Shown here: piece after piece, positions 1-64,000 of the stretch
How the letters are laid out: each line of letters begins with the position of its first letter
How positions within the stretch are numbered: the stretch's first letter is position 1
Assembly (NCBI GenBank): GCA_032906765.1
Contig: JAJTZB010000002.1
Location: forward strand, 186,001 to 250,000
DNA length: 64,000 nt
Source: Nitrososphaerales archaeon
GTDB taxonomy: Archaea > Thermoproteota > Nitrososphaeria > Nitrososphaerales > Gagatemarchaeaceae
Direction of reading: 5' to 3'
The notes under the pieces: generated by a model
What the model saw: only the letters and a program-made list of their open reading frames with translations
Database searches by the model: none
Told to the model about the DNA's origin: nothing
Program-made: the position numbers and the translations under genes

Positions 1-982
1 GTCCTACTTCTCTGCGTTCCTCTTTTCGGTGGACACGATGTTCTTCGTCCACTCTTCCGCCGCCCTGATAGACATCCCCTCGATCTTCTTCTCGCTCCTG
101 GCCTTCGTGCTCTACTTCTGGCGTGCGAGGTTCTGGCGCATTGACAACGTGACTGCATCGGGCGCCATGCTCGGGCTTGCACTACTCTCCAAGGAGACAG
201 CCGTGTTCGCTGTCGCCGTCCTGTTCACCTACCAGCTCATCTTCGCCGAGGGGACGCTCAAGCACGCCTTCATTGAGACGGCCAAACTCCTCGCGGTCGC
301 AGCCCTCGTCTTCTTCGCCGGCCTGCAGGTGTACGACACGCTGTTCACTTCCGCCACGGTCCCGACCTTCGTCCAACAGGTTGCTTTCATCTTCAAGTAC
401 GGGTCGGGGCTCGACTGCCCTCCCGCGGCCCTCGCCGTAGTCCCGAAGTGCGGGATGTGGGTCGATTCACTCTTCCACGCCTACATCACCCCTCTGAACT
501 GGCTCACATACTACCCGCCAGTGTCGTACTTCGTCACGACAGTCACCACCACTGTGGGCAGCGGACCGGGCGCCACCTCCTCCAGCTTCATCGGCGTGGG
601 CTACTACGGTGTCAACAACGTCATCATGCTCTGGGCGGTCTTGGTGTGGGTCCCGCTCGCGGTCTACAGACTCCTGCGAAGGAGACCCGAGGGCGAGCCC
701 GTCTCGCGCGACGACAGGACGACCTTGTTCCTACTCGTCTGGCTCGTCTGGACCTATCTACCGTACATCGGCCTCTGGCTTTACGGCCGCGTCACCTACC
801 CGTTCTACATTCTTCCAGCCGTGCCTGCGCTTTCCGCTGGCGCTGCCTACTTCTCCACGCGTGAGTGGTTCCCAAGGTGGCTCGCGGTTGTCTATCTTCT
901 CGCCGCGTTGGTCTGGTTTGTGATCTATTTCCCGGTCAAGGACTTCCTTCCGGTGATACTCAGGGTCTGGCTCGGCCGCTAA
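1..982 (+). CDS. GT-C (PMT/ArnT-like) glycosyltransferase, 5' truncated
   Basis: The frame is open to the left window edge, so the N-terminus is missing; a GTG at 29 is internal and not a convincing start. The visible ~325 residues are rich in hydrophobic segments (about 6-7), beginning with a luminal-loop type stretch (HSSAALIDIPSIFF) followed by an S-K-E motif (ALLSKETAVFAV). Both are typical of dolichyl-phosphate-mannose dependent membrane glycosyltransferases, which transfer sugars from a lipid carrier on the outer face of the membrane. A large outside loop lies around residues 120-200. The last segment ends in Arg residues. No partner gene is visible in the window. Family assignment is by pattern; substrate unknown. 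Confidence 0.7.
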   Translation, partial: SYFSAFLFSVDTMFFVHSSAALIDIPSIFFSLLAFVLYFWRARFWRIDNVTASGAMLGLALLSKETAVFAVAVLFTYQLIFAEGTLKHAFIETAKLLAVAALVFFAGLQVYDTLFTSATVPTFVQQVAFIFKYGSGLDCPPAALAVVPKCGMWVDSLFHAYITPLNWLTYYPPVSYFVTTVTTTVGSGPGATSSSFIGVGYYGVNNVIMLWAVLVWVPLAVYRLLRRRPEGEPVSRDDRTTLFLLVWLVWTYLPYIGLWLYGRVTYPFYILPAVPALSAGAAYFSTREWFPRWLAVVYLLAALVWFVIYFPVKDFLPVILRVWLGR

Positions 983-1014
983 ATCACAATCTTGTCGAAT
1001 GCATGACTCAAGGC

Positions 1015-1026
1015 ATATACTAATTA
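1015..1026 (+). promoter_or_regulatory. TATA-like box for the HTH-PRTase gene
   Basis: AT-rich atatactaatta centred about 24 bases before the ATG at 1044, the spacing expected of an archaeal TATA box driving a leaderless mRNA. This supports 1044 over the GTG/ATG-like codons further upstream. Confidence 0.5.
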
Positions 1027-1043
1027 GCAACCTCCCGCTAACT

Positions 1044-1799
1044 ATGCACAGGGGAGCCATGAGCCGAGTCGCCGACGTCAAGACGAGGATTTCTTCCGTT
1101 GAGCTCCTGGCCACTCTGAAGAAGAGCTACAGCTACCGCGAGCTCTCTGCGATTTTGGGCCTGTCCGCACCGATACTCAGCAGGTACGTGAGGGGCCATG
1201 TGCTGCCGAGCGCGACGAGGTCTGAGAAATTCATCGCCACCTTCAGGGAGAAGCTGCTCAGAAAGATAGTCTTGGACGCGGTCAAGGTCAACCCCGACGG
1301 GTCCTACGACATCAGCGCCGTAGTCTCAAACGTCGGCCTCCTGAGGCAGATAGCGAAGGTCGTCTACAGCGAGTTCAGCTTGGTCCATGTCGACAAGGTT
1401 CTAACCATGGAGGTCGACGGTATCCCTCTCGCCGTCGAGGTGGCTGGGGAGTTCAACGTCAACGTGGCCGTTGCCAGGGTGGAGAGGGACCTCGGAGTCG
1501 AGGAGTTCCTCGAGCAGAAGGTCGTCTATTCGCCGTCCAGTGTGAAATACCTCTACCTCCCGCGTCCCGCCTTCAAGAAGGGGGAGCACGTCCTGATAGT
1601 AGACGATATGGTCAGGTCTGGGGTCACGATCGAGGCTCTCACCAACCTCGCAGAGAAGGCGAAAGCCAAGGTGGTCGGGGTCTTCTCCATAGCCTCCGTC
1701 GACCAGTCGATGCCCAAGCTGAAGAGCAGGCTGGGCCTGACGTGCCCGATCGAATCCTTGGTTACGCTCGAGCACAAGGTGAGGCACTACGCATTCTAG
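1044..1799 (+). CDS. HTH-phosphoribosyltransferase transcriptional regulator (GfcR/PyrE-like)
   Basis: 251 residues. The N-terminal part (about 15-55) is a helix-turn-helix (YSYRELSAILGLSAPILSRY). The rest is a type I phosphoribosyltransferase fold with the PRPP-binding loop VLIVDDMVRSGVTIEA at about residues 183-198. This domain order matches the archaeal PyrE-like regulators (GfcR type) that use a PRTase domain as sensor for a phosphorylated metabolite and control sugar or purine metabolism. The target cannot be told here. A TATA box 24 bases upstream supports ATG 1044; ATG 1059 is the alternative. It is followed 6 bases later by nnrD, so the two may be co-transcribed. The catalytic Asp pair (DD) is intact, so enzymatic activity is not excluded. 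Confidence 0.75.
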   Translation: MHRGAMSRVADVKTRISSVELLATLKKSYSYRELSAILGLSAPILSRYVRGHVLPSATRSEKFIATFREKLLRKIVLDAVKVNPDGSYDISAVVSNVGLLRQIAKVVYSEFSLVHVDKVLTMEVDGIPLAVEVAGEFNVNVAVARVERDLGVEEFLEQKVVYSPSSVKYLYLPRPAFKKGEHVLIVDDMVRSGVTIEALTNLAEKAKAKVVGVFSIASVDQSMPKLKSRLGLTCPIESLVTLEHKVRHYAF

Positions 1800-1805
1800 G
1801 AGTGC

Positions 1806-2672
1806 TTGACTGTGCAGCGATTCTCGATAGGCGGCTCATTTGTGGCCGAGGTCATCCCTCCAAGGAAGAAGGATTCGCACAAGAGGATGAACGGCACCGT
1901 GTGCGTGGTAGGCGGGAGCAGGCTGTACCACGGGGCCCCGTTCCTGTGCGCAACGGGTGCCATGCGGGCCGGCGTAGACCTCGTCTACATTGCAGTTCCA
2001 GCGACAATAGCAACGGCCGTGCGTGCACTCTCTCCTGATTTCATAGTCGTCCCTCTCCCCGACGCGAAGCTGACACGCGGAAACGTAACCAAGCTCCTCG
2101 CCTGGGTTGAGAAGGTGGACGTGTACGCTGTGGGTCCGGGACTCGGACCACAGAACCCGGACGAGCTGGCGAGCGCTGTGAACAGGCTCAAGGGGGAAGG
2201 GAAGGGTCTCGTCGTCGACGCCGACGCGCTGAGGTCCGCAACCCTCGCTTCCATCAAGGGGTCGAAGACGGTCGTGACCCCTCACGCTGGCGAGTTCGAG
2301 AGGCTCTTTTCCACGACGCTTCCAGCCGACCTGGAGGGAAGGGTGAAGCTCGTGTCAGAGAAGGCCGCCGAGGCCGGAGTGGTCGTGCTGTTGAAGGGTC
2401 CGATAGACATTGTGAGCGACGGCGAACGAGTTGGTACGAACGCCACGCACTCACCCGCGATGACCGTCGGCGGCACTGGCGACGTCCTTACCGGGGTCAC
2501 GGCTGGCCTCATCGCGAAGGGCGTCCCGCCTTTCGAGGCTGCTTGCGCTGGGGTCTTCCTCAATGGATCCGCAGGGGTCCAGGCAGCGGAGGAACTCGGG
2601 CTCCACATCACAGCGTCGGACGTTGCAAACAGGATTGCAAACGTGATGAAAAGGTTCGACAAAATACAATGA
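1806..2672 (+). CDS. nnrD: ADP-dependent NAD(P)H-hydrate dehydratase
   Basis: 288 residues, ribokinase-like fold. It repairs hydrated NADH/NADPH (NADHX/NADPHX) using ADP. Diagnostic elements are VVGGSRLYHGAPFLCATGAMRAG (residues 34-56, seen in two parts), the VGPGLGP loop (109-115), TPHAGEF (158-164) and the phosphate-binding GGTGDVLTG at about 222-230 with the catalytic Asp. The usual N-terminal epimerase domain (NnrE) is not fused here and was not seen elsewhere in the window. Start is TTG 1806, with GTG 1812 as alternative. The stop overlaps the ATG of the following methyltransferase (ATGA), so the genes are translationally coupled. Confidence 0.92.
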   Translation: MTVQRFSIGGSFVAEVIPPRKKDSHKRMNGTVCVVGGSRLYHGAPFLCATGAMRAGVDLVYIAVPATIATAVRALSPDFIVVPLPDAKLTRGNVTKLLAWVEKVDVYAVGPGLGPQNPDELASAVNRLKGEGKGLVVDADALRSATLASIKGSKTVVTPHAGEFERLFSTTLPADLEGRVKLVSEKAAEAGVVVLLKGPIDIVSDGERVGTNATHSPAMTVGGTGDVLTGVTAGLIAKGVPPFEAACAGVFLNGSAGVQAAEELGLHITASDVANRIANVMKRFDKIQ

Positions 2673-3349
2673 AGAACAGGCGGCCGGGCCTGCAGTCCAA
2701 ATGGTCGTACGTGGTCAACTCTCTGCAGGAGATAATCCCGTCCTACGAGCTCGCGTCCAGCAGGATATCGCTCTTTGCCGACAGGAGGATGCGGGCAGAG
2801 GCAATCTCGTTCGCTGTGGCCGACGGGTCCAGTGTTCTCGACCTTGGGGCGGGGCCGGGTACGATGTCGAGGCTCGTGGCTCGCAACCGCGGCGAGCCTG
2901 TGCTGCTCGATGTCTCCAGGTCGATGCTGAAGGCGTCGTCCTTCAGGAACAAGGTCCAGGCAGTCTTCGAGTTCCTCCCGTTCAGGGAGGGGGTCTTCGA
3001 TGGCGCGGTGAGCGGTTTCGCACTCAGGGACGCCCACGACTTGAAGACGGCCATGGCACAGGTGGCGAGGGTCCTCAAGCGAGGGGGAAGGTTGGCCTTC
3101 TGCGACCTTGGAAAGCCCGATTCGGCGATAGGAACCATCGCTGTTGGCTACTACATGAGGGTGGTCCCGAACATAGTGGGACTGGTGACGATAGGCAGGT
3201 CTGGTCTCCGTTACGGTTCCCTCTTCGACACATACGTTCTCGCTCTGCACAACTCAGAGCTCGTGTCTCTCCTCTCCCGCCACTTCACTGGCGTGGCTAT
3301 CCACGAAATGCAGATGGGGAGTGCGATAGTGGCGAAGTGCGTGAGGTAA
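2669..3349 (+). CDS. class I SAM-dependent methyltransferase (UbiE/MenG-like)
   Basis: 226 residues. The SAM-binding motif I VLDLGAGPGTMSRLV lies at about residues 56-70, followed by an acidic motif II (LLDVSRSML) and the post-II region VFDGAVSGFALRD. The last resembles UbiE/MenG demethylmenaquinone methyltransferases, in which FALRN/D is characteristic. A quinone C-methylation role is therefore possible, but small-molecule specificity cannot be read from sequence. The ATG overlaps the nnrD stop. It converges on the DHH phosphoesterase gene with 3 bases between stops, so there is no room for a separate terminator. Confidence 0.75.
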   Translation: MKNRRPGLQSKWSYVVNSLQEIIPSYELASSRISLFADRRMRAEAISFAVADGSSVLDLGAGPGTMSRLVARNRGEPVLLDVSRSMLKASSFRNKVQAVFEFLPFREGVFDGAVSGFALRDAHDLKTAMAQVARVLKRGGRLAFCDLGKPDSAIGTIAVGYYMRVVPNIVGLVTIGRSGLRYGSLFDTYVLALHNSELVSLLSRHFTGVAIHEMQMGSAIVAKCVR

Positions 3350-3352
3350 GTT

Positions 3353-4312
3353 CTAGACCCGCTTCCCGAGCAGCCTCAGCATCTCTTGCGCCTTCTCTAC
3401 AGGCACCCTGCATCCGGCCGCCTTGGCGTGGCCTCCTCCGTTCCCGCCCAGCCTCGATGCAATCACGCTTATCGTCTTCCCGAGGTGGACCTTGCACTCA
3501 GAAGTGCCCCTGAGGCTCACCTCGTACCAACCGTGCTGCTTCTCCCTCATCGCCACTCCAACCGGTACATCGAACGCCCCGATTAGCAGCTTGGAGATGC
3601 CCCCTGTGGAATGCTGCGACGTGACCATGTAGGCGAGCCTTCCCTTCTTCTTGCCGAGCCGCTTGACCTCCTCGCCCAGAGACGCAACGATACCGAGCTC
3701 CTCGACAGCAAGTTCAGGCACGCCCGGTATCTCGTGGGGGTGCTTCATCTTGGAGAGTTCCGACACGATCATCTCAGGAAAGCCTGGCTCGTCGCCCTTT
3801 CTCGCCACCGCGTAGGCGAGCAAAGTCGCCTCTAGGAGAACGAAGTGCCTGTCAGCGTGCTCCATGAACCTCTTCGCGGCGGGAGAACCGTCCATGTAGT
3901 CCGTCACTGCGCCGCAGAGTGCTATCAGCCTGGCCCGCTCAGGGAGTGACTTCTTGAACGTCAGGTAGGTGAGCATGCTCGCGCATTCTGAGACGTCGTG
4001 GACGAGCTTCACGCCCTTGCGCCTGATCTTCCTCTTGGTCGCCTCCGTCGCGAAGTGGTGGTCGATGTACGTGACCTCGGCGTGCGACGCGATCCTGCCC
4101 AGCTTCTCGGCGAATTCGTCCGAAGAGGTGCTGTCTGTTCCGAGGTCGGTGATTACCACTCGGTCGGCATCGGCCGGAACCTTGTCGAGGTCGTTCAAAA
4201 TCGAGTCGTAGTCGGACAAGAGGACCTCGCCTCCCATGGCAGCGACAACCAACGCAGCAGAGCTCAACCCGTCCACGTCCTTGACGTGCGAGATGCAGAA
4301 AGCCTTCAACAC
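3353..4312 (-). CDS. DHH/DHHA1 family phosphoesterase
   Basis: 319 residues. The N-terminal DHH domain carries the metal-binding motifs HVKDVDG (9-15), DLGTDS (56-61) and DHH (84-86). A C-terminal DHHA1 domain ends in GGNGGGHAKAAGC (about 290-302). The family includes RecJ-type nucleases and nanoRNase/oligoribonuclease or cyclic-dinucleotide phosphodiesterases. The compact two-domain form fits a cytosolic NrnA-like enzyme degrading short oligonucleotides, but RecJ-like activity is possible. ATG start at 4312. Confidence 0.85.
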   Translation of the reverse strand: MLKAFCISHVKDVDGLSSAALVVAAMGGEVLLSDYDSILNDLDKVPADADRVVITDLGTDSTSSDEFAEKLGRIASHAEVTYIDHHFATEATKRKIRRKGVKLVHDVSECASMLTYLTFKKSLPERARLIALCGAVTDYMDGSPAAKRFMEHADRHFVLLEATLLAYAVARKGDEPGFPEMIVSELSKMKHPHEIPGVPELAVEELGIVASLGEEVKRLGKKKGRLAYMVTSQHSTGGISKLLIGAFDVPVGVAMREKQHGWYEVSLRGTSECKVHLGKTISVIASRLGGNGGGHAKAAGCRVPVEKAQEMLRLLGKRV

Positions 4313-4345
4313 GTGGGTCGCATAATCCCGGAATTTAAGCGAAGG

Positions 4346-4462
4346 TCAGACAGCGTCAGGGGCCAGCGCAGCGGCCTCGCTCTGCTCCGGCATGCATGTC
4401 AGCGGCGCCTCCACTGTGTCCGTCGTCTCGAAGCTCTTCCAGACGTCCCTGAACTCGATCAT
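4346..4462 (-). CDS. small ORF (38 aa) directly after the asparaginase gene
   Basis: ATG 4462 lies 9 bases after the stop of the isoaspartyl peptidase gene in the same direction, and the ORF ends 33 bases before the DHH gene start. The product begins MIEFRDVWKSFE, which looks like the first strand of an ABC ATPase, then continues into an acidic, Ala-rich tail (QSEAAALAPDAV). It could be a genuine micro-protein, the stump of a deleted ATPase, or chance. No homology can be asserted. Confidence 0.3.
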   Translation of the reverse strand: MIEFRDVWKSFETTDTVEAPLTCMPEQSEAAALAPDAV

Positions 4463-4471
4463 GGCAGAAGT

Positions 4472-5371
4472 TCAGACTCGGACGAAGGAGCGTCCGTCTT
4501 GGTCGCACCAGGCGCGCCCCATTGCTTCCGTGTTGTACGCAAAACCAACCCTGCCCTTCGCGTCCACGGTTATTATCCCAGCGGAGCCCTTCCCGCTCCG
4601 CCTCGACATCAATGCTATCGCCTTCCTCGCGGCCCCTGCAGCGTCAGTCGACTTCAGGAACTCGCCCGTGTTCCAGGCAAGCGCGTTCTTGATTATCTCC
4701 TCTCCGGTCCCGGTGGCACAGGACGCTCCTGCTGAATCAGCGTAGATGCCGGCGCCAAGGACAGCCGAATCTCCGACCCTTCCAGGAAGCTTGAGCCACA
4801 TGCCACCTGTGCTCACAGCTGCCGACGCCATTCCTGCGGAATCGATTGCCACCGCGCCCACAGTGTTTCCGTCCTGCATCTTCTTCCAGAACTCGTAGTT
4901 CCCGGCGTTCCTTCCTGTTCTTGCCGCGACAAGCTTCCTGTACTTCTGCGAAGACCCCGGGGAGGGGACCAGCCTCTCCACCTTCAGGCCTGCGGCATTT
5001 GCCAGCACTTTGCACTCCTCGCCCACGACTAGAACGTGGCCTGTGTTCTCCATCACCCACCTGGCGAGCGACACGGGATTGTAGGTGCACTTTACGGCGC
5101 CGACACCCGCGCCCTTGCGTCCATCGCCCTGCATCACCGCAGCGTCGAGCTGCAGCGTTCCTTCGGCGGTGAGGCACGCGCCCCTGCCTGCGTTGAAGGC
5201 CCCGCAGCTTTCCATGTACCTCACCGAGGCCTCAACTCCGTCGAGTGACGAGCCCTTCTTCAGGGCAGCCATGCCCTCCTCCAATGCGTTCCGAAGTTCC
5301 CTGAACCTCGCGTCTCTCCTCCCGAACTTGCCGCTCCCAGCGCCCCCGTGAATAATCATCGCTGGCTTCAA
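4472..5371 (-). CDS. isoaspartyl peptidase / plant-type L-asparaginase (Ntn hydrolase)
   Basis: 299 residues. N-terminal IIHGGAGSG and the autocleavage/catalytic motif DGNTVGAVAID with nucleophile Thr170 identify the Ntn-hydrolase asparaginase family. The precursor self-cleaves before Thr170 into alpha and beta subunits. GRVGDSAVLGAGIYAD (about 197-212) and CATGTGEE (219-225) are the substrate-binding loops. The role is hydrolysis of L-asparagine and of isoaspartyl dipeptides from damaged proteins in the cytosol. It is divergent from the PadR gene; the intergenic region of 62 bases must hold both promoters. Confidence 0.92.
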   Translation of the reverse strand: MKPAMIIHGGAGSGKFGRRDARFRELRNALEEGMAALKKGSSLDGVEASVRYMESCGAFNAGRGACLTAEGTLQLDAAVMQGDGRKGAGVGAVKCTYNPVSLARWVMENTGHVLVVGEECKVLANAAGLKVERLVPSPGSSQKYRKLVAARTGRNAGNYEFWKKMQDGNTVGAVAIDSAGMASAAVSTGGMWLKLPGRVGDSAVLGAGIYADSAGASCATGTGEEIIKNALAWNTGEFLKSTDAAGAARKAIALMSRRSGKGSAGIITVDAKGRVGFAYNTEAMGRAWCDQDGRSFVRV

Positions 5372-5398
5372 TCGAATCAGGGGAATCGGCCGGCTGAG

Positions 5399-5410
5399 AT
5401 AGTATTTAGA
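5399..5410 (+). promoter_or_regulatory. TATA-like box for the PadR gene
   Basis: tagtatttagac centred about 29 bases before GTG 5434; supports a short or absent leader and the GTG start. Confidence 0.4.
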
Positions 5411-5433
5411 CGGTACCCAGCGAACCCAACGCC

Positions 5434-5829
5434 GTGATAAGCGCGCCGAAAGGAGTTTTGAGGCTGGCCGCTCTCAGAATGCTTTCGGAATCCTCCCTTT
5501 CCGGGACGGACCTTGCCGGGCAGGTCGAAAGAGTTACAGACGGCGAGTGGAGGCCGGGCCCGGGCTCCGTCTACCTAATCCTCGCGGAGCTGCTGAAGAA
5601 GGGTCTGATCAGCGAGCTGCCGAAGCGAGAGGGCAACGTCCGTAGGTACATCATCTCGGCCAAGGGGAAGGAAGAGCTGGCAAGGCTGTCGAAGGAGACC
5701 GAGGCGGAAGTGGGGCGGCAGCTGAAACTGCTTGCGCTCTACTCGTCCCTGGCCGGAAAGCCGGAACTTCAGAAGAGGCTCCAGGCGCTTACCCACCGCC
5801 AGCCGCCGGCGACACAAGCAAAGCCTTAG
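5434..5829 (+). CDS. PadR family transcriptional regulator
   Basis: 131 residues. Winged helix of PadR type: LRLAALRMLSESSLSGTDLA (helices 1-2), then PGPGSVYLILAELLKKGLIS, which matches the conserved P-G-x-(I/V)-Y-x-x-L recognition helix, then a wing with RRYIISAKGKEEL. A short C-terminal helix (about 90-115) probably forms the dimer. PadR proteins are ligand-responsive repressors. The neighbouring NCS1 permease starts 29 bases downstream, so it may be the regulated gene; that is inference. The last 15 residues are Pro/Ala-rich. Confidence 0.85.
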   Translation: MISAPKGVLRLAALRMLSESSLSGTDLAGQVERVTDGEWRPGPGSVYLILAELLKKGLISELPKREGNVRRYIISAKGKEELARLSKETEAEVGRQLKLLALYSSLAGKPELQKRLQALTHRQPPATQAKP

Positions 5830-5857
5830 AACAGGACCTCTGGCCGCCACACAAGCC

Positions 5858-7201
5858 TTGTCTGACTCGCCAGTCACGGTCGAGAGGCTCGGCATAGAGC
5901 ACGTCCCAGACGCCGCCCGGCACGGCTCGGCCAACAGGATGTTCACGCTCTGGTTCGCGGCCAACCTCACGATTGCGGACTACGCGATAGGCGTCCTCTC
6001 CACGGTCCTCTTCGGCTTCACCGTTGCCCAGGCGGTTCCGGTCCTCTTGGTCGGGAACGTTCTGGGCGGTCTTCTCCTGGGGGCTGCTGCCGCCATGGGG
6101 CCGAGCCTGGGCTTCCCGCAGATGCTATCCTCGAGGGCGTCGTTCGGGAGGATAGGCAATTACATTCCGGGATCACTGACCTGGGTCAGCACTGTCGGCT
6201 GGTTCACTGTCAACACGATACTCGGCGCAGAGGCGATTCGGGTCATCTTCCCCTTGTCCAGTTTTGCACTCGCGGCCGCCATCCTCGTGTTTGCTCAGCT
6301 CGTTGTAGCCATTTACGGGCACGACTTCATCCACCTCTTTGAGAAGGTGATGTCTCTGGTGCTGGGCGGCCTCTTCCTCATGATCTTCGTCCTCGCCGTG
6401 CCCCGCCTCGGCGAGGTTGTCGCCTATCTCCCGCCCACAGGCCCCGTAATCTCGCTCGGCATGGTGGGTACGTTGCTCGTAGTCTCGTTCTCATACCTGA
6501 TGTCTTGGGCCCCCTACGCGTCGGATTACTCGAGGTACCTCAGCGCGTCGACTTCCAAGCGCAGGGTCGCGGTTCTGGCAATGGCCGGGGGAGCCGCCGC
6601 CTCTTTCGCGGTCGAGGTGATAGGCGCCATAGTCGGCAGCCTGACTTCCTCCCTCAACTACTTCGGCGCTCTCAGCTCGTTCGCAGGATCATACGGCCCG
6701 GTGGCCATCCTCGCCGTCATCCTCGGCGCTGTCGCAGCCAACGCCCTGAATTTGTACACCAACGCCCTATCGGCTCTCGTTCTCGACGTGAAGGCGCAGA
6801 GATGGAAGATGGTCTTGGCCGGAGGCGTTGTCGGATTCGCGGTTGCCCTCCTTGTCAACACCAGCTTCGAGCTCTTCTTCGAAAACTTCCTTCTGGCGCT
6901 CGCCTACTGGATAACACCATGGCTCGGGGTCGTGCTGGTTGACTTCTACGTGCTGAAGCGGACGGGAGTGGAATCAAGCACCAACCCCCGAAGGGTCGAC
7001 TACCGGGCGCTCGGCGTCTACATCCTGGCGATAGCCGTCTCGGTTCCCTTCATGGTCCCGCCCGCGCCCTTCGTCTTCCCTGTGGGCTCCCTCGCAGGCA
7101 TTTTCGGGGGAGGCGATTTCAGCTACTTCGTCTCTTTCGGCGTCGCCGCTTCGCTGACCTATTTCGTACGGATGAGGATGGGACGGGGCCCCAAAAGATA
7201 G
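5858..7201 (+). CDS. NCS1 family nucleobase/allantoin:cation symporter
   Basis: About 447 residues from TTG 5858. ATG 5939 lies too far into the first conserved segment, and more upstream TTG 5732 would overlap PadR extensively. The conserved N-terminal pattern RMFTLWFAANLTIADYAIG precedes 11-12 hydrophobic segments, and SWAPYASDYSRYL at about residues 213-225 is the family's hallmark loop. NCS1 carriers import cytosine, purines, allantoin, hydantoins or thiamine with Na+ or H+. The substrate is not predictable here. Probable co-expression with the PadR gene upstream. Confidence 0.85.
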   Translation: MSDSPVTVERLGIEHVPDAARHGSANRMFTLWFAANLTIADYAIGVLSTVLFGFTVAQAVPVLLVGNVLGGLLLGAAAAMGPSLGFPQMLSSRASFGRIGNYIPGSLTWVSTVGWFTVNTILGAEAIRVIFPLSSFALAAAILVFAQLVVAIYGHDFIHLFEKVMSLVLGGLFLMIFVLAVPRLGEVVAYLPPTGPVISLGMVGTLLVVSFSYLMSWAPYASDYSRYLSASTSKRRVAVLAMAGGAAASFAVEVIGAIVGSLTSSLNYFGALSSFAGSYGPVAILAVILGAVAANALNLYTNALSALVLDVKAQRWKMVLAGGVVGFAVALLVNTSFELFFENFLLALAYWITPWLGVVLVDFYVLKRTGVESSTNPRRVDYRALGVYILAIAVSVPFMVPPAPFVFPVGSLAGIFGGGDFSYFVSFGVAASLTYFVRMRMGRGPKR

Positions 7202-7296
7202 CAGGCTCCAAATGAAGCCATATCCACCCTAGGTCAGCGCGCTGCGACGCAGCTGAAGGCCATCGCAAGCGGTTCGGAGGTCTGACCACATATCTG

Positions 7297-7307
7297 CTTA
7301 AATATAT
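7297..7307 (+). promoter_or_regulatory. TATA box of the first vapBC operon
   Basis: cttaaatatat, centred 23 bases before ATG 7325 and 29 before ATG 7331. One of the clearest TATA boxes in the window. Confidence 0.55.
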
Positions 7308-7324
7308 GGTAACCGTCCTTTTCC

Positions 7325-7570
7325 ATGGTAATGACCGAAACCGCTACCGTGACCAGCAAGAGCATGATCAACATTCCCGCCAAGATACGAAAGAAGTACG
7401 GGATTAAGGCGGGACACGAGGTTGCCTTCCTCGAACGCGAGGGTGAGATCGTCCTCGTCCCCATCCCCCCACTGGGAGAACTCTTCGGAAACATGCAGAG
7501 CCACAAGAAGGAGCTGCTGGAAGGGGTCCGAGAGCTCGAAGCAGAGCACAGGCGAGAAGCACGAGAATGA
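7325..7570 (+). CDS. vapB: AbrB/MazE-type antitoxin (VapB)
   Basis: 81 residues. A SpoVT/AbrB swapped-hairpin DNA-binding domain occupies residues 5-50 (TVTSKSMINIPAKIRKKYGI, then GHEVAFLEREGEIVLVPI). The C-terminal charged helix (55-81) is the usual toxin-binding segment. It should neutralise the PIN toxin encoded next and autorepress the operon. The start may be ATG 7325 or ATG 7331. The stop overlaps the toxin ATG (ATGA). Confidence 0.88.
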   Translation: MVMTETATVTSKSMINIPAKIRKKYGIKAGHEVAFLEREGEIVLVPIPPLGELFGNMQSHKKELLEGVRELEAEHRREARE

Positions 7571-7959
7571 AGGCGTTTGTAATTGACACGGGCGCTCTAA
7601 CTCTCTTCTTCGTTGGAGACTCGCGGCTCGCTACTCCTTTCTACCAAATAGCCAGCGGTAGGGCCGCCGGTTTCATCTCTTCAGTCAACTTGGCCGAGTT
7701 CTTCTACAAGACCTGCCAGAAGGCGGGGCGCGATGCTGCGGGAGTGATGTGCAGGAGAGCGGAGCGCAGGCTGCAGGTCGTGGTGCCGGATGCCGAACTG
7801 GCGCTCGCAGCGGGGGCGGAGAAGTGTAGGAACGGCAGGCTCTCCCTCGCCGACAGCTTCGTCTTAGCCTTGGCGAAACGCGTCGGAGGCACGGTGCTCA
7901 CCACCGACAGCGAGATGGCGAAGTGCGGCGAAGTCCGCGTCACGTTCTACGAACTATAA
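7567..7959 (+). CDS. vapC: PIN-domain ribonuclease toxin (VapC)
   Basis: 130 residues. PIN-domain acidic residues are visible: the first Asp in FVIDTGAL (about 7), Glu in SVNLAEFFYK (about 45), Asp in SLADSFVLALA (about 98) and Asp in VLTTDSEM (about 115). VapC toxins are Mg2+-dependent RNases acting on tRNA or rRNA. The gene is translationally coupled to the AbrB-type antitoxin. Confidence 0.9.
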   Translation: MKAFVIDTGALTLFFVGDSRLATPFYQIASGRAAGFISSVNLAEFFYKTCQKAGRDAAGVMCRRAERRLQVVVPDAELALAAGAEKCRNGRLSLADSFVLALAKRVGGTVLTTDSEMAKCGEVRVTFYEL

Positions 7960-8156
7960 CGCTTCCATCCTGGTTCGGCTACGCGATGCCAACCTGTCGG
8001 GTGCTGGCGAGCGGCACCTACAATCCCGCATCAATCTGGCAGGCGCGATCGTTTCTCGACTCTAGGCCTAACGGATCCTTTTGGCCAGCCAGTCGAAGCC
8101 GAAGTCATAGCTCTAGTTCGTATTTAAGCGCCATTCAAGACGACTTAACAGAACCG

Positions 8157-8166
8157 CTTTTATCCG
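8157..8166 (+). promoter_or_regulatory. TATA-like box for small Cys-containing protein
   Basis: gcttttatcc, centred 26 bases before GTG 8187; the main reason for choosing that start. Confidence 0.4.
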
Positions 8167-8186
8167 CCAGTTGCGGCTGGGAGTCC

Positions 8187-8453
8187 GTGTCTCAAGCGAC
8201 GAAATTCAAGGTGAAGGTCTACCCTGCAGCGAAGCCCAAGAAGGTGCCGAAGGTGGTCAGCGAGGAGTTGAAGGGAGGGGCAAGCCCGAAGGCGATATCC
8301 AGGATGAAGAAGGAGAGCGTTGACTGCCCCGTCGTGAAGAAGGAGGTGGCCTTTCTTGTCTGCTTCGCCTGCCCGTCTTTCCTCAGAAGGGTGAGCGGCG
8401 TTGTTGACTGCGCAGGCGGCCAGGGGCCTCCCAAGGAATGGCTGATAGGCTGA
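8187..8453 (+). CDS. small Lys-rich protein with four cysteines, unknown function
   Basis: 88 residues from GTG 8187. The first half is very basic (KFKVKVYPAAKPKKVPKVV). The second half carries DCPVVKK, VCFACPSF and VVDCAGG, so four Cys in a C-x(13)-C-x2-C-x(13)-C-like arrangement that could bind a metal or form disulfides. It is not recognised as a known family. The region between the vapC stop and this gene (7960-8186) shows nothing else convincing. Confidence 0.45.
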   Translation: MSQATKFKVKVYPAAKPKKVPKVVSEELKGGASPKAISRMKKESVDCPVVKKEVAFLVCFACPSFLRRVSGVVDCAGGQGPPKEWLIG

Positions 8454-8665
8454 GGACAGAGCTTAGGCAAGCAGACTCCTCGTCATAGGGCGATGGTGAA
8501 CCTGAGCTTGAGCGTATCGGCTGACCTGCCGGCCTCCTTCAGGTCTGCAGCGAGGCCGAACTAGACCTTCGGGAGCATCTCTGCTCTGTTCGTGACTCTG
8601 GCCACTCGAATCCTCGCTAGCGCGGGGCGAGACGTCCGGCGCTGCTATCCTCTTGAATTGCCTGG

Positions 8666-8974
8666 CTAGCCCTTGAAGAAACCCACCAGAAGGCCGAGGA
8701 TGAATGTGATCGAGGCGTACGGCAGGTATCCGGATATCTGCTTCACCTTCTCCACGTACGCCTGGCCTGAGGCTATCAGCGACGCGACTGGGCCTATGAT
8801 TTGGTTCGGCGCGACTGTCCCGAGGACGATGAGGACCCCGATGAGCACGGCGACCGCCAACCCCACCTTCAGCATCCCCTTCGCTATGATTCCGACGAGG
8901 AAGCCGATAATCAGCGGCGCTATAGTGACCACCAGGAAGGTGGTCGAGAGGTTCGGCGGGAGAAACGTTACCAC
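8666..8974 (-). CDS. small hydrophobic membrane protein
   Basis: 102 residues with three clear membrane segments (about 12-30, 35-53 and 85-101) and a short polar stretch QAYVEKVKQISGY before the last one. No signature for a named family. The gene stands alone, flanked by sparse sequence on both sides. Confidence 0.55.
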   Translation of the reverse strand: MVTFLPPNLSTTFLVVTIAPLIIGFLVGIIAKGMLKVGLAVAVLIGVLIVLGTVAPNQIIGPVASLIASGQAYVEKVKQISGYLPYASITFILGLLVGFFKG

Positions 8975-9518
8975 GGCCCAGTTCGCGGCCGTCGGCCTTA
9001 TTTGCTTTGCGAACAGAAACCCAGCAGAATCTCTTCACCAGTGAGCCGACGGCCCATGCGTCACTCATCGTTGCAGGGGGTATCGGATTCCCGTCGTTCC
9101 TTCAGTTTCCGTACCCGTTTCAGTACCACGCAATTGTAGCCGTTTTGTTTGTTATCTGGCAGGTGTGGTGGTTCTCTTGCCGGTCGCAGCTTTACCAAAA
9201 TACGCTCACACTGAGAGGGTTGCATGGGACAAATGAGGTAATTCAATTCCTTCGTAAGGTAACTCAACATTTGGAATTTACACACTATCGGATGGGGAAT
9301 GTGTGATGATTGCCGTGCCTGGAGGCTGCGACGTAAATGGCGGCCAACCATGGGAAAGAGGGTGTAGACGAAGAGCCAGATTATGTCGGTCATAGAGCGC
9401 CTAGTGTTCGGACGCTAATTGCGGAGCTAGGCTCTCAGCGGAAGCTGCCGCTTGGGGGGCTCGATGACGCGAAGGCAAAGTGTGGGACCGTAGCGTATCC
9501 GGCGAAACCCCTGCCCTG
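8975..9518 (+). other. gene-poor stretch of about 540 bp
   Basis: Lower in GC than its surroundings (especially 9110-9310), with no ORF on either strand showing family-like composition, motifs or a supported start. Short frames present here have random-looking sequence. It may be a decayed region or hold untranslated elements; nothing specific is recognised. Confidence 0.5.
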
Positions 9519-9722
9519 TCAAAGTCCAGACCCTCCAACGTGGTGTCCGCAGTCGACGCAGACGCCCTCCGTCAATCGCGAGCAGCCCTTCTTACAAGGA
9601 CAGTCCACCAATCGACTCTTCAGCACTATCTCGCCGAGCCTGCGCGGATCGCGCTTGAAGTTTTGACAGCGATTACACATCCTGCCCCGCCCACCTTCCG
9701 TCGGAGGCGGTATTTCATTCAT
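9519..9722 (-). CDS. small zinc-ribbon-like protein
   Basis: 67 residues. Cys pattern MCNRCQNF, then VDCPCKKGC, then GVCVDCGHH suggests one or two zinc knuckles. A ribosome-binding-like GGAGG lies 5 bases before ATG 9722, which supports this start (ATG 9680 is the alternative). The gene lies in a sparse, possibly decayed region, so it might also be a remnant of a larger zinc-ribbon protein. Confidence 0.4.
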   Translation of the reverse strand: MNEIPPPTEGGRGRMCNRCQNFKRDPRRLGEIVLKSRLVDCPCKKGCSRLTEGVCVDCGHHVGGSGL

Positions 9723-9816
9723 GACGGCCTCCGGGACAAAATAGCTCGTGGATTTGGAAATCCCACAGATTTAAGGACGAATGCCCCTGACCCTGCTAAC
9801 CAAGATATAGTCTTCT

Positions 9817-10383
9817 TTGTTACGACCAGAGGGTGCTAGAAGAGACACGAACACGAAGACCGCTCAGCTGGTTCGGCTCATTTCGGAGGTGGGCCCCGAC
9901 ATCCCTGAGATAGCGAAGAGGCTGGGGCAGTACAAGGAGTCTGTAAGGTACAGGTACAAGACCAAGATACTGGAGAAGGGATTCGCGGTTCAGGCGATGA
10001 TGGACCACGAGAAGCTCGGCCTGAGAAGGGCGGTGATGATAACCGACTTTGGAAGCCAATATGAGGAGTACGCGAGACAGATTCTGATTGCGATGAGCGA
10101 CCTCTGCTACGTGGTCGGATTCGAGAAGACGGTCCCCAAGGGTTCGTACATCATAGACGCGAGCAAGAGCATCTCACAGGTATCTGCTCAGCTTCGATGG
10201 ATCACGATGAACTTGGCCGAGGTTGCAAAGGACCTTATGAAGGAGAGGAGTAGGTCGGGCAAAACCCAGATTCATTCTTCAAAATTCCGCGCACTCTTGC
10301 TCGTCAAGTCGCCGTACAAGCTGCGCAGCGCAGCCTCTCTGCCCTGCTCGCCCTCTTCTACACGTCGAAATTCTAGGTGTTGA
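9817..10383 (+). pseudogene. Lrp/AsnC-like HTH regulator, probably truncated
   Basis: An N-terminal winged helix of Lrp type is seen at about residues 14-50 (LVRLISEVGPDIPEIAKRLG, then VRYRYKTKILEKGFAVQAM). The next ~90 residues look like the start of a ligand-binding domain (GLRRAVMITDFG). After about residue 145 the sequence turns into a Ser/Arg/Pro-rich tail unlike the rest, as expected when a frame is lost. Related archaeal regulators are usually longer. The start is uncertain: TTG 9817 is the only usual codon and gives a Arg-rich lead-in. It could still be an expressed short DNA-binding protein. Confidence 0.5.
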
Positions 10384-10429
10384 GCTTGCGCTCCGTCTGC
10401 CTCACGAGTTCCTCCTAAGGTTGCCCTCC

Positions 10430-10552
10430 TCAAACCGAGAAACTTTCCCTCTTGGTAAGTTTGTAACCGAAGCCCTTCTTGCGACGGATGCAAATCTCTC
10501 TGATGTCGCCCCAATAGCCGTCGAGCGTGAACGTCTCGGCGTGCTCATCCAT
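10430..10552 (-). CDS. small ORF (40 aa), possible gene remnant
   Basis: Reads MDEHAETFTLDGYWGDIREI then a Lys/Arg-rich end. Composition and codon use look protein-like, unlike the other frames here. The frame is open 20 further codons upstream without a start. It may be the 3' stump of a disrupted gene or a real micro-protein. Confidence 0.25.
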   Translation of the reverse strand: MDEHAETFTLDGYWGDIREICIRRKKGFGYKLTKRESFSV

Positions 10553-10666
10553 TGCCCAATTACTGTCCGCGGGAACGCACAGACCATTTCGACCGCCCGT
10601 CCAGCGCCAAAATCACGAAGTGTAACAAACTTGACCACTCAGCGGGCCGCGGATGGTCATTTCGGA

Positions 10667-11446
10667 CTACTTTTCCCCCTGCTTCTTCGCCCTTCCGCGG
10701 CCCGCCTCGGCTTTAGAACCCGATGCGAGCTCCTCTTCGATGACCTTCAGAGCGCTTTCGATGAAAGTCCTGAGCATGCCTATGTGCTTGGCGCTCCTGG
10801 GAACTGACAGGTGGATTCTGTCGTCCTGCGAGTAGAAGACTATCTGCCCCGACCCCACGCTGAGGCCCGGCCCCGTCTGATCGAGTGCAGTTGCTGAAAC
10901 TGTCGGAAGTTCTACATGCACAGCCGCGCTCTTCGGGAACCCGACAGGTCCTTCGGTCTCGGTTTCTCTTTCGACAGACTTCAGGTAGGAGATGTCAACC
11001 TCGTAAGCCTTCGCGACCCAGTCCGCTTTGCTCTTTGCTTCCGCCGGAGCAATCCCTGCGATCTTGGCAAGCTCTGCAGCGAAGTCTGCTGGAAGTTTGG
11101 CACCTTTGGAAGTGTAGTCTCGATAGATTCTCTCCCAGAGTCCTATCTTGAAGAGCGAAGCCCTGACCCCCTCCATCTTTTCTTTCGAGCTTTTCGGGGA
11201 GACAATCATCCGACCCGTCTCGGTCACTCGAATCTCTCCCGCTTTCCTGTCCACGACCCCGTAGCCCGTCATCAGAGCAACTTTCGCATTGAACGCCCCG
11301 CCGACGGTTGAATGACCCAGCAGCTGGGCCACGACCAGGGAGTCCACCTCGTTGGTCCCGAACTTCTCGAAGACCTTCCTCGCCCAGTCGACAACTTTGG
11401 GCGACAACCTCTCGTCGGGGACGGAGTACGCCTTTCCGATCTCCAA
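10667..11446 (-). CDS. conserved-type winged-helix protein of unknown function (DUF5343-like?)
   Basis: 259 residues. The first ~75 residues look like a winged helix that senses or mimics growth of a TE-type regulator (VAQLLGHSTVGGAFNAKVAL, GYGVVDRKAGEIRVTETG). A helical middle follows (about 95-155), and then a beta-rich segment around 175-225 (VHVELP, QIVFYSQDDRIHLSVP). The C-terminus is Lys/Arg-rich. The layout recalls the DUF5343 group, but that is a weak match by eye. Two 11-bp direct repeats (atcggcggtaa) lie 50-100 bases upstream. Confidence 0.55.
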   Translation of the reverse strand: MEIGKAYSVPDERLSPKVVDWARKVFEKFGTNEVDSLVVAQLLGHSTVGGAFNAKVALMTGYGVVDRKAGEIRVTETGRMIVSPKSSKEKMEGVRASLFKIGLWERIYRDYTSKGAKLPADFAAELAKIAGIAPAEAKSKADWVAKAYEVDISYLKSVERETETEGPVGFPKSAAVHVELPTVSATALDQTGPGLSVGSGQIVFYSQDDRIHLSVPRSAKHIGMLRTFIESALKVIEEELASGSKAEAGRGRAKKQGEK

Positions 11447-11494
11447 AGTGCGTCTCCACCCTTGGTAGTAATGGCAGTACTTAAGATTACCAGC

Positions 11495-11548
11495 ATCGGC
11501 GGTAAGAATCCCTGCGTCAAGTGAGTGGTTACGGGGAATCGGCGGTAA
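11495..11548 (+). repeat. two direct repeats of atcggcggtaa
   Basis: Identical 11-mers at 11495-11505 and 11538-11548, 43 bases apart, in the 221-bp space between two minus-strand winged-helix genes. They lie upstream of the gene at 10667-11446, so they could be operator sites for one of these regulators. Confidence 0.35.
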
Positions 11549-11667
11549 ATCCAGTAAACGAAAGGCAGTAAGGCATCGGAGCGGCGTTCATCCCGAAGTA
11601 CGGGATGGAATCAGTCCTCCGGCCAAGCTACTCTAGAAGTTGCGCTCAGGAAAGTTGCCGGCTTTGC

Positions 11668-12069
11668 TCAGCCCCAGACTCCGTGGTGGTCGGAGCTCGC
11701 GATTGTTTGACCCAAGTCAAGCAGCTCCCTGACGGTAACGAAGTTCGCGAGGAATTTCTTCCCAGCGTCTGTTATGTCGTAGTGGACTCCGCTCTTCGAG
11801 ACAGTCTTCTGCAATGCCCCGGTCTGCTCGAGCCTTCCGAGTGAATCTTCCAAGTCGCCCCAGGAAAGGTTCGCCTTGTAGAGTATGTGCGTCCTCCTGA
11901 TTGGTCCGAACTCGTTGACGACTTTCAGGATGTCGATGTACCGCTCCAGTCGCGATCGCTTCGATGTCTTCGCCTCCCTGACAGGACCCAACCCGGCCGT
12001 CCTGTCGATTATCGGTTGCCTGTCCAAGTCGTCAACGCCGAGCCCCTTCCAGATTCCGTTGTTTGACAT
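11668..12069 (-). CDS. winged-helix DNA-binding protein (HTH_45 type)
   Basis: 133 residues from ATG 12069. The central motif RYIDILKVVNEFGPIRRTHI followed by LYKANLSWGDLEDSLGRLEQ and a wing HYDITDAGKKFLANF matches the small archaeal winged-helix family in which a membrane or YKANLSW-like signature is common. The N-terminal 45 residues are polar and may be disordered. Probably a sequence-specific regulator; target unknown. ATG 12141 upstream would add a Cys/Arg-rich lead-in and is less likely. Confidence 0.7.
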   Translation of the reverse strand: MSNNGIWKGLGVDDLDRQPIIDRTAGLGPVREAKTSKRSRLERYIDILKVVNEFGPIRRTHILYKANLSWGDLEDSLGRLEQTGALQKTVSKSGVHYDITDAGKKFLANFVTVRELLDLGQTIASSDHHGVWG

Positions 12070-12524
12070 TTTGCTACCAGCGGAGAAATTCGACAAACGA
12101 ACCACACTGACCCGCGTACAACATCGACCCGGAGTCCCCAAGCGTCATGACAGGGTTCGGCCGTTCTACCGAAGAGACGTCGCCGAAAAAATCCGCGGAA
12201 GATCTCGCGAGCATCATCGACATCGGGTGTCGACCTCTGTTAAAGTGAAATGGACTTGCGCCCCATGGGAAGCCTCTTTTTCTTTCGCGCCGCAGATTTC
12301 TTGTCGTCGTTTGGGTCTTAGTTGACATAAAGCATAGAATAGTGCGGCCTTGATTTGTGGCTTCTTGTCAAATAGCGTAGAGCAAACGAATGGTTTCGGG
12401 CCATGTAGACCTGCTCCATATTTTTCCGCCATCAAAGAGCTCCAGTTGGCGAGTCCAGAGTCTTGCGATGGTTTGCTGTTTCACAATGCAGATATAATTT
12501 CCGAAACAATACAGACGTGAGAAA
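12070..12524 (+). other. intergenic region upstream of ftsZ, about 455 bp
   Basis: No convincing gene on either strand. The right part (12330-12520) is AT-rich for this genome and should hold the ftsZ promoter. The left part holds the divergent promoter of the winged-helix gene. Confidence 0.5.
12491..12500 (+). promoter_or_regulatory. TATA box of ftsZ
   Basis: gatataattt centred about 29 bases before ATG 12525; implies a leader of only a few bases. Confidence 0.5.
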
Positions 12525-13580
12525 ATGGAAATGCAATTACCAGACCAACCTGAAGCCTTCATCGAACAGATGAAGATTCAGTCAATGACACAACTGGCGC
12601 GACCAAGCGTTGCAGTACTCGGAGTGGGCGGAGCAGGCTCCAACATCGTCTCCTGGATCAAGGCGCGGGGCATTGCGGGAGGCAAGCTCATCGCCTGTAA
12701 CACCGACGCACCCCACCTCAGCATAACGAAGGCGGACCGCAGGGTCCTCATCGGCGAGAAGCTGACGGGCGGCAGAGGATGCGGCGGCTATCCGGAGAGG
12801 GGAATGCAGGCTGCCCAGGAGAGCATCCAGGAAATCAAGAGGGAGGTCCAAGGGGCAAACATCACATTCCTTTGCGCTGGCCTAGGAGGCGGAACCGGAA
12901 CAGGAGGCGTCCAGATCATAGCGAAGGAGTTGAGGGCCCAGGGGAACCTAGTGATCGGCGTTGTCACGCTCCCGTTCTCTGTAGAGAAGTACAGGTACGA
13001 GATAGCGAGGAAGGCCCTCCTGAACCTCCAGGGTCTCTGCGACTCGGTCGTAACCATAGACAACACAAAGCTAAGTCAGGTAGCGGGGAACCTGCCCCTA
13101 CAGCAGGCCCTCGGCGTCGCCAACGAGCTGATAGGCCAGTTCGTGAAGGGGATCACCGAGACGATAACCACCGCTAGCCTGATCAACATCGACTACGCTG
13201 ACATCAGGGCCATAATGGAGCGCAAAGGCCTCGCCGCGATAGGCGTAGGCGAGGAGGAAGGCTCCAACCGTGTGGAAACGGCAGTCCGCCACGCCCTGGA
13301 CGCTCAGCTGCTCGACATCAAGGACATCTCGAAGTCACAGGGGGTGTTGGTCCACGTATCCGGAGGAGACGACGTCACGCTGGAGGAGGTGACGAGGGCA
13401 GGGGAACTTGTCACTCGTTCGCTCCCGCCCAACACGAGGATCGTGTGGGGCGCCAAGGTGGACCCGACCATGAACGGAAGGGCCCGCGTGATGGTAGTCT
13501 TGACGGGCGTGGAGAGCACGTTCCTGAACAGCGCGCCCAGGTGGAGTCTAGGTCCGTTGAAGGTGGGGGGCGGCAAGTAG
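12525..13580 (+). CDS. ftsZ: cell-division tubulin homologue FtsZ
   Basis: 351 residues. GTPase features: VAVLGVGGAGSN (29-40), NTDAPHL (59-65), the tubulin signature GGGTGTG (121-127), and the T7 synergy loop NIDYADIRAIM (221-231) with the catalytic Asp pair. The canonical T7 loop argues for a true polymerising FtsZ rather than a CetZ. There is a 24-residue N-terminal extension and no long C-terminal tail, but the end LGPLKVGGGK could be a short partner-binding peptide. FtsZ forms the cytokinetic ring at mid-cell. Two further genes follow at 26 and 9 bases spacing, so they may encode ring partners. Confidence 0.95.
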   Translation: MEMQLPDQPEAFIEQMKIQSMTQLARPSVAVLGVGGAGSNIVSWIKARGIAGGKLIACNTDAPHLSITKADRRVLIGEKLTGGRGCGGYPERGMQAAQESIQEIKREVQGANITFLCAGLGGGTGTGGVQIIAKELRAQGNLVIGVVTLPFSVEKYRYEIARKALLNLQGLCDSVVTIDNTKLSQVAGNLPLQQALGVANELIGQFVKGITETITTASLINIDYADIRAIMERKGLAAIGVGEEEGSNRVETAVRHALDAQLLDIKDISKSQGVLVHVSGGDDVTLEEVTRAGELVTRSLPPNTRIVWGAKVDPTMNGRARVMVVLTGVESTFLNSAPRWSLGPLKVGGGK

Positions 13581-13606
13581 CCTCCTGCCCTTTTTGGTTA
13601 TTCACC

Positions 13607-13969
13607 TTGCGCCGCCTCTTTCTCCTCACAAAAAGGAGGTTCCAGCAGACGCTCAGTGAGCCCGATGTCTCGTTCGTCTACAAGGCAGTCGGGTTCCTCG
13701 CGATGGTGGGGTTCTTCGCCGCAGGCGCGGCTTCTGTCCTGCTGCCGTTGAGCGTCCCGCTCCCGTCCACGGTCATGTTCGTTGTCTCTGCGTTCGGCGC
13801 CGCCGTGTTCTTCGCCGGGCTGGTATCTAGCGAAGCGTGGGCCCTCTCGATGAGGAGGCGGTACAACTACACCCTCTCCTTGGACCCCTACACGACTAGG
13901 AAGCTGGCCATCTTCGTGGTGGGGCTCTCAGTCGTGACGCTCGCTGCAGTCCTTCTCGTCCTGAGATAG
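13607..13969 (+). CDS. small membrane protein in the ftsZ operon
   Basis: 120 residues from TTG 13607, the only usual start that gives a sensible N-terminus (basic RRLFLLTKRRFQQ). Three hydrophobic segments lie at about 26-48, 52-72 and 98-118, with a basic loop SMRRRYNYTL between the last two. It starts 26 bases after ftsZ and ends 9 bases before the coiled-coil gene. It is a candidate membrane anchor for the FtsZ ring; this is inferred only from the operon. No family recognised. Confidence 0.65.
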   Translation: MRRLFLLTKRRFQQTLSEPDVSFVYKAVGFLAMVGFFAAGAASVLLPLSVPLPSTVMFVVSAFGAAVFFAGLVSSEAWALSMRRRYNYTLSLDPYTTRKLAIFVVGLSVVTLAAVLLVLR

Positions 13970-13978
13970 GAGAGAGGG

Positions 13979-15598
13979 TTGGCGAACGGGCCACAGAACG
14001 GCAGCCCAGACGCCCTTTCGATACTCTTCGCCGTTGATTCTGAGACCTCAAAGCCCCTGCCGTACGAGCTTGAGGTCCTAGTCGCCTGGCTATCCATAGT
14101 CAAGAAACTCCCCCCTCCGCCTCCCAATCGCACCTACACCGAGGGGATAGGAGCAATAGCGAAGGTGTACTATCCGCTTTGGGCTGTCAACCTTGGCGGG
14201 AAGGTTGCTGTGCTGGACCCGCTCGCGGACCGTGTCTCCAGGGTGGAGTACAGGGAGCCAACGAGGATCGACGGGTTCGTCGAGAGGCTCCAGGAGACCC
14301 ACCGCAAGGTGTCAATGTTCAGGAACATGCTCGAGGCGTACCAGAACGCCTTCCCGATGTCGGGGGGCACGAGGTCCGTTGACGTCCCAGGCCTCCTCAG
14401 CGGTTCGGAAGCGGCAGCGATCATGCTCCGCGCGACCAGGAGCGATAGCAACGGTGGGGAGAGCGCCAACCTCCCTGTGGTGGGGGGAGCCACCTTCCTG
14501 GCGGTGAAGGGGACAGTCACAGCCATCCAGACGGTCTTCCGGTCATTCGCAGAGGGACTGGAGGAGCTGAGGCTGGCCAAGAGCGTTCTGAAGGTGGAGA
14601 CTGAGAGCCAGCTGAAGAGCCTCGGCACAGAGGTCGGGACGCTGCAGGCCGAGTACTCCAAGGAGATTGAAGCCACGAGAGACCTAGCGGACAGGACTGT
14701 CGAGGCGCTCGTGAAGAAAAGGGACGAGGAGATAGAGATGGTTGCCTCCCGCTTCACGGAGATAAGGGAGATGCTCGTCTCAGACCTGATGAACCTGAAG
14801 AAGGCCCACTCAGCGATCCTCCGCGAGGAGGGCTACCTGAGGAGGGTGGCAGCTGCGAGCGTCGCGAGCAGGCTCACACCGGGGTCGGACATGGTGAAGC
14901 TGCTCCTGGGCGACCACGCCAGCAGGCTCAGAACGGTGAAAGATGAAGCCTCTAAGGTCCAGGTTCTCGTCGAGGAGATCGAGAAGGAGAAAGGGAGGGA
15001 GCTGAGCGCGATCAAGGACCTCTACGATGAGCTGATCAGGGCCAAGTCGAGGGTGATCTCCGACCTGCAGATAGAGCTTGAGGTCGAGGTTGAGAAGCGG
15101 ACGGCAGAGATAAGCGAGCTCAGGGAGCTCCAGGAATCCATCGAGAAGAAGCTCGACAACGTCGTTGCGTCGAACGAGCAGTATCTCCACAATCTGGACT
15201 GGATAGTTCAGGACAGTGCTGGGGTCAAGGAGAACACGCCGGTGTACGTGCCCATCTACCTCGCCATGCCCGAACGGTCAGAAGGGCCATTTCTGGCCTG
15301 CCCGCCGAGCCTCTTCCTCTCGGGCTCGCCCCCCTTGGGAGCAGCCTACTCACTCGAGGAGAGGCTGAAGCCACTATCAGGCTACCTAAGGGCGCTCACC
15401 GACCTGCAGATCCCGCACAAGGCGCTGAAGGAACGGGACTTCAACAGGAAGCTGGCACAGCTGGTCCGTGGCCACGACCTCATGCCGAGCCTCACCGAGA
15501 CTGTGGCTACGGGTCTGAAGCTTGCACAGGAGAGGGGCTGGATAGGTGAACCAAGGGCGAGGGCGATAGAAGCGCTGGCAGCAAAGCTCAGTGCCTAG
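13979..15598 (+). CDS. coiled-coil protein in the ftsZ operon
   Basis: 539 residues from TTG 13979. The first ~190 residues are a compact globular part with a Pro stretch (KKLPPPPPNRTY) and no recognised motif. Residues about 190-405 are almost continuous heptad-like coiled coil (ELRLAKSVLKVETESQLKSL, then EIEKEKGRELSAIKDLYDEL, and ELEVEVEKRTAEISELRELQ). The C-terminal ~110 residues are globular again (YLRALTDLQIPHKALKERDF). No ATPase motif or signal peptide. The position behind ftsZ and a membrane protein suggests a structural or regulatory division role, but a family could not be named. Confidence 0.75.
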   Translation: MANGPQNGSPDALSILFAVDSETSKPLPYELEVLVAWLSIVKKLPPPPPNRTYTEGIGAIAKVYYPLWAVNLGGKVAVLDPLADRVSRVEYREPTRIDGFVERLQETHRKVSMFRNMLEAYQNAFPMSGGTRSVDVPGLLSGSEAAAIMLRATRSDSNGGESANLPVVGGATFLAVKGTVTAIQTVFRSFAEGLEELRLAKSVLKVETESQLKSLGTEVGTLQAEYSKEIEATRDLADRTVEALVKKRDEEIEMVASRFTEIREMLVSDLMNLKKAHSAILREEGYLRRVAAASVASRLTPGSDMVKLLLGDHASRLRTVKDEASKVQVLVEEIEKEKGRELSAIKDLYDELIRAKSRVISDLQIELEVEVEKRTAEISELRELQESIEKKLDNVVASNEQYLHNLDWIVQDSAGVKENTPVYVPIYLAMPERSEGPFLACPPSLFLSGSPPLGAAYSLEERLKPLSGYLRALTDLQIPHKALKERDFNRKLAQLVRGHDLMPSLTETVATGLKLAQERGWIGEPRARAIEALAAKLSA

Positions 15599-15701
15599 GC
15601 TACAACTGCAGCACCGGCTACAGTAGGGCCCAAGGCCTTAGCAAGGTTAAAAAGCCGCTCTCGAAAATCGCGCTACAAGTTTACCAGGGTGCTTTTTCGA
15701 C

Positions 15702-16532
15702 TTGAAGTGCGAGTTCTGTGGGGCAGAGGAGTCGCTACCTTTCGTTTGCAACTACTGCGGCGGCGTTCTCTGCGCCAACCATAGGCTCCCGGAGGCTCAC
15801 CAGTGCAAGGGCGACCTCACCCAGAAGAGGCTGATCGTGGCGCCTCCCCCAACCACCTTCAGCTGGAGCGATACGACCCCCAGCTACACTGCCCCCAGGC
15901 CGACCGCGGCGCACATCTTCTCCAAAGTTGAGGTGCGCGACATATTCGTGGCGTGGTTCGGGCTCGGGTTCGCCTTTTTCCTCGCCTTTCAGAGGGGGGG
16001 TCTCGGCAACTTGCCTGCTCTCTTTGCCGGCAGTCCTGGTGAGGTCGCCAGCGTCTTCCTGATTTCGCTTATCACCGTCGGCTCCGGCTTCGTGCTCCAC
16101 GAGCTGAGCCACAAGTTCACCGCACAGAGGTACGGGTACTGGGCGGAGTTCAGGATGTGGCCGCTCGGCCTCGTCCTCGCCCTAATCACCTCTCTGATTG
16201 GCTTCATCTTTGCGGCCCCGGGAGCCACGTACATCTCGGGGATGAACATCTCACAGTCGGAGAACGGCAAGATATCCTTGGCTGGTCCCCTCACCAACGT
16301 GGCTGTCGCAGCGGTCTTCCTGCCCATCCTCTTCATCTCGCCGCCCTTCTCGTTCTGGTCCGCGCTCGGCTCGGAAGGGGTCTTCGTGAACGTCTTCCTC
16401 GCCCTGTTCAACCTCCTCCCTGTGATGCCGCTGGACGGCGCCAAGGTCTTCGCGTGGAGCAAGCCGAGGTGGGCAGCCGTCTTCGTCCCCCTCGCCGCCG
16501 TCTTCGTATTCGTCCTCTTCGGTTTCGGGTAG
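15702..16532 (+). CDS. AN1-type zinc finger fused to site-2 protease (M50)
   Basis: 276 residues from TTG 15702. Residues 1-37 form an AN1-like finger (C3, C6, C16, C19, C24, H27, H33, C35). A Pro/Thr linker follows, then a six-helix M50 intramembrane metalloprotease with HELSH (133-137) and the second zinc motif LLPVMPLDGAKVF around Asp245. Such enzymes cut transmembrane anchors of regulators or signal peptides inside the membrane. The cytosolic AN1 finger could recruit ubiquitin-like or nucleic-acid partners. All catalytic residues (H133, E134, H137, D245) are present. Confidence 0.9.
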   Translation: MKCEFCGAEESLPFVCNYCGGVLCANHRLPEAHQCKGDLTQKRLIVAPPPTTFSWSDTTPSYTAPRPTAAHIFSKVEVRDIFVAWFGLGFAFFLAFQRGGLGNLPALFAGSPGEVASVFLISLITVGSGFVLHELSHKFTAQRYGYWAEFRMWPLGLVLALITSLIGFIFAAPGATYISGMNISQSENGKISLAGPLTNVAVAAVFLPILFISPPFSFWSALGSEGVFVNVFLALFNLLPVMPLDGAKVFAWSKPRWAAVFVPLAAVFVFVLFGFG

Positions 16533-16620
16533 GCTTCACCGCGGGAAGGACGCCCGCTCACTACAAGATAGAGGCGCATTAGGGAAGCGCTGAAATACCC
16601 TTTCCTCCCCGCAGGGATAG

Positions 16621-17886
16621 ATGCTGCTTACGCTGAGGCGCGTTGTGTTCCCCTCGATTCTAGCCCTGGCGCTCGCATTCGTGGTCCTGCTCTCGTTCAT
16701 TCCCGCCCCCACCATAGCACCGCAGGTGACCCCTATTCCGATCAAGCACGTGGTCGTCATGATGGTGGAGAACCACACCTTCGACAACCTCTTCGGGACT
16801 TTCCCGGGGGCGAACGGAGTGACCAACGACACGCCCGCGGCTAGGGCGAAGGTCTTCACGATGACGTCCTCGGCGCACGACCTCTGCCACACCGTGGCGT
16901 GTCTCACCGCTGACTACGACGGCGGTAGGATGGACGGATGGACCGACCCGGAGGCTTTCGGGACGTACGCCAGAGCGCCCATCTCGTACTTCTGGGACCT
17001 CGCACAGAACTACACGCTCCTTGACAATTACTTCAGCGGCTTTTTGGGGTCATCCCTCCCGAACCACATAGTGGCCATCGCCGGGTGGAACTACAACGAC
17101 ACCCGCAGCCAAAGCCACTACGACGGCCTGCCCCTTACCAAGACGATATTCGACCTCCTCAATGCGAAGAACGTTTCCTGGGCTTACTACACCGGATACT
17201 GCTGCATCTTCTCAGGATTCAACCCGCTCCCACTGTCACCGCACAACCTGCCTATGAAGTCTACCTTATTCTTCCTTGACGACCTAGCCAAGGGGGGTCT
17301 CCCTTCTGTCGCGTACGTGATGCCCCCTACCGACGAGCTCAGCGGGCACCCCCCATACAACATCACCACGGGCATGGAGTGGGTGAAGAGCATAATCACA
17401 GGAATCCAACGGAGCAGTTCCTGGAACTCGACGGCAATACTCCTGACCTGGGACGAGGGGGGCGGCTACTTCGACCACGTGGCACCCCCGAACGATACCT
17501 TCGGGTTCCGGGTGCCCATGATCGTGGTCTCTCCTTACGCCAGGCACGGCTTCGTCGACCATACCTTCGCCTCTCATGCCTCTATCCCCTCCTTTATCGA
17601 GAAGGTCTTCGGTCTCCCCTGCATGGCTACAGACTGCCATTCCTCGAACCTGATGGAGGCCTTCTCTTTCCAGCAAAGCGGGTCGTCGCCTCCGCCGACC
17701 GGCCAAGGCGCCGCTTCTGTCCCGGCGGCCTTATTGTTTGCACCCGCCTCGTCGGCTCCCCGCCCCCCGGGCCTTCCTTGCCCATCCCCCGCCCCCCTCC
17801 GGGCGGCTCGTCCCATCCTCCAGCCGCGGTTCGCAGCCGCCGGCCGAGCCCACAGTCAGTCTCTTTTGAGCGGCGCGTTAAGATAA
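16621..17886 (+). CDS. exported phosphoesterase / phospholipase C-acid phosphatase family
   Basis: 421 residues. An N-terminal hydrophobic segment (about 9-27) acts as signal or anchor. The family start motif [20 protein letters not shown] (44-63) binds metal and catalytic Thr/Ser. Further motifs are [26 protein letters not shown] (about 275-287) and [12 protein letters not shown] (about 298-309). The role is hydrolysis of phosphoesters outside the cell, for phosphate scavenging. From about residue 355 the protein becomes Pro/Ala/Ser-rich and then Arg-rich for 70 residues; this may be a wall-spanning linker or the result of a frameshift that removed a C-terminal anchor. Confidence 0.85.
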
Positions 17887-17930
17887 CTTGGCTCTGCTGG
17901 AGATAGTATCGGCCAGCTCAATCTTAACGC
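17875..17930 (+). repeat. 10-bp inverted repeat pair gcgttaagat / atcttaacgc (copy 1)
   Basis: Left arm 17875-17884 and perfect complement 17921-17930, 36 bases apart. It lies at the end of the phosphoesterase gene and directly before the transposase-like ATG. A very similar pair occurs at 23613-23671. It could be a terminator hairpin, transposon ends, or a small MITE. Confidence 0.6.
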
Positions 17931-18482
17931 ATGTACGAGGGAGAGGAAGGCGTCCCGGACGCTCTGGACCTTCTTATCGACTGGGCTGTCTCGAACCGTG
18001 CGTTCAAGAGGAACAAGGTTGGCGTAAAGAGCAAGGTTCTGGCCGCCGCGCTCGTGGCCTCAGGCGTTTCGTACCGGGAGGCCGCAGTCATGCTCGGTGG
18101 AATGTCGTTCATCGCCGTGAGGGACAGCTACCTAAGAATCGCCAGCCTCCTGCCCAAGGGGGAACGCAAACATAGGAGGTTCGTAGCGATCGACGAGTCT
18201 GTGATAAGGATAGGCGGCGGCCCATCCTACCTCTGGCTGGCAAGGGACGTGGATTCTGGCGAGACGATTTCATTCCGATGCTCCTTCTCGGGGTCGCCCG
18301 AGGACAGCGCGGCCTTCGCGGGCTCCGTCCTCGAGAATTGCAGCAACAGGCCTGCCGCGAGGCTGGGCAGGGGTGCTAACCGGCCCAAAGCACTGAAGAA
18401 CCTCGATTTCTACTTTCAGACTGAGGGTCCTTCGGGCGTCGTCCAGATGATCCAAAGGATCTTCGGCGTCGGGTCGCGGTAG
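17931..18482 (+). pseudogene. DDE transposase remnant (IS6-like)
   Basis: 183 residues. The N-terminal helical part (YREAAVMLGGMSFIAVRDSY) is followed by the first strand of an RNase-H-fold DDE domain: HRRFVAIDESVIRIGGGPSY, then LWLARDVDSGETISFRCSF. The first catalytic Asp (IDES) is present. The frame then loses family features after about residue 130 (CSNRPAARLGRGANRPKALK) and the second Asp and the Glu are missing, so the enzyme cannot be active. It is a decayed insertion sequence, or much less likely a domesticated fragment. Confidence 0.7.
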
Positions 18483-18625
18483 CTGCACCAAGCCCGGGTG
18501 AAGAGGAATTCGCAGCTGTGGTCCCCGGGAACTGCCAACAACCGACCACAGCTAAACCAGCGGCAGACATACTATCGACGTTGTTGTCAAGGTCGATGAG
18601 CCACGCCCGCGATAACCGACGCGAA

Positions 18626-18635
18626 TCTTTAACCC
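18626..18635 (+). promoter_or_regulatory. TATA-like box of the MFS gene
   Basis: tctttaaccc centred 28 bases before ATG 18658; favours this ATG over TTG 18646. Confidence 0.4.
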
Positions 18636-18657
18636 AAGAACTCATTTGCCATCAACC

Positions 18658-19875
18658 ATGGCCGAGACCAAAGTGCCACTGAGGGTCTCCCTTCTCGTCA
18701 TTTCATTTGTGCCCCTCTTCCTCGCCATCGGCCTGCTGCAAGTGGTAATCAGCGCTTGGCTGCCCACGGTCGGCTTCACCGCCGTGCAGGTCGGTCTCCT
18801 GATTACGATCCAAGGCATCTTCGCGATAGCGACCGCGATACCCCTCGGGATAGTCTCGGACGTGTACGGGAGGAAGTTGCTTCTAGTGTCTAGTGCGTTC
18901 GCTGGCACCTGCGGCCTTGTAGTTTTCGGCCTGACAACGAACTTCCTCCTCCTCGTCTTCGCAAGCGGCATTCTGGGCTACGCAGAGGGCGCATCTGTAA
19001 CCACATGGAACGCGCTTCTGGCTGACATGACGGACGCTAGCAACAGGAACAAGGTCTTCTCCCTCTCTTTCGTGATGATCACCATAGCTTCCGGGGTCGG
19101 CTTGGCCCTACCCGGAGCCTTTCCGTATCTTGAGGCCCTCCTTTCCGCCAGCAGCTACGAAGTCCACAGAGGCGCGCTCCTGGTGCTGGGCTCCACGAGC
19201 GTCGTTACGCCCGCCATGGCCTTCTTGCTTCTCAGGGGCCACAAGGAAACGCACAACCCAGCCCACAAGTGGGGCGGTCTGAAGAACGCGAGTACCCTCG
19301 CCAAGCTAGGTTTCGTCGGGAGCACGATCGGGTTCGGGGCCGGGTTCATCATTCCTCTCATCGGGACTTGGTTCCTCTACAGGTTCAACGTCGGCGACAG
19401 CTACAGCGGACCCGTGCTCGCGGTCTCGAGCATCCTGGTCGGCCTTGCTGCATTCGCCAGCCCAAGGCTAGCGGTCAGGTTCGGGCAGATGATGGCGATT
19501 ATGCTCGCTATGGGCTCGTCGATGGCGTTCATGCTCGCAATGGCATTCCTCCCCAACGTCTGGGTCGCGGCCGCGTTCTATATCGTTAGGTCGGGCCTGA
19601 TGAACATGGCCAGCCCTCTGCTTGATTCGTTCTCGATGAGCATCTTCCCTGCGGAACAGAGGGGGCTCGTGAGTGGGCTCACGAACATTATGTTCAGGCT
19701 GCCCAACAGCGTCAGCACATACTTCGGCGGATACATCCTCGGAGTCGGGCTCTTGCAGTTGCCGTTCTTCATCGCAAGCGCGCTGTACGTGGTCGGGATT
19801 GTGGGGTTCTTCGTCTTCTTCATTGCCGGGAAGGGGGAAGTCGCATCGACGTCGATATCAACGTCGATGTCGTAG
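18658..19875 (+). CDS. major facilitator superfamily transporter
   Basis: 405 residues, 12 hydrophobic segments. The MFS signature loop between helices 2 and 3 is clear (GIVSDVYGRKLLLVSS, Asp and Arg conserved), and a second copy occurs before helix 9 (SPRLAVRFG). WNALLADMTDASNRNKVFS around residue 120 is typical of drug- or sugar-exporting MFS groups. The last residues form a Thr-Ser-Ile/Met repeat (TSISTSMS) encoded by repeated cgacgtcgat units. Substrate unknown. Confidence 0.88.
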   Translation: MAETKVPLRVSLLVISFVPLFLAIGLLQVVISAWLPTVGFTAVQVGLLITIQGIFAIATAIPLGIVSDVYGRKLLLVSSAFAGTCGLVVFGLTTNFLLLVFASGILGYAEGASVTTWNALLADMTDASNRNKVFSLSFVMITIASGVGLALPGAFPYLEALLSASSYEVHRGALLVLGSTSVVTPAMAFLLLRGHKETHNPAHKWGGLKNASTLAKLGFVGSTIGFGAGFIIPLIGTWFLYRFNVGDSYSGPVLAVSSILVGLAAFASPRLAVRFGQMMAIMLAMGSSMAFMLAMAFLPNVWVAAAFYIVRSGLMNMASPLLDSFSMSIFPAEQRGLVSGLTNIMFRLPNSVSTYFGGYILGVGLLQLPFFIASALYVVGIVGFFVFFIAGKGEVASTSISTSMS

Positions 19876-19923
19876 AGCGGGTCTGTATTACCCGATATTC
19901 AACTGAGTATAACCTTATGGATA

Positions 19924-19933
19924 ACATTTATTA
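19924..19933 (+). promoter_or_regulatory. TATA box of the second vapBC operon
   Basis: acatttatta centred 28 bases before GTG 19957; fits a leaderless mRNA. Confidence 0.5.
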
Positions 19934-19956
19934 GGCAGGGGTTTCCCTCCGTCCTT

Positions 19957-20157
19957 GTGACCAAGACGCTTACCAAGGCTCGCCGGATAGGAGGGTCGAT
20001 CATGGTGAGAATTCCGAAGGAAGCTGTGGAACAGGAGGAGATCCTAGAAGGCGAACTCCTAGAAGTTGAGGTTCGGAAAGCAAGGAGGAGCTGGTTTGGC
20101 GCTTTCCCGGGCATCGGACCTTTCACGCATGAGGACGAGCTGGACACGCATGAATAA
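19957..20157 (+). CDS. vapB: AbrB-type antitoxin (VapB)
   Basis: 66 residues from GTG 19957. The DNA-binding hairpin is TKARRIGGSIMVRIPKEAVE followed by EILEGELLEVEVRKARR. The C-terminal FGAFPGIGPFTHEDELDTH is the usual peptide that wraps the PIN toxin. It overlaps the toxin gene by 8 bases. Confidence 0.87.
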   Translation: MTKTLTKARRIGGSIMVRIPKEAVEQEEILEGELLEVEVRKARRSWFGAFPGIGPFTHEDELDTHE

Positions 20158-20536
20158 GCTTGTGCTTGACGCCTGGGCATGGGTCGAGTACTTGGACGGA
20201 ACCAAGGCCGGGGGGAGGGTCAGGGAAATGATCGAGGGGAACGCAGAGGTTTGGACCAGCCTGATTACGCTGTCGGAGGTGGTTTCAAGGGCGGGAAGGT
20301 CGGGAAAGGACGGCCGCGTTGCGGCAAGCGCCATCACCACACTCTCAAGAGTCGGGATTCCAGGCCTCGAGGACGCTACTCAGACTGGGCTCCTCCACTC
20401 CCAGCTGAAGCCTCGCCGACCGAACTTCAGTCTCGCTGATTCATACGTACTTCAGCTTGCGAAGAAACTTGGAGCGAAGGTTCTGACGGGTGACCCCGAC
20501 TTCAAGGGAATCAAGGAAGCAGAGATTCTGTCCTAG
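20150..20536 (+). CDS. vapC: PIN-domain ribonuclease toxin (VapC)
   Basis: 128 residues from ATG 20150. PIN acidic residues: LVLDAWAWVEY (first Asp and Glu), SLITLSEVV (Glu), SLADSYVLQLAKK (Asp) and VLTGDPDF (Asp). It should be an RNase toxin held by the preceding antitoxin. The pair differs in sequence from the pair at 7.3-8.0 kb, so this is not a recent duplication. Confidence 0.88.
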   Translation: MNKLVLDAWAWVEYLDGTKAGGRVREMIEGNAEVWTSLITLSEVVSRAGRSGKDGRVAASAITTLSRVGIPGLEDATQTGLLHSQLKPRRPNFSLADSYVLQLAKKLGAKVLTGDPDFKGIKEAEILS

Positions 20537-20692
20537 CGCCGCGGGTGCGTTCGCTACCATGCTCAGATTCCATCGTCCGCCCCGGATGAGCTGCTGGTGC
20601 TATTTCATGGGGCGAAGTCGTCAATATTGGAAATACGCCTGATTTCCTTGATCTAAAGGGAGCGTCCAAGTACCTCTGGCCGATGCACCTTC

Positions 20693-20932
20693 ATGAAGGC
20701 AGGAAAGGAAAGAAAGGCAGAGCTGTGCGTGAAGATAGACGAGGACCTGCGGGTCAAGATGATAAGGCTCCGCATACGACCCGGTGCCATAGTCAACAAG
20801 GCGCTGGAACGTGAAGTGAAGAGGGTTGAGCAAGCACTGGAGCTCGGGGAGTTGCAGGCGAAGGACCCCAGGCTCACGATGGACGACCTCAAGTCGCGGT
20901 CCGCCAGGACAAGGCGCCTTAGAGGGCTGTAG
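20693..20932 (+). CDS. small basic helical protein, orphan antitoxin-like
   Basis: 79 residues, strongly charged: KAELCVKIDEDLRVKMIRLR then a helix VNKALEREVKRVEQALELGE. The start resembles a ribbon-helix-helix strand (VKIDEDLRVKM) followed by helices, as in small antitoxins or DNA-binding repressors. No toxin gene follows. It may be a leftover of a toxin-antitoxin pair. Confidence 0.5.
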   Translation: MKAGKERKAELCVKIDEDLRVKMIRLRIRPGAIVNKALEREVKRVEQALELGELQAKDPRLTMDDLKSRSARTRRLRGL

Positions 20933-21412
20933 ACCACTTCGGAAGGCCATGTTGGGCCCCGCGACCCCATGGTATAGCAGCCCAGGAGGCACCCAGCCCA
21001 GGCGTTCGGCGAGCGTGGACTAATTGGCCCGTTTTCACTGGAACCGGGCACTCTCTGCCGTTCCCTCCAAGGGACACGAGCTGCGTTCGAAAAGTACCCC
21101 TTCTTGGACATCACCATTGTTTGGTCCCACGGGCTGTCTGGTTACCCTGCAGGATACACTATACGTTTAGACCAGAGGGATACCTTCTGGACCCTACAGG
21201 GGAACTGCTAGCGGGTGGGCGAATGGGCCAGAGGGGGCTTTTTCTCCGCTGGGGCAGTCCGACCGCTCTACCCCGCTTGGCCGCGGCCCCCTTCGACCTT
21301 GACGAGCATGACCGGGAATACGAAGGCTATTGCGGTCAGGCTGCCGAGCAAGGATAGGTTTCGACTTCCAGGGGCTCCCTGCCCGAGTTCGAGGTCCCCG
21401 AAGGCAAGGCGT
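20933..21412 (+). other. gene-poor stretch of about 480 bp
   Basis: No convincing gene. Several short frames exist on both strands, but they have atypical composition and no motif. No tRNA-like cloverleaf or strong terminator was recognised. Confidence 0.4.
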
Positions 21413-21823
21413 ATGAAAGGCACAACCGAAGCACCAACAGTGATAGTGATAGACTGCTCGGAGCTGACAGCCAACGAGAAGCTGGTGCTCGCATCAAAGA
21501 TATCGGAAAGGCTGGCGGGCTCCGCGCTCGCTCTCTCGAGGGGGGACGACCTCGTGGTGGACCAGCTCAATGACGGGGAGCTCGAGCCAGACGCGGTCCT
21601 CTCGATCGTAAAGGAATTCATTTCGAAGGCCGAGGGTCCTGGCTACTCGCTGGAGCAGGTCAAAGGCCGGATAGTGGTTCATTCGCCGAAGCCGGCAGAT
21701 AGGCGTTCGAAGAGGAAGAACCAGTTGCCACCGAACTTGAAGCAGTGCCCGTTCTGCCCGTTCATCACGCCCTACGACGAGGCGTACACCGTTCACCTCC
21801 GGGCCCACCTGTTCGGGGCCTAG
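21413..21823 (+). CDS. C2H2 zinc-finger protein
   Basis: 136 residues from ATG 21413. The N-terminal ~85 residues are an alpha/beta part (VIVIDCSELTANEKLVLASK). A basic linker (RRSKRKNQLPP) leads into one classical C2H2 finger at the very end, C-x2-C-x12-H-x3-H (QCPFCPFITPYDEAYTVHLR). Single-finger proteins of this size are common in Thaumarchaeota and may bind DNA or RNA. The protein-like region upstream to 21215 has biased composition and is not included. Confidence 0.75.
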   Translation: MKGTTEAPTVIVIDCSELTANEKLVLASKISERLAGSALALSRGDDLVVDQLNDGELEPDAVLSIVKEFISKAEGPGYSLEQVKGRIVVHSPKPADRRSKRKNQLPPNLKQCPFCPFITPYDEAYTVHLRAHLFGA

Positions 21824-21908
21824 GGACTCGAGCTTGATATCAAGCTCGATGCTAGCGGTGGGACAAGCAACCTAATTATCCGACTTCGCGAACTAGAGCG
21901 CACGCCCA

Positions 21909-22334
21909 ATGCCCCCGAAGAGCATCAAGCTGTACTGGAACGAGAAGAACGTCAACTCAGGAGACGTCCTCAAGGTTCTCTTTGGGGACAGAAAGGACAC
22001 ATTGGCTGCCGCAAGGCTTCTGATAACCAGGATGAAGGCCAACCAGAACCTTGCCATGACGAAGAGGGAGCTCCGCTTCTTCGCCAAGGAGCTACAGTCC
22101 GGGAAGAGCGGCGTGAAGTACAGCTACCACAACTTCTACACGAAGCTGCTCAGGAAGCTGCTCGACCTTGGCTTCATTGACAGGAACGTCCTGATCTGGG
22201 ACGCCAAGAGGAGGAAGACAGCCGCTGTCTATCAGCTCCGCCTCCAAGCAATCTCCGAGAGACCCCCGCAGGGTGGTTTCGTCAAGCAGACATGGCAGCT
22301 AGCAAGGGGCTGGAACGAGCTCGTCGCGAAGTAA
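21909..22334 (+). CDS. hypothetical basic protein, winged-helix-like
   Basis: 141 residues. Rich in Lys/Arg and helices, with KELRFFAKELQSGKSGVKYS and NFYTKLLRKLLDLGFIDRNV, which read like the recognition helix and wing of a winged-helix domain (a predicted L-G-F-I turn). The likely role is DNA binding. ATG 21909; no named family. Confidence 0.6.
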   Translation: MPPKSIKLYWNEKNVNSGDVLKVLFGDRKDTLAAARLLITRMKANQNLAMTKRELRFFAKELQSGKSGVKYSYHNFYTKLLRKLLDLGFIDRNVLIWDAKRRKTAAVYQLRLQAISERPPQGGFVKQTWQLARGWNELVAK

Positions 22335-22337
22335 AGG

Positions 22338-22670
22338 CTAGAGGATATTCCTCGACTTGAAGGCGCCTATGATCAGAGCCACGCCGACAATGATCAACAG
22401 CGCTGGAAGGAAGGGTACGCCAATTCCGAAGAAGACTACAGGCGCGTAGATTACTGTCAGGAGTGCGCCCAAGCCGATTGTTAACACGCTGAGCTTCAGG
22501 CGCAGCGCAGACCTGACGAAGTTGAGGGCCAGGAGGAGAAGGCCTGTCCCGAGAGCGAAGAGCGGAGCGTTGACGGCTGCTATCGGATTCCCTCCCAGCG
22601 TTGCGAGGAGAACTCCGAACCATATCAGGAAGACACCCCAAAAGACGTTCGTCAGCGTCTCGTTGTGCAA
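22338..22670 (-). CDS. small four-helix membrane protein
   Basis: 110 residues, four hydrophobic segments (about 8-26, 29-49, 58-78 and 82-102) with few charges. No recognised family. It converges on the gene at 21909-22334 with a 3-base gap between stops, and lies downstream of uppP on the same strand. Confidence 0.6.
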   Translation of the reverse strand: MHNETLTNVFWGVFLIWFGVLLATLGGNPIAAVNAPLFALGTGLLLLALNFVRSALRLKLSVLTIGLGALLTVIYAPVVFFGIGVPFLPALLIIVGVALIIGAFKSRNIL

Positions 22671-22712
22671 TCCGAGAAGTTGGGCCGGGCCGTCTTAAAA
22701 CGCTTCGCGGCC

Positions 22713-23522
22713 TCAGGCCGTTCCCACGGCCGCAAGCATCCCTATCACCAGGGCGATCAGCCCAATCGCCAGCGTCACCACATAGATGTTGTTCCGCTTT
22801 GCGAACCTGAGCAGAAGCGAGATGACGAGGAGCCCAACCACGAGTGCCGTCACAGCGGCCACTGCCACTCCGGCCGGGTCGACCACGGCCAGAGCCGTCG
22901 CAATCTCTCCTCTGCTGAAGAGGAGTGTTGTGGCAAGACCTCCTAGGGCTGCAGGAATGTATGCGAGATAGGACAGCCTGAACGCGTCCTTCGGGTCCAC
23001 GCCCATGAAGAGCATTGTCGAGACCGTCATGCCCGAGCGCGAGACGCCGGGCAGCGCGGATAGCCCCTGCGCCAAGCCGATCGCTACGTAGTGCTTCAAC
23101 TTCATTTCGGGGAGACCGCCGATGCGGGGCGGCAGCCGCGAGTATCTGATGTAAATGGCGTCTACGACGAGGAAAACGCCCAGCACCGCCATCGGTATCC
23201 CGAGGTTGTACGCGTTCTGTAGGAGCCTCTCGCTGAGCAGGTAGAGGGGCACCCCTACCGCACCAGTGACAAGAGTGACAACGACGAGGTACGCGAGCAG
23301 TTTCCTGTCACGCAGCAGCAGAAGGATATCCTTCCTGAAGTAGATCACTGCGGAACCGATTGAGCCCACCTCCATGAAGAGCCCGAAGACGAAGGCGACA
23401 CTAACGGGGAGAGAGTAGAGATAACTCGAGACCAATAGGACCTGAGTCTTGCTGCTTACCGGGAGCCACTCGCTGACGCCCTGGACCAGTCCGATGAGAA
23501 TGGTGTAGAGCAGGTTGGACAA
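22713..23522 (-). CDS. uppP: undecaprenyl-diphosphatase-type membrane phosphatase (BacA/UppP)
   Basis: About 269 residues from TTG 23522, a length normal for the family. An upstream ATG at 23657 would add a nonspecific Ala/Arg lead-in and overlap the inverted repeat. Motif 1 is QGVSEWLPVSSKTQ (about 14-27), motif 2 is LPGVSRSGMTVSTML. Seven to eight membrane helices. In archaea it should dephosphorylate a polyprenyl (dolichyl-type) diphosphate to recycle the lipid carrier for glycosylation. Motif 1 has Gln where bacterial enzymes have His. Confidence 0.9.
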   Translation of the reverse strand: MSNLLYTILIGLVQGVSEWLPVSSKTQVLLVSSYLYSLPVSVAFVFGLFMEVGSIGSAVIYFRKDILLLLRDRKLLAYLVVVTLVTGAVGVPLYLLSERLLQNAYNLGIPMAVLGVFLVVDAIYIRYSRLPPRIGGLPEMKLKHYVAIGLAQGLSALPGVSRSGMTVSTMLFMGVDPKDAFRLSYLAYIPAALGGLATTLLFSRGEIATALAVVDPAGVAVAAVTALVVGLLVISLLLRFAKRNNIYVVTLAIGLIALVIGMLAAVGTA

Positions 23523-23836
23523 TGACGGCGAGCATTCGCTCAGCCTACATAAGAGCTTGGCAGCCCAAGCGCCTAGACGGAGCCCTGTCGCGCGCCCCTT
23601 GGGGACTAAAATCGTGTTAAGATGGCCCCCGACCGATGCAGCGCCAAGCGCCTGCACGTTATCTTAACACGACCAACTCCGGTCATCCCTAGACACGTCC
23701 GCCGAGCCAGGGTAAGCCGTGCCAGGGAAAGATTCCCCGGGGGAAAGGAGCCGAACGGATACGAGGGGAAAAGGCGGAGAGCAGCCGGGTAGCAACGCAT
23801 ATAATCAGAAGGAGGCTCCGTCGAGCTCAGGCCCCA
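23523..23836 (+). other. intergenic region between uppP and pgk, about 314 bp
   Basis: Contains the second inverted-repeat pair (23613-23671), then a purine-rich stretch (23700-23800) without a credible reading frame, then a TATA-like gcatataatc at 23797-23806, 35 bases before the pgk ATG. The purine-rich part could be an RNA gene, but no known RNA family was recognised. Confidence 0.45.
23613..23671 (+). repeat. 11-bp inverted repeat pair cgtgttaagat / atcttaacacg (copy 2)
   Basis: Left arm 23613-23623, right arm 23661-23671, perfect complements 37 bases apart. With copy 1 at 17875-17930 it shares the core gttaagat, nearly the same spacing, and on one arm the longer gttaagataac. Confidence 0.65.
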
Positions 23837-25063
23837 ATGCCCACCAAGATGCTGACGCTCGAAGACCTGGAGCTTCGGGACAAGCGCGTCTTCCTGAGGG
23901 TCGACATTAACACCCCAATCCACCCCGACACGGGCAAACTGATCGAACAGGCTAGGCTGGAAGAGGCCTCAATGACCATCCGGGACCTCGCAGAGTCCAA
24001 GGTTGTTGTCGCCTCCCACCAAGGGAGGGTCGGCAGGTCGGACTACGTCGGTTTGGCGCCGCACGCCCGAGTCCTGCAGTCGATCCTGGGGAAAACCGTC
24101 AAGTTCGCTGACGACGTCTTCGGTCCTGCCGCGCTGGAGAGCATCGACTCGCTCAAGAGCGGCGAGGTGCTCCTCCTCGACAATCTCAGGTTCACGGCAG
24201 AGGAGAACCAAGAGTACAAGCCGAGCGAGGCGGAGAAGACCATTCTGGTCTCCAGGCTGAAGCCGCACCTCGACGCCTGCGTCCTCGACGCGTTTTCGAC
24301 TGCCCACAGGGCCTCGCCAACGATAGTCGGCTTCGCCGGCCTGCTGCCCACCTGCGCGGGCAGGGTCGTCGCGAAGGAGCTTCGCACGCTGGACATAATC
24401 TCGTCTGTAGAGAAGGGGCCGTACGTCACGGTCCTCGGCGGCGCCAAGGTTGGCGACCGGCTGGAGGCTATCGACGCCCTGATAGCGAACGGCAGGGCTG
24501 ACAAGGTGCTTTTGTGCGGGCTGGTAGGGATGGTCTTCCTCAAGGCGGCTGGGAAGTACAAGGGAGACCTCGGGATAGACAACGAGCAGAAGCTCGTCGC
24601 GAGGGCGAAGCAGCTCCTCGACGATGAGCCGGGGAGGTACGGGCTACCGACAGACCTGGGGGCGCAGGTTGACGGGAGCAGGAAGGAAGTGGCCGTCTCC
24701 GACCTGAAGGGACAGGAGCAGATAATGGACATAGGAGAGAAGACGGTTGAGCACTACGCCAGGTTCATCAAGGGAGCGGGGACGGTCTTCATGAGCGGGC
24801 CCCCTGGCGCGTTCGAATGGGAGGAGTTCAGCTCGGGGACGGAGAGCCTGCTCATGGCGATGGCGTCGTCGCTGGGGACAACGATCATCAGCGGAGGGCA
24901 CCTGTCGTCTGCTCTCCAGAAATACGGTATCCGCGACCAGATTGACCACAGGAGCACAGCGGGCGGTGCGCTGGTCCAATACCTGGCGGGGAAGCGGCTG
25001 CCTTTGATCGATGCCCTGGAGCGGGCGGCGGAGAAGTGGGGCAAGCAGGCGGGGAAGTCTTAA
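23837..25063 (+). CDS. pgk: phosphoglycerate kinase
   Basis: 408 residues. The N-terminal substrate motif VFLRVDINTPI (18-28), the substrate His/Arg in ASHQGRVGR, the DNLRFTAEEN motif, AFSTAHRASPT, and the C-terminal nucleotide-binding GPPGAFEWEEF followed by IISGGHLSSAL are all present. It catalyses the reversible phosphoryl transfer between 3-phosphoglycerate and 1,3-bisphosphoglycerate with ATP. It is directly followed by gap in the same direction, with gap starting 26 bases after its stop, so the two enzymes of the same pathway step are co-transcribed. Archaeal-type length. Confidence 0.97.
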   Translation: MPTKMLTLEDLELRDKRVFLRVDINTPIHPDTGKLIEQARLEEASMTIRDLAESKVVVASHQGRVGRSDYVGLAPHARVLQSILGKTVKFADDVFGPAALESIDSLKSGEVLLLDNLRFTAEENQEYKPSEAEKTILVSRLKPHLDACVLDAFSTAHRASPTIVGFAGLLPTCAGRVVAKELRTLDIISSVEKGPYVTVLGGAKVGDRLEAIDALIANGRADKVLLCGLVGMVFLKAAGKYKGDLGIDNEQKLVARAKQLLDDEPGRYGLPTDLGAQVDGSRKEVAVSDLKGQEQIMDIGEKTVEHYARFIKGAGTVFMSGPPGAFEWEEFSSGTESLLMAMASSLGTTIISGGHLSSALQKYGIRDQIDHRSTAGGALVQYLAGKRLPLIDALERAAEKWGKQAGKS

Positions 25064-25089
25064 TTGGCCTTGACAGGAGAAAGAGAGGC

Positions 25090-26106
25090 GTGATCAGGGT
25101 AGGCGTCAACGGCTTCGGGACGATAGGGCGGAGGGTGGCCGACGCCGTCTCCAAACAGGGCGACATGAAGCTCGTTGGGGTGACGAAGACGAAGCCCGAT
25201 TACAAGTCCAGGATAGCGGTGGAGAAGGGTCTGGACCTTTACGCCGTAGACCTCAAGAGCTTGGAGGTCTTCAAGGGCGCAGGGTACAATGTCAAGGGGA
25301 CGCTCAACGACCTCCTCCAGCGTGTGGACGTCGTAGTCGACGCGTCGCCGGAGGACGTGGGCGCAGTCAACAAGCGAATCTACGAACAGGCCGGCGTCAA
25401 GGCGGTCTTCCAGGGTGGCGAGGAGCACGAGGTGACAGGGCTGTCGTTCGTCGCTCAGTGCAACTTCGAAGAGGCTGTGGGCAAGAGCATGGTCAGAGTC
25501 GTGAGCTGCAACACGACGGGACTCTGCAGGACGCTCCACGCCGTTGACTCGGCGGTGGGGATAGCAAGGGCGAGAGCTGTCCTGGCTAGGAGGGCGGCCG
25601 ACCCAGACGAGACGGGCAAGGGCCCCATAGACGCAGTAGTCCTCGACCCGACGACGCTCCCCTCTCACCACGGGCCCGACGTTCAGTCTGTCCTCAAGGG
25701 GCTCGACATCGTTACCATGGCATTCAAGGTACCGACGACCCACATGCACCTCCACAGCCTGATCCTGACCCTGAAGAAGCAGGCCACCAAGGAGGAAGTC
25801 GTCAAGGCGCTCGAGGGCGCGCCAAGGATCCAGCTGGTGGACGGCAAGTCAGGGTTCAAGTCGACCGCGAGCGTGATGGACTGGGCGAGGGAGATGGGCC
25901 GCCCGAGGAACGACGTCTACGAAGCAACGGTCTGGAGGGATTCCGTCAGCGTGGTTGGCGGGGAGGCGTACATGTTCCTGGCCGTCCACCAGGAAGCGAT
26001 AGTGGTCCCGGAGAACATAGACGCCATCCGAGCGCTCAACGGGGGCTACACCAGGGAGCAGTCCATGAAGGCGACCGACGCCTCCCTTGGGATAGTCCAC
26101 AAGTAG
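25090..26106 (+). CDS. gap: type II (archaeal) glyceraldehyde-3-phosphate dehydrogenase
   Basis: 338 residues from GTG 25090. IRVGVNGFGTIGRRVADAV is the NAD(P)-binding start, VVSCNTTGLCR holds the catalytic Cys140, and HHGPD and PTTHMHLHS are characteristic of the archaeal phosphorylating class. The enzyme makes 1,3-bisphosphoglycerate from GAP, mainly used for gluconeogenesis in many archaea. Its stop (TAG 26104-26106) touches the stop of the convergent SHMT gene (26107) with no base between. Confidence 0.96.
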   Translation: MIRVGVNGFGTIGRRVADAVSKQGDMKLVGVTKTKPDYKSRIAVEKGLDLYAVDLKSLEVFKGAGYNVKGTLNDLLQRVDVVVDASPEDVGAVNKRIYEQAGVKAVFQGGEEHEVTGLSFVAQCNFEEAVGKSMVRVVSCNTTGLCRTLHAVDSAVGIARARAVLARRAADPDETGKGPIDAVVLDPTTLPSHHGPDVQSVLKGLDIVTMAFKVPTTHMHLHSLILTLKKQATKEEVVKALEGAPRIQLVDGKSGFKSTASVMDWAREMGRPRNDVYEATVWRDSVSVVGGEAYMFLAVHQEAIVVPENIDAIRALNGGYTREQSMKATDASLGIVHK

Positions 26107-27315
26107 CTAGGGTTCGAGGACCTTCGGCACCGACTTCAGCACGTACTTGGGCTCCCTGAAGCCCTTGACCAGCGACTTCACCTGCTTCTTGACCACGTCC
26201 GACGGCTTCTTGCCGAGTATCGCCAAGCTCATTAGCTCTGCTACCTTGTCCATCTCTCCCGGCCCGAATCCCATTCTCGTGAGCTCCGAAGTCCCCACCC
26301 TGCCGGCGTTGTCGATGATGATGTTCGAAGACTCGAGCCTCTCGGCGATGAACTGCAGCTTCTTCATGTCGTAGTCGAGCAAGACCTGGTGCGACTTTGA
26401 GAAACCGGCGACTGCGCCCCTGACCTTGATGCCCCTCTGGTCCAGGCCCTTTGCGAGGACCTGCGAGTTCTTCACGACGGCCTGCGCGTAGGCCTTGCCG
26501 AACTGCATCATCTCGAGCAGAGTGACCGCGAGCGCCGCCACCCTGTTGAGGTGGATGTTGTCAACAATTCCAGGGAAGATCTTGCCGGACACCTTGGAGA
26601 ATACCTCCTCGTTGTTCGAGACCATGATCCCACCCTGTGGGCCGGGAAGGCTCTTGTGCGTGGAACCGATCAGTAGCGAACATCCCTCCCTGAGAGGATC
26701 CTGGAACTCGCCGCCGGCTATCAACCCAAGCACGTGGGAACCGTCGTAGACGTATGTGGAACCGCCGCTCGCTGTTGAAAGCTCCTTGGTCGGGTGCGGG
26801 AACGGCATGAAACTGGCGCCGAAGAAGACGATTCTGGGCTTCGCCTCCTTGATGAGCGCCCTTGCCTCCCTCGTGGCAATGTTCACAGTTGCGTCGTTGA
26901 ACGGGAAGTAGAGGTTCTCCAGGCCCATTATCTTGCCGAAGCCGAGGTGAGAAATCCCCGGATAGCCGCCGTTTTCGGGTGAGACTGAGAGGATCTTGTC
27001 CCCCGGCTGGGTCAGTGAAAGGATGACGGCCATGTCCGCTGTGTGGCCAGAGAGGGGCCTCACGTCTGCGTACCTGGCGTTGAAGGTCTTCCGTGCGATC
27101 TCCTCAGAGAGAGAAACGAGCTCGTCTAGGTACCTCGTACCCCTGTAGAACCTGTCAGGAGCGGTGTACCTGTTCCCAAGGTCGGTGGTGAACATGTGCC
27201 GAGAAAGGGGACTGCTGCGGTTCTCGGATGGGATGAGGTTGAGGCACTCGCCGAGCCTCCACCCCTCGTGCTGCTTGATTGTTCTCTCCAGCCTCTCGAG
27301 GTAGGGATAGGACAT
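26107..27315 (-). CDS. glyA: serine hydroxymethyltransferase-like PLP enzyme
   Basis: 402 residues from ATG 27315. LNLIPSENRSSP corresponds to the substrate-binding glutamate loop of SHMT, VRPLSGHTADMAV is the cofactor-phosphate region, DGSHVLGLI precedes, and IGSTHKSLPGPQGGIM carries the PLP lysine (about K221). The role is serine/glycine interconversion with tetrahydrofolate or tetrahydromethanopterin. The sequence is divergent enough that another beta-hydroxy amino acid aldolase function is possible. It lies at the 3' side of the fix operon on the same strand, but 180 bases away. Confidence 0.85.
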   Translation of the reverse strand: MSYPYLERLERTIKQHEGWRLGECLNLIPSENRSSPLSRHMFTTDLGNRYTAPDRFYRGTRYLDELVSLSEEIARKTFNARYADVRPLSGHTADMAVILSLTQPGDKILSVSPENGGYPGISHLGFGKIMGLENLYFPFNDATVNIATREARALIKEAKPRIVFFGASFMPFPHPTKELSTASGGSTYVYDGSHVLGLIAGGEFQDPLREGCSLLIGSTHKSLPGPQGGIMVSNNEEVFSKVSGKIFPGIVDNIHLNRVAALAVTLLEMMQFGKAYAQAVVKNSQVLAKGLDQRGIKVRGAVAGFSKSHQVLLDYDMKKLQFIAERLESSNIIIDNAGRVGTSELTRMGFGPGEMDKVAELMSLAILGKKPSDVVKKQVKSLVKGFREPKYVLKSVPKVLEP

Positions 27316-27495
27316 CGGTGACTCACTCGCCCTTTCCGTTCTCAATTTAAGCTTGCAGACCCGAATCCGAGAAGGGCTCTCCTTGAGGCTGGACCCCGCG
27401 CTCCGAGTCCGTCATGGCTTTGCGTCCAGGAGCAGGGGGTGAACGTAGTTCTGGCAAGCGCAGAATACCCTCCAGACTACTGGATGGCGAAGCGC

Positions 27496-29193
27496 TCAGC
27501 CGTACTTGTACCGCACGCCATACCCGTCCTTCTCGTGCCTGAAGAGGACCATCTCCCTCGGGCCGATGGCGCCGCAAGTACCGCAACCTACGCAGGCGAC
27601 GTGGTCGAACTTGAGCTGGCCTTCGGAAACGTCCTGCTGGGTCAGACGGAACGCCTTCGTTCTGAGCGAATCTTCGTCACCTCCTTTCTCCCGAAGCTGG
27701 GTCAGGTTGTGCTCGTAGAGGTCCTTGTAGGAGGCGAACACCCCCTTGGCCGTGACCAGCGTGTAGCAGTTGACTGGGCAGGTCGGGACCCACGGCTTGG
27801 TGATGGACTTCGATGCGAGGACAGTATCGACGATGATGTGGGAGTACGATTCATCCTCGTCGTACGTCAGAAGGCTCGTGCCCTCCTGGACCCTCTGCAT
27901 CGCGTCCTTGACGATAGGCCCAGAAGACGCCGCGCTGAACTTGTGTGTCTTCGTGAGCAGTCTGGTCCCGAAGACGACCCGGGGCAGGGTGTGATACACG
28001 AGTGAACTCTCTGAGATGAAGCTGTCGCGCCCCGACCTGTTTACGTCCTCGTAAACGGGAGTTAGCAGGTCCCTGTACCTTGAGAGGTTCCTTGCCCTGA
28101 ACGAATCAGACGGCGCAGCGGCAAGGTAGGCCTCGGCCGCCATCATGCCCGAAGCCACGGCCCTCCTCATGCCGTCTATCATCGGACCAATCTTGACGAA
28201 GGCGCCGAGCGCGTCGCCGGCGACCATGAAACCGTCCGAGTACGGCCGCTTCAGGATGCACTTGAAGCCCTTGGGGATGTTGTGGGCCGAGTATTCTAGC
28301 GCCTCAGCGCCGTCGAGGAGCTCCGCGACCATGGGGTGCCTCTCGAACTCGTCTTGCACGTCGACCAGCTTGCCGACCTTGTCAAAGTGCTCCGTGGTCG
28401 CCCTGATGAGCGAGTCCATCGAGACTACCAACCCGACCGATAGCGTGTCCCTGTTTGTGTAGATGAACGCGCCTCCCCCGATGTCGTGCATGAAGTTGCC
28501 GAGGAAGAAGATGGCCCGGCCCTCGCCGCTCCTCACCTTGAACCTCTTCTCGATGGTCCCCTCGTCCAGTTTGTAAACCCTCTTGATCCCGTGATACAGC
28601 TGTCTTGGCACCAGATTGCTCCGCAGACCAGCCTGCTCGACAAGGCTGGACGCGACGCCAGACGCGTCGATGACGACGTTCGCCCTCAGCTCCTCCTTTG
28701 TAGTCCTGACCCCCACCACCCTGTTCTCTTCAATCAGGAGCTCCTCAGCGGTCGTCTCCGTCGAGAGCATAGCGCCCGCCTCGACAGCGGTCTCAGCGAA
28801 CCATCGATCGAAAGACCTCCGGAGTACCGAGTGGTCGTGGCCCGTATCGAAGTCCATATAGAAGAAACCCAGCTTCGCGGCCAGGGAGCCCTTGGTCAGC
28901 TTGGAGTAGCGAGCACTCCCACTCGAGTAGTCCGGGTCGGACAGGAGGACAACTTCGTGGGAGAGAATCTTCCTCTGCAGCGGCGCTGCGGTCTCGTAAT
29001 TAGGAAGAAGGTTGACCATCCCGTGGCTCCCGTCGAAGTCGCCGTAGAGGACCCCGCCAGTCATGTTCCTCTCGCCCGGTATCTTGCCCTTGTCCAGGGT
29101 GAGAACGTTCATCCCCTTCCGTGCGAGTGCCAGAGCAGCGGCCGAGCCGGCCGGCCCCGCACCGACGACTATGGCGTCGAACTCAGACCGCAG
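27496..29193 (-). CDS. fixC: electron-transfer flavoprotein:quinone oxidoreductase FixC fused to ferredoxin FixX
   Basis: About 565 residues. The FAD-binding FDAIVVGAGPAGSAAALAL lies at the start, and VVIDASGVAS and VAGDALGAFVKI are the later FAD motifs. From about residue 470 a FixX-like ferredoxin follows (TCPVNCYTL, then ACVGCGTCGAIGP, and the end YGVRYKYG). It passes electrons from the FixAB flavoprotein to the quinone pool or uses the second branch of electron bifurcation, at the membrane face. No ATG, GTG or TTG exists between the upstream in-frame stop and the FAD motif. CTG 29193, 6 bases after GGGAGGAG, is the best start. It overlaps the 3' end of fixB by 11 bases. Confidence 0.88.
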   Translation of the reverse strand: MRSEFDAIVVGAGPAGSAAALALARKGMNVLTLDKGKIPGERNMTGGVLYGDFDGSHGMVNLLPNYETAAPLQRKILSHEVVLLSDPDYSSGSARYSKLTKGSLAAKLGFFYMDFDTGHDHSVLRRSFDRWFAETAVEAGAMLSTETTAEELLIEENRVVGVRTTKEELRANVVIDASGVASSLVEQAGLRSNLVPRQLYHGIKRVYKLDEGTIEKRFKVRSGEGRAIFFLGNFMHDIGGGAFIYTNRDTLSVGLVVSMDSLIRATTEHFDKVGKLVDVQDEFERHPMVAELLDGAEALEYSAHNIPKGFKCILKRPYSDGFMVAGDALGAFVKIGPMIDGMRRAVASGMMAAEAYLAAAPSDSFRARNLSRYRDLLTPVYEDVNRSGRDSFISESSLVYHTLPRVVFGTRLLTKTHKFSAASSGPIVKDAMQRVQEGTSLLTYDEDESYSHIIVDTVLASKSITKPWVPTCPVNCYTLVTAKGVFASYKDLYEHNLTQLREKGGDEDSLRTKAFRLTQQDVSEGQLKFDHVACVGCGTCGAIGPREMVLFRHEKDGYGVRYKYG

Positions 29194-30271
29194 CTCTATC
29201 TCCTCCCAGAAGGTGAATCAGTTTCGGCAGTTCCTCGTATAGGTCGCCGACAATCGGGTAGTGGGCCATCTGAAGGATAGGCGCGTTCGGGTCAGTGTTG
29301 ATGGCGACTATCTTCCTCGACCTTGACATGCCAACCCTGTGCTGAAGGGCACCGCTGACGCCGAAGGCGAAGTAGAGCTTGGGGCTGACGGTGGCTCCTG
29401 TCTGGCCTATCTGGTGGTATCTGTCAAGGAGGCCTTGAAGCTCTTTCACCTCGGCATAGATCAAAGACCTTGTGGCGCCGATCTCGGCCTTCATGGCGTA
29501 CTTGTTCTCGAAGACGCTCTTGAGCTCCACGGCCAGATTGTAGGCGTCCTTCGGGTTCCTTGCCTTCCCCGACTTGTCATTGAGGACCCCGAGCCCGAGA
29601 CAGATCACGACGTCCGACCCTGCCAAGTCGACGGGCGGCTTCGGGAGCTCCACCACCTCCTTGACTTTGGCGGGATACTCCTTGAGCTCCGCGTTGAACT
29701 CCTCCAAACGGCCTTTCCGCTTCGGGTCTGGTTCAAGAGGAATGAAGTTTCCCGGCCTGACTGTCGCCATCTGCGGCCTCGTCTTGGGAGTGTAGATGCG
29801 CGCGAGCCTGGTACCGAAGTCGGGGCGAATCTGGATCAGCAGGTTCTTGAAGTTCTCCTTGAGCTGCGGGTTGAAGTAGTCCTCTATCTCGAGCTGGACG
29901 TTGTCCGTGGCCAGGCCAGTCCTGACGCGGTAGGCTATCCTGGCCGCTATGTCCTTGCCCAGCTCGTTGGCAACGAAGAGGAATATGTACGGATTCTTGG
30001 CGACGATCATCGAGTGGACGGCGTCGATGTAGCGCAAGTTGAAGTACGTCTCGAACTCGGGCGAGTCGACGTAGAGGACCTCGTCTGCGCCGTACTGGAT
30101 CGCCTGCTCCGCCATCCCCCTGACCCTATGCCCTATGATTACGCCTACGACGTCCTGCTTGAGTGTGTCAGCGACCTTCCTCCCGGCCGCTATCAGCTCG
30201 AGCGATTCCCTCGTCAGGCCGTGAGCGTCGTGCTGCAGGTATACCCAGACGTCCGTCGGTCCATCGCTCAT
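29183..30271 (-). CDS. fixB: electron-transfer flavoprotein alpha subunit FixB
   Basis: 362 residues from ATG 30271, which overlaps the fixA stop (ATGA). The C-terminal FAD domain has EIGATRSLIYAEV, then YHQIGQTGATVSPKLYFAFG, VSGALQHRVGM and VAINTDPNAPI, the textbook ETF-alpha signature. The N-terminal domain VWVYLQHDAHGLTRESLELI is the usual start. It is slightly longer than bacterial EtfA. With FixA it holds FAD and AMP/FAD and takes electrons from NADH or acyl-CoA dehydrogenases. Operon order fixA-fixB-fixCX. Confidence 0.95.
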   Translation of the reverse strand: MSDGPTDVWVYLQHDAHGLTRESLELIAAGRKVADTLKQDVVGVIIGHRVRGMAEQAIQYGADEVLYVDSPEFETYFNLRYIDAVHSMIVAKNPYIFLFVANELGKDIAARIAYRVRTGLATDNVQLEIEDYFNPQLKENFKNLLIQIRPDFGTRLARIYTPKTRPQMATVRPGNFIPLEPDPKRKGRLEEFNAELKEYPAKVKEVVELPKPPVDLAGSDVVICLGLGVLNDKSGKARNPKDAYNLAVELKSVFENKYAMKAEIGATRSLIYAEVKELQGLLDRYHQIGQTGATVSPKLYFAFGVSGALQHRVGMSRSRKIVAINTDPNAPILQMAHYPIVGDLYEELPKLIHLLGGDRAAV

Positions 30272-31446
30272 TTGAAGAGGTCCTCCCTCATCATCTCGTA
30301 GGTGAAGGAGCCCGTCAGACCCCTTGCCGTAAGCTGCTGCAGCAGGCCGATAGGGAGGCCGTCCGCGAGGTCTCCCCTGTCGAACGGTCCAAACTTCTTC
30401 CCTTCGAATTCGACCTCGTCTGAATGGCCGACGAAGACATTGCTCCTCCCGACCAACTTCTGCACGGGCGGCTTGCCAATCTCTATCCCTGGTCCGACAA
30501 TCGTTGGAGACCCTGCGAGGCCTAGCCTCTGGGGGTCCGCACCCAGGTCGTCCGCTGTCCACTTGATTGCCTGGAGAACTTTCCCACGGTAGTTGTTGTA
30601 GCGCACTCTCGTCTGGTCTGAAGCCGTCGGTCCCCTTGGCCTGTACTCCGTCGAGATGGTCAGGAGGGCGGGGAGTTCCATCTCCAACCTCTGCGAAAGC
30701 GAACCAATCTTGCGCTCCGACTCGACTAGCAGCGTGTCAGGGTCGACGTCGAAGTCTTCGACGTAGGTCGCGTGGGGGACGACCTTTCCCAGAAGCTCCG
30801 AGACACCCTCCGAGACCTGAGGACCGACGCTGCCAGTCTCCCCGTCTGTCGTCTTTATCCCAGACACGATGATGAACCTTGAAAGTGCCTCCTTCTCCTT
30901 CTCGAGCATGGCGACGGCCTGCTCGGCAGTCAGCTTCCCTTCAAGGAAAGTCTGGACGATGCTGTCCCGCACAGATGGGAGCTGAGAGTAGATTCGGTTG
31001 GGAAGGAGGTCGGAGTTGTAGAGTTCTGCCGCCTTCGCCCGTACTGCGTCCGAGTAGCCGTACTTCCTGATTGCCTCGACCAGCTGGTCGATCGGCTTGG
31101 TGTGCCTCTCGAGGACCTTCCTGATTCCCAGCACAACGGCGTATGCCGTCGCGAGTGTGTCGGAGCCGGCCATCTTCCTGTCGCTGAGAACGCACTCCTC
31201 GTCCACGCCGTAGACCTCCGCGTCGAAAAGTGGCTTCATTATGGGGATGAGCTTCATGTCTGGGCCCATGCTCAGCGCGACGATCTTTCCGCCCACCCTC
31301 CGCTTCACAAAGTCTGCCGCCTCTATCGACTTCGAGTCGTGGGGGTTGAGGACTATGTCCATCGCCTCCCTGTTCAAGACGCCTCCCACCTGGACCACCT
31401 GAGTAGTGCGTGCGGGCACGCCCTTCAAGAGGGCGATGATGAGCAT
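30268..31446 (-). CDS. fixA: electron-transfer flavoprotein beta subunit FixA with an internal insertion
   Basis: 392 residues, whereas EtfB is usually near 260. The fold starts with the usual LNPHDSKSIEAADFVKRR and the nucleotide-binding loop MAGSDTLATAYAV (92-104). The second half resumes with FIIVSGIKTTDGETGSVGPQ (191-210). In between, residues about 112-189 form a helical, charged insert (LVEAIRKYGYSDAVRAKAAE and LTAEQAVAMLEKEKEALSR) absent from standard EtfB. The C-terminal part beyond about 290 (GLAGSPTIVGPG) matches the FixA/bifurcating group. First gene of the operon; ATG 31446. Confidence 0.93.
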   Translation of the reverse strand: MLIIALLKGVPARTTQVVQVGGVLNREAMDIVLNPHDSKSIEAADFVKRRVGGKIVALSMGPDMKLIPIMKPLFDAEVYGVDEECVLSDRKMAGSDTLATAYAVVLGIRKVLERHTKPIDQLVEAIRKYGYSDAVRAKAAELYNSDLLPNRIYSQLPSVRDSIVQTFLEGKLTAEQAVAMLEKEKEALSRFIIVSGIKTTDGETGSVGPQVSEGVSELLGKVVPHATYVEDFDVDPDTLLVESERKIGSLSQRLEMELPALLTISTEYRPRGPTASDQTRVRYNNYRGKVLQAIKWTADDLGADPQRLGLAGSPTIVGPGIEIGKPPVQKLVGRSNVFVGHSDEVEFEGKKFGPFDRGDLADGLPIGLLQQLTARGLTGSFTYEMMREDLFK

Positions 31447-31520
31447 CTGAAACGTCGGCCGACTCTGATGGTTCTTTAGCGTTGTGATTGGCGCGGCTTG
31501 GCTCAGCAGGAGCCAGCAGC

Positions 31521-32435
31521 CTAGGCCTGCGGGATGCTCGCTATCGCTTCACGGAGCGTGTCTGCTCCCTTGTTGAACCAATCTCTCTCCCGGTCGGAGA
31601 GCTTCAGCTCGTAAATCTTCTCCACGCCGCCCTTCCCCAGCTTGATCGGGACTCCGATGCAGAGGCCGCTCAACCCGTACTCGCCTTCGAGATACGTCGA
31701 AGCTGCAAGCACCTCCTTCTTGTCGAGGACGATGGCCTCCACCATCCTGGCGACGCACCTGCCGGGAGCGATGACGGTCGCTCCCTTCTTAGAGATGACC
31801 TCGGCAGCCACCTTCCTCGTGTCCTCTATCGTCTGTAGGACCTCCTCGTCGGAGAGGAGCGTCGTGAGCGGGACGCCGCCGATGTACGTGTGGCTCGCTA
31901 CCGGGATCATGTTCTCGCCGTGTTCACCCATGACTAACGATGTAATCGACGCCCGAGAAACGCCGAGCTTCTTCGCCAGGACGTACTTGAACCTGGAGTT
32001 GTCGAGGATACCTCCCATGCCGACCACCCTCTTCTTCGGGAAGCCGGAGGTTTTCAGCGCGATGAAGGTCATCACGTCCATCGGGTTCGTGACCATCACG
32101 ATGATTGAGTCCGGCACGTTCTTGGCCACGTCCTTCGCAACGGACCCGATAATGCCCGAGTTCTTCGAGAGGAGGTCCATCCTCGTCATGCCGGGCTTTC
32201 TGGCGAGACCGGCCGATATCACCACGACCTCTGCTCCCTTCAAGGTGGAGTAGTCCGTCGAACCTGTGACGTTGACGTCAACACCCGCGTCGGAGAGCCT
32301 GTGGCTTATGTCGAGCGCCTCCCCCTCTGCCAGACCCGGGATTATGTCCACGAGCGCAATGTCGTCGACCCCAGCGGAAGCAACCTCAAGCGCGACCGCG
32401 GTGCCGATCCTGCCCGCTCCAACCATTCCTATCAT
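31521..32435 (-). CDS. mdh: malate dehydrogenase (LDH-like MDH)
   Basis: 304 residues. NAD-binding MIGMVGAGRIGTAVAL starts at residue 1. The substrate-discriminating loop ARKPGMTRMDLL (78-89) has Arg at the position that marks malate rather than lactate specificity. VTNPMDVMT and the active-site GEHGENM (about 168) with the catalytic His are present. It interconverts malate and oxaloacetate with NAD(P). A TATA-like gtttatac on the minus strand lies 25-30 bases before ATG 32435, so it has its own promoter, separate from the fix operon. Confidence 0.95.
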   Translation of the reverse strand: MIGMVGAGRIGTAVALEVASAGVDDIALVDIIPGLAEGEALDISHRLSDAGVDVNVTGSTDYSTLKGAEVVVISAGLARKPGMTRMDLLSKNSGIIGSVAKDVAKNVPDSIIVMVTNPMDVMTFIALKTSGFPKKRVVGMGGILDNSRFKYVLAKKLGVSRASITSLVMGEHGENMIPVASHTYIGGVPLTTLLSDEEVLQTIEDTRKVAAEVISKKGATVIAPGRCVARMVEAIVLDKKEVLAASTYLEGEYGLSGLCIGVPIKLGKGGVEKIYELKLSDRERDWFNKGADTLREAIASIPQA

Positions 32436-32460
32436 TACTGACGTGCGATGGCTCGGAAAG

Positions 32461-32473
32461 GATGTATAAACTG
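32461..32473 (-). promoter_or_regulatory. TATA-like box of mdh
   Basis: On the minus strand this reads ccagtttatacat, about 25-32 bases before the mdh ATG at 32435. Confidence 0.4.
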
Positions 32474-32496
32474 GTTTCGTTGCCCTACCTACCGCT

Positions 32497-34743
32497 TCAG
32501 CTTATCGTGGACGTGCACTCGTGCTGGCGGACGAGGAAGGTTGCGCCGTACCGTTGGTCGAACTCCTTCAGAACTGACGCGCACGCCTCCGCCAGCAGTC
32601 TGACGTACCTCTTCGTGTCGTACTCAATCGCCTCTTCGAAATCGACCGGGACCGCCCTCCTCGAGCCGCTTGACTGGTAGTCTCTGATCACGTATCTGAC
32701 ACCCTCGCCCGCGTGAAGGTCGACCCCCTTCTCCGCCAGTTGCCTCGCTACAGACGACTGGAGCGTCCTGTTGACGTACTCCTCTGGTCTCTTCGAGAGG
32801 TTCATGGCGAATGCCATCTCCTCGGCCGGGGCGCCGCGCTCTTCGATGACATTGGCATATTTCTCGAAGGCCAAGACACACTGCGGGAGCCTCTTCCTCG
32901 CATCCTCGACTGTGTCCCCATCCGCCAGGATGCGGAGAATCTCCATCTGGCATCGCTTGAAGAGAAGAGGCGTGTCGTGGCGCCTCGCCTCTATCCCCCT
33001 CACCTTCAGCCCCCCGCCCCGATAGGCGCCGAAGTACCTGTTCAGGACCGGAAGCCCTGCGTCAACCTTGGATGGCAGGAAGGCTATCCACTTGTATATG
33101 CCCTCGAAAGATAGCGGGAAGCCTGTCTCTGCCTCTATCTCTGCCTTCAGTTCAAGGTAGTCGGCCTCCTCGGCACCTTCTCTCTTCAGCCAGAGCGAGT
33201 CCACTATGCCGTGGATGACTTCGAAACCCCTGCGCTCTGCCACCCTCGCTGCGTCGACCAGTATCTTCCTGTCCCAGGCGCAGACAGCGATGTGAGCGTC
33301 TATGCGGCCGAACTTCGCGTTATTGAAGCCGAGGTAGCCGAATGTCGCCACCCCGACCCACTTGAGGGCGGCCAGGCACTGGTCGTACTTTTCCCGCTCC
33401 GCGCCCGTGGAGTTCTTCTTGAGCTCCTTATACCTCAGCCGCTTCTCCACGATTATCTCCATTGACCTGGGGACAATCCCGATCCTCTTCTTGCAGACGT
33501 TCCAACCGAGCTCTGGGACCCTGTTGTCCGAGTCCGGGCAGCAGGAGCACCTGACCGTCTCGGCGGAGATGTTCCTCCTGAGCATGATGCTGGGATAGAG
33601 CGAATTGAAGTCTAATTCGGCAACGCCCTCGTGCAGGCCCATCTTCGGCTCGAAGATGAAGCCGCCCCTGTCGGCCACCAGTAGCTCGCCTCTGTCCTTG
33701 AAGCGCTCCGCCAGGGTCGGCTTCCACGGTATGAGAATACCCCTCTTGAAGGCCTGGTAGAACTGGATGCTGGAGAGGGCCTTGCCTATGCTCGCCCTCC
33801 CGGCAGTCTGGAGCGGCATCCTGCAGATCCTGCTCAGCTCGAAGAGGCCGTGGAAGCCTGCCTCCGAGTAGGAGAAGGAGCTCGAGGTGTCGATGTGGAC
33901 CCTGCCCTGGAGCTTGATGGCCGAGGGCTTGTAGTGTATCTTGCCGTAGCTGAAGAAGGAGGTGCCCTTTTTGGCAGGGAGCCTCAGCATCGTTCCGTCC
34001 CTGTCGAGGCTGAGCTGCTCCGAGACGCCGTTGACCTCGGCCCTCATGACCAGGTACGGGAACAGGAAGGTGTCGCCGTCCCTGGTGGTTATGAAGTCGG
34101 GGTCGAGATTCTTCACAGCCCTTACAAGCTCGAGTATCTTGTCGGCCTCCGACCCGGAGTCTATAGTGAGCTCGCCCTCCTCACCCTTCAGCCTCGCCTC
34201 CTTGATTCTGTCAGTACTCTTCGGCATCTTCCCCTGCCTGTCAACCACGACGTCCAGGCCCAGAATCCGAAGGGACGGTAGCCGGTAGTCGTAGGACATC
34301 ACGTCGTCGTCGAGCCTCCAGTCGAGCCCGTCGGGCCCAGGCTCCACTTCGCAGTAGGCCAGCGGAAAGAGGTCCTTCTCGTAGAGGTAGCTCTGGTTGG
34401 GCGGGACGTCAGCGTTGTAGAGCCTGTAGGTACCGAATGGACCCAGCCTTTCTATCCGTCCGGCGAGCTGCTGGACCCTCCTCGCGTCCTTCACCCCTAC
34501 CTCCACGACCTCGGTCGTCTCCTGATCGGTGATTCTCTCGTACCTTCGGACCACCCGCACCCACGCCAGCTCTTGGCCGACCACCTTGAGCGGGACGCCG
34601 AGGTCTGCCCTGTCGTCTGCGGCTATGTAGATGGAGGGTGACCAGTGGTCAACAAGCCTGACCGCCTCGCCCTTCTCGTCCTTGAGCCAGACGACCATCT
34701 CCCCAGGCCGGCCCGGATAGAGGTCAAGTACCCAGCCCTTCAT
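32497..34743 (-). CDS. polB: atypical family-B DNA polymerase (PolB2-like), exonuclease-deficient
   Basis: 748 residues. Polymerase motif A ELDFNSLYPSIM (376-387), motif B KWVGVATFGYLGFNNAKFG (461-479) and motif C HGIVDSLW (511-518) are present. Motif C has I-V where D-T is usual, but it keeps the Asp (515) that corresponds to the metal-binding residue. The three exonuclease motifs are all changed: ExoI LGLDVVVD lacks the Glu, ExoII reads TRDGDTFLFPY without N and D, and ExoIII YSEAG lacks Asp. A Cys cluster lies at 399-417. It probably acts in translesion or repair synthesis rather than bulk replication. Two small genes overlap its 5' end. Confidence 0.9.
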   Translation of the reverse strand: MKGWVLDLYPGRPGEMVVWLKDEKGEAVRLVDHWSPSIYIAADDRADLGVPLKVVGQELAWVRVVRRYERITDQETTEVVEVGVKDARRVQQLAGRIERLGPFGTYRLYNADVPPNQSYLYEKDLFPLAYCEVEPGPDGLDWRLDDDVMSYDYRLPSLRILGLDVVVDRQGKMPKSTDRIKEARLKGEEGELTIDSGSEADKILELVRAVKNLDPDFITTRDGDTFLFPYLVMRAEVNGVSEQLSLDRDGTMLRLPAKKGTSFFSYGKIHYKPSAIKLQGRVHIDTSSSFSYSEAGFHGLFELSRICRMPLQTAGRASIGKALSSIQFYQAFKRGILIPWKPTLAERFKDRGELLVADRGGFIFEPKMGLHEGVAELDFNSLYPSIMLRRNISAETVRCSCCPDSDNRVPELGWNVCKKRIGIVPRSMEIIVEKRLRYKELKKNSTGAEREKYDQCLAALKWVGVATFGYLGFNNAKFGRIDAHIAVCAWDRKILVDAARVAERRGFEVIHGIVDSLWLKREGAEEADYLELKAEIEAETGFPLSFEGIYKWIAFLPSKVDAGLPVLNRYFGAYRGGGLKVRGIEARRHDTPLLFKRCQMEILRILADGDTVEDARKRLPQCVLAFEKYANVIEERGAPAEEMAFAMNLSKRPEEYVNRTLQSSVARQLAEKGVDLHAGEGVRYVIRDYQSSGSRRAVPVDFEEAIEYDTKRYVRLLAEACASVLKEFDQRYGATFLVRQHECTSTIS

Positions 34744-34990
34744 CCTTCTCAGCCCTCAGCTTCTCGACTTCGCGCGTCAACCACTTGATCGTCTTGTGCT
34801 GCGTCAGCAGGAGGCTCATGAAGAGAGGCTCGCTCGGGGCTGGGGAGGCCCTCGCCTGCATTGCAGGGATGTATTCGTAGCAGAGCCTCATCATCTCCTT
34901 GAAGAGCTCCCTGTCGTCTGCTCTGAGCGAGTCGGCGAAGCGCCTCCAGCTCTCAATCTCCTCCACGACCTCGGAATCCGAGAGCGTCAT
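34724..34990 (-). CDS. small helical protein B, coupled to the polymerase
   Basis: 88 residues, ATG 34990, overlapping the polymerase start by 20 bases and the preceding small gene by 4 (ATGA). Almost entirely helical and acidic/basic: EIESWRRFADSLRADDRELF, then a long second helix ending KWLTREVEKLRAEKDEG. It is recognisably a paralogue of the protein encoded immediately upstream. A DNA-polymerase accessory subunit is a reasonable guess from operon position; no known family was recognised. Confidence 0.8.
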   Translation of the reverse strand: MTLSDSEVVEEIESWRRFADSLRADDRELFKEMMRLCYEYIPAMQARASPAPSEPLFMSLLLTQHKTIKWLTREVEKLRAEKDEGLGT

Positions 34991-35256
34991 TCGCGACCCT
35001 CCCTTCGCCTGATTTCTGCAATCACTCCAGCCATGTGTGCCAGAAGCCTGTAGTGGTGGAAGACGATGGCCATCGCCATGCCCTCGAACCGCGAGGTACG
35101 GACCGCAGCTGATGACGCCGACGTGTACAGCCGTGCGGTGCTCAGCATCTCGTCGAAGACAGGTCTCTCCCTCCTCGGGAGCGCCTTCCTGAAAGCCCTC
35201 CACTCGCCGACTTCCTGGGCCTCGGCTATCCTGAAGGACGGCACTGTCCTGCCCAT
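34987..35256 (-). CDS. small helical protein A, paralogue of protein B
   Basis: 89 residues. EVGEWRAFRKALPRRERPVF aligns with EIESWRRFADSLRADDRELF of protein B, and both continue with DEM/KEM, a Tyr-x2-A stretch, an H near two thirds of the length and a charged C-terminal helix. First gene of a three-gene operon (A, B, polymerase), every junction overlapping. ATG 35256. Confidence 0.8.
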   Translation of the reverse strand: MGRTVPSFRIAEAQEVGEWRAFRKALPRRERPVFDEMLSTARLYTSASSAAVRTSRFEGMAMAIVFHHYRLLAHMAGVIAEIRRREGRE

Positions 35257-35394
35257 GACTCCTCAAACTCCTCGCTCGCATTTAACGTCAGACGGTGCGA
35301 TGAAACTATTCGTGAGGAGGGAGATAAGCGGAAGTGTCAAGATGGAGAGTAGAAGTGGTTCTGCCAAGTCGGCCGTAACGCGGCCTCCAGAGGC

Positions 35395-36387
35395 TCAGCC
35401 GCTGGGAACGGATGGTTGCTGGGATGTCTTCTGACCCTCTCCCTGTGGTTGAATCGGAGGCGCAACCATGAATTGTCTCACGTATGCGTTGCCTAGCTGA
35501 TTCTCGATTATCTTTGCAGTGGGAGTGAACTGGAATGTCAAAGTCGTGGCATGGAAAGTCGAGAGAACCAAATCCTGAAGCATTTGGTCCTCCTCCAGGC
35601 CGTCAATAACGAGGCCGATAGAACGTGCCTGTTCGCGGTCGATGTGCCGGGCATGAGTCTTGAAAAGCCGATGGTCCGCCAGCTTGGTTGCAACTGTTTC
35701 CGCCTTGGTTTTTGCATCCGGCAGAGCGCGAAACATGTACTTTTGGAGCCAAGTCGATACTAGCTCAACAGAAAGGGCCAAGGCGTCCCTTGACTGCACA
35801 ACGAGAGCGGGACCGTATTGTGGCAAGATAGGCGCCCACGCTCCCAAGAGTTCCGGATTCTTGCAGTCACTCTTTGCGAGTTCGAACTGGTCGATGATGG
35901 CTTGCACCGGTATCGCCTGGGGACCCAAGGGAGTCATCGCGATGAGTTGAGGGTCGATAGGTCCGATGAATGAGTGTCTTGCCATGACTATCTTGTTGGC
36001 AGAGCAGGCGAGCATCGTTGCGGCTGACATGGCCGCATGGGGGATGATTACTCTCACATCTTTGAACTTCGAACGAACATACGCTACCAGTCCTTCCACC
36101 GCTTCTGTCGAACCACCAGGCATATGCAGCAGTAGGTCAAGTGGACCCGGGGAGAGACCATGGAAGACCTCCATGAAGCCGTAGATGTCTTCTTCTGTCA
36201 TTGAGGTCAACTCTGGAGATATCCCGGGAGTTGGGATTGTCCACCTCGAAGAATACGATACTATGTTCCTCTTAGTGTACGAACTGAGGGTAGTAAGGTG
36301 CTTCCTTCTCAGGTAGTCGAAGGGAGAAGGATGACCCTCCTTCTGGAGCTGAGCAAGTTCCTTGAGCTCTTCGCCCCAAGTGGGCAT
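35395..36387 (-). CDS. cytosolic ClpP/SppA-fold serine protease (SDH-protease type)
   Basis: 330 residues. The crotonase-fold protease motifs LLLHMPGGSTEAV (86-98) and PHAAMSAATMLACSAN (116-131, nucleophile Ser121) match the archaeal serine dehydrogenase-proteinase family. IGPIDPQL (about 141-148) follows, as in that family. A Lys/Asp partner lies later. No membrane segment, so it should act in the cytosol. The C-terminus is Gln/Pro-rich (PPIQPQGEGQKTSQQP). A 54-residue gene ends 13 bases upstream, separated by an AGGAT ribosome-binding-like sequence. Confidence 0.85.
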   Translation of the reverse strand: MPTWGEELKELAQLQKEGHPSPFDYLRRKHLTTLSSYTKRNIVSYSSRWTIPTPGISPELTSMTEEDIYGFMEVFHGLSPGPLDLLLHMPGGSTEAVEGLVAYVRSKFKDVRVIIPHAAMSAATMLACSANKIVMARHSFIGPIDPQLIAMTPLGPQAIPVQAIIDQFELAKSDCKNPELLGAWAPILPQYGPALVVQSRDALALSVELVSTWLQKYMFRALPDAKTKAETVATKLADHRLFKTHARHIDREQARSIGLVIDGLEEDQMLQDLVLSTFHATTLTFQFTPTAKIIENQLGNAYVRQFMVAPPIQPQGEGQKTSQQPSVPSG

Positions 36388-36400
36388 GATTTCTGATCCT

Positions 36401-36565
36401 TCAGGAGGTGGAGTTACTTACGCTGGTCGTGGCCACTGACCTATTGTTCATTCGCGTCCTGGCGAGGACCGGCTCGTATTGTTCCTGCAGCTTCATGACC
36501 ACTGCTACCCCAGGCCTCTCCATGGCCTTCTTCAAGAGGTTCTCAAGTGTCTCAGAGTCAGTCAT
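36401..36565 (-). CDS. small protein (54 aa) upstream of the protease
   Basis: Starts MTDSETLENLLKKAMERPGV and is helical, then becomes Ser/Thr-rich (SVATTSVSNSTS) at the end. ATG 36565; 13 bases before the protease start and 30 after the RecA-like gene stop, so it fits well in the same operon. It might be a substrate-like or adaptor peptide; no family known. Confidence 0.55.
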   Translation of the reverse strand: MTDSETLENLLKKAMERPGVAVVMKLQEQYEPVLARTRMNNRSVATTSVSNSTS

Positions 36566-36594
36566 GGTTCGTCAAGGTTCTCTAAGTGGGATCC

Positions 36595-37578
36595 TTACTT
36601 AAGGGGTTCCGTCAACCCTTCGTCCACCTCAGCTCCCCTGGCGTCGTCGTGTCTGTTCCGCCTCAGGAGGTCGGCGATTGTGAAGCTCGAAGCGGAGCAC
36701 CCCTTGGACGTATGCTTCAGGAGTTGGGCACGGACCCTGTCCCCGTCAGATGAGAGGCTGACCAAGGTGTCAGCCCACTGTGCCACCTGTTCGTCGTACT
36801 TGTTCGGCGAGGCGAGGGTTGCGATGACCAGCGCCTTCCTTTTCGCCTGCTCAATCCCACGCTCGACGCCGCTCAGGAGCCTCCTCGCCTCCCTCTCATC
36901 CAGCTCCGGCTCGTTGAAAGTGCCGAGCAAGTCTGATATGACCACGAGCTGCGCAGCGTAATCCTCGACAGCAGGCGCGAGGTATTTCGAGACGAGGTCC
37001 GCGAGCTGGTACATGGTGAAGACCCTGCAGCCCGTGACCCTCCTGAGGGCGTCGTTCGGGTTGACGCCGCGCTGCCTAGCGAACGAGGCGAAGAGGTACG
37101 GGTCGGAGTTGTTCCCGCCGTCGATGAAGAGCACAGTCGAGTCGAGGCCTCCCATATCGAGAGGCAGCTGGGCCCTGAAAGCGGCCAGTTCCGCCACCGC
37201 CGACGACTCGCTCCCGACCAGGGTGACGAGCCTGTTCGTCGCCAGCGGCCTCAGGAGCCTGTCCAGAGGCGCGAAGCCGAGGGAGAAGTGCGCGAAGGAG
37301 GAGGCCTGTTGGAAGTAGGCCTGCTTCTTCGCTGCCTGCCTGGGGACAGAGAAATCTATCGAAGACCAATCCTCGGGTATGGCTGCAAGCCTGCACTCTG
37401 TCGCCCCCTCCAGCCTCCCTCCGCAGCTCGGGCACCGCCCCTCCAGGGAGTCGACGAGTTCGGCCACAGGCCTGAGCTCCTGCCTGACGCGCAGGACGCA
37501 GCTGCAGCTCGAGCAGAGATAGACGAACCTCTCCCTGCCGCCTCCGTCCAGTTCGTGCAGATAATGGAGCCCGGCCAT
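36595..37578 (-). CDS. RecA/KaiC-fold protein with N-terminal zinc ribbon and degenerate P-loop
   Basis: 327 residues. A zinc ribbon at the start has C22, C25, C49 and C52 (LCSSCSC, then GRCPSCGG). A RecA-like core begins near residue 95. LVTLVGSESSAVAELAAF sits where the Walker A loop should be but lacks the final G-K-T/S, so nucleotide binding is doubtful. AAQLVVISDLLG is a Walker B-like strand. The end is acidic. Related to the RadB/RadA-paralogue group by fold only; possibly a non-catalytic partner in recombination or a regulatory ATPase relic. ATG 37578. Confidence 0.65.
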   Translation of the reverse strand: MAGLHYLHELDGGGRERFVYLCSSCSCVLRVRQELRPVAELVDSLEGRCPSCGGRLEGATECRLAAIPEDWSSIDFSVPRQAAKKQAYFQQASSFAHFSLGFAPLDRLLRPLATNRLVTLVGSESSAVAELAAFRAQLPLDMGGLDSTVLFIDGGNNSDPYLFASFARQRGVNPNDALRRVTGCRVFTMYQLADLVSKYLAPAVEDYAAQLVVISDLLGTFNEPELDEREARRLLSGVERGIEQAKRKALVIATLASPNKYDEQVAQWADTLVSLSSDGDRVRAQLLKHTSKGCSASSFTIADLLRRNRHDDARGAEVDEGLTEPLK

Positions 37579-37672
37579 TCAGACCGGAGGCTGAAACTGG
37601 CGTCTGGCATTTAACAGGAAACGGCGCAGTGAAAGTGTTCGAGGGGGGAGGCGCGCGAAAGTGAGCGCTTCG

Positions 37673-38113
37673 CTACTTCGAATAGTAGAGGACGAGGAAG
37701 TACATGGCGTAGGCGCCGAGGAAGGCGCCACCCATCTGAGCCGAGTTCCCGTTGTTCAGGAAGCTGGAGAAGACGAACTCGAACCCGCCGAGGGCAGCAG
37801 CGAGCACGAAGAAGAGGCCGAGGAGGGAGACGATGCGGACGCTCCTCGCCTTGGACCTGAAGGAGAGCGCAGCTATGGCGACCGAGAGAATGATGACGAT
37901 TAGACCCTCGACCCCGTGGAACGTGGCGAGTGGGCCGGGACCTGAAGCCTGCAGGGACTGGAAGAACCCGCCGATGCCGTTCACCGCGCCGCTCGGGAAG
38001 GCTCCGAACAGGCTCACGACGTCGCCCGTCCAAGCCTGGACGGCCAGCAGGATGATGTTGAGGATCGTTGCCAGCTTAAGGGCTCTGAGTGGGTCCTTGG
38101 TTGCTACAGTCAT
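37673..38113 (-). CDS. four-helix membrane protein
   Basis: 146 residues, ATG 38113. Four hydrophobic segments (about 13-30, 70-88, 98-117 and 126-143) and an outside Gly/Pro loop (GGFFQSLQASGPGPLATFHG). The HGVEG after the loop puts a His at the membrane border. No family named. It lies 12 bases after the wHTH gene stop, on the same strand. Confidence 0.65.
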   Translation of the reverse strand: MTVATKDPLRALKLATILNIILLAVQAWTGDVVSLFGAFPSGAVNGIGGFFQSLQASGPGPLATFHGVEGLIVIILSVAIAALSFRSKARSVRIVSLLGLFFVLAAALGGFEFVFSSFLNNGNSAQMGGAFLGAYAMYFLVLYYSK

Positions 38114-38125
38114 TATGGCCGCCCT

Positions 38126-38413
38126 CTACAGTCTGAGACCGAAAGATTGGGCGAAGTCCTCGAAGTTCCCGTAGGCAGCCAGGTATTGCAGCCCTTTGTC
38201 CGAGATCTTGTACTTCGATATCTTCTCGCTGTTCAGCTCCAGCAGGAGGCCCGAGCCCACGAGCTCAGAGAGGAGCTTGCTCATCCTGGTGTACGACATG
38301 TTGCCCCTCCTCAGGAGCATCGTTATGCCCACCCCGGTCCCCTCCGTATTCATGTCTCTGGCGGTGCTGAGAACGTCAGCGATTATCCTGACCTGGGTTC
38401 TATACTGGGCCAT
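38126..38413 (-). CDS. winged-helix regulator (HTH_45 type)
   Basis: 95 residues. VRIIADVLSTARDMNTEGTG, MLLRRGNMSYTRMSKLLSEL and the wing ELNSEKISKYKISDKGLQYL make a compact winged helix of the small archaeal type. It sits between two membrane-protein genes on the same strand and overlaps the upstream 7-TM gene by 14 bases; it may regulate that operon. Confidence 0.75.
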   Translation of the reverse strand: MAQYRTQVRIIADVLSTARDMNTEGTGVGITMLLRRGNMSYTRMSKLLSELVGSGLLLELNSEKISKYKISDKGLQYLAAYGNFEDFAQSFGLRL

Positions 38414-39050
38414 CGAGCTTCACTCCTCCGAATGCGAACTTCAGCACGGGCACGAACAATATGAGAAGTCCCACCTCTCTCGTTATAATCTGGATTAGTG
38501 AAAGAACGTCAACTTGGAAGTATAGCAGCGATAACCACTGGACGAACGTTCCCACCCCTAGGAGAGCCAAGCCGGTCGCTATCAGGAGAGTGTCCGGCTT
38601 CCTGGTGCGAGCGTAGGCGTAGAGCGTCTCGACCATCCCGTAGAGCACGAAGTAGAAGGAGAGGATGCCCAGAATGTAGCCGAGCTGGGTTCCGGAGATA
38701 GTTATCACTGGGAATACCATCAGCGCAAGCCCCAGCCTCTTTGCCAGCATGACGTCCACGGCGTGAGAGAACGCCAGGAAGAAGTACCCGGTCGTCTCAA
38801 GGAGCAAGCCTGCGACGACCACGGTCGCCGTAAGCGCGGACAGCCAGGGCAGGAACACAGCCGCACCCACGAAAGCCTCGATCACGAAACCAAAGCCGAG
38901 TAGGGCGAACGCTGTTGCAAGCCTGAGCAGAGAGGGGCTGTCCGTCTGCTTCACCCCACGGTACGAGACGTAAGCTATCGATAGCGAAACGAAGGCGCCG
39001 ACGAATTGCAGCGCATCCTCTATCATTAGCATCGAAGGCGCTGGCGCCAT
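38400..39050 (-). CDS. seven-helix membrane protein
   Basis: 216 residues, about seven hydrophobic segments (for example SLSIAYVSYRG, ALTATVVVAGLLLETTGYFF, LLIATGLALLGVGTFV). The pattern and length recall small archaeal 7-TM sensors or transport-like proteins, but no Lys retinal site or other signature is evident. ATG 39050 lies 43 bases from the left end of the insertion element, whose insertion must affect its promoter. Confidence 0.65.
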   Translation of the reverse strand: MAPAPSMLMIEDALQFVGAFVSLSIAYVSYRGVKQTDSPSLLRLATAFALLGFGFVIEAFVGAAVFLPWLSALTATVVVAGLLLETTGYFFLAFSHAVDVMLAKRLGLALMVFPVITISGTQLGYILGILSFYFVLYGMVETLYAYARTRKPDTLLIATGLALLGVGTFVQWLSLLYFQVDVLSLIQIITREVGLLILFVPVLKFAFGGVKLDGPV

Positions 39051-39351
39051 AGTTTCCGAGACGGCGTGAGCGCTTCCAGTATAAAAGTGTGACGCGCGCG
39101 GGTTCTGTTCGCTTGTCGTTTGGTCGTTTTCTCTGTTCGGCGTCGTTTGGTGATAGGAGAGCTTGGAGCTTGTCCATCTGGTCGATGACCAAATCCTCGT
39201 CTGGAGCTTTTATGTGGTTCTCATCACAGTATCTATTGAGCCACCCCAAAGTTGAAAGGAGGATTTCTGCCGCTTCTCGGTTAGCCTCTGCCATCTTCGC
39301 TATTTCCTTGAGTTCACTGATGGCTTGAAGTTTCAAGAAATAGTCGTTCAA
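38797..39351 (-). CDS. passenger gene 3 of the insertion element, reading out through the left TIR
   Basis: The first ~80 residues are helical (KLQAISELKEIAKMAEANRE, IDQMDKLQALLSPND) and encoded inside the element. From about residue 81 (RTEPARVT) the frame passes the inverted repeat and continues about 100 more codons in antisense to the 7-TM gene before a stop. So the last 100 residues are supplied by the insertion site and are not native. The native protein probably ends at or near the TIR in other contexts. It overlaps passenger gene 2 (ATGA). Confidence 0.55.
   Translation of the reverse strand: MNDYFLKLQAISELKEIAKMAEANREAAEILLSTLGWLNRYCDENHIKAPDEDLVIDQMDKLQALLSPNDAEQRKRPNDKRTEPARVTLLYWKRSRRLGNYGASAFDANDRGCAAIRRRLRFAIDSLRLVPWGEADGQPLSAQACNSVRPTRLWFRDRGFRGCGCVPALAVRAYGDRGRRRLAP
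39093..39111 (+). repeat. left terminal inverted repeat
   Basis: cgcgcgcgggttctgttcg, 19 bp, perfect reverse complement of 41344-41362. It lies within the reading frame of the third passenger gene. Confidence 0.9.
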
Positions 39352-39815
39352 GCGTAAGGGCCTCCAAGTGGTGGCTGGGAAGGTTGCCCTTCCTTCCTAG
39401 CGGCTTGCGCATCCTGAAGCTTCTTTGCTATCGCCTTCAAGCTCTGCACCTCGGTTTGGATTATCTGGTCTAGCTCTTCCTTCTTCTTCTCCATGTCTGG
39501 AATCCTCTCTATGACTTTCGAGAGGCTGATGCTGTTTCTTACGGATTCTATTGCAAGTCTATTGACTTCTCGAAGGAAGTTGATGTTGGTTTCACTCAAG
39601 AAGATGTTTGAGCTAAAGTGCATCGCGAACAGAGTGTATAGCAACAGGTTGTCGTGCTTCCTCTTTTTCCTAGCCTTTTCCGCCTGTCCTGACCATTTCT
39701 CTTGCTCTTCGTTCATCCATTTGATATCGGATTGGATTTTCCCTATGACGCCTTCAGTCTCCTTTTTGGCCTGTGCTATCTCTGCTTCGACCTGGGCTTC
39801 TTCTTCAGGGGTCAT
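39348..39815 (-). CDS. passenger gene 2: coiled-coil protein
   Basis: 155 residues, almost all helical: EEEAQVEAEIAQAKKETEGV, DIKWMNEEQEKWSGQAEKAR, DMEKKKEELDQIIQTEVQSL. A hydrophobic stretch LLLYTLFAMHFSSNIFL (about 57-73) could insert in a membrane. Ends QPPLGGPYA. Overlaps passenger 1 (ATGA) and passenger 3. Function unknown; perhaps involved in maintenance of the element. Confidence 0.7.
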   Translation of the reverse strand: MTPEEEAQVEAEIAQAKKETEGVIGKIQSDIKWMNEEQEKWSGQAEKARKKRKHDNLLLYTLFAMHFSSNIFLSETNINFLREVNRLAIESVRNSISLSKVIERIPDMEKKKEELDQIIQTEVQSLKAIAKKLQDAQAARKEGQPSQPPLGGPYA

Positions 39816-39976
39816 TTCTTCCTCTCGTGCTTCTCTAAGTATTCGTTGATGGCCTCAAGGAATATCTCTGTGTCGGACTTCTCGTTATCGAGTCCGAACT
39901 GCTTCACCTCTTTCAGCTTGGACTTGGGAAGCCTGAACGTGGTCTTCACGATTTCATCCATGTCTTTCTTGTCCAC
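39812..39976 (-). CDS. passenger gene 1: ribbon-helix-helix-type DNA-binding protein
   Basis: 54 residues from GTG 39976 (or 49 from ATG 39961). VKTTFRLPKSKLKEVKQFGL is the strand and first helix of an RHH fold, SDTEIFLEAINEYLEK the second. A TATA-like ccttattaacaa (39998-40009, minus strand) is 28 bases before GTG 39976, which supports that start. It probably represses the divergent promoters between itself and the transposase; the repeated catacgg sites overlapping both starts are candidate operators. Confidence 0.75.
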   Translation of the reverse strand: MDKKDMDEIVKTTFRLPKSKLKEVKQFGLDNEKSDTEIFLEAINEYLEKHERKK

Positions 39977-40085
39977 GCATACGGTAGCGAAACCTTTTGT
40001 TAATAAGGCTTGCCCTACCGACAGAATGACCGTGAGACGGCAAGACGGCAAGTGATATATAGGCCATACTGCCATACATACGGCA
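39976..40085 (+). promoter_or_regulatory. divergent promoters with repeated catacgg sites
   Basis: Minus-strand TATA at 39998-40009 for the RHH operon, and plus-strand TATA tgatatatagg at 40053-40063 for the transposase. catacgg occurs at 39978-39984 and 40077-40083, each next to one start, and ccatac repeats at 40064-40069 and 40072-40077. This fits autoregulation by the RHH protein; inferred. Confidence 0.45.
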
Positions 40086-40180
40086 TGCAATCAGAACAAC
40101 TCCGCTACGAAATGGACGCCGACGAATACGCCGAACACGAGGCTTACGCCGAGGCGAGGCGCGAGATGGAGGCCGACTGA
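40085..40180 (+). CDS. 31-residue ORF directly before the transposase
   Basis: ATG 40085, 27 bases after a TATA box; its TGA (40178-40180) is followed at once by the transposase ATG (40181). Very acidic (EMDADEYAEHEAYAEARREM). It may be a leader peptide that couples translation, or a small regulator of transposition. Confidence 0.55.
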   Translation: MQSEQLRYEMDADEYAEHEAYAEARREMEAD

Positions 40181-41341
40181 ATGAGCCACAGGTTCATGCA
40201 ACCCGCCTTCAACGCCCGCGAAGCGAAGGGTGAGGCAATCGCCCGCGAGTTCGGGTGGGTTCAGAGGGTGGACGACCATTCTTACAGAGTCCACTCGCAG
40301 AGGATGGATAAGGAATACCAAGTCGAGCAAACGGAGACGGGGTGGGCCTGCTCGTGCCCCGATTCGACCTACCGAGGGGAGAAGTGCAAGCATGTTTGGG
40401 CTGTTGAGATTTCATGGATTCTGAGGCAGAAGGTAGAGGCAGAGACAAGGGTTATGCCGATTCAGGCTCAGGATTGCGTCGTATGCGGCTCTGAGGACTT
40501 GATGAAGTGGGGCATCAGGCACAACAAGGCGGGAGACATCCAGAAGTTCAAGTGCCGAGGATGTGGGAGATTCTTCACAATCAACGTAGGCTTCGAAGGG
40601 ATGAAGCACGACCCGAAGGCAATAACGACGGCAATGCAACTCTTCTTCTCTGGGGAGTCTCTACGGAACACGCAGAAGGCGTTGCTGTTGCTCGGAGTGC
40701 GAGTGGCTCATTCAACCATCTACGAATGGATTAGGAAATACGTCGCCCTGATGGACAAGTATCTCGACAAGATTACCCCGCAAGTCTCGAACACTTGGAG
40801 GGCAGACGAGGTGTTCGTGAAGTTCAAGGGCAACGTCAAGTTCGTCTTCGCCTTGATGGACGACCAGACACGCTTCTGGATTTCTCAACAGGTGGCAGAC
40901 GGGAAGTTCACGGCTGACGTAAGGCCGCTATTTGCGGAAGCGAAGAGGGTGGCAGGGAAGAGGCCACTCACGATGATAACCGACGGGGGAAACCATTTCA
41001 TTCAGCCCATCATCAAGGAGTTCTGGACTAACACCAACCCCAAGACCCAGCACGTCAGGGACATCAGACTTGACGGCACGACGCACAACAACAAGATGGA
41101 GAGGATGAATGGGGAGATTCGGGACAGAGAGAAGGTGATGAGGGGGCTAAAGCGGGTGGACACCCCGATTCTCAAGGGAGTCCAGCTATACCACAATTAC
41201 TTCCGACCGCATGAGAGCCTTCATGGGGCAACTCCTGCCGAGAAGGCAGGGATTCGCATAGAGGGGGAAAACAAATGGCTAACGGTGATTCAGAATGCGG
41301 GTCGCCAAACGGGTTCGAACAGGAAGACGAACCAACCGTGA
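40181..41341 (+). CDS. DDE transposase with SWIM and zinc-ribbon domains
   Basis: 386 residues. Residues 57-71 are a SWIM motif (CSCPDSTYRGEKCKH, C-x-C-xn-C-x-H). 99-129 is an InsA-like zinc ribbon (CVVCGS, then KCRGCGRFF). An HTH lies at about 155-185 (GESLRNTQKALLLLGVRVAH). The catalytic domain has D209 (WRADEVFVK), D268 (MITDGG) and E306 (NNKMERMNGEIRDREKVM), then FRPHESLHGATP. This is the IS6/IS240-like layout with an added SWIM finger. All catalytic residues are intact, so it may be active. It ends 3 bases before the right inverted repeat. Confidence 0.92.
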   Translation: MSHRFMQPAFNAREAKGEAIAREFGWVQRVDDHSYRVHSQRMDKEYQVEQTETGWACSCPDSTYRGEKCKHVWAVEISWILRQKVEAETRVMPIQAQDCVVCGSEDLMKWGIRHNKAGDIQKFKCRGCGRFFTINVGFEGMKHDPKAITTAMQLFFSGESLRNTQKALLLLGVRVAHSTIYEWIRKYVALMDKYLDKITPQVSNTWRADEVFVKFKGNVKFVFALMDDQTRFWISQQVADGKFTADVRPLFAEAKRVAGKRPLTMITDGGNHFIQPIIKEFWTNTNPKTQHVRDIRLDGTTHNNKMERMNGEIRDREKVMRGLKRVDTPILKGVQLYHNYFRPHESLHGATPAEKAGIRIEGENKWLTVIQNAGRQTGSNRKTNQP

Positions 41342-41343
41342 AC

Positions 41344-41362
41344 CGAACAGAACCCGCGCGCG
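41344..41362 (+). repeat. right terminal inverted repeat
   Basis: Perfect complement of 39093-39111. It forms, together with the next bases (to about 41369), a 22-bp perfect palindrome. Confidence 0.9.
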
Positions 41363-41419
41363 GGTTCTGGAAAGTCCTCGGTGGATGAAGGGGATTAGGA
41401 TGCTGCTCAACGTCGGTTG

Positions 41420-42311
41420 ATGGGGGAGTGGAATAGCGGTCAAACGAAGATTCAGATTCAACCAGAAATTCCTGACGAAGAAGAAGATAGCTGCCATCGT
41501 CGTCATAGCATTCGTTTTCGCGGCTAACGAGATTCTCTCTTACCATCCAACCCCACCAAAACAGACGGTGGGATTCCCTATCGTCTTTGCGTCCCCCAAC
41601 CTGCCCATACCCAGCGGCAACTATCCGATTAACCAAACCGCAGTCTCGCAATTTGTGAACAACACCATCGCCGATTACAACAGCCTGCTCGCCAAGAATC
41701 AAGGGAAATGGGCTAACTTTACCAGCATCGCACACTTCTTCGACCTCTACCGACCCATTGGGAGTTGGGAGGTTCAGGTCGCCAGAGACAGCGGAACCTT
41801 TAGTGGCTGGATTGAGTTCATCTTCAGAACCTCTCAGAATGCCAGTCCCCAGACGGTTGTAATCACAAACGAGACGGCAGATTACCTGAGGCCAGCAATG
41901 GGAACGAAGTTGTCGCCCAACAACATCTCCATCGACTATCATAAAACGAATTACGGCCTCATCTTCTCGAACTACTACTCCGAGTCGGCAGTCGGGGAAA
42001 CCCTCATCCCGCTGGTCTGGATTACCAACTCCTCTATGGTCTATGGCGATGTGGCGGTCAACGCCAACAACGCCGCACGAACTATCTACCAATACGACAT
42101 CGCAGTCATGAACACAGCGTTGAACCCTCCCTATCCTACTTGGGGTTGGTTCTCGAATGTTTGGAGACTGTGGGGAGGGTATATCGAGTTCTTCGGCCTT
42201 GTGCTCACCATTGTCACAGGAATCATCTATCTGCAACGCGAGGGGTTTCTGCAATTCAAACGCCCCTCAAGAACTGGGCAAGAACCGCAATCAGAAGGAA
42301 GAACACCATAA
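41420..42311 (+). pseudogene. membrane-anchored extracellular protein, frameshifted at a G run
   Basis: The frame that encodes the body has no start codon, and its N-terminal membrane helix (KKKIAAIVVIAFVFAANEIL) lies upstream of the first usable GTG (41568). ATG 41420 followed by five G's (41422-41426) is in another frame. Removing one G joins them into one ORF of 296 residues beginning MGSGIAVKRRFRF. The body has Asn-rich, extracellular-looking sequence and a second membrane helix near the C-terminus (FFGLVLTIVTGIIYL). GC is lower than surroundings. It is either a real frameshift or a sequencing error; the function is unknown. Confidence 0.6.
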
Positions 42312-42372
42312 GGAACAGAAGACGAGACTGGCTCCTTAGGCGCTTGACCTCTGCCTTCAGTTCTCTGATTTC
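42256..42372 (-). other. possible small coiled-coil/TM protein frame without usual start
   Basis: On the minus strand this frame reads RELKAEVKRLRSQSRLLFLM followed by a strong hydrophobic helix and a stop at 42256-42258. It is protein-like but has no ATG, GTG or TTG upstream within its open frame. It overlaps both the 39-residue ORF (42357-42476) and the end of the plus-strand membrane gene. Confidence 0.25.
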
Positions 42373-42476
42373 GTCTTGTAGTATTCGCTCACGATTATCC
42401 TGACCACCTCTGGAATCGTCGCTATCTTTCTGACCTTCCTCTCCTCTTCGAGAGACTTCAGCATCTCCTCGGTCAT
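42357..42476 (-). CDS. small protein (39 aa) downstream of the Drg GTPase gene
   Basis: ATG 42476, 15 bases after the GTPase stop, same strand. Reads MTEEMLKSLEEERKVRKIAT, then IPEVVRIIVSEYYK. It looks like the helical part of a ribbon-helix-helix or PemI-like antitoxin (a predicted strand KIATIPEVVR followed by a helix). No toxin partner seen. Confidence 0.4.
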   Translation of the reverse strand: MTEEMLKSLEEERKVRKIATIPEVVRIIVSEYYKTKSEN

Positions 42477-42490
42477 TCCGTTCTTGAGTT

Positions 42491-43588
42491 CTACCTCGTG
42501 ATTATCGTCAACACGTCCTCATCCAACAGCCTGTGGTTTATGCCCACGCGCTGCCCGCCGAACCTGACGCTCTTACCCCACACAAGCGCGTAACGGAAGT
42601 CGTCCTTCATCCCCCTGTGGACCTTGTCGCAGACCTCCATTATTGTGGAGCCCCTCTTTACAATCATGGGCTCCTCGAAGTCAGTCTCGCCCGTCCTCCT
42701 CCGCATGTAGATCCTGACGAAGCCGAGCCTCTTGTAGATCTCCTCCTTCAGGGCGGCTATGTTGACGCCTGCTTCCGCGGATATCGGGACGAAGGAGTAG
42801 GGGAGCTTCCTGCTCAGCTCGGTCGTGAACCCGGCGTTGACGAGGTCGATCTTGTTCATCACAGTCAGGGACGGGATGTAGGACCTGTTCCCCGGCAAGA
42901 CGTCGATTAACTGCTCGTCCGTGACATCTTCCCTTATGACCACTCGCGCGCTATTGATGTCGTAGACCCTCAGTATCTCCTTCACAAGAGTCTCGCTCAT
43001 CTTGGTAAGCTTCCCCTGAAGCGCGACCTGTATCCCCCCTCCGCTAGTCGTCTCGACCACGACGTTCGGGGGCCTCTCGTCGACCCTGACCCCAGTGTTC
43101 CTGAGCTCCTTCTCGAGGAGGGCCCTGGCGTCTGGTTGGAAGACGTCAACTATGAAGAGGATGAGGTCTGCGTTCCTGGCCACAGAGAGGACGCGTTTGC
43201 CCAGGCCTCTCCCTGAGGATGCGCCCTGTATTATCCCGGGGAGGTCGAGGATTTGGATCCTTGCTCCGTTGTAATCCATGACTCCGGGTACGACCTCCAG
43301 GGTGGTGAACGCGTAAGGCGCAACCTTGGACTTCGCGTTTGTCAGCCTGTTTAGGAGCGTCGACTTGCCAACGCTCGGGAGGCCGATGATGACGATCGTC
43401 GCGTCGCCCGACTTCTTCACGTCGTATCCGATGCTGCTGCCTGAGCGCCGGGACTGCTGCTCCTCCTGCTCAGCCTTGAGCTTGGACAGCTTGGCCCTGA
43501 GGAGTCCGACGTGGTGTTCGGTCTTCTTGTTGACCTGGGTCCTGTGCAGGTCGTCCTCGATCTTCTTTATTTTCTCTGGTAAACCCAT
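42491..43588 (-). CDS. Drg-family (Obg-like) GTPase with TGS domain
   Basis: 365 residues. N-terminal helix-turn-helix (KIKKIEDDLHRTQVNKKTEH), P-loop IIGLPSVGKSTLLNRLT, G2 and G3 (LDLPGII), G4 TVMNKIDLV, G5 SAEAG, then a C-terminal TGS domain (FVRIYMRRRTGETDFEEPMI). Drg proteins bind ribosomes and assist translation in archaea and eukaryotes. An Obg-like glycine-rich region is absent, as in Drg. ATG 43588. Confidence 0.95.
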   Translation of the reverse strand: MGLPEKIKKIEDDLHRTQVNKKTEHHVGLLRAKLSKLKAEQEEQQSRRSGSSIGYDVKKSGDATIVIIGLPSVGKSTLLNRLTNAKSKVAPYAFTTLEVVPGVMDYNGARIQILDLPGIIQGASSGRGLGKRVLSVARNADLILFIVDVFQPDARALLEKELRNTGVRVDERPPNVVVETTSGGGIQVALQGKLTKMSETLVKEILRVYDINSARVVIREDVTDEQLIDVLPGNRSYIPSLTVMNKIDLVNAGFTTELSRKLPYSFVPISAEAGVNIAALKEEIYKRLGFVRIYMRRRTGETDFEEPMIVKRGSTIMEVCDKVHRGMKDDFRYALVWGKSVRFGGQRVGINHRLLDEDVLTIITR

Positions 43589-43636
43589 CAGTATCCGCCC
43601 CGAGCGAAGAGTCTTCGCAGGCAGCTCCTATTCAAG

Positions 43637-44416
43637 CTACCCGCTCTTCGTGACATACTCGATCTCTATTGTGTGACCCGTCCCATACGGGTAGGAGCTT
43701 CCGCCGTTCCAAGTTGGGTCGCCCACCGCTGTGGGAGAGCAGGGCGGGCCCGTGGTGTTGACGCTGCAGTAGTCCAGCTGTTCCAAGTTGAGGGAGCCCC
43801 ACGCCGTGGAGCTCCTCCCGTCCACCAAGAGGACCACTTGGTGGGTCGCGTCGGTCTTGTAACCGAGGATGTCCGTCGAGTTGAAGACGATCGGGCGCGA
43901 ACTCCCGTTGAAATTCACTGTGCCGTAGGTGTACTTCCAAATGGTGAAAAAGTCGCCCAAGGTGAAGTTCTTCGTCGCTTCAGCTTGGGCTAATTCGATG
44001 TGGAGGATGCCTGAGGCGTCGTGCGTGTGAATCGGTTCGAGGCACGACCCCTGTTGCACGCTGCCGGCGCCCGCTGGGATGGTCACGCTGCTGCCTTGAA
44101 TGGCGATCTGCAAGTAAGGATGCACATGAATCCACTCGCCGTTGGTGCACGCAAACGGAGGGCCCGCCAGAGATGGTGCGATAAGCAAGTAGAACCCAAT
44201 CCCCAGTACGACCGCGACAGCGACAGCCCCGATCAGCACGGTGTGACGGTTTCGTCTGCGGAGGCTTCTCGGTCTGGAGGCCTTTCCCCCGGTGCCCGTC
44301 TTCCTCGGCACAGCACCGACTGGCTTTCCGCTTCCCCCTTCGTGCTTGTCCCTCGCGTGCTGAGCTAGGGCGTCTTCTGTGGCGAACTCTCTTCCGCAGA
44401 CATCACAGACTGGCAA
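43637..44416 (-). CDS. C2H2 zinc-finger, single-TM protein with exported His-rich domain
   Basis: About 259 residues from TTG 44416. A C2H2 finger at the very N-terminus (VCDVCGREFATEDALAQHAR, H at DKH). A basic stretch (RPRSLRRRNRH) precedes one membrane helix (VLIGAVAVAVVLGIGFYLLI). The outside domain of ~180 residues has HVHPYLQIAI and IHTHDASGILHIEL, two HxH pairs that could bind copper or zinc, and four Cys. Divergent from a cupredoxin gene 109 bases away, so both may belong to copper or redox physiology. Upstream frame to 44794 lacks family features and is not included. Confidence 0.7.
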   Translation of the reverse strand: MPVCDVCGREFATEDALAQHARDKHEGGSGKPVGAVPRKTGTGGKASRPRSLRRRNRHTVLIGAVAVAVVLGIGFYLLIAPSLAGPPFACTNGEWIHVHPYLQIAIQGSSVTIPAGAGSVQQGSCLEPIHTHDASGILHIELAQAEATKNFTLGDFFTIWKYTYGTVNFNGSSRPIVFNSTDILGYKTDATHQVVLLVDGRSSTAWGSLNLEQLDYCSVNTTGPPCSPTAVGDPTWNGGSSYPYGTGHTIEIEYVTKSG

Positions 44417-44524
44417 GGCTTGTGTACTTTCGTCGCGTCGTCCTGGCCCGCTTATATCATTGCCGCGCGGCGAGGCCCTTAGCCACCCCAAAGGTTCATC
44501 TATGCCGACCTGAGACAACGGACA

Positions 44525-44971
44525 ATGACGATGACCAGACGAAGCGGCATGAGCAACGCTGCGAAGGCTGGAATCGCTATCGTTGTGGTCATTATCGCCG
44601 CTCTTGCCGCATATGAGTTGTACCCGGCCCGTGCGGGACCGACCCAGACAGCAACGACCCCCAGCACAGTTCAGATCGTGATGCCGGCTGGAGTGGGCAG
44701 CAATCTGGCCCTCAACTTTGCCCCTGCGAAACTGGTCGTGGTGATCGGCGTCAACAACACCATCGAGTGGGTCAACATGGACAATGTCACCCATACCGTC
44801 GTGGCAACGGGCGTTCCGAGTGGCGCGGCCATGTTCGCGTCGGGAGGCTCGGGCCTAAGCAATGGACAGACATTTACCGTGACACTCGCCGTCCCTGGCA
44901 CATACACGTATCACTGTAGCATTCACCCTGTCTGGATGCAGGGTCAGATAATCGTGAAGCAGTCGGCCTAG
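44525..44971 (+). CDS. membrane-anchored plastocyanin-like cupredoxin
   Basis: 148 residues. An N-terminal uncleaved helix (AGIAIVVVIIAALAAYELY) anchors the protein, then a Thr-rich linker and a type I copper domain. Ligands H90 (VTHTVVATG), C131, H134 and M138 (YHCSIHPVWM) are all in place. It should carry single electrons outside the membrane, as in thaumarchaeal electron chains. It converges on the alcohol dehydrogenase gene 44975. Confidence 0.93.
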   Translation: MTMTRRSGMSNAAKAGIAIVVVIIAALAAYELYPARAGPTQTATTPSTVQIVMPAGVGSNLALNFAPAKLVVVIGVNNTIEWVNMDNVTHTVVATGVPSGAAMFASGGSGLSNGQTFTVTLAVPGTYTYHCSIHPVWMQGQIIVKQSA

Positions 44972-44974
44972 CCG

Positions 44975-45997
44975 TCAGTCGCAGACTACTGCCTTGATGC
45001 ACTTCTGCTCCCGGGCGACGCGGAACGCCTCAGGCGCCTCCTCCAGGCTGAACTTCTGAGTCACGAGCTTGGAGAGGTGTATTTTGCGGTCGGCAAGCAG
45101 TCGGAGCGCCCTTCTTGTTTCCAGCTCAGTCGTGGAATAGCTCGAGACTACTGTCATACCCTTCAGGAAGTATTGGGCGAGATTCATTTCCACAGTCGCG
45201 CCCTTCGGCGGGGCACCGAAGAGAAGTACCTTCCCGCCCTTGGAGACATCCTGTAATGCCGACTTGAAGGCTGCCGGGCTCCCTGTTGCAACGAGTGCGA
45301 GCTCTGGCCCTTCACTTCCGAATAGCTCGAAGGCGCGTCCCCGTGCGCCCTCCTCCCTCGGGTCGTAAACCCGCGAGGCACCCAACCTCTTCGCAAAGCT
45401 CAGCCTGTACGCGCTCAAATCGCTCATCACCAACTTTCTGCAGCCAAAGCTGTGCAAGAGGAGAAGGTGGGTCAGGCCCACAGGCCCCGCCCCGTAGATG
45501 ACTGCGCTCTTTACGCCTGCCGCACCTACCCCCTCCAGACCGCGAAGGCAGCAGCCTAGCGGCTCGATGAAAGACGCCTCCTCGAAGGAGAGGTTGCCTG
45601 GAAGCTTCAGCACTGCCCCACGCTCGACGTTCCAGCGAGGCACAACAAAGTACTCTGCGAAACCTCCAGGTCTGATGTTGTGCTTCGGGAACTCTGCACA
45701 GAGTGTGTATTCACCCCTGGCGCAGACACTGCACTTGTGACATGGCGCATGGTGGTGGGCGAAGACCCTGTCTCCCTTTCGCAACCCTCTTACTCCGTCT
45801 CCCAGCTTCGCCACTACTCCAACAACCTCGTGGCCCAACACTGGCGGAGTGATCGCCTCTCCCCTGACTTTCTCGATGTCAGTACCGCAGACCCCTGAGC
45901 ACTTCATCTTGACCAGGAGTTCGCCCCTGCCCGCTTTGGGGACGGGGACTTGCTTTATCTCAAGGTGCCCGGGGGACGAAAGCACCAGCGACTTCAA
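44975..45997 (-). CDS. zinc-dependent MDR alcohol/polyol dehydrogenase 1
   Basis: 340 residues. Catalytic zinc: C37 (SGVCGTDIEK), H55 and E56 (LGHEVVG), E-P-L-G-C. Structural zinc: four Cys in PCHKCSVCARGEYTLC. NAD-binding GAGPVGLTHLLLL. The Rossmann fold and order match sorbitol/threonine/butanediol dehydrogenases. Head-to-head with the second dehydrogenase (56 bases between starts), so the two may share a regulatory region. Substrate not predictable. Confidence 0.88.
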   Translation of the reverse strand: MKSLVLSSPGHLEIKQVPVPKAGRGELLVKMKCSGVCGTDIEKVRGEAITPPVLGHEVVGVVAKLGDGVRGLRKGDRVFAHHHAPCHKCSVCARGEYTLCAEFPKHNIRPGGFAEYFVVPRWNVERGAVLKLPGNLSFEEASFIEPLGCCLRGLEGVGAAGVKSAVIYGAGPVGLTHLLLLHSFGCRKLVMSDLSAYRLSFAKRLGASRVYDPREEGARGRAFELFGSEGPELALVATGSPAAFKSALQDVSKGGKVLLFGAPPKGATVEMNLAQYFLKGMTVVSSYSTTELETRRALRLLADRKIHLSKLVTQKFSLEEAPEAFRVAREQKCIKAVVCD

Positions 45998-46053
45998 GGC
46001 GAAGGGTCGGCGGCCACGCCTAATTATAAAGCAAGAGAGGCGACCTGCAGTCG

Positions 46054-47082
46054 TTGAAGGCTGCCCGCTTCTACGCCCCCCGCGACGTGCGGCTGGAGGA
46101 TGTTCCGGAACCAGAGGTCGGCCCAGGTGAGCTGCTCATCGAGGTCCTGGCTTCTGACATGTGTGGCACGGACCTGAAGACGTTCATGAGAGGCCACCCG
46201 CTGATCAAGCCTCCGATCACGATTGGGCACGAATACAGCGGGGTCGTCAAGGAGGCAGGCCGCGGCGCGAAGTTCAGGCGTGGTGACAGGATTGTGGCGT
46301 CGAACTCCGCTCCGTGCATGAAGTGCGAGATGTGCAAACGAGGGAGTTACACCCTTTGCAGCAGTATCACCGAAGGTCTGGTCGGTTTCTCGGTTCCAGG
46401 CTCCTACTCGGAGTACCTGCTCGTTCCGAGGAACATCGCAGAGGTGAATACCTACAGGTTCAAGAGATCAAAGCCCGAAGAGATCGCATGTTCTGAGCCA
46501 CTGGCTTCTGTCATACACGCGCTTGACAGGGTCCAGGTGGAACGGGGGGAGAGGGTTGCTATAGTAGGCGCAGGGGCCCTTGGTTTGATGTTCCTGCAGC
46601 TGCTGAAAGCGAAGGGTGCGGAGGTGATCGTTGCGAACAGGTCGGGTGGAAGGCTCGAGGTCGCGTCTCGGCTGGGAGCCGACAGCGTGATTCAGGTTGA
46701 CGATGGGAGCCTCGCCGACAGGGTTAGGACAGCTACGGGAGGTCTAGGGGCGGACGTAGTTGTGGAGGCCGTGGGCAGAAAGGAGACTTGGGAATCTGCT
46801 TTCGGAGCAGCGCGGAACGGAGGCCGCGTCCTTCAATTCGGGGGCTGCGCCTCGGGTACGAGGGTGGAGTTCGACGCAGGGAAGATACACTACGGAGAGA
46901 CGAGTGTGATCGGCTCCTTCCATCACGAGCCCACTGCGTTCAGGAGGGCGGTCAGGGCGATTGAGAGCGGCGAAGTCAAGACGAAACCGCTCATCACTCA
47001 CAGAGTCAGCCTGGACGAAATTCGAAGGGGCTTCGAGCTGATGGAGCGGGGGGAAGCCCTGAAGGTCGCAGTCCTGCCTTGA
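46054..47082 (+). CDS. zinc-dependent MDR alcohol/polyol dehydrogenase 2
   Basis: 342 residues from TTG 46054. Zinc residues: DMCGTDLKTF, IGHEYSGV (His-Glu), PCMKCEMCKRGSYTLC. NAD-binding VAIVGAGALGLMFLQLL. It is a distinct member of the same superfamily as its neighbour and has ~30% similarity by eye. Position next to the E1 genes suggests oxidation of butanediol or another hydroxyketone; inferred. Confidence 0.88.
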   Translation: MKAARFYAPRDVRLEDVPEPEVGPGELLIEVLASDMCGTDLKTFMRGHPLIKPPITIGHEYSGVVKEAGRGAKFRRGDRIVASNSAPCMKCEMCKRGSYTLCSSITEGLVGFSVPGSYSEYLLVPRNIAEVNTYRFKRSKPEEIACSEPLASVIHALDRVQVERGERVAIVGAGALGLMFLQLLKAKGAEVIVANRSGGRLEVASRLGADSVIQVDDGSLADRVRTATGGLGADVVVEAVGRKETWESAFGAARNGGRVLQFGGCASGTRVEFDAGKIHYGETSVIGSFHHEPTAFRRAVRAIESGEVKTKPLITHRVSLDEIRRGFELMERGEALKVAVLP

Positions 47083-47142
47083 TCGCGCGCTGACGCGACA
47101 GGGCCCAGAGATAGGGCATGAGTCTCGGAGAATGTCCTCGAA

Positions 47143-47152
47143 AGGTTATATC
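47143..47152 (+). promoter_or_regulatory. TATA box of the E1 alpha gene
   Basis: aggttatatc centred 28 bases before ATG 47176. Confidence 0.5.
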
Positions 47153-47175
47153 GTCTCTGGGGGTCGCGGTTTCGG

Positions 47176-48195
47176 ATGAACGATATCGTCACGGTCGGAA
47201 CCACTACGCCGACCGAGCTGAAGGGACTCGGGATACCTGACGAGAAGTTGAAGTCGATTCTGAGGAAGATGGTGCTGGCGAGGCGGTTTGAGGAGAAGGT
47301 CGAAGAGCTCTACCTCAAGATGGCCCTCATCACCGGGCCTTGCCACCTCTATCTCGGAATGGAAGCGATAGCGGCCGGTGCGGCTGAGGCACTCACGGTG
47401 GACGACTACGTCCTTGCGACCTACAGGGGCCATGGCCACGCGGTGACGCGGGACGCCCCGCTCGACAAGGTCTTCGCTGAGCTGATGGGGAGGGTGGACG
47501 GAACCTGCAAAGGTCTCGGCGGTTCGATGCATGCGGCCACCTGGACAGAGAAGAAGCTGATGCTTGCGACTGCCATCGTCGGGAGCAACATCCCGATAGC
47601 TGCTGGAATGGGCCTTGCCGTGAAGAAGAAGGGGCTCGACGCCGTGGTCGTGGCCTACTTTGGGGACGGGGCCGTGAATTCCGGCTCCTTCAACGAGGGG
47701 GTCAACCTGGCTGCGGTCTGGAAAGTCCCTGCCATCTTCGTGTGCGAGAACAACCAGTACGCCATGTCACTCCCCGAAGCCAGGGGGGTTGCGTCAAAGA
47801 GCATCGCAGAACGAGCCGCGGCGTATGACATTCCGACCTTCGTAGCTGACGGCAACGACCCAGTCTCAGTCTACAGGGCTATGAAGGAGGCGCGAGGAAT
47901 CTGCAGAAGGGGTGACGGTCCGTGTTTCATCGAGGCTCGGACCTACAGGATGAAGGGACACGGCATTTACGACAAGGCTGATTACAGACCAAGCGACGAG
48001 GTGAGGGAGTGGGCCGGCAAAGACCCCATCGCGATGTTCAGCAAGCTTCTGGTTGACCAGAAGGTGCTTTCGGAGAAGGAATACGGCGACATGAGGTCGA
48101 CAATCGACAACGAGATTGAAGCCGCAGTGAAGAAGGCCAGGGCGAGCCCCTACCCGGAGTTCTCCACGCTGCAAGGAATGGTCTACCCAGAGTGA
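47176..48195 (+). CDS. TPP-dependent dehydrogenase E1 alpha subunit (acetoin/pyruvate type)
   Basis: 339 residues. TPP motif GDGAVNSGSFNEGVNLAAVW then ENNQYAMS (GDG at 163-165, NN at 192-193). YRGHGHAVTRDAP and GSMHA are substrate and TPP-phosphate contacts. Oxidative decarboxylation or cleavage of a 2-oxoacid or acetoin, with transfer to a lipoyl E2. No E2 or E3 gene is in the window. The alpha stop overlaps the beta GTG (GTGA). Confidence 0.9.
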   Translation: MNDIVTVGTTTPTELKGLGIPDEKLKSILRKMVLARRFEEKVEELYLKMALITGPCHLYLGMEAIAAGAAEALTVDDYVLATYRGHGHAVTRDAPLDKVFAELMGRVDGTCKGLGGSMHAATWTEKKLMLATAIVGSNIPIAAGMGLAVKKKGLDAVVVAYFGDGAVNSGSFNEGVNLAAVWKVPAIFVCENNQYAMSLPEARGVASKSIAERAAAYDIPTFVADGNDPVSVYRAMKEARGICRRGDGPCFIEARTYRMKGHGIYDKADYRPSDEVREWAGKDPIAMFSKLLVDQKVLSEKEYGDMRSTIDNEIEAAVKKARASPYPEFSTLQGMVYPE

Positions 48196-49178
48196 CTGAC
48201 ATGAGAGAGCTCACCTACCTTGAGGCCCTCAATGAAGCCCTCTCGAGCGCGATGGAGAGGAGCAACGACGTCTTTCTGCTCGGTGAAGACATAGGGGCGT
48301 ACGGTGGCGCCTTCGGGGTGACCAAGGGTCTGCTGCAGGAATTCGGAGCAGACAGGGTCATCGACACGCCCATCTCCGAGGCTGCAATCGTGGGGGCCGC
48401 TCTCGGCGCCTCCCTCCTTGGGATGAAGCCAGTGGCGGAGATAATGTACATGGATTTCTTGCCGATATCGATGGACCAACTCGTGACACACGCCGCGAAG
48501 CTCTACTACATGTCCGGAGGGCAGCTGAAGGCCGGGTTAGTGCTCAGGACACAGTACAGCCTCGGCAGGGCACACGGCGCCCAGCACTCCGAGTTCCTCC
48601 CTGCATGGTTCCTGCAGGCGCCTGGCCTAAAGGTCGTTGCTCCGTCCACTCCGCACGACGCCAAGGGCCTGCTCAACGCCTCGCTGAAGGAGAAGGGGCC
48701 AGTCCTGTTCGTCGAGTGTGCGATGCTCTACAAGAGCAAGGGAGACGTTCCTGAGGGCTACTACGAGGTCCCGCTAGGCAAGGCCGACGTGAAGAGGCAA
48801 GGAGGCGACATGACGATCGTCGCCATCTCTAGGATGGTCCCCGAGGCTCTGGCCGCTGCTGAGAGGCTTGCCGAAAAGGGAATAGACGCCGAGGTCATCG
48901 ACCCTAGGACAATCCAGCCCCTTGATAGAAAGACGATCATCGACTCGGTCAGCAAGACCGGAAGGCTGCTGATAGCCTCGGACGACATGAAGACGGGCGG
49001 CGTTGGGGCAGAGATAGCAGCCACCGTCTTCGAGGAAGCCTTCGACCGCCTGAAGGCGCCTCTCTCAAGAGTATGCTCGCCAGACCTGCCCATACCTTTC
49101 GCGTCGCCACTCGAGAAGGAGTACATGCCCAGCTCTGAGAAGGTGGAGAAGGCTGCGCTCGAGCTCGCAAAGTGGTGA
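48192..49178 (+). CDS. TPP-dependent dehydrogenase E1 beta subunit
   Basis: 328 residues from GTG 48192 (ATG 48201 also possible). LTYLEALNEALSSAMERSND then FLLGEDIGAYGGAFGVTKGL, DTPISEAAIVGAALG and PVAEIMYMDFL are E1-beta signatures. It binds the pyrimidine of TPP and pairs with alpha as an alpha2beta2 heterotetramer. Together with the two dehydrogenases upstream the cluster resembles an acetoin/2,3-butanediol utilisation locus, but a pyruvate or branched-chain oxoacid role is equally possible. Confidence 0.9.
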   Translation: MTDMRELTYLEALNEALSSAMERSNDVFLLGEDIGAYGGAFGVTKGLLQEFGADRVIDTPISEAAIVGAALGASLLGMKPVAEIMYMDFLPISMDQLVTHAAKLYYMSGGQLKAGLVLRTQYSLGRAHGAQHSEFLPAWFLQAPGLKVVAPSTPHDAKGLLNASLKEKGPVLFVECAMLYKSKGDVPEGYYEVPLGKADVKRQGGDMTIVAISRMVPEALAAAERLAEKGIDAEVIDPRTIQPLDRKTIIDSVSKTGRLLIASDDMKTGGVGAEIAATVFEEAFDRLKAPLSRVCSPDLPIPFASPLEKEYMPSSEKVEKAALELAKW

Positions 49179-49333
49179 GCTACTTCGGCAGGCCTGAGAC
49201 GTCCCCGCAGTCAAGCAGGGCACCACGCTGTTGCACCTGAACCTGCAGGATTGGACTTCGATCATTTCTGCCCCGCAGGCGTAGCAGAATTCGACGACCA
49301 CCCGGGCTCTCCAGCAGCCAACCGCTTGGAACG

Positions 49334-49343
49334 GTTTTAAACT
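49334..49343 (+). promoter_or_regulatory. TATA box of the zinc-ribbon gene
   Basis: gttttaaact, centred 28 bases before ATG 49366 (22 before GTG 49360). Confidence 0.45.
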
Positions 49344-49365
49344 GTGGCTGCTGTCCGCGGTGCAA

Positions 49366-49584
49366 ATGCCACCGCCGAGCGACATCGAGGTCGGGAAACC
49401 CAGGATAACTCGGAGGAGCCCTGTTCGCCCAACTTCGAAGCTTTGCCCGAAGTGCCTGAAGCCGCTCCAGAAGGGGAGCAAGCTCGGAGGTTGGCTGGTC
49501 CCTCAAGACTACTACTGCACCAGCTGCGGTTACAAGGGGACCGTCTACTTAGAGAAAGCCTCGCACAATGAGGGAGAGAGCTGA
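49366..49584 (+). CDS. small zinc-ribbon protein
   Basis: 72 residues. LCPKCLKPLQKG and YYCTSCGYKGTVY form one C-x2-C...C-x2-C ribbon. The N-terminal half is basic and probably binds RNA or DNA. The stop overlaps the CTG that seems to start the next gene (CTGA). Confidence 0.75.
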   Translation: MPPPSDIEVGKPRITRRSPVRPTSKLCPKCLKPLQKGSKLGGWLVPQDYYCTSCGYKGTVYLEKASHNEGES

Positions 49585-50618
49585 CGTCAGAAGCACAGGG
49601 TTGGCATCTCCGCCCCTACCAGATTCTCGCTGGCGCGTTCGCAGCAATCCTAGTCATCACGCTGGCCCTCTTCGCGCTGTCGTTCCCATTCGGGCTATAC
49701 ACGGTCTTCTACACGAACCTCTCGCAAACGTACACCGCTTCGACGCCAATCTCTGGGATCTACATCTTCCTGGGCCCACTCCTTCAGATTGTGCCCATGC
49801 CAGGGAGCATAGGAGCTTTCTTCGTAGCCATGAGCGCAATCTACGCTTCGATGTTCCTCCTCGCTGCGAGCCAGGGACGAGGTCTGGTCCGAGCGGTGAG
49901 GAGTGCTTTCACAGACGGATTCGGCGCGCTCTTCTCGAACACGCTCCTAGCAACCGTGGCTGCCTTGGGGTTCCTTGCCTTCACCATTCTTGTCATAGAC
50001 ACACTTGAAACCGCAGGGGGCGTGCCTGTGGGAGGGCTGAGCGGCGACGCCATGAACCTCTTTCTCAGCCTGACAATCGCACCACTCCGAGAGGAGTTCG
50101 GTTTCAGAGTCCTCATCATCGGGCTGATAGCGGCGTTCGCCTCCATCGGAAAGCCGTGGAGGTCTGCCCTCAAGGCCATCTGGAGGCCGTCGGTGGCGTA
50201 CGAGGATGTGCAGAACAACACCGTGACGAAAGCGGCTCTTGGGTTCGCACTCGCCGCCAGCGCCTTGACCTTCGGACTGGTCCACGTAACCTCGAACTCA
50301 GGTTGGGAGATTGGAAAGCTCCCCGAGGCTGCCTACGCCGGGGTCGTGCTCGGGTACATCTACATCAGATACGGCTTCCACGCTGCTGTCTTGGTGCATT
50401 GGGGGATCGATTACCTTGGAAGCGTCTTCGCTTTCTTTGGCCAAGGCGCGTACGGAATCCCCTGGACGTCGGACACCGGCTACTTCCTTCAGCAGGTCGT
50501 GACAGTCGACATGATCGGTGTGCTTGGAGTGTCGAGCTTCCTCGTTGTGTCATACCTAGGGATACGCTGGGTCCTCAAACGAAGGGAGGAGGCAGCGTCT
50601 CTCAGGTTCGAAGTTTGA
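49581..50618 (+). CDS. CPBP-family intramembrane metalloprotease
   Basis: About 345 residues if started at CTG 49581. The GTG at 49791 would cut off the first hydrophobic segment (ILAGAFAAILVITLALFAL). Core motifs: PLREEFGFR (Glu pair at about 171-172, Arg 176), FGLVHV (His about 235) and LVHWGIDYL (His about 273), i.e. the EExxxR, FxxxH, HxxxN/D pattern of the CPBP/Rce1 group. It cleaves or processes membrane-bound proteins. The C-terminus is basic. Confidence 0.85.
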   Translation: MTSEAQGWHLRPYQILAGAFAAILVITLALFALSFPFGLYTVFYTNLSQTYTASTPISGIYIFLGPLLQIVPMPGSIGAFFVAMSAIYASMFLLAASQGRGLVRAVRSAFTDGFGALFSNTLLATVAALGFLAFTILVIDTLETAGGVPVGGLSGDAMNLFLSLTIAPLREEFGFRVLIIGLIAAFASIGKPWRSALKAIWRPSVAYEDVQNNTVTKAALGFALAASALTFGLVHVTSNSGWEIGKLPEAAYAGVVLGYIYIRYGFHAAVLVHWGIDYLGSVFAFFGQGAYGIPWTSDTGYFLQQVVTVDMIGVLGVSSFLVVSYLGIRWVLKRREEAASLRFEV

Positions 50619-50652
50619 TAAGGCTGGGCGAGAAGGCAATGGGGCGATACTC

Positions 50653-51183
50653 TTGACAGTCCTGGGGGCCTCAGTCCTTAAGGAAATGGTGGCCAAGTAC
50701 AAGGTGATCTTCCCATCTGTAGAAAGCGCCTTCGACGGCGACGGCTACGTCCTGACCGTGAGGGAGGACAGGACTCTGAACTACCTCGAGCATAGGAACA
50801 TGATTTCGAAGGAGATCGTCTTCACCCCGCCCGACTGCGTCGCCCACCTGACCTCCAAGAGCAAGTTCGGTAGGCTCGGCCTTTCTTTCCTCAACTCGGT
50901 AAAGGTCCACAGCGGCTTCGTCGGAAGGCTCGCACTCGAACTGGTCAACCTCAGCAACGAGAGGACGCCGATAACCATCAAGAAGGGCGAACCCCTAATC
51001 CACATCGAGTTTCTGAGGAGGGAGGGCACACCGTCTCCCTACAAGGGTAAGTACATGTTTCAATACATGGACGGCGCCGAGACGGACATGTACGTCAAGG
51101 TCCTCTCCGAACACTTCCCGAAGACGTTCCCTAGGTCGGACCTCGAAGCCATCAGCAAGGCGAGGCTGGTCGAGGAAACCTAA
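50653..51183 (+). CDS. dUTPase / dCTP deaminase-fold protein
   Basis: 176 residues from TTG 50653. SKSKFGRLGLSFLNSVKVHS then GFVGRLALELVNLS and KKGEPLIHIEFLRREG match the trimeric dUTPase fold: the nucleotide-binding S-K/R-S-x-x-x-R and the GxxGxLxLxLxN strand. It probably hydrolyses dUTP or deaminates dCTP; the general base Asp motif is less clear than usual. Could also be a regulatory member of the fold. Confidence 0.75.
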   Translation: MTVLGASVLKEMVAKYKVIFPSVESAFDGDGYVLTVREDRTLNYLEHRNMISKEIVFTPPDCVAHLTSKSKFGRLGLSFLNSVKVHSGFVGRLALELVNLSNERTPITIKKGEPLIHIEFLRREGTPSPYKGKYMFQYMDGAETDMYVKVLSEHFPKTFPRSDLEAISKARLVEET

Positions 51184-51230
51184 CCCTAGCGTGCTAGACT
51201 GACCTCGAAAGCAGGTTTGTCTTCGGGCTG

Positions 51231-52169
51231 TTAGATGCCGAGAGCCGACCTGAGACCCTTGTACCTGTTCCGGATGGTGACCTCTGTCACACCCGCGGCC
51301 TCGGCGACGTCCTTCTGCGTCTTGTCCTCCCCCTCAAGGGTGCACGCGACGTAGAGCGCGGCCGCAGCGAGACCCATCGGGTCCTTCCCCGCCGAGATCC
51401 TCGTCTCCTCAGCCCTCTTCAGAATCTCCAGCGCCCTCCTCTTCGTCTTCTCGGAGAGCCCAGCCTTTGAAGCGATTCTCGAGACGCACTTCGTGGGGTC
51501 TACCACCGGCATCTTGAGGTCCATCTCCTTCAGTAGGAGCCTGTAACACCTAGCGATGTCCTTCTTCTTGACGTTGCTCACCGCAGCCAGGTCCTTCAGA
51601 GTCCTGGGAGTCTGCGTATCCCTGCAGGCAGCGTAGAGCGACGCTGCGATTATCGCGGAAATTGACCTTCCCCTCACCAGCCCCCTCTCGAGGGCCTTCC
51701 TGTAGATGTAGGCCGCCTTCTCGACGACCGCGTCGGAGACCGAGAGCTTGTCAGAGAGCCTGTCGAGCTCGCTGAACGCCTGCCTCAGGTTCCTGTCGAC
51801 TGGCTCGTGCACCTGGCTCCTGCTGTCCCAGGTCCTCAGCCTCTCTACCGTGGCCTTCATTGACGCAGAGAGCGACTTGCCGGATGCGTCCTTGTTGACG
51901 CCCCCGATCACCGTCGCCAGGCCCATGTCGTGCATGGCTATGGAGGTCGGTATGCCGCCCCTGCTCCTGTCGTCCTTCTCTTCCTTGGAGAAGGCCCTCC
52001 ACTCGGGGCCGGTCTCTTCGATTTTCTCCTTGACTACGAATCCGCAGCTGCCGCAGAAGAGTTCGCCTCCGGCGCTGTCGACGACCATGGGGCCCTTGCC
52101 GCAGCGAGGGCACTTGTCCATGGCCTTCTGAAGCTTCATCAACCGAGTGTAATCTTTGTCTGAGAACAT
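51231..52169 (-). CDS. tfb: transcription initiation factor TFB
   Basis: 312 residues from ATG 52169. Zinc ribbon C20, C23, C39, C42 (KCPRCGKGPM, LFCGSCGFVV), B-finger region EWRAFSKEEKDDRSRGG, then two cyclin repeats (about 115-200 and 210-305). The HTH TQKDVAEAAGVTEVTIRNRY binds the BRE. It recruits RNA polymerase to TATA-bound TBP. A TATA-like gtaaatttaac lies 23 bases before ATG 52169, so the longer upstream frame is not used. Confidence 0.96.
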   Translation of the reverse strand: MFSDKDYTRLMKLQKAMDKCPRCGKGPMVVDSAGGELFCGSCGFVVKEKIEETGPEWRAFSKEEKDDRSRGGIPTSIAMHDMGLATVIGGVNKDASGKSLSASMKATVERLRTWDSRSQVHEPVDRNLRQAFSELDRLSDKLSVSDAVVEKAAYIYRKALERGLVRGRSISAIIAASLYAACRDTQTPRTLKDLAAVSNVKKKDIARCYRLLLKEMDLKMPVVDPTKCVSRIASKAGLSEKTKRRALEILKRAEETRISAGKDPMGLAAAALYVACTLEGEDKTQKDVAEAAGVTEVTIRNRYKGLRSALGI

Positions 52170-52186
52170 GCTCTCTACCAAAACGG

Positions 52187-52196
52187 TTAAATTTAC
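52187..52196 (-). promoter_or_regulatory. TATA box of tfb
   Basis: Minus strand gtaaatttaa centred 23 bases before the ATG at 52169. Confidence 0.5.
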
Positions 52197-52361
52197 AAAC
52201 AAGAGCCCGCAGACCACGTATTTATGCGTTGTGGACGATTCTGCTCGCTTTTGCAGTGAATTGCAAGACTTGCAGCTTTCTCCCCACACTTGCTTCATTA
52301 ATTCAATACGGACGACCAACCCAGTCGCTTGGAACGCCAGGATTGGACCCGGGGCGGATTC

Positions 52362-52562
52362 GTGAAACTGCTCCCCCTAGACCTGGGGTTCGCTCTGAAC
52401 GTCCTGGGCGCGGTGCTAATTATCGGCATTGCGATCCCTAGCCTGCACTTGGCTGCCGACGTGAATCAACCCAAGCTGAAGACGCTCACGATTCCTCTCT
52501 CAGGTTCCGCCGAGTGCAGGGCCTACGGCTTGTTCAGGGGTAGGGCGGACGCGCCAAAGTAG
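52362..52562 (+). CDS. small hydrophobic protein, doubtful
   Basis: 66 residues from GTG 52362 with one hydrophobic segment (LGFALNVLGAVLIIGIAIPS). The stop touches the region where the next gene seems to start. Coding is weakly supported: no family, no clear promoter. Confidence 0.25.
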   Translation: MKLLPLDLGFALNVLGAVLIIGIAIPSLHLAADVNQPKLKTLTIPLSGSAECRAYGLFRGRADAPK

Positions 52563-52572
52563 CCTCGACGAG

Positions 52573-52830
52573 CTGGTCCTGAACTCGATTGAGAGTGCTC
52601 TCTCGAAGGTCTTCGACAGGGACACGTTGAAGGCCGTAGACTTCTACGTGGATAGGCGGATGGCAGTCAGCAGTCCAAGTGAGTACGCAAGGTCGATGCA
52701 GAAGACCTTCGGAGACGGGGCAAGGGTCCTGATTGACGGCGTCATCGATGACATGTGCGCTGCGGCGGGGATTGAAAGAGGCGGCATCGCCTCCCTGGAG
52801 GACTGCGTCGTGAGCGCGAGGCGAAGCTGA
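52573..52830 (+). CDS. small helical domain protein (NitrOD5-like?)
   Basis: About 85 residues if started at CTG 52573; TTG 52627 is the only usual start but removes the first helix (ELVLNSIESALSKVFDRDTL). SEYARSMQKTFGDGARVLIDGVIDDM is the conserved-looking part, resembling the small helical output domain found in Thaumarchaeota (NitrOD5). Non-enzymatic; possible signalling or DNA-binding role. Another candidate for a CTG start. Confidence 0.5.
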   Translation: MVLNSIESALSKVFDRDTLKAVDFYVDRRMAVSSPSEYARSMQKTFGDGARVLIDGVIDDMCAAAGIERGGIASLEDCVVSARRS

Positions 52831-52886
52831 CCCCCTCCGCAACAGGCTGAAGCGCTATATCGTTCTCCTCTCAGCCCATTGGGACC

Positions 52887-53891
52887 GTGAAAGCAAACGG
52901 TGGCACTTTGGTCCAGCTCTTGAGACCTGTGCTCGATACCTACTCCGACAGCGCAGTCGCCCTAGTCGGCTGTCGCTCGCTCGGGATAGAGAGAGAATGC
53001 TGCGAATTCGACGTCGTCGTGGTCACGAAGGAAGTTCGACCAAGGAACACTCTAAGGATGGGGGACGCACGCCTGGACCTTTTCTTCCTTTCCGAGAAAG
53101 AGGCCCTGCAGCCAAGCGATCCGGAGATCGCGGTCTCCATGGCATTCGCCAAGATAGTCAGGGATAGCACTCTCCTTCTCTCCGCGGGCTGCTCTGCCGC
53201 GCAGGCTGTCCTGCCTGAGAACTCCCGGAGGGGCGCGCAGGCGCGTCTCGGTGCCTCACTGAAGGCGATGGGGAGGGCGGACGAGGCCCTCTCGAAGGGT
53301 GCCGCGGAGGACGCTGACTTCTGGCTCCTCTCAGCCGCTTACGAATTCGCGATCGCGTGGCTCTACGCTTTGGAGGTCAAGCCCGCCCCCAGCCACCTCC
53401 TCGCACAGTTGAAGGAGCATTCCAGAGGCTCGCCGAAGAAGTTCGAGGCTTTTTCGGCTGCGGCTGGTCTGGAGCGAGCCTCGCGGAAGGACTGCGAAGC
53501 CAGGCTCGAATCCATGGCTGTGCTCTACGACGTGCTCGACGCTCCCCAAGCCGACCCTGAAGCGTCCGCGCCTACGTCGACCAGGATCACGTTCCAGATT
53601 GTGAAGGAGAAGGCGGCCTTCCTCAACAACGCAATCCAGCACGCAGACTGCTATTCCTTCCTCGGCTATGAGGCCATGGAGATTCTGCCCGAAGTCCTCA
53701 GAAAGATGTTGGGGGCAGAGGGGAAGGAACCCGAACAGTCGCTCATAGTGAGCCTCTTGTCGAAGGGAGAAGGCAAGCCAATATCCGACGCGGTGATCAG
53801 CGGGTTGGGCCTAGTCCGGCAGGAGAAGGTCATCCAGTCGGGGCTCTCCGCTCTCCGCGCGCAGGTGTCCAGCTTGACTAGGACGGCCTGA
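52887..53891 (+). CDS. conserved-looking protein, possible nucleotidyltransferase/HEPN-like fusion
   Basis: 334 residues from GTG 52887; a TATA-like ctatat lies 30 bases upstream. VALVGCRSLGIERECCEFDV resembles the G-S/C-R-S-L...D-h-D-V core of minimal nucleotidyltransferases, but only one acidic residue is clear. Residues about 140-215 are helical and HEPN-like (FWLLSAAYEFAIAWLYALEV). The rest is helical. If correct, it would be a one-gene NTase-HEPN protein; by eye the match is weak. It is not in a two-gene toxin-antitoxin arrangement. Confidence 0.55.
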   Translation: MKANGGTLVQLLRPVLDTYSDSAVALVGCRSLGIERECCEFDVVVVTKEVRPRNTLRMGDARLDLFFLSEKEALQPSDPEIAVSMAFAKIVRDSTLLLSAGCSAAQAVLPENSRRGAQARLGASLKAMGRADEALSKGAAEDADFWLLSAAYEFAIAWLYALEVKPAPSHLLAQLKEHSRGSPKKFEAFSAAAGLERASRKDCEARLESMAVLYDVLDAPQADPEASAPTSTRITFQIVKEKAAFLNNAIQHADCYSFLGYEAMEILPEVLRKMLGAEGKEPEQSLIVSLLSKGEGKPISDAVISGLGLVRQEKVIQSGLSALRAQVSSLTRTA

Positions 53892-53946
53892 ACCTCCTCG
53901 CCTTCTCGCGGAAAAGGATTAGAGACCGCAGATTTCCTTCTGAGGG

Positions 53947-54429
53947 GTGAAGATCGAGCAGGTCGAACTCCTTGTCCCTGATGGTTTCCAATTAGTCCTC
54001 GGACAGAGCCACTTCATCAAGACGGTGGAAGACATCTACGAGACTCTTTCGACAGCCGTGCCTGGGATCAAGTTCGGCGTCGCCTTCTGCGAAGCCTCAG
54101 GGAAGGCCCTCGTCCGCTTCGACGGAACGGACCAGCGGTCCATCGACCTTGCGTGCGACTACGCATCGAGGGTCGCCGCCGGCCATTGCTTCGCTGTCGT
54201 GCTGAACGGTGCATTCCCGATCAACGTCCTCAACAGGATAAAGGCGGTCGAGGAGGTCGTTGGAATCTATTGTGCTACCTCAAACAACGTGGTAGTGGCG
54301 ATTGCCGAAACAGGAAGCGGGAGGGGCGTGCTCGGCGTCGTCGACGGGGCGAAATCTGCTGGTCTGGAGAAGGAAGCGGATAAGCGGGAGAGGCGCGAGT
54401 TCCTGCGCAAGATCGGGTACAAGAGGTGA
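53947..54429 (+). CDS. adenosine-specific kinase (PF04008 type)
   Basis: 160 residues from GTG 53947. LGQSHFIKTVEDIYETLSTA, then GIKFGVAFCEASGKALVRFD and the conserved GHCFAVVLNGAFPINVLNRI, YCATSNNVVVAI and RGVLGVVDG match the small adenosine-specific kinase family found in archaea. It converts adenosine to AMP. The full domain is present. Confidence 0.92.
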   Translation: MKIEQVELLVPDGFQLVLGQSHFIKTVEDIYETLSTAVPGIKFGVAFCEASGKALVRFDGTDQRSIDLACDYASRVAAGHCFAVVLNGAFPINVLNRIKAVEEVVGIYCATSNNVVVAIAETGSGRGVLGVVDGAKSAGLEKEADKRERREFLRKIGYKR

Positions 54430-54435
54430 CATCCT

Positions 54436-54466
54436 CCCACGACTAAAGCCTGTGGGCTTTCCCGCC
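54436..54466 (+). mobile_element. IS200/IS605-type terminal hairpin, solo
   Basis: cctcccacgactaaagcctg then tgggctttccc: a stem of CCCAC/GTGGG with the CTAAAG loop that is typical of the ends next to TnpB genes. No TnpA or TnpB gene lies nearby, and the following 100 bases are AT-rich, so this is probably the scar of a deleted element. Confidence 0.5.
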
Positions 54467-54603
54467 TAGTTTGGTAATTCCGCAGCTGCTGTTCGCCCTC
54501 TAAGATTTTCACAATGGTTCTAATAGTTTCAGGGTTCCCTGGGGGCAAATCATAAAATTCTTCGTGCACGTTTAATTATGACCGCGTGATACGGATTCTT
54601 GAG

Positions 54604-54804
54604 ATGAGCAGCAGGACATCGCAGAGGGCGGAGGACCGGCCTCAGGCAGCCTGCGGACTGTGCGGCCGGATGCTGAACCATGGCTACTACTTCGTCTGCC
54701 ATGTCTGCGGAGCAACGTACTGCTACGCGCACATGCCCGAGAAGTGCCAGCACAGGAGAGTCAGGTCCTTGGCTCCTGTTGGGCCCGTCTCCCCCAAAGC
54801 ATAA
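54604..54804 (+). CDS. small AN1-like zinc-finger protein
   Basis: 66 residues from ATG 54604 (GTG 54586 is the alternative). Cys/His pattern ACGLCGRMLNHGYYFVCHVCG and CYAHMPEKCQH: C-x2-C...C-x2-C...C-x2-H...C-x-H, as in the AN1-finger of the S2P fusion at 15.7 kb. A TATA-like gtttaatta precedes it by about 30 bases. Possibly binds proteins or RNA. Confidence 0.7.
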   Translation: MSSRTSQRAEDRPQAACGLCGRMLNHGYYFVCHVCGATYCYAHMPEKCQHRRVRSLAPVGPVSPKA

Positions 54805-54829
54805 ACCTGCCAAGCCGACGTTGTCAGCC

Positions 54830-55258
54830 GTGAAGATATACCTCTCAGTACCGATGATAGCTAACAGGACGCTCAGTAGGGCAAACATACTCGCCAAGGC
54901 AATACGAGACTCGGGGCACGAAGTTGCATCTCCGTGGGTCCTTGGCCCGGTGGAGAAAGACTCTGTTGCCGTGAACGTCTTCCAAAGGGACAGGCTGGGG
55001 GTGGAAAACAGCGACGCGACCCTCGCCGATGTCTCGCAGCCAAGCACGGGCGTTGGCATGGAGATAATGGCTGCGTACAAAGCTAGAAAGAGGATAATCC
55101 TCGTCGCCAAGAAGGGGAGCATTCTCTCCAGGATGCTGCTTCATATGGAAGGGAAGGAGCTGGTCGAGTTCGAGGACGACGAAGACCTCTACGAAAAGGT
55201 CTTGAAGCAGCTCAAGACAAGTCCGGGGATGGCTGGGAGGCCAGGTTCCAGTCAATGA
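54830..55258 (+). CDS. nucleoside 2-deoxyribosyltransferase / Rcl-like N-hydrolase
   Basis: 142 residues from GTG 54830. KIYLSVPMI and the acidic motif SDATLADVSQPSTGVGMEIM (catalytic Glu) are family hallmarks, as is SILSRMLLHM. It should break N-glycosidic bonds of (deoxy)nucleotides. ATG of RidA overlaps the stop, so both may act on damaged or unusual metabolites. TATA-like cataaacc about 27 bases upstream supports GTG. Confidence 0.82.
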   Translation: MKIYLSVPMIANRTLSRANILAKAIRDSGHEVASPWVLGPVEKDSVAVNVFQRDRLGVENSDATLADVSQPSTGVGMEIMAAYKARKRIILVAKKGSILSRMLLHMEGKELVEFEDDEDLYEKVLKQLKTSPGMAGRPGSSQ

Positions 55259-55632
55259 AGCGCGAGGTCAGGTCGGGGACCGCACCGCAGCCCATCGGTC
55301 CATACTCACAAGGCGTCGAGACACGAGAGATGGTCTTCTGCTCCGGCCAGATTGGCGCAGACCCGACGACTGGGAAGATCGAGGAGGGAATCGTTGGCCA
55401 GACGCGGAGGGCCCTGCTGAACCTGGGCGAGGTTCTGAAGGCAGCCGGACTAGGGATGGATGATGTTGTCAAGACATCGGTGTTCATGGTCGACCTCGCG
55501 CAATTCCCTCTCATGAACGAGGAGTACTCGAAGCACTTCAAACAACCCTACCCCGCAAGGACGACGGTCCAGGTCGCCGCCCTTCCCAAGGGGGCCCTGG
55601 TCGAGATAGACGCCTTCGCTAGGCGAAGGTAG
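55255..55632 (+). CDS. ridA: RidA/YjgF/YER057c family imine deaminase
   Basis: 125 residues. PQPIGPYSQGVETREMVFCS and YPARTTVQVAALPKGALVEI with the catalytic Arg (ARTTV) are the family motifs. It hydrolyses reactive enamine/imine by-products of PLP enzymes. Overlaps the Rcl-like gene by 4 bases. Confidence 0.94.
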   Translation: MKREVRSGTAPQPIGPYSQGVETREMVFCSGQIGADPTTGKIEEGIVGQTRRALLNLGEVLKAAGLGMDDVVKTSVFMVDLAQFPLMNEEYSKHFKQPYPARTTVQVAALPKGALVEIDAFARRR

Positions 55633-55635
55633 TCA

Positions 55636-55737
55636 TCAACGGGGAGACCACGACTTCCTGTACGGCCCGCGCCTCCTCCTTCTCGCCTTCTTCCTGCGGT
55701 CAGACTCCTTGAGGAGGCGGTCCTCTTGCCCTTTCAT
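55636..55737 (-). CDS. very small basic protein (33 aa) after the Mrp gene
   Basis: ATG 55737 overlaps the Mrp stop (ATGA). Reads MKGQEDRLLKESDRRKKARR with an Arg-rich tail. Might bind nucleic acid or be a translation-coupled micro-protein. It converges with ridA, 3 bases apart. Confidence 0.4.
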   Translation of the reverse strand: MKGQEDRLLKESDRRKKARRRRRGPYRKSWSPR

Positions 55738-57869
55738 TTCCCTCTTCTGCTGAATGCCACTATGCTGACCATGCCTGCGAGCCTGAAAGCGAGCTCCTTG
55801 AAAGCAACGGCTTGGGGTGAGTCAGGTTCGGCGGAGACCACTGGCACCCCCAAGTCTGACTGCTCCCTGATTGCGACGTCAAGCGGTATCTCGCCGAGGA
55901 AGTCGACGTTGAGCCCCGCTGCCATCCTGCGCCCCCCGCCAGTCGAAAAGATGAACGCCTTCTCCCCGCAGTTATGCAAAGTCTGGTAAGGGGTGCAAAA
56001 ACTATTGTCTTCGGCGACCTCAAGATTGTAGACCTCGCCTTGGTACGGGATTCTTTCCGCATTCTTGACCCTCAGATACACATAATCATTGTCGAACCGC
56101 GTTCTCCTTGAGGATGTGAACCCTACGCGGTAAATCTTGTTTGCGTGTACATACCTTCCCTGGAAATCTGAATTACCTTCGCGGACACTTACCGATGGCA
56201 GATACCCAAGCTTGAGACCAATATCCCTAATCGCCGCAGCCAGCTGCAAAGATACTGTTTTGATGGCTGTCTCGATTTTGCTCCTATGTCCATCGCCATT
56301 CACGTAGCAGTTGAAAAGCCAATCCAGTTTTTCGGGTGGGAGAAGCTTGATCCATAACGGGACACGCTTCTCTCTTGCTCCCGTCCCGAATTCCTGCTCG
56401 AGCCACCTCGAAAGTGCAGTCGAGGAAATCTCCACTCTCCATCCCGTCTGCGCCTTGTACAGGTTAGGGTTGAAACCCAGTCTCGAAGCGGCCCTGGTGA
56501 GTTCGTTAGCGAATTCGAATTCTCTCTCGCTAATTCCGAAGGTAAACCGGACCGCACAAAGGCCCCTATTTTTCTTCCGGACCACAGACCCTTCTGCCAG
56601 ATAGTACCCTAGGAGAACCATCAAATCGGAATTGACTCCTAGTCTGTATTTCCTCGTTCGATTTCGATATGGTACCGAGAATTCTACTACGTCTCTGTCC
56701 TCCGTCTGCTTTATTCGTGGAAAAGCCACTAAATCGGTGGATTTGCCTTCTATCGCGTTCGTGATACTTGCGGCCGGCGACCAGCTAAACTGCTCAAGAA
56801 TGCTTCCATCTTTTCTTCGTGAAAGATGTCTTGTCAAGACCGGGTGCTCCTCTGTCAGTTGCACTTCGAATTCGGACGCCCGTGCCGACTTTGTCTTGAT
56901 ATGAATGAGACTCCCTTCGTAATAGCGGATGAATTGGTTGGTCACCTTTCTGAATCTTCCCCTGTGGGTCAAGACAAGGTCGCCTACCTTTACTTCGGAA
57001 ATTCGCTTTAGCCCCTCAGCGGTTATCACCCTTTGACCCGGAGGGAGGCAATGGGGGCAAACGAAGTAGCTCATGTTCTCGATGACGCCGAGTATCGGCA
57101 CTCCGAGTTTCCTGAACATGGCCAGAGACTTCGACGCGATGCTGAGAGCTGCCTCCTGGGGAGTTGTCACGATCACGACCCCGCCGAGTGGCACTGTCTG
57201 GGCAAGCGTCAGAGGAGAATCGCCTGTTCCCGGGGGAAGGTCCGTGATCAGATAGTCGAGCTCTCCCCAGTCCACCTGGGTGAGGAGCTGTCTGACAGCG
57301 CCAGCTACCATCGGGCCTCTCCAGATGAGCGGAGTCTCGTCCTTGTAGAAGAAGCCGAGCGACGCTATCTTAACGCCGAATGCGACGGGCGGGATTATCC
57401 TGTCGTCCCTTACCTGAGCCTCCGCCTTTACACCCATCATGTGCGGTATGTTCGGGCCGTAAACGTCTGCGTCCAGGATACCCACCCTCGCACCGGACGC
57501 CGCGAGGGCTACGGCGACGTTCACGGCGACCGTCGACTTCCCGACCCCTCCCTTGCCGCTAGCAATCGCAATCACGTTCTTCACTCCCTTCAGCATCTCG
57601 GCGCGGTCGTAGTCCCTCGTGGCGAAGACCGTTGAAGTGGTCTTCATCTTCACCTCCCTCACTCCCTTCAGGTTCGACACTGCCTCCCTGGCGCCCTCTT
57701 CGATCCTGCTCCTGAGCGGGCACGCCGGAGTTGTGAGGTTGAGGGTGAAGCTCACAGTACCCCCGTCCACTTTGATATCATCAACCATGTGGAGAGATAC
57801 GATGTCCTTCCCAAGCTCAGGGTCTGCGACCTTGCCCAAGGCCTTGATGACATCCAGTTCGCTAACCAC
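55734..57869 (-). CDS. Mrp/NBP35 (ApbC) Fe-S scaffold ATPase interrupted by an intein
   Basis: 711 residues from GTG 57869 before splicing; about 351 after. The N-terminal MIP18/DUF59 domain is at residues 1-85. The deviant Walker A SGKGGVGKSTVAVN is at 104-117, DADVYGPNIPHM follows, and DLPPGTGD is at 210-217. The cluster-binding CPHC is split by an intein (residues 274-633) right before its second Cys. After splicing, ENMSYFVCPHCGEKAFIF is restored. The protein carries and delivers [4Fe-4S] clusters to apoproteins in the cytosol. A TATA-like box (57891-57900) lies 27 bases upstream. Confidence 0.95.
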   Translation of the reverse strand: MVSELDVIKALGKVADPELGKDIVSLHMVDDIKVDGGTVSFTLNLTTPACPLRSRIEEGAREAVSNLKGVREVKMKTTSTVFATRDYDRAEMLKGVKNVIAIASGKGGVGKSTVAVNVAVALAASGARVGILDADVYGPNIPHMMGVKAEAQVRDDRIIPPVAFGVKIASLGFFYKDETPLIWRGPMVAGAVRQLLTQVDWGELDYLITDLPPGTGDSPLTLAQTVPLGGVVIVTTPQEAALSIASKSLAMFRKLGVPILGVIENMSYFVCPHCLPPGQRVITAEGLKRISEVKVGDLVLTHRGRFRKVTNQFIRYYEGSLIHIKTKSARASEFEVQLTEEHPVLTRHLSRRKDGSILEQFSWSPAASITNAIEGKSTDLVAFPRIKQTEDRDVVEFSVPYRNRTRKYRLGVNSDLMVLLGYYLAEGSVVRKKNRGLCAVRFTFGISEREFEFANELTRAASRLGFNPNLYKAQTGWRVEISSTALSRWLEQEFGTGAREKRVPLWIKLLPPEKLDWLFNCYVNGDGHRSKIETAIKTVSLQLAAAIRDIGLKLGYLPSVSVREGNSDFQGRYVHANKIYRVGFTSSRRTRFDNDYVYLRVKNAERIPYQGEVYNLEVAEDNSFCTPYQTLHNCGEKAFIFSTGGGRRMAAGLNVDFLGEIPLDVAIREQSDLGVPVVSAEPDSPQAVAFKELAFRLAGMVSIVAFSRRGK
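55971..57050 (-). mobile_element. LAGLIDADG intein in the Mrp CPHC motif
   Basis: 360 residues. It starts with Cys (CLPPGQRVITAEG, block A), has block B EVQLTEEHPVLTR (T-x2-H), and ends LHN followed by the extein Cys (blocks F and G). Two LAGLIDADG helices lie at about residues 143-154 (VLLGYYLAEGSV) and 242-254 (LDWLFNCYVNGDG) of the intein. The coding sequence is AT-richer than the exteins, which suggests recent transfer. Splicing needs Cys1, His-Asn and Cys+1, all present. Confidence 0.93.
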
Positions 57870-57890
57870 GATAGCGCGCGAGCTTTTTCT

Positions 57891-57900
57891 GATGTATAAA
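57891..57900 (-). promoter_or_regulatory. TATA-like box of the Mrp gene
   Basis: Minus strand tttatacatc, about 27 bases before GTG 57869. Confidence 0.4.
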
Positions 57901-58039
57901 GATGGTGTAGGGAGTTCGTCGTTCGCAGGCTAGGAAGGGCTTTCAGGCTGAACTACCTGCACGACTCAATCCCTTCGGTCTGACCTGACTCTGCCTGCTA
58001 ATAACCCGCTATGACGATTCTTGCAGTTGGAACCTCAGA

Positions 58040-58828
58040 ATGGCAATGCTTTTTCATGAACGAGTTGGACTGGGTCGGGTGGAGGGCCTAGAGGTGATTC
58101 CCGTCAGGGGGCTGCCAGAGGTGGAACCAGGGTCCGACCTTGCGACATTGATTCTGCCGGCCCTCGGGAGGCTGCGCCTCAGGCTCCGCAACCGCGATGT
58201 CGTCGTTGTCAAGCAGAAGGTCGTCTCGAAAGCGGAAGGGAGGCTCGTAAAGTTGGGCGAGGTCGAACCCAGCCCGTCTGCCCTCAGGCTCGCAGCGGAA
58301 CAGAGGAAGGACCCGAGACTGGTTGAGCTAATCCTCAGGGAGTCGACCAGAGTCGTCAGGGCCGGGCACGGCGTGATCATCACGGAGACTCGACAGGGCC
58401 TCGTCTGCGCCAACTCAGGCATCGACAAGTCAAACGTCAAGGCAGGCTGCGTCGCTCTCTTGCCGGTTGACCCGGACCGAAGCGCGCGGCAGATTAGGAG
58501 GAGGCTGGAAGCGAGAGCGCGGAAGGAACTCGCAGTGGTGATCACCGACACATTCGGCAGGCCTTGGAGGAAGGGACAGACGGACATCGCGATAGGCTGC
58601 TCTGGAATCTCACCGCTCTTCTCCTATAGGGGGAAGACCGACAGGTACGGTTACGAGCTGAGGGTGACCGAGCCCGCTGTGGTTGACGAGATCGCTGCGG
58701 CGGCTGAGCTTGTAACTGGAAAGCTGTCCGAAACGCCAGTGGCCTTGGTGAGGGGGGTGAAGTACAAGCGGGGGGACGGCGGTGTAAAGTCGATGCTGAT
58801 GGAGAGAGAGAAGGATCTCTTCCGGTGA
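58040..58828 (+). CDS. cofE: coenzyme F420-0:L-glutamate ligase
   Basis: 262 residues. DVVVVKQKVVSKAEGRLVKL, GLVCANSGIDKSN and VITDTFGRPWRKGQTDIAIG are the conserved CofE blocks. It adds gamma-linked glutamates to F420-0 with GTP. The exact start is not certain: ATG 58040 or 58046. First gene of a four-gene run (cofE, cofD, cofC, amidohydrolase). Confidence 0.94.
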   Translation: MAMLFHERVGLGRVEGLEVIPVRGLPEVEPGSDLATLILPALGRLRLRLRNRDVVVVKQKVVSKAEGRLVKLGEVEPSPSALRLAAEQRKDPRLVELILRESTRVVRAGHGVIITETRQGLVCANSGIDKSNVKAGCVALLPVDPDRSARQIRRRLEARARKELAVVITDTFGRPWRKGQTDIAIGCSGISPLFSYRGKTDRYGYELRVTEPAVVDEIAAAAELVTGKLSETPVALVRGVKYKRGDGGVKSMLMEREKDLFR

Positions 58829-58832
58829 GAGA

Positions 58833-59747
58833 CTGAAGGTCGTCGCTCTGGCTGGCGGGACTGGTTCGGCGAAGCTTCTCAGGGGGATTGCTGGCCGCGA
58901 CTGCGAGCTCACTGTAATAGCAAATGTCGGAGACAACGTCTGGATGCACGGTCTCTATGTCTGCCCCGACGTAGACATCGCGATGTATACCCTTGCGGGC
59001 GTGGCGGACAGCAAGAGGGGGTGGGGGGTGGAAGGCGACACCCACTTTGTCCTGGGCCAGTTGAAGAGACTTCGCCAGGAGACTTGGTTCAAGCTTGGGG
59101 ACAGGGACATCGTTACATCCATTTTGAGGACGAGTCGCATGAGGTCTGGCCTGTCTCTCACAGCAGCCACCCTCGAGCTGTGCAGGCTCTTCGGGGTCGA
59201 ACAGAGAATCCTCCCTATCACGGACGACCCTCTCATGACGTATGTTTCCACTCCCGGTGGGGAGTTTCACTTCCAAGAGTTCTGGGTGAAGGAAAGGGGT
59301 CGGCCGGCTGTGAGAGGTGTGAGATACAAGGGAGCGTCCAAAGCGGCTCCCACTGCGCCTGTGGCGAGGGCCCTAGAGTCTGCCGATAGGATCGTCTTGT
59401 GTCCTGCCAACCCGGTGACGAGCATCGGGCCGATCCTTGCTGTGAAGGGGGTTCGACGAGCCCTCGCTCGGAGCAGGGGAAAGAAGGTCGCGCTCTCGCC
59501 CATGGTCGGCAGCGGGCCGGTCAGCGGTCCAGCGGGAAAGCTACTCAGGGGCTGCGGGTTAAGGTCAGACTCGCTCGGCATAGCTGGGCTCTACAGGAGC
59601 TTCCTTGACTCGATCGTCATCGACAAACACGACGAGCGGCTGCGACGAGGCATAGAGCGACTCGGGTTGGAATGCGTCGTCTCAGACACGGTGATGCACG
59701 ACAGGCGGGACGAGCGGAGGCTTGCAGAGGAGCTGATGGCCGCGTGA
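58833..59747 (+). CDS. cofD: 2-phospho-L-lactate transferase
   Basis: 304 residues from CTG 58833. Homologues start with M-K-V-x2-L-A-G-G-T-G-S-A-K; here CTG AAG GTC encodes exactly that Met-Lys-Val (KVVALAGGTGSAKLLRGIAG). No ATG, GTG or TTG lies between the cofE end and this motif; ATG 58944 would delete the substrate loop. IANVGDNVWMHGLYVCPDVD and LCPANPVTSIGPIL are further CofD signatures. It joins the phospholactyl group to Fo. Starts 4 bases after the cofE stop. Confidence 0.95.
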   Translation: MKVVALAGGTGSAKLLRGIAGRDCELTVIANVGDNVWMHGLYVCPDVDIAMYTLAGVADSKRGWGVEGDTHFVLGQLKRLRQETWFKLGDRDIVTSILRTSRMRSGLSLTAATLELCRLFGVEQRILPITDDPLMTYVSTPGGEFHFQEFWVKERGRPAVRGVRYKGASKAAPTAPVARALESADRIVLCPANPVTSIGPILAVKGVRRALARSRGKKVALSPMVGSGPVSGPAGKLLRGCGLRSDSLGIAGLYRSFLDSIVIDKHDERLRRGIERLGLECVVSDTVMHDRRDERRLAEELMAA

Positions 59748-60376
59748 AGAGGCTCGCAGTCGTGGTCCCTTTCAAAGGCAAGGACCACAAGTCGAGGCTC
59801 TCCCCGCACCTTGACGAGAGCGAGCGGGCGAAGCTCGCTCACTTGATGTTGGCAGACGTTCTGAAGGCTGTCCGTGGGGCGGGGCTCGGCAAGCGTTGCT
59901 TCGTCATCTCGTCAGACGCCGCTGCGCTGAGAGAAGCAGCGAAGAAAGGCGCTTTCGGAATCAGAGAGAAGGCAGACGCGGGGGTGAACAGCGCGGTCCG
60001 CACTGCGCTGAGAACGCTCGGGAGGTTCGACTCGTTCATGATCTTGCCATCAGACCTGGCCCTTCTCTCCCCATCCGACCTCTCACGGGTCATGTCGTTG
60101 GCTCGGCAGGTCTCGGTCGTCGTCTCCCCTTCGGAGTCATTCAACGGGACCAATCTGATGATCTTCAGCAGGAGCAAAAGGCCGCGGCTGAGCTATGACG
60201 ACAATAGCTTCTGGGCCCACCTGGCCAGCTCGGCCTCGAAGCGTCTCACGGTAGGCGTCTACACTGGAAGGGGAGTCACCTTCGACCTTGACTCGATTTC
60301 CGACGGAAGGCAGTTGCTGAGGCTCGGGAGGGATACCGCGGCCGCGAGGTTTCTGAGGGAGGTGCTGCCGGCCTGA
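59744..60376 (+). CDS. cofC: 2-phospho-L-lactate guanylyltransferase
   Basis: 210 residues from GTG 59744, overlapping the cofD stop (GTGA). VVVPFKGKDHKSRLSPHLDE and ILPSDLALLSPSDL match CofC: nucleotide-binding loop and the P-S-D metal site. The activated 2-phospholactyl donor it makes is used by CofD. Length normal. Confidence 0.92.
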   Translation: MKRLAVVVPFKGKDHKSRLSPHLDESERAKLAHLMLADVLKAVRGAGLGKRCFVISSDAAALREAAKKGAFGIREKADAGVNSAVRTALRTLGRFDSFMILPSDLALLSPSDLSRVMSLARQVSVVVSPSESFNGTNLMIFSRSKRPRLSYDDNSFWAHLASSASKRLTVGVYTGRGVTFDLDSISDGRQLLRLGRDTAAARFLREVLPA

Positions 60377-61917
60377 GTCTGCTCGTAGAAAGGTGCAAGG
60401 TCTGGCCGGGTGGAATCGGCTCCGTATTCATCCGAGACGGCGTAGTTTCGCGCGTCTCCAGCGACGAGACGCAGGCCGTCTCGACGAAGACGGTGAAAAT
60501 TGATGCAGGCGGAGCCACCCTGCTCCCAGGGCTGGCGGACAGCCACTGCCACCCGTTCGAGGTGGGATGGCTCAAGAGGAGCGTGGACCTCAGGGGAACC
60601 GCAAACATCACTGCAGTGAGGCTCAGACTGGCAACTAAGGTCCGCAGGGCTCAACCCCGCGAATGGGTTGTTGGGATGGGGTGGGACCAGGAGGCGTTCC
60701 CAGCCAAGCTCTTCCCGAGTAGGTCGGACATAGACGACATGACTCTGGAGAACCCTGTAATCCTGAGCAGGGTCTGTGGTCACGTTGGACTGGTGAACAG
60801 TAGGGCGATAGAGGCGCTGGGGCTCGAAACACAACGGGGCGAAGAATACGAACGTGGGCCTGACGGGAAGCTAACTGGCATAATCAAAGAAGGAGCGCTT
60901 GTCGACGCCTATGCGAGGCTGCCAGACAAGACGGTGGCCGCGTGTATGAACGACCTGCTTTCAGCCGAAGTCGAGGCTGTGAGGAGCGGCCTCTGCACAC
61001 TTCACTGCATTGTGTCACCCGATGGGTACAGGGAGGAACTTGAGGCTCTCGCGGGGTTGAAAGTCGATGACAAGCTGTCGCTCAGGTACAGGGTGTACAT
61101 GCCTCCTGAAGCCATCCCATACGTCGAGGAGAAGAAGGTCAAGCGGGTGCTGAACGACGACAGGGCCAGGATCAACGGCGTCAAGTTGTACGCTGACGGG
61201 TCGCTGGGGGCCAGGACGGCAGCCTTGAGGGAGCCGTACACCGACGACCCTGGGAACACTGGACTGTTGCGGTACGCGGACGAGGAGCTCGCCGCGCTCG
61301 TCGAGAAGGCGGACTCGATGGGCTATCAGGTAATAGTGCATGCCATAGGCGACAGGGCAGTCGAACAGGCGATTGGTGCGCTTTCTGTTGTGGCAGGGGC
61401 GCGAAACCTGCGCAGGCACAGGATAGAGCACGGCAGCCTTCTACCCAAGGACCTCAGGGCTGAGATGGTGAAGCACTCCATCCGCATCGCCGTCCAGCCG
61501 AGCTTCATATCATCCGACAAGTGGGCCCTCGCACGGCTTGGGGAAGAGCGGGTGAACGACCTCTACCCACTGAAGTCAATCATGGCAGAAGGAATCGCCG
61601 CGTCGGGAGGTTCGGATGCTCCCATCGAGAACATCAACCCCATGATTGGGGTCTGGGCTGCGATGGTCAGGGCGGGCCACGCTTTCGTCGAGAGGCTCGA
61701 AGGAAGAGAGGGATTGGAACTGTACACGTCGGGCTCTGCGGCGAATGGCATGGACGATGGGACTGATGGTACAATAGAAGAGGGAAAGCTGGCCAACCTC
61801 ACACTTCTCGACTCGGACGTGTCGGAGATGCATCCTGCCATGCTTAGGAAGGTGGGGGTCACTGCAACAATTGTCGCTGGTACTTCCGTCTACTCCAGCT
61901 CCGGCGAAGCGCCCTAG
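60373..61917 (+). CDS. YtcJ-like metal-dependent amidohydrolase
   Basis: About 514 residues if started at CTG 60373, which overlaps the cofC stop (CTGA). GTG 60493 would remove the first beta-sandwich strands (CKVWPGGIGSVFIRDGVVSR). LPGLADSHCHPFEVGW carries the HxH motif (about H58 and H60), VIVHAIGDRAVEQAI the His of the barrel, and GGSDAPIENINPM the late Asp. Amidohydro_3 family; substrate unknown. Its linkage to F420 genes may only be operon convenience. Confidence 0.85.
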   Translation: MSLLVERCKVWPGGIGSVFIRDGVVSRVSSDETQAVSTKTVKIDAGGATLLPGLADSHCHPFEVGWLKRSVDLRGTANITAVRLRLATKVRRAQPREWVVGMGWDQEAFPAKLFPSRSDIDDMTLENPVILSRVCGHVGLVNSRAIEALGLETQRGEEYERGPDGKLTGIIKEGALVDAYARLPDKTVAACMNDLLSAEVEAVRSGLCTLHCIVSPDGYREELEALAGLKVDDKLSLRYRVYMPPEAIPYVEEKKVKRVLNDDRARINGVKLYADGSLGARTAALREPYTDDPGNTGLLRYADEELAALVEKADSMGYQVIVHAIGDRAVEQAIGALSVVAGARNLRRHRIEHGSLLPKDLRAEMVKHSIRIAVQPSFISSDKWALARLGEERVNDLYPLKSIMAEGIAASGGSDAPIENINPMIGVWAAMVRAGHAFVERLEGREGLELYTSGSAANGMDDGTDGTIEEGKLANLTLLDSDVSEMHPAMLRKVGVTATIVAGTSVYSSSGEAP

Positions 61918-62426
61918 ACCTTCTGGAACTTCCCCGTCTTGCCGTTGTAGCTCAGGAGGTCAGCGTAGATGGCCCAGTGGATCAACAGATCGTTCACGAT
62001 TCGCTCGTTCAGCTCCGGCCTGTAGTGCCACTTGACCCCGCGCCGGGCGAGGCTCTCCGCCACTTCTGCTGAGGTTACTGACCTCTTCCTCGAAGCGAGC
62101 TCCAGCGCCGTCCAGAAAGGCTCAATCTGCATCAGCTTGTCCTTGAGCATCCTGACCTTGTTCTTGGTCGTCTTCTGGAATTTCAGCCCCAGGTCGGTCA
62201 GGAAGATGTCCCCCTTCTCGCTCCGCGTCAATCCCAGCATCTCCGCGCAGTCGAGTATCGGAAGCAGGACCGCGATGTCTGCGCCAAATTCGTCGGCGAG
62301 CTGGGGGGCGTCGACCTTGGAGCCCAGCCCTCCCGTTATCTCGACCAGGCTGATGACCTGACCGGCCCTGACGCTTCCTGGCATGACCAGCGGGAGCGAA
62401 GGGGCGGAGGGTTCGGTTCGACTCAT
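61914..62426 (-). CDS. ABC-transporter AAA-associated domain protein
   Basis: 170 residues from ATG 62426. LVEITGGLGSKVDAPQLADE, FGADIAVLLPILDCAEMLGL and GDIFLTDLGLKFQ match the AAA-associated C-terminal domain that follows ATPases of nitrate/sulfonate-type importers. It probably senses the imported compound and regulates the ATPase. A TATA-like cttatat 25 bases upstream favours this start; ATG 62474, overlapping the ATPase stop, is the alternative. Confidence 0.88.
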   Translation of the reverse strand: MSRTEPSAPSLPLVMPGSVRAGQVISLVEITGGLGSKVDAPQLADEFGADIAVLLPILDCAEMLGLTRSEKGDIFLTDLGLKFQKTTKNKVRMLKDKLMQIEPFWTALELASRKRSVTSAEVAESLARRGVKWHYRPELNERIVNDLLIHWAIYADLLSYNGKTGKFQKV

Positions 62427-62470
62427 TGACCTGGCGGAACCCTGCGCTCGATATAAGCCGCTCGAATGTG

Positions 62471-63256
62471 TCATGATAGAAGCGCGTACACCTTGTCCAC
62501 CCAATCGAAGAACTCGGTCGATTTCTTGTCCCGCGGTCTTGGAAGGTCAATCGTGAGCTCTCCCACTACGTGCGCTGGCCTCGAAGAGAGGACGACCACC
62601 TTGTCCGCAAGTTCGATTATCTCCTCTACGTTGTGACTCACCATGATCACCGTCTGGACCGGAGCCGTCGGGTTAATCAGCAACGAATGGGTTTCCTTTC
62701 TCAACCTCTCCGCTGTGAGGTCGTCCAAGGAGCTGAACGGCTCGTCCATCAGCAGAACGTGTGGATCGGTCGCAAGCGCCCTGGCCACGCCTACGCGCTG
62801 CTTCATCCCTCCAGAAAGCTCGCCGGGATAGACGTTCTCGAAGCCCATTAATCCGGCCTCTTCCAGCGCCGTCTCAGCCTTCTGCTTCTTCTGCTCGTTT
62901 GTCAGGTCATGACGGGAACTGAGGCCGAAGAGGACGTTTTCCAGTGCTGTCCGCCAGGGGAGAAGAACGAAGTTCTGGAAGACAAGGGAGATGTCACTCC
63001 GCGGGGCTGTTACGACAGAGTCCATGACCTTGACGGTTCCCGAAGTCGCCTTGTTGAGCCCGCCGATGATTCTGATAAGAGTCGACTTTCCGCATCCAGA
63101 CGGCCCGGTTATTGCGACCAGCTCGTCCTTGCCTGCCGTCAAAGAGACGTCGACCAAGACCGGCAGTGGCTCCCCTTCCTTATGGTAATCAAGGCTGACA
63201 TGCTCGACAGAGACGATGGTCGTCCCCGCAGCAATCTGGGTGACCTCCGCAGACAT
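62471..63256 (-). CDS. ABC transporter ATPase (nitrate/sulfonate/taurine family)
   Basis: 261 residues from ATG 63256. Walker A GPSGCGKSTLIRII, Q-loop LVFQNFVLLPWRTALEN, signature LSGGMKQRVGVARAL, Walker B VLLMDEPFSSLD and the switch His in MVSHNVEE. It energises the importer with the neighbouring permease. Stop overlaps the downstream gene's possible ATG. Confidence 0.95.
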   Translation of the reverse strand: MSAEVTQIAAGTTIVSVEHVSLDYHKEGEPLPVLVDVSLTAGKDELVAITGPSGCGKSTLIRIIGGLNKATSGTVKVMDSVVTAPRSDISLVFQNFVLLPWRTALENVLFGLSSRHDLTNEQKKQKAETALEEAGLMGFENVYPGELSGGMKQRVGVARALATDPHVLLMDEPFSSLDDLTAERLRKETHSLLINPTAPVQTVIMVSHNVEEIIELADKVVVLSSRPAHVVGELTIDLPRPRDKKSTEFFDWVDKVYALLS

Positions 63257-63275
63257 CTGCGAAACCCCGCCCTGG

Positions 63276-64000
63276 TCAGTAGTTATACGTGTAACGCTTG
63301 GTCGCATAGTGGTAGATCCTCCTCCAGACGGTCAAGTTGAAAGCGACGATCAGCACCGTCATCGATATGACGGCCAGTGCCAGAGTCAGATTGTCGCCGC
63401 TGAAAGCTGCGAGGTCGATGGTCTTGCCAATTCCGGCTGGGACCTGAGTAAGTACTGTTATTTTCCCGGTCGTTGGGTTGGTCACAGTGAAGTATTCAGA
63501 GATTATGAGGGCGTTCCAGGCCCCCCCAATCGCCGTGATTGAACCAGTCACGAACCCTGTGATTGCACCTGGGAAATACACGTTCCTCCAGGCTGAGCCC
63601 CGGCCGGTGCTGAACACGTGAGGCAAGTCCTTGATATCAGCAGGCAGCGTCCGCACCCCCGCCATGACGTTGAAGATGATATACCAGATTATTGCAAGCA
63701 CTATTATGATTGTGCTGACCGCTTCGGGGAGCCCTCCGAGGACCGGAATCAGGACCACGGCCGGTAACAGAATCGGCGCGGGTATCGATGAAATGATTTC
63801 AAGAATCGGGGAGACGGTGTCGTAGAGCTTGAAGTTGAGGGAGATGACGATTCCCAAGGGCAGCCCGATGGCCACGCATATGCCGTAGACGTACCACACC
63901 CTTAGGAAGGAAGTGCCCAGCGCATACAGGACAGAAAGCTCGTCTGCTCCGACAGTCGAGAGGGACGGGAGCCTCCCGAGGCTGGCGCCTCCCGATCTCG
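63276..64000 (-). CDS. ABC transporter permease (nitrate/sulfonate family), 5' truncated
   Basis: The frame is open to the right window edge, so the start lies beyond 64000. A permease signature lies at WYIIFNVMAGVRTLPADIKD (EAA-like loop). Five membrane segments are visible, one with ATAIGGAWNALIISEYF-like motif (GAWNALIISEYF), typical of TauC/SsuC/NrtB. Its partner is the ATPase encoded 19 bases downstream; the solute-binding protein is outside the window. Confidence 0.9.
   Translation of the reverse strand, partial: RSGGASLGRLPSLSTVGADELSVLYALGTSFLRVWYVYGICVAIGLPLGIVISLNFKLYDTVSPILEIISSIPAPILLPAVVLIPVLGGLPEAVSTIIIVLAIIWYIIFNVMAGVRTLPADIKDLPHVFSTGRGSAWRNVYFPGAITGFVTGSITAIGGAWNALIISEYFTVTNPTTGKITVLTQVPAGIGKTIDLAAFSGDNLTLALAVISMTVLIVAFNLTVWRRIYHYATKRYTYNY

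Follow-up and report, generated by a model that had tools for sequence, protein, structure and literature searches.

Results

What holds the canonical FtsZ of a Nitrososphaerales archaeon to the membrane, and do the genes that follow ftsZ take part? Division in these archaeal lineages is generally credited to Cdv proteins, and the anchor of archaeal FtsZ is usually described as SepF. In the window analyzed here, a stretch of 64,000 nucleotides from contig JAJTZB010000002.1, ftsZ is followed at 26 nt by a gene for a small membrane protein with three transmembrane helices (TM3) and, 9 nt beyond that, by a gene for a coiled-coil protein (CC). The initial annotation had described this gene row with the right coordinates and strand and had proposed it as a new division module consisting of FtsZ, an anchor and a filament organizer. 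Judged from strand and spacing, the three genes form one operon and are probably co-transcribed. They are listed in Table 1 together with the adjacent regulator gene.

Table 1. The ftsZ cluster and the adjacent regulator gene in the window.
Feature	Position	Strand	Description and evidence
HTH_45 winged-helix regulator	11668-12141	-	divergent from ftsZ; Pfam HTH_45 48.6 bits
ftsZ, canonical FtsZ GTPase	12525-13580	+	351 aa, ATG start; Pfam/NCBIfam matches, PDB best match, tail comparison
TM3, 3-TM protein	13607-13969	+	120 aa, TTG start; G027 homolog, charge distribution
CC, coiled-coil protein	13979-15598	+	539 aa, TTG start; homologs, tree, AlphaFold model

FtsZ genes of the order

Based on its sequence, the window FtsZ is a bona fide canonical FtsZ. 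It scored 321.1 bits against NCBIfam TIGR00065, for which the cut-off is 295.2, and Pfam gave 128.5 bits for Tubulin (the GTPase domain) and 93.4 bits for FtsZ_C. The T4 loop reads GGGTGTG and the T7 loop NIDYADIRAIM, the latter bearing out the canonical T7 loop seen in the initial annotation; T4 and the core of T7 are kept across nine aligned FtsZs. In the PDB, M. jannaschii FtsZ1 is the best match and the closest solved structure (E=4e-79). The protein is 61-78% identical to most other FtsZs of the order, and GTP-binding and polymerizing functions can be assigned to it provisionally through family membership.

Canonical FtsZ was found in 35 of the 250 genomes of the order, the window genome included, with two or three copies in some, and nearly every genome of the order has a divergent FtsZ. 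The window genome (G000) carries three tubulin-superfamily genes, namely the window ftsZ, the divergent FtsZ on contig C5 and a tubulin-like gene of 462 aa on contig C1. This third gene (G000:C1:66954; L003:813-2817; Pfam Tubulin 44 bits) is flanked by a divergently oriented von Willebrand factor A gene and, 6 nt downstream, by an ORF of 181 aa. In genus g6 (L039, L043, L044) translation-factor GTPase genes, judged by eye to be IF5B-like, come right after ftsZ; a neighborhood of that kind is known for archaeal ftsZ1 (PMC8178401).

C-terminal tails and SepF

Archaeal FtsZ binds SepF through an almost invariant GID motif at its C-terminus (PMC8178401). The window FtsZ ends in a short C-terminal tail, RWSLGPLKVGGGK, which lacks this SepF-binding motif, and neither GID nor ID[DE] occurs in any of the 39 canonical FtsZ tails of the order, as scored by motif match rather than by binding. 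These tails are of three kinds: LGPLKIG-like in families f1, f4 and f17; basic-aromatic (KKKRFLGMF, KKKRFFSFLH, RRWWG) in f8, f3 and f14; and basic, such as RLGRLVRARQ, in f9 (loci of the latter two kinds: L226-L231, L257, L259, L015, L020 and L261). The basic-aromatic tails resemble direct membrane-binding tails. Examples of endings in outgroup FtsZs are DELGIEIVR and SIIDIIH.

The divergent FtsZ has an acidic tail, for example IIDEEMD, with a loose motif in 14 of 16 tails and the strict ID[DE] in 7 of 16. SepF is encoded in 40 of 41 genomes; the sepF of the window genome (G000:C3:146150-146362, 45.6 bits, above cut-off) lies on contig C3, apart from the window ftsZ. What is new here is that the canonical FtsZ tails of the order lack GID, while the divergent FtsZ is acidic-tailed and SepF is near-universal. 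Because of these three features, SepF likely serves the divergent FtsZ. Since the canonical FtsZ has no GID-type tail, its membrane attachment is probably brought about by something else, likely the basic tails in several families and perhaps TM3 in the window lineage. The window FtsZ has no strong N-terminal amphipathic helix, the best 11-residue moment being 0.52 with low hydrophobicity.

TM3

Neither TM3 nor CC gave a Pfam or NCBIfam match above cut-off. By these libraries, therefore, neither is SepF, FtsA or a Cdv protein, as had been judged by eye. TM3 was found in 2 of the 250 genomes of the order, the window genome and G027 of family f4, where the gene (L037:6988-7359) lies directly behind ftsZ with a gap of about 54 nt. 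The two proteins are 24% identical. Their Smith-Waterman score is 110, compared with 28 +/- 5 for shuffles (n=2000) and 42 for the best unrelated small TM protein, and SExWxL...RR is conserved in both within the basic TM2-TM3 loop. In each of them six basic residues precede TM1, the outer loop has none and the inner loop carries four or five, and the predicted topology places the N-terminus inside and the TM2-TM3 loop in the cytoplasm. Together, ftsZ and TM3 make a credible lineage-specific pairing, in which TM3 may be a dedicated membrane partner or anchor of FtsZ in the window lineage and G027. Because TM3 occurs in two genomes only, the pairing rests on one comparison. The next FtsZ relative, G040, has neither TM3 nor a recognizable remnant of it. 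We also weighed the f14 protein whose gene follows ftsZ (L050, L261) as a possible relative of TM3 and rejected it; it carries a HEALH motif and does not match TM3.

The coiled-coil protein

The AlphaFold model of CC (mean pLDDT 86) contains an antiparallel helical hairpin of about 230 residues (173-296 / 301-404), with N- and C-terminal globular parts on either side. Membership in a known family was rejected, as Pfam, NCBIfam, PDB profiles and Foldseek (PDB and viral) returned generic coiled coil only, the Foldseek matches having TM-scores of about 0.1-0.2 by query length. CC has dozens of full-length homologs. The family occurs in 18 of the 250 genomes of the order. A sample of 300 genomes across the phylum gave matches in 49, some of them weak; both counts include the window genome. 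By sequence comparison, the family is phylum-wide and undescribed in the libraries searched.

CC adjoins ftsZ only in the window genome. No homolog of the window FtsZ was found in the 38 other CC loci, most of which were covered for ~8 kb per side and some of which are cut by contig ends. The initial annotation had suggested synteny in relatives as a check, with free separation from ftsZ counting against a module. CC does largely part from ftsZ (beside it in 0 of 38 other loci); TM3 does not, its G027 copy also lying behind ftsZ. Among 400 genomes of the order, the window-type CC subfamily, as defined by genome search, tree and alignments, has members only in G043, five f13 genomes and the window genome itself. 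Canonical FtsZ was found only in the window genome among these, G043 being 88% complete with a contig that ends 207 nt past CC.

Eight of the 38 other CC loci (L072, L111, L123, L125, L131, L133, L136, L139) have a conserved AAA+ ATPase-like gene downstream of CC, mostly at 4-91 nt or overlapping and once at 1.5 kb. It encodes about 590 aa with GEPGTGKS, gave no Pfam match in the two members scanned, and is absent from the window genome. Its structure model was set aside as too poor (pLDDT 63). CC and this gene are a candidate two-gene system of the phylum.

Because CC is independent of FtsZ elsewhere, it is probably not primarily an FtsZ organizer, and we consider a role in division doubtful. 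Lying within a cluster that was likely exchanged as a unit (see below), it may nevertheless have a role related to FtsZ.

Phylogeny and synteny

In the FtsZ tree the window protein is sister to that of G027 (99/91) and falls outside the FtsZs of its own family, f1. The window CC is sister to the CC of G043 (100/100), which belongs to family f4 like G027. A seven-gene syntenic block is common to these two genomes; it carries HTH_45-ftsZ-TM3 in G027 and adjoins CC in G043. The nearest sampled relatives of all four genes (HTH_45, ftsZ, TM3 and CC) are in one family, f4. G027 has ftsZ-TM3 without the window-type CC. No remnant of TM3 or CC was found beside ftsZ in G027 or G040 apart from the TM3 gene of G027 itself, and none of ftsZ or TM3 beside CC in G043. 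In G006, a relative within f1, a 102-aa gene and an AN1/M50 gene are adjacent; in the window they are separated by 6.7 kb that includes the cluster. The agreement of trees and synteny indicates that the four-gene cluster was likely exchanged between families as a unit. Within the f4 lineage it has apparently been split up. Assembly contamination is an unlikely cause of the discordant trees because the cluster has genes with f1 homologs on either side.

In G027 and G040 a relative of the window HTH_45 is likewise divergent from ftsZ, and in four f13 genomes one lies beside CC. The phmmer ranking placed G027 first, followed by the four f13 CC-side copies and the G040 ftsZ-side copy; the set ranked consisted of ftsZ and CC loci and is hence biased, and other HTH_45 genes of the same genome rank lower. 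This type recurs beside ftsZ or CC in several families and is a possible regulator of the locus. Short ORFs near ftsZ look transposase-like by eye (window 17931-18482, L039:6706-7260, L042:1-210). The two that were scanned gave no Pfam match, and these ORFs may bear on the mobility of the locus.

Discussion

We tentatively favor the reading that this is an accessory FtsZ locus with TM3 as a dedicated membrane partner and CC travelling along, the cluster having been exchanged between families. The canonical FtsZ would then be additional to the divergent FtsZ encoded by nearly every member of the order and, lacking a GID-type tail, would obtain its membrane attachment from something other than SepF. 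In the window lineage and G027 it would be recruited by TM3, with its N-terminus inside and its basic cytoplasmic loop, through a putative FtsZ-TM3 contact. CC, from a family independent of FtsZ, would move with the cluster and have only a possible role in division, and the cluster would have moved between families together with the divergent HTH_45 regulator. Several points weigh against this reading: TM3 occurs in two genomes only, other FtsZs of f1 with a similar LGPLKIG tail manage without TM3, the next FtsZ relative G040 has no TM3, and SepF could bind FtsZ by another route.

Alternatively, TM3 and CC could be fortuitous neighbors that are unrelated to FtsZ function and came to share one transcript after a rearrangement. 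In most cases, canonical ftsZ in this order is not followed by a conserved partner gene, CC is independent of ftsZ elsewhere, and the adjacency in G006 of the two genes that flank the cluster means that the region has been rearranged. We nevertheless regard chance neighborhood as unlikely, since a second family also has TM3 behind ftsZ, despite divergence of the two TM3s to 24% identity, and the four genes share an affinity to f4. The three-gene division module of the initial annotation, in which FtsZ, a TM3 anchor and CC as filament organizer would work in one machine, is possible on sequence evidence but is not favored, and we rate it lower still. The single tight gene row, the f4 relatives of all cluster genes and the position of the G043 CC, at the locus occupied by ftsZ-TM3 in G027, are consistent with it. 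So is the finding that this type of HTH_45 accompanies ftsZ in one set of genomes and CC in another, which makes the association look older than the window genome. However, nearly all genomes with the CC family lack canonical FtsZ and ftsZ-CC adjacency is seen only here; G027 has ftsZ-TM3 but no window-type CC; and some CC genes pair with an AAA+ ATPase-like gene that the window genome lacks. As a general module the proposal fails, with TM3 in 2 of 250 genomes and CC beside ftsZ in one; a non-random ftsZ-TM3 pairing is the credible part, and the anchor role is plausible for TM3 only, not for CC.

An accessory cytoskeletal cassette moved between archaea for a job other than division, such as shape, envelope or DNA positioning, would fit the patchy distribution of canonical FtsZ (35/250, multiple copies in some genomes), the discordance of its phylogeny with family, and a near-universal divergent FtsZ and SepF that could serve the core function. 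It seems to us very improbable, as no mobile-element hallmark was demonstrated and the FtsZ core is well conserved, at the identities given above.

An order in which canonical FtsZ lacks the GID tail while a second FtsZ is acidic-tailed makes two things directly testable: whether basic tails or a dedicated TM partner can tether archaeal FtsZ, and which role canonical FtsZ has in lineages generally believed to divide by Cdv.

Among known systems, the CC model recalls the hairpins of SMC/Rad50 type, and its Foldseek matches include SMC-type coiled-coil arms. Unlike SMC/Rad50, it has no ATPase head, the matches are confined to the coiled coil, and the globular ends match nothing. Bacterial ZipA is an integral membrane tether of FtsZ. 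The likeness of TM3 to it lies only in the proposed principle of a TM protein recruiting FtsZ, whereas no sequence relation was found and TM3 differs in its three TM helices and in lacking a large soluble domain. With the archaeal FtsZ1/FtsZ2-SepF system (PMC8178401, PMC8187382) the window genome shares a canonical FtsZ and the combination of two FtsZ types with a single SepF; it differs in that the window FtsZ lacks the GID tail, the sepF gene lies on a separate contig and ftsZ is followed by a 3-TM gene. The Odinarchaeota FtsZs use different membrane tethers, that of OdinFtsZ1 being an N-terminal amphipathic helix, and a ZipA-type tether is named in the same study (PMC12583498). Unlike OdinFtsZ1, the window FtsZ has no strong helix of this kind and is followed by a TM gene. 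The dual FtsZ of Odinarchaeota (PMC12583498) is nonetheless similar to what we describe here, in that there are two FtsZ paralogs of which apparently only one is suited to SepF.
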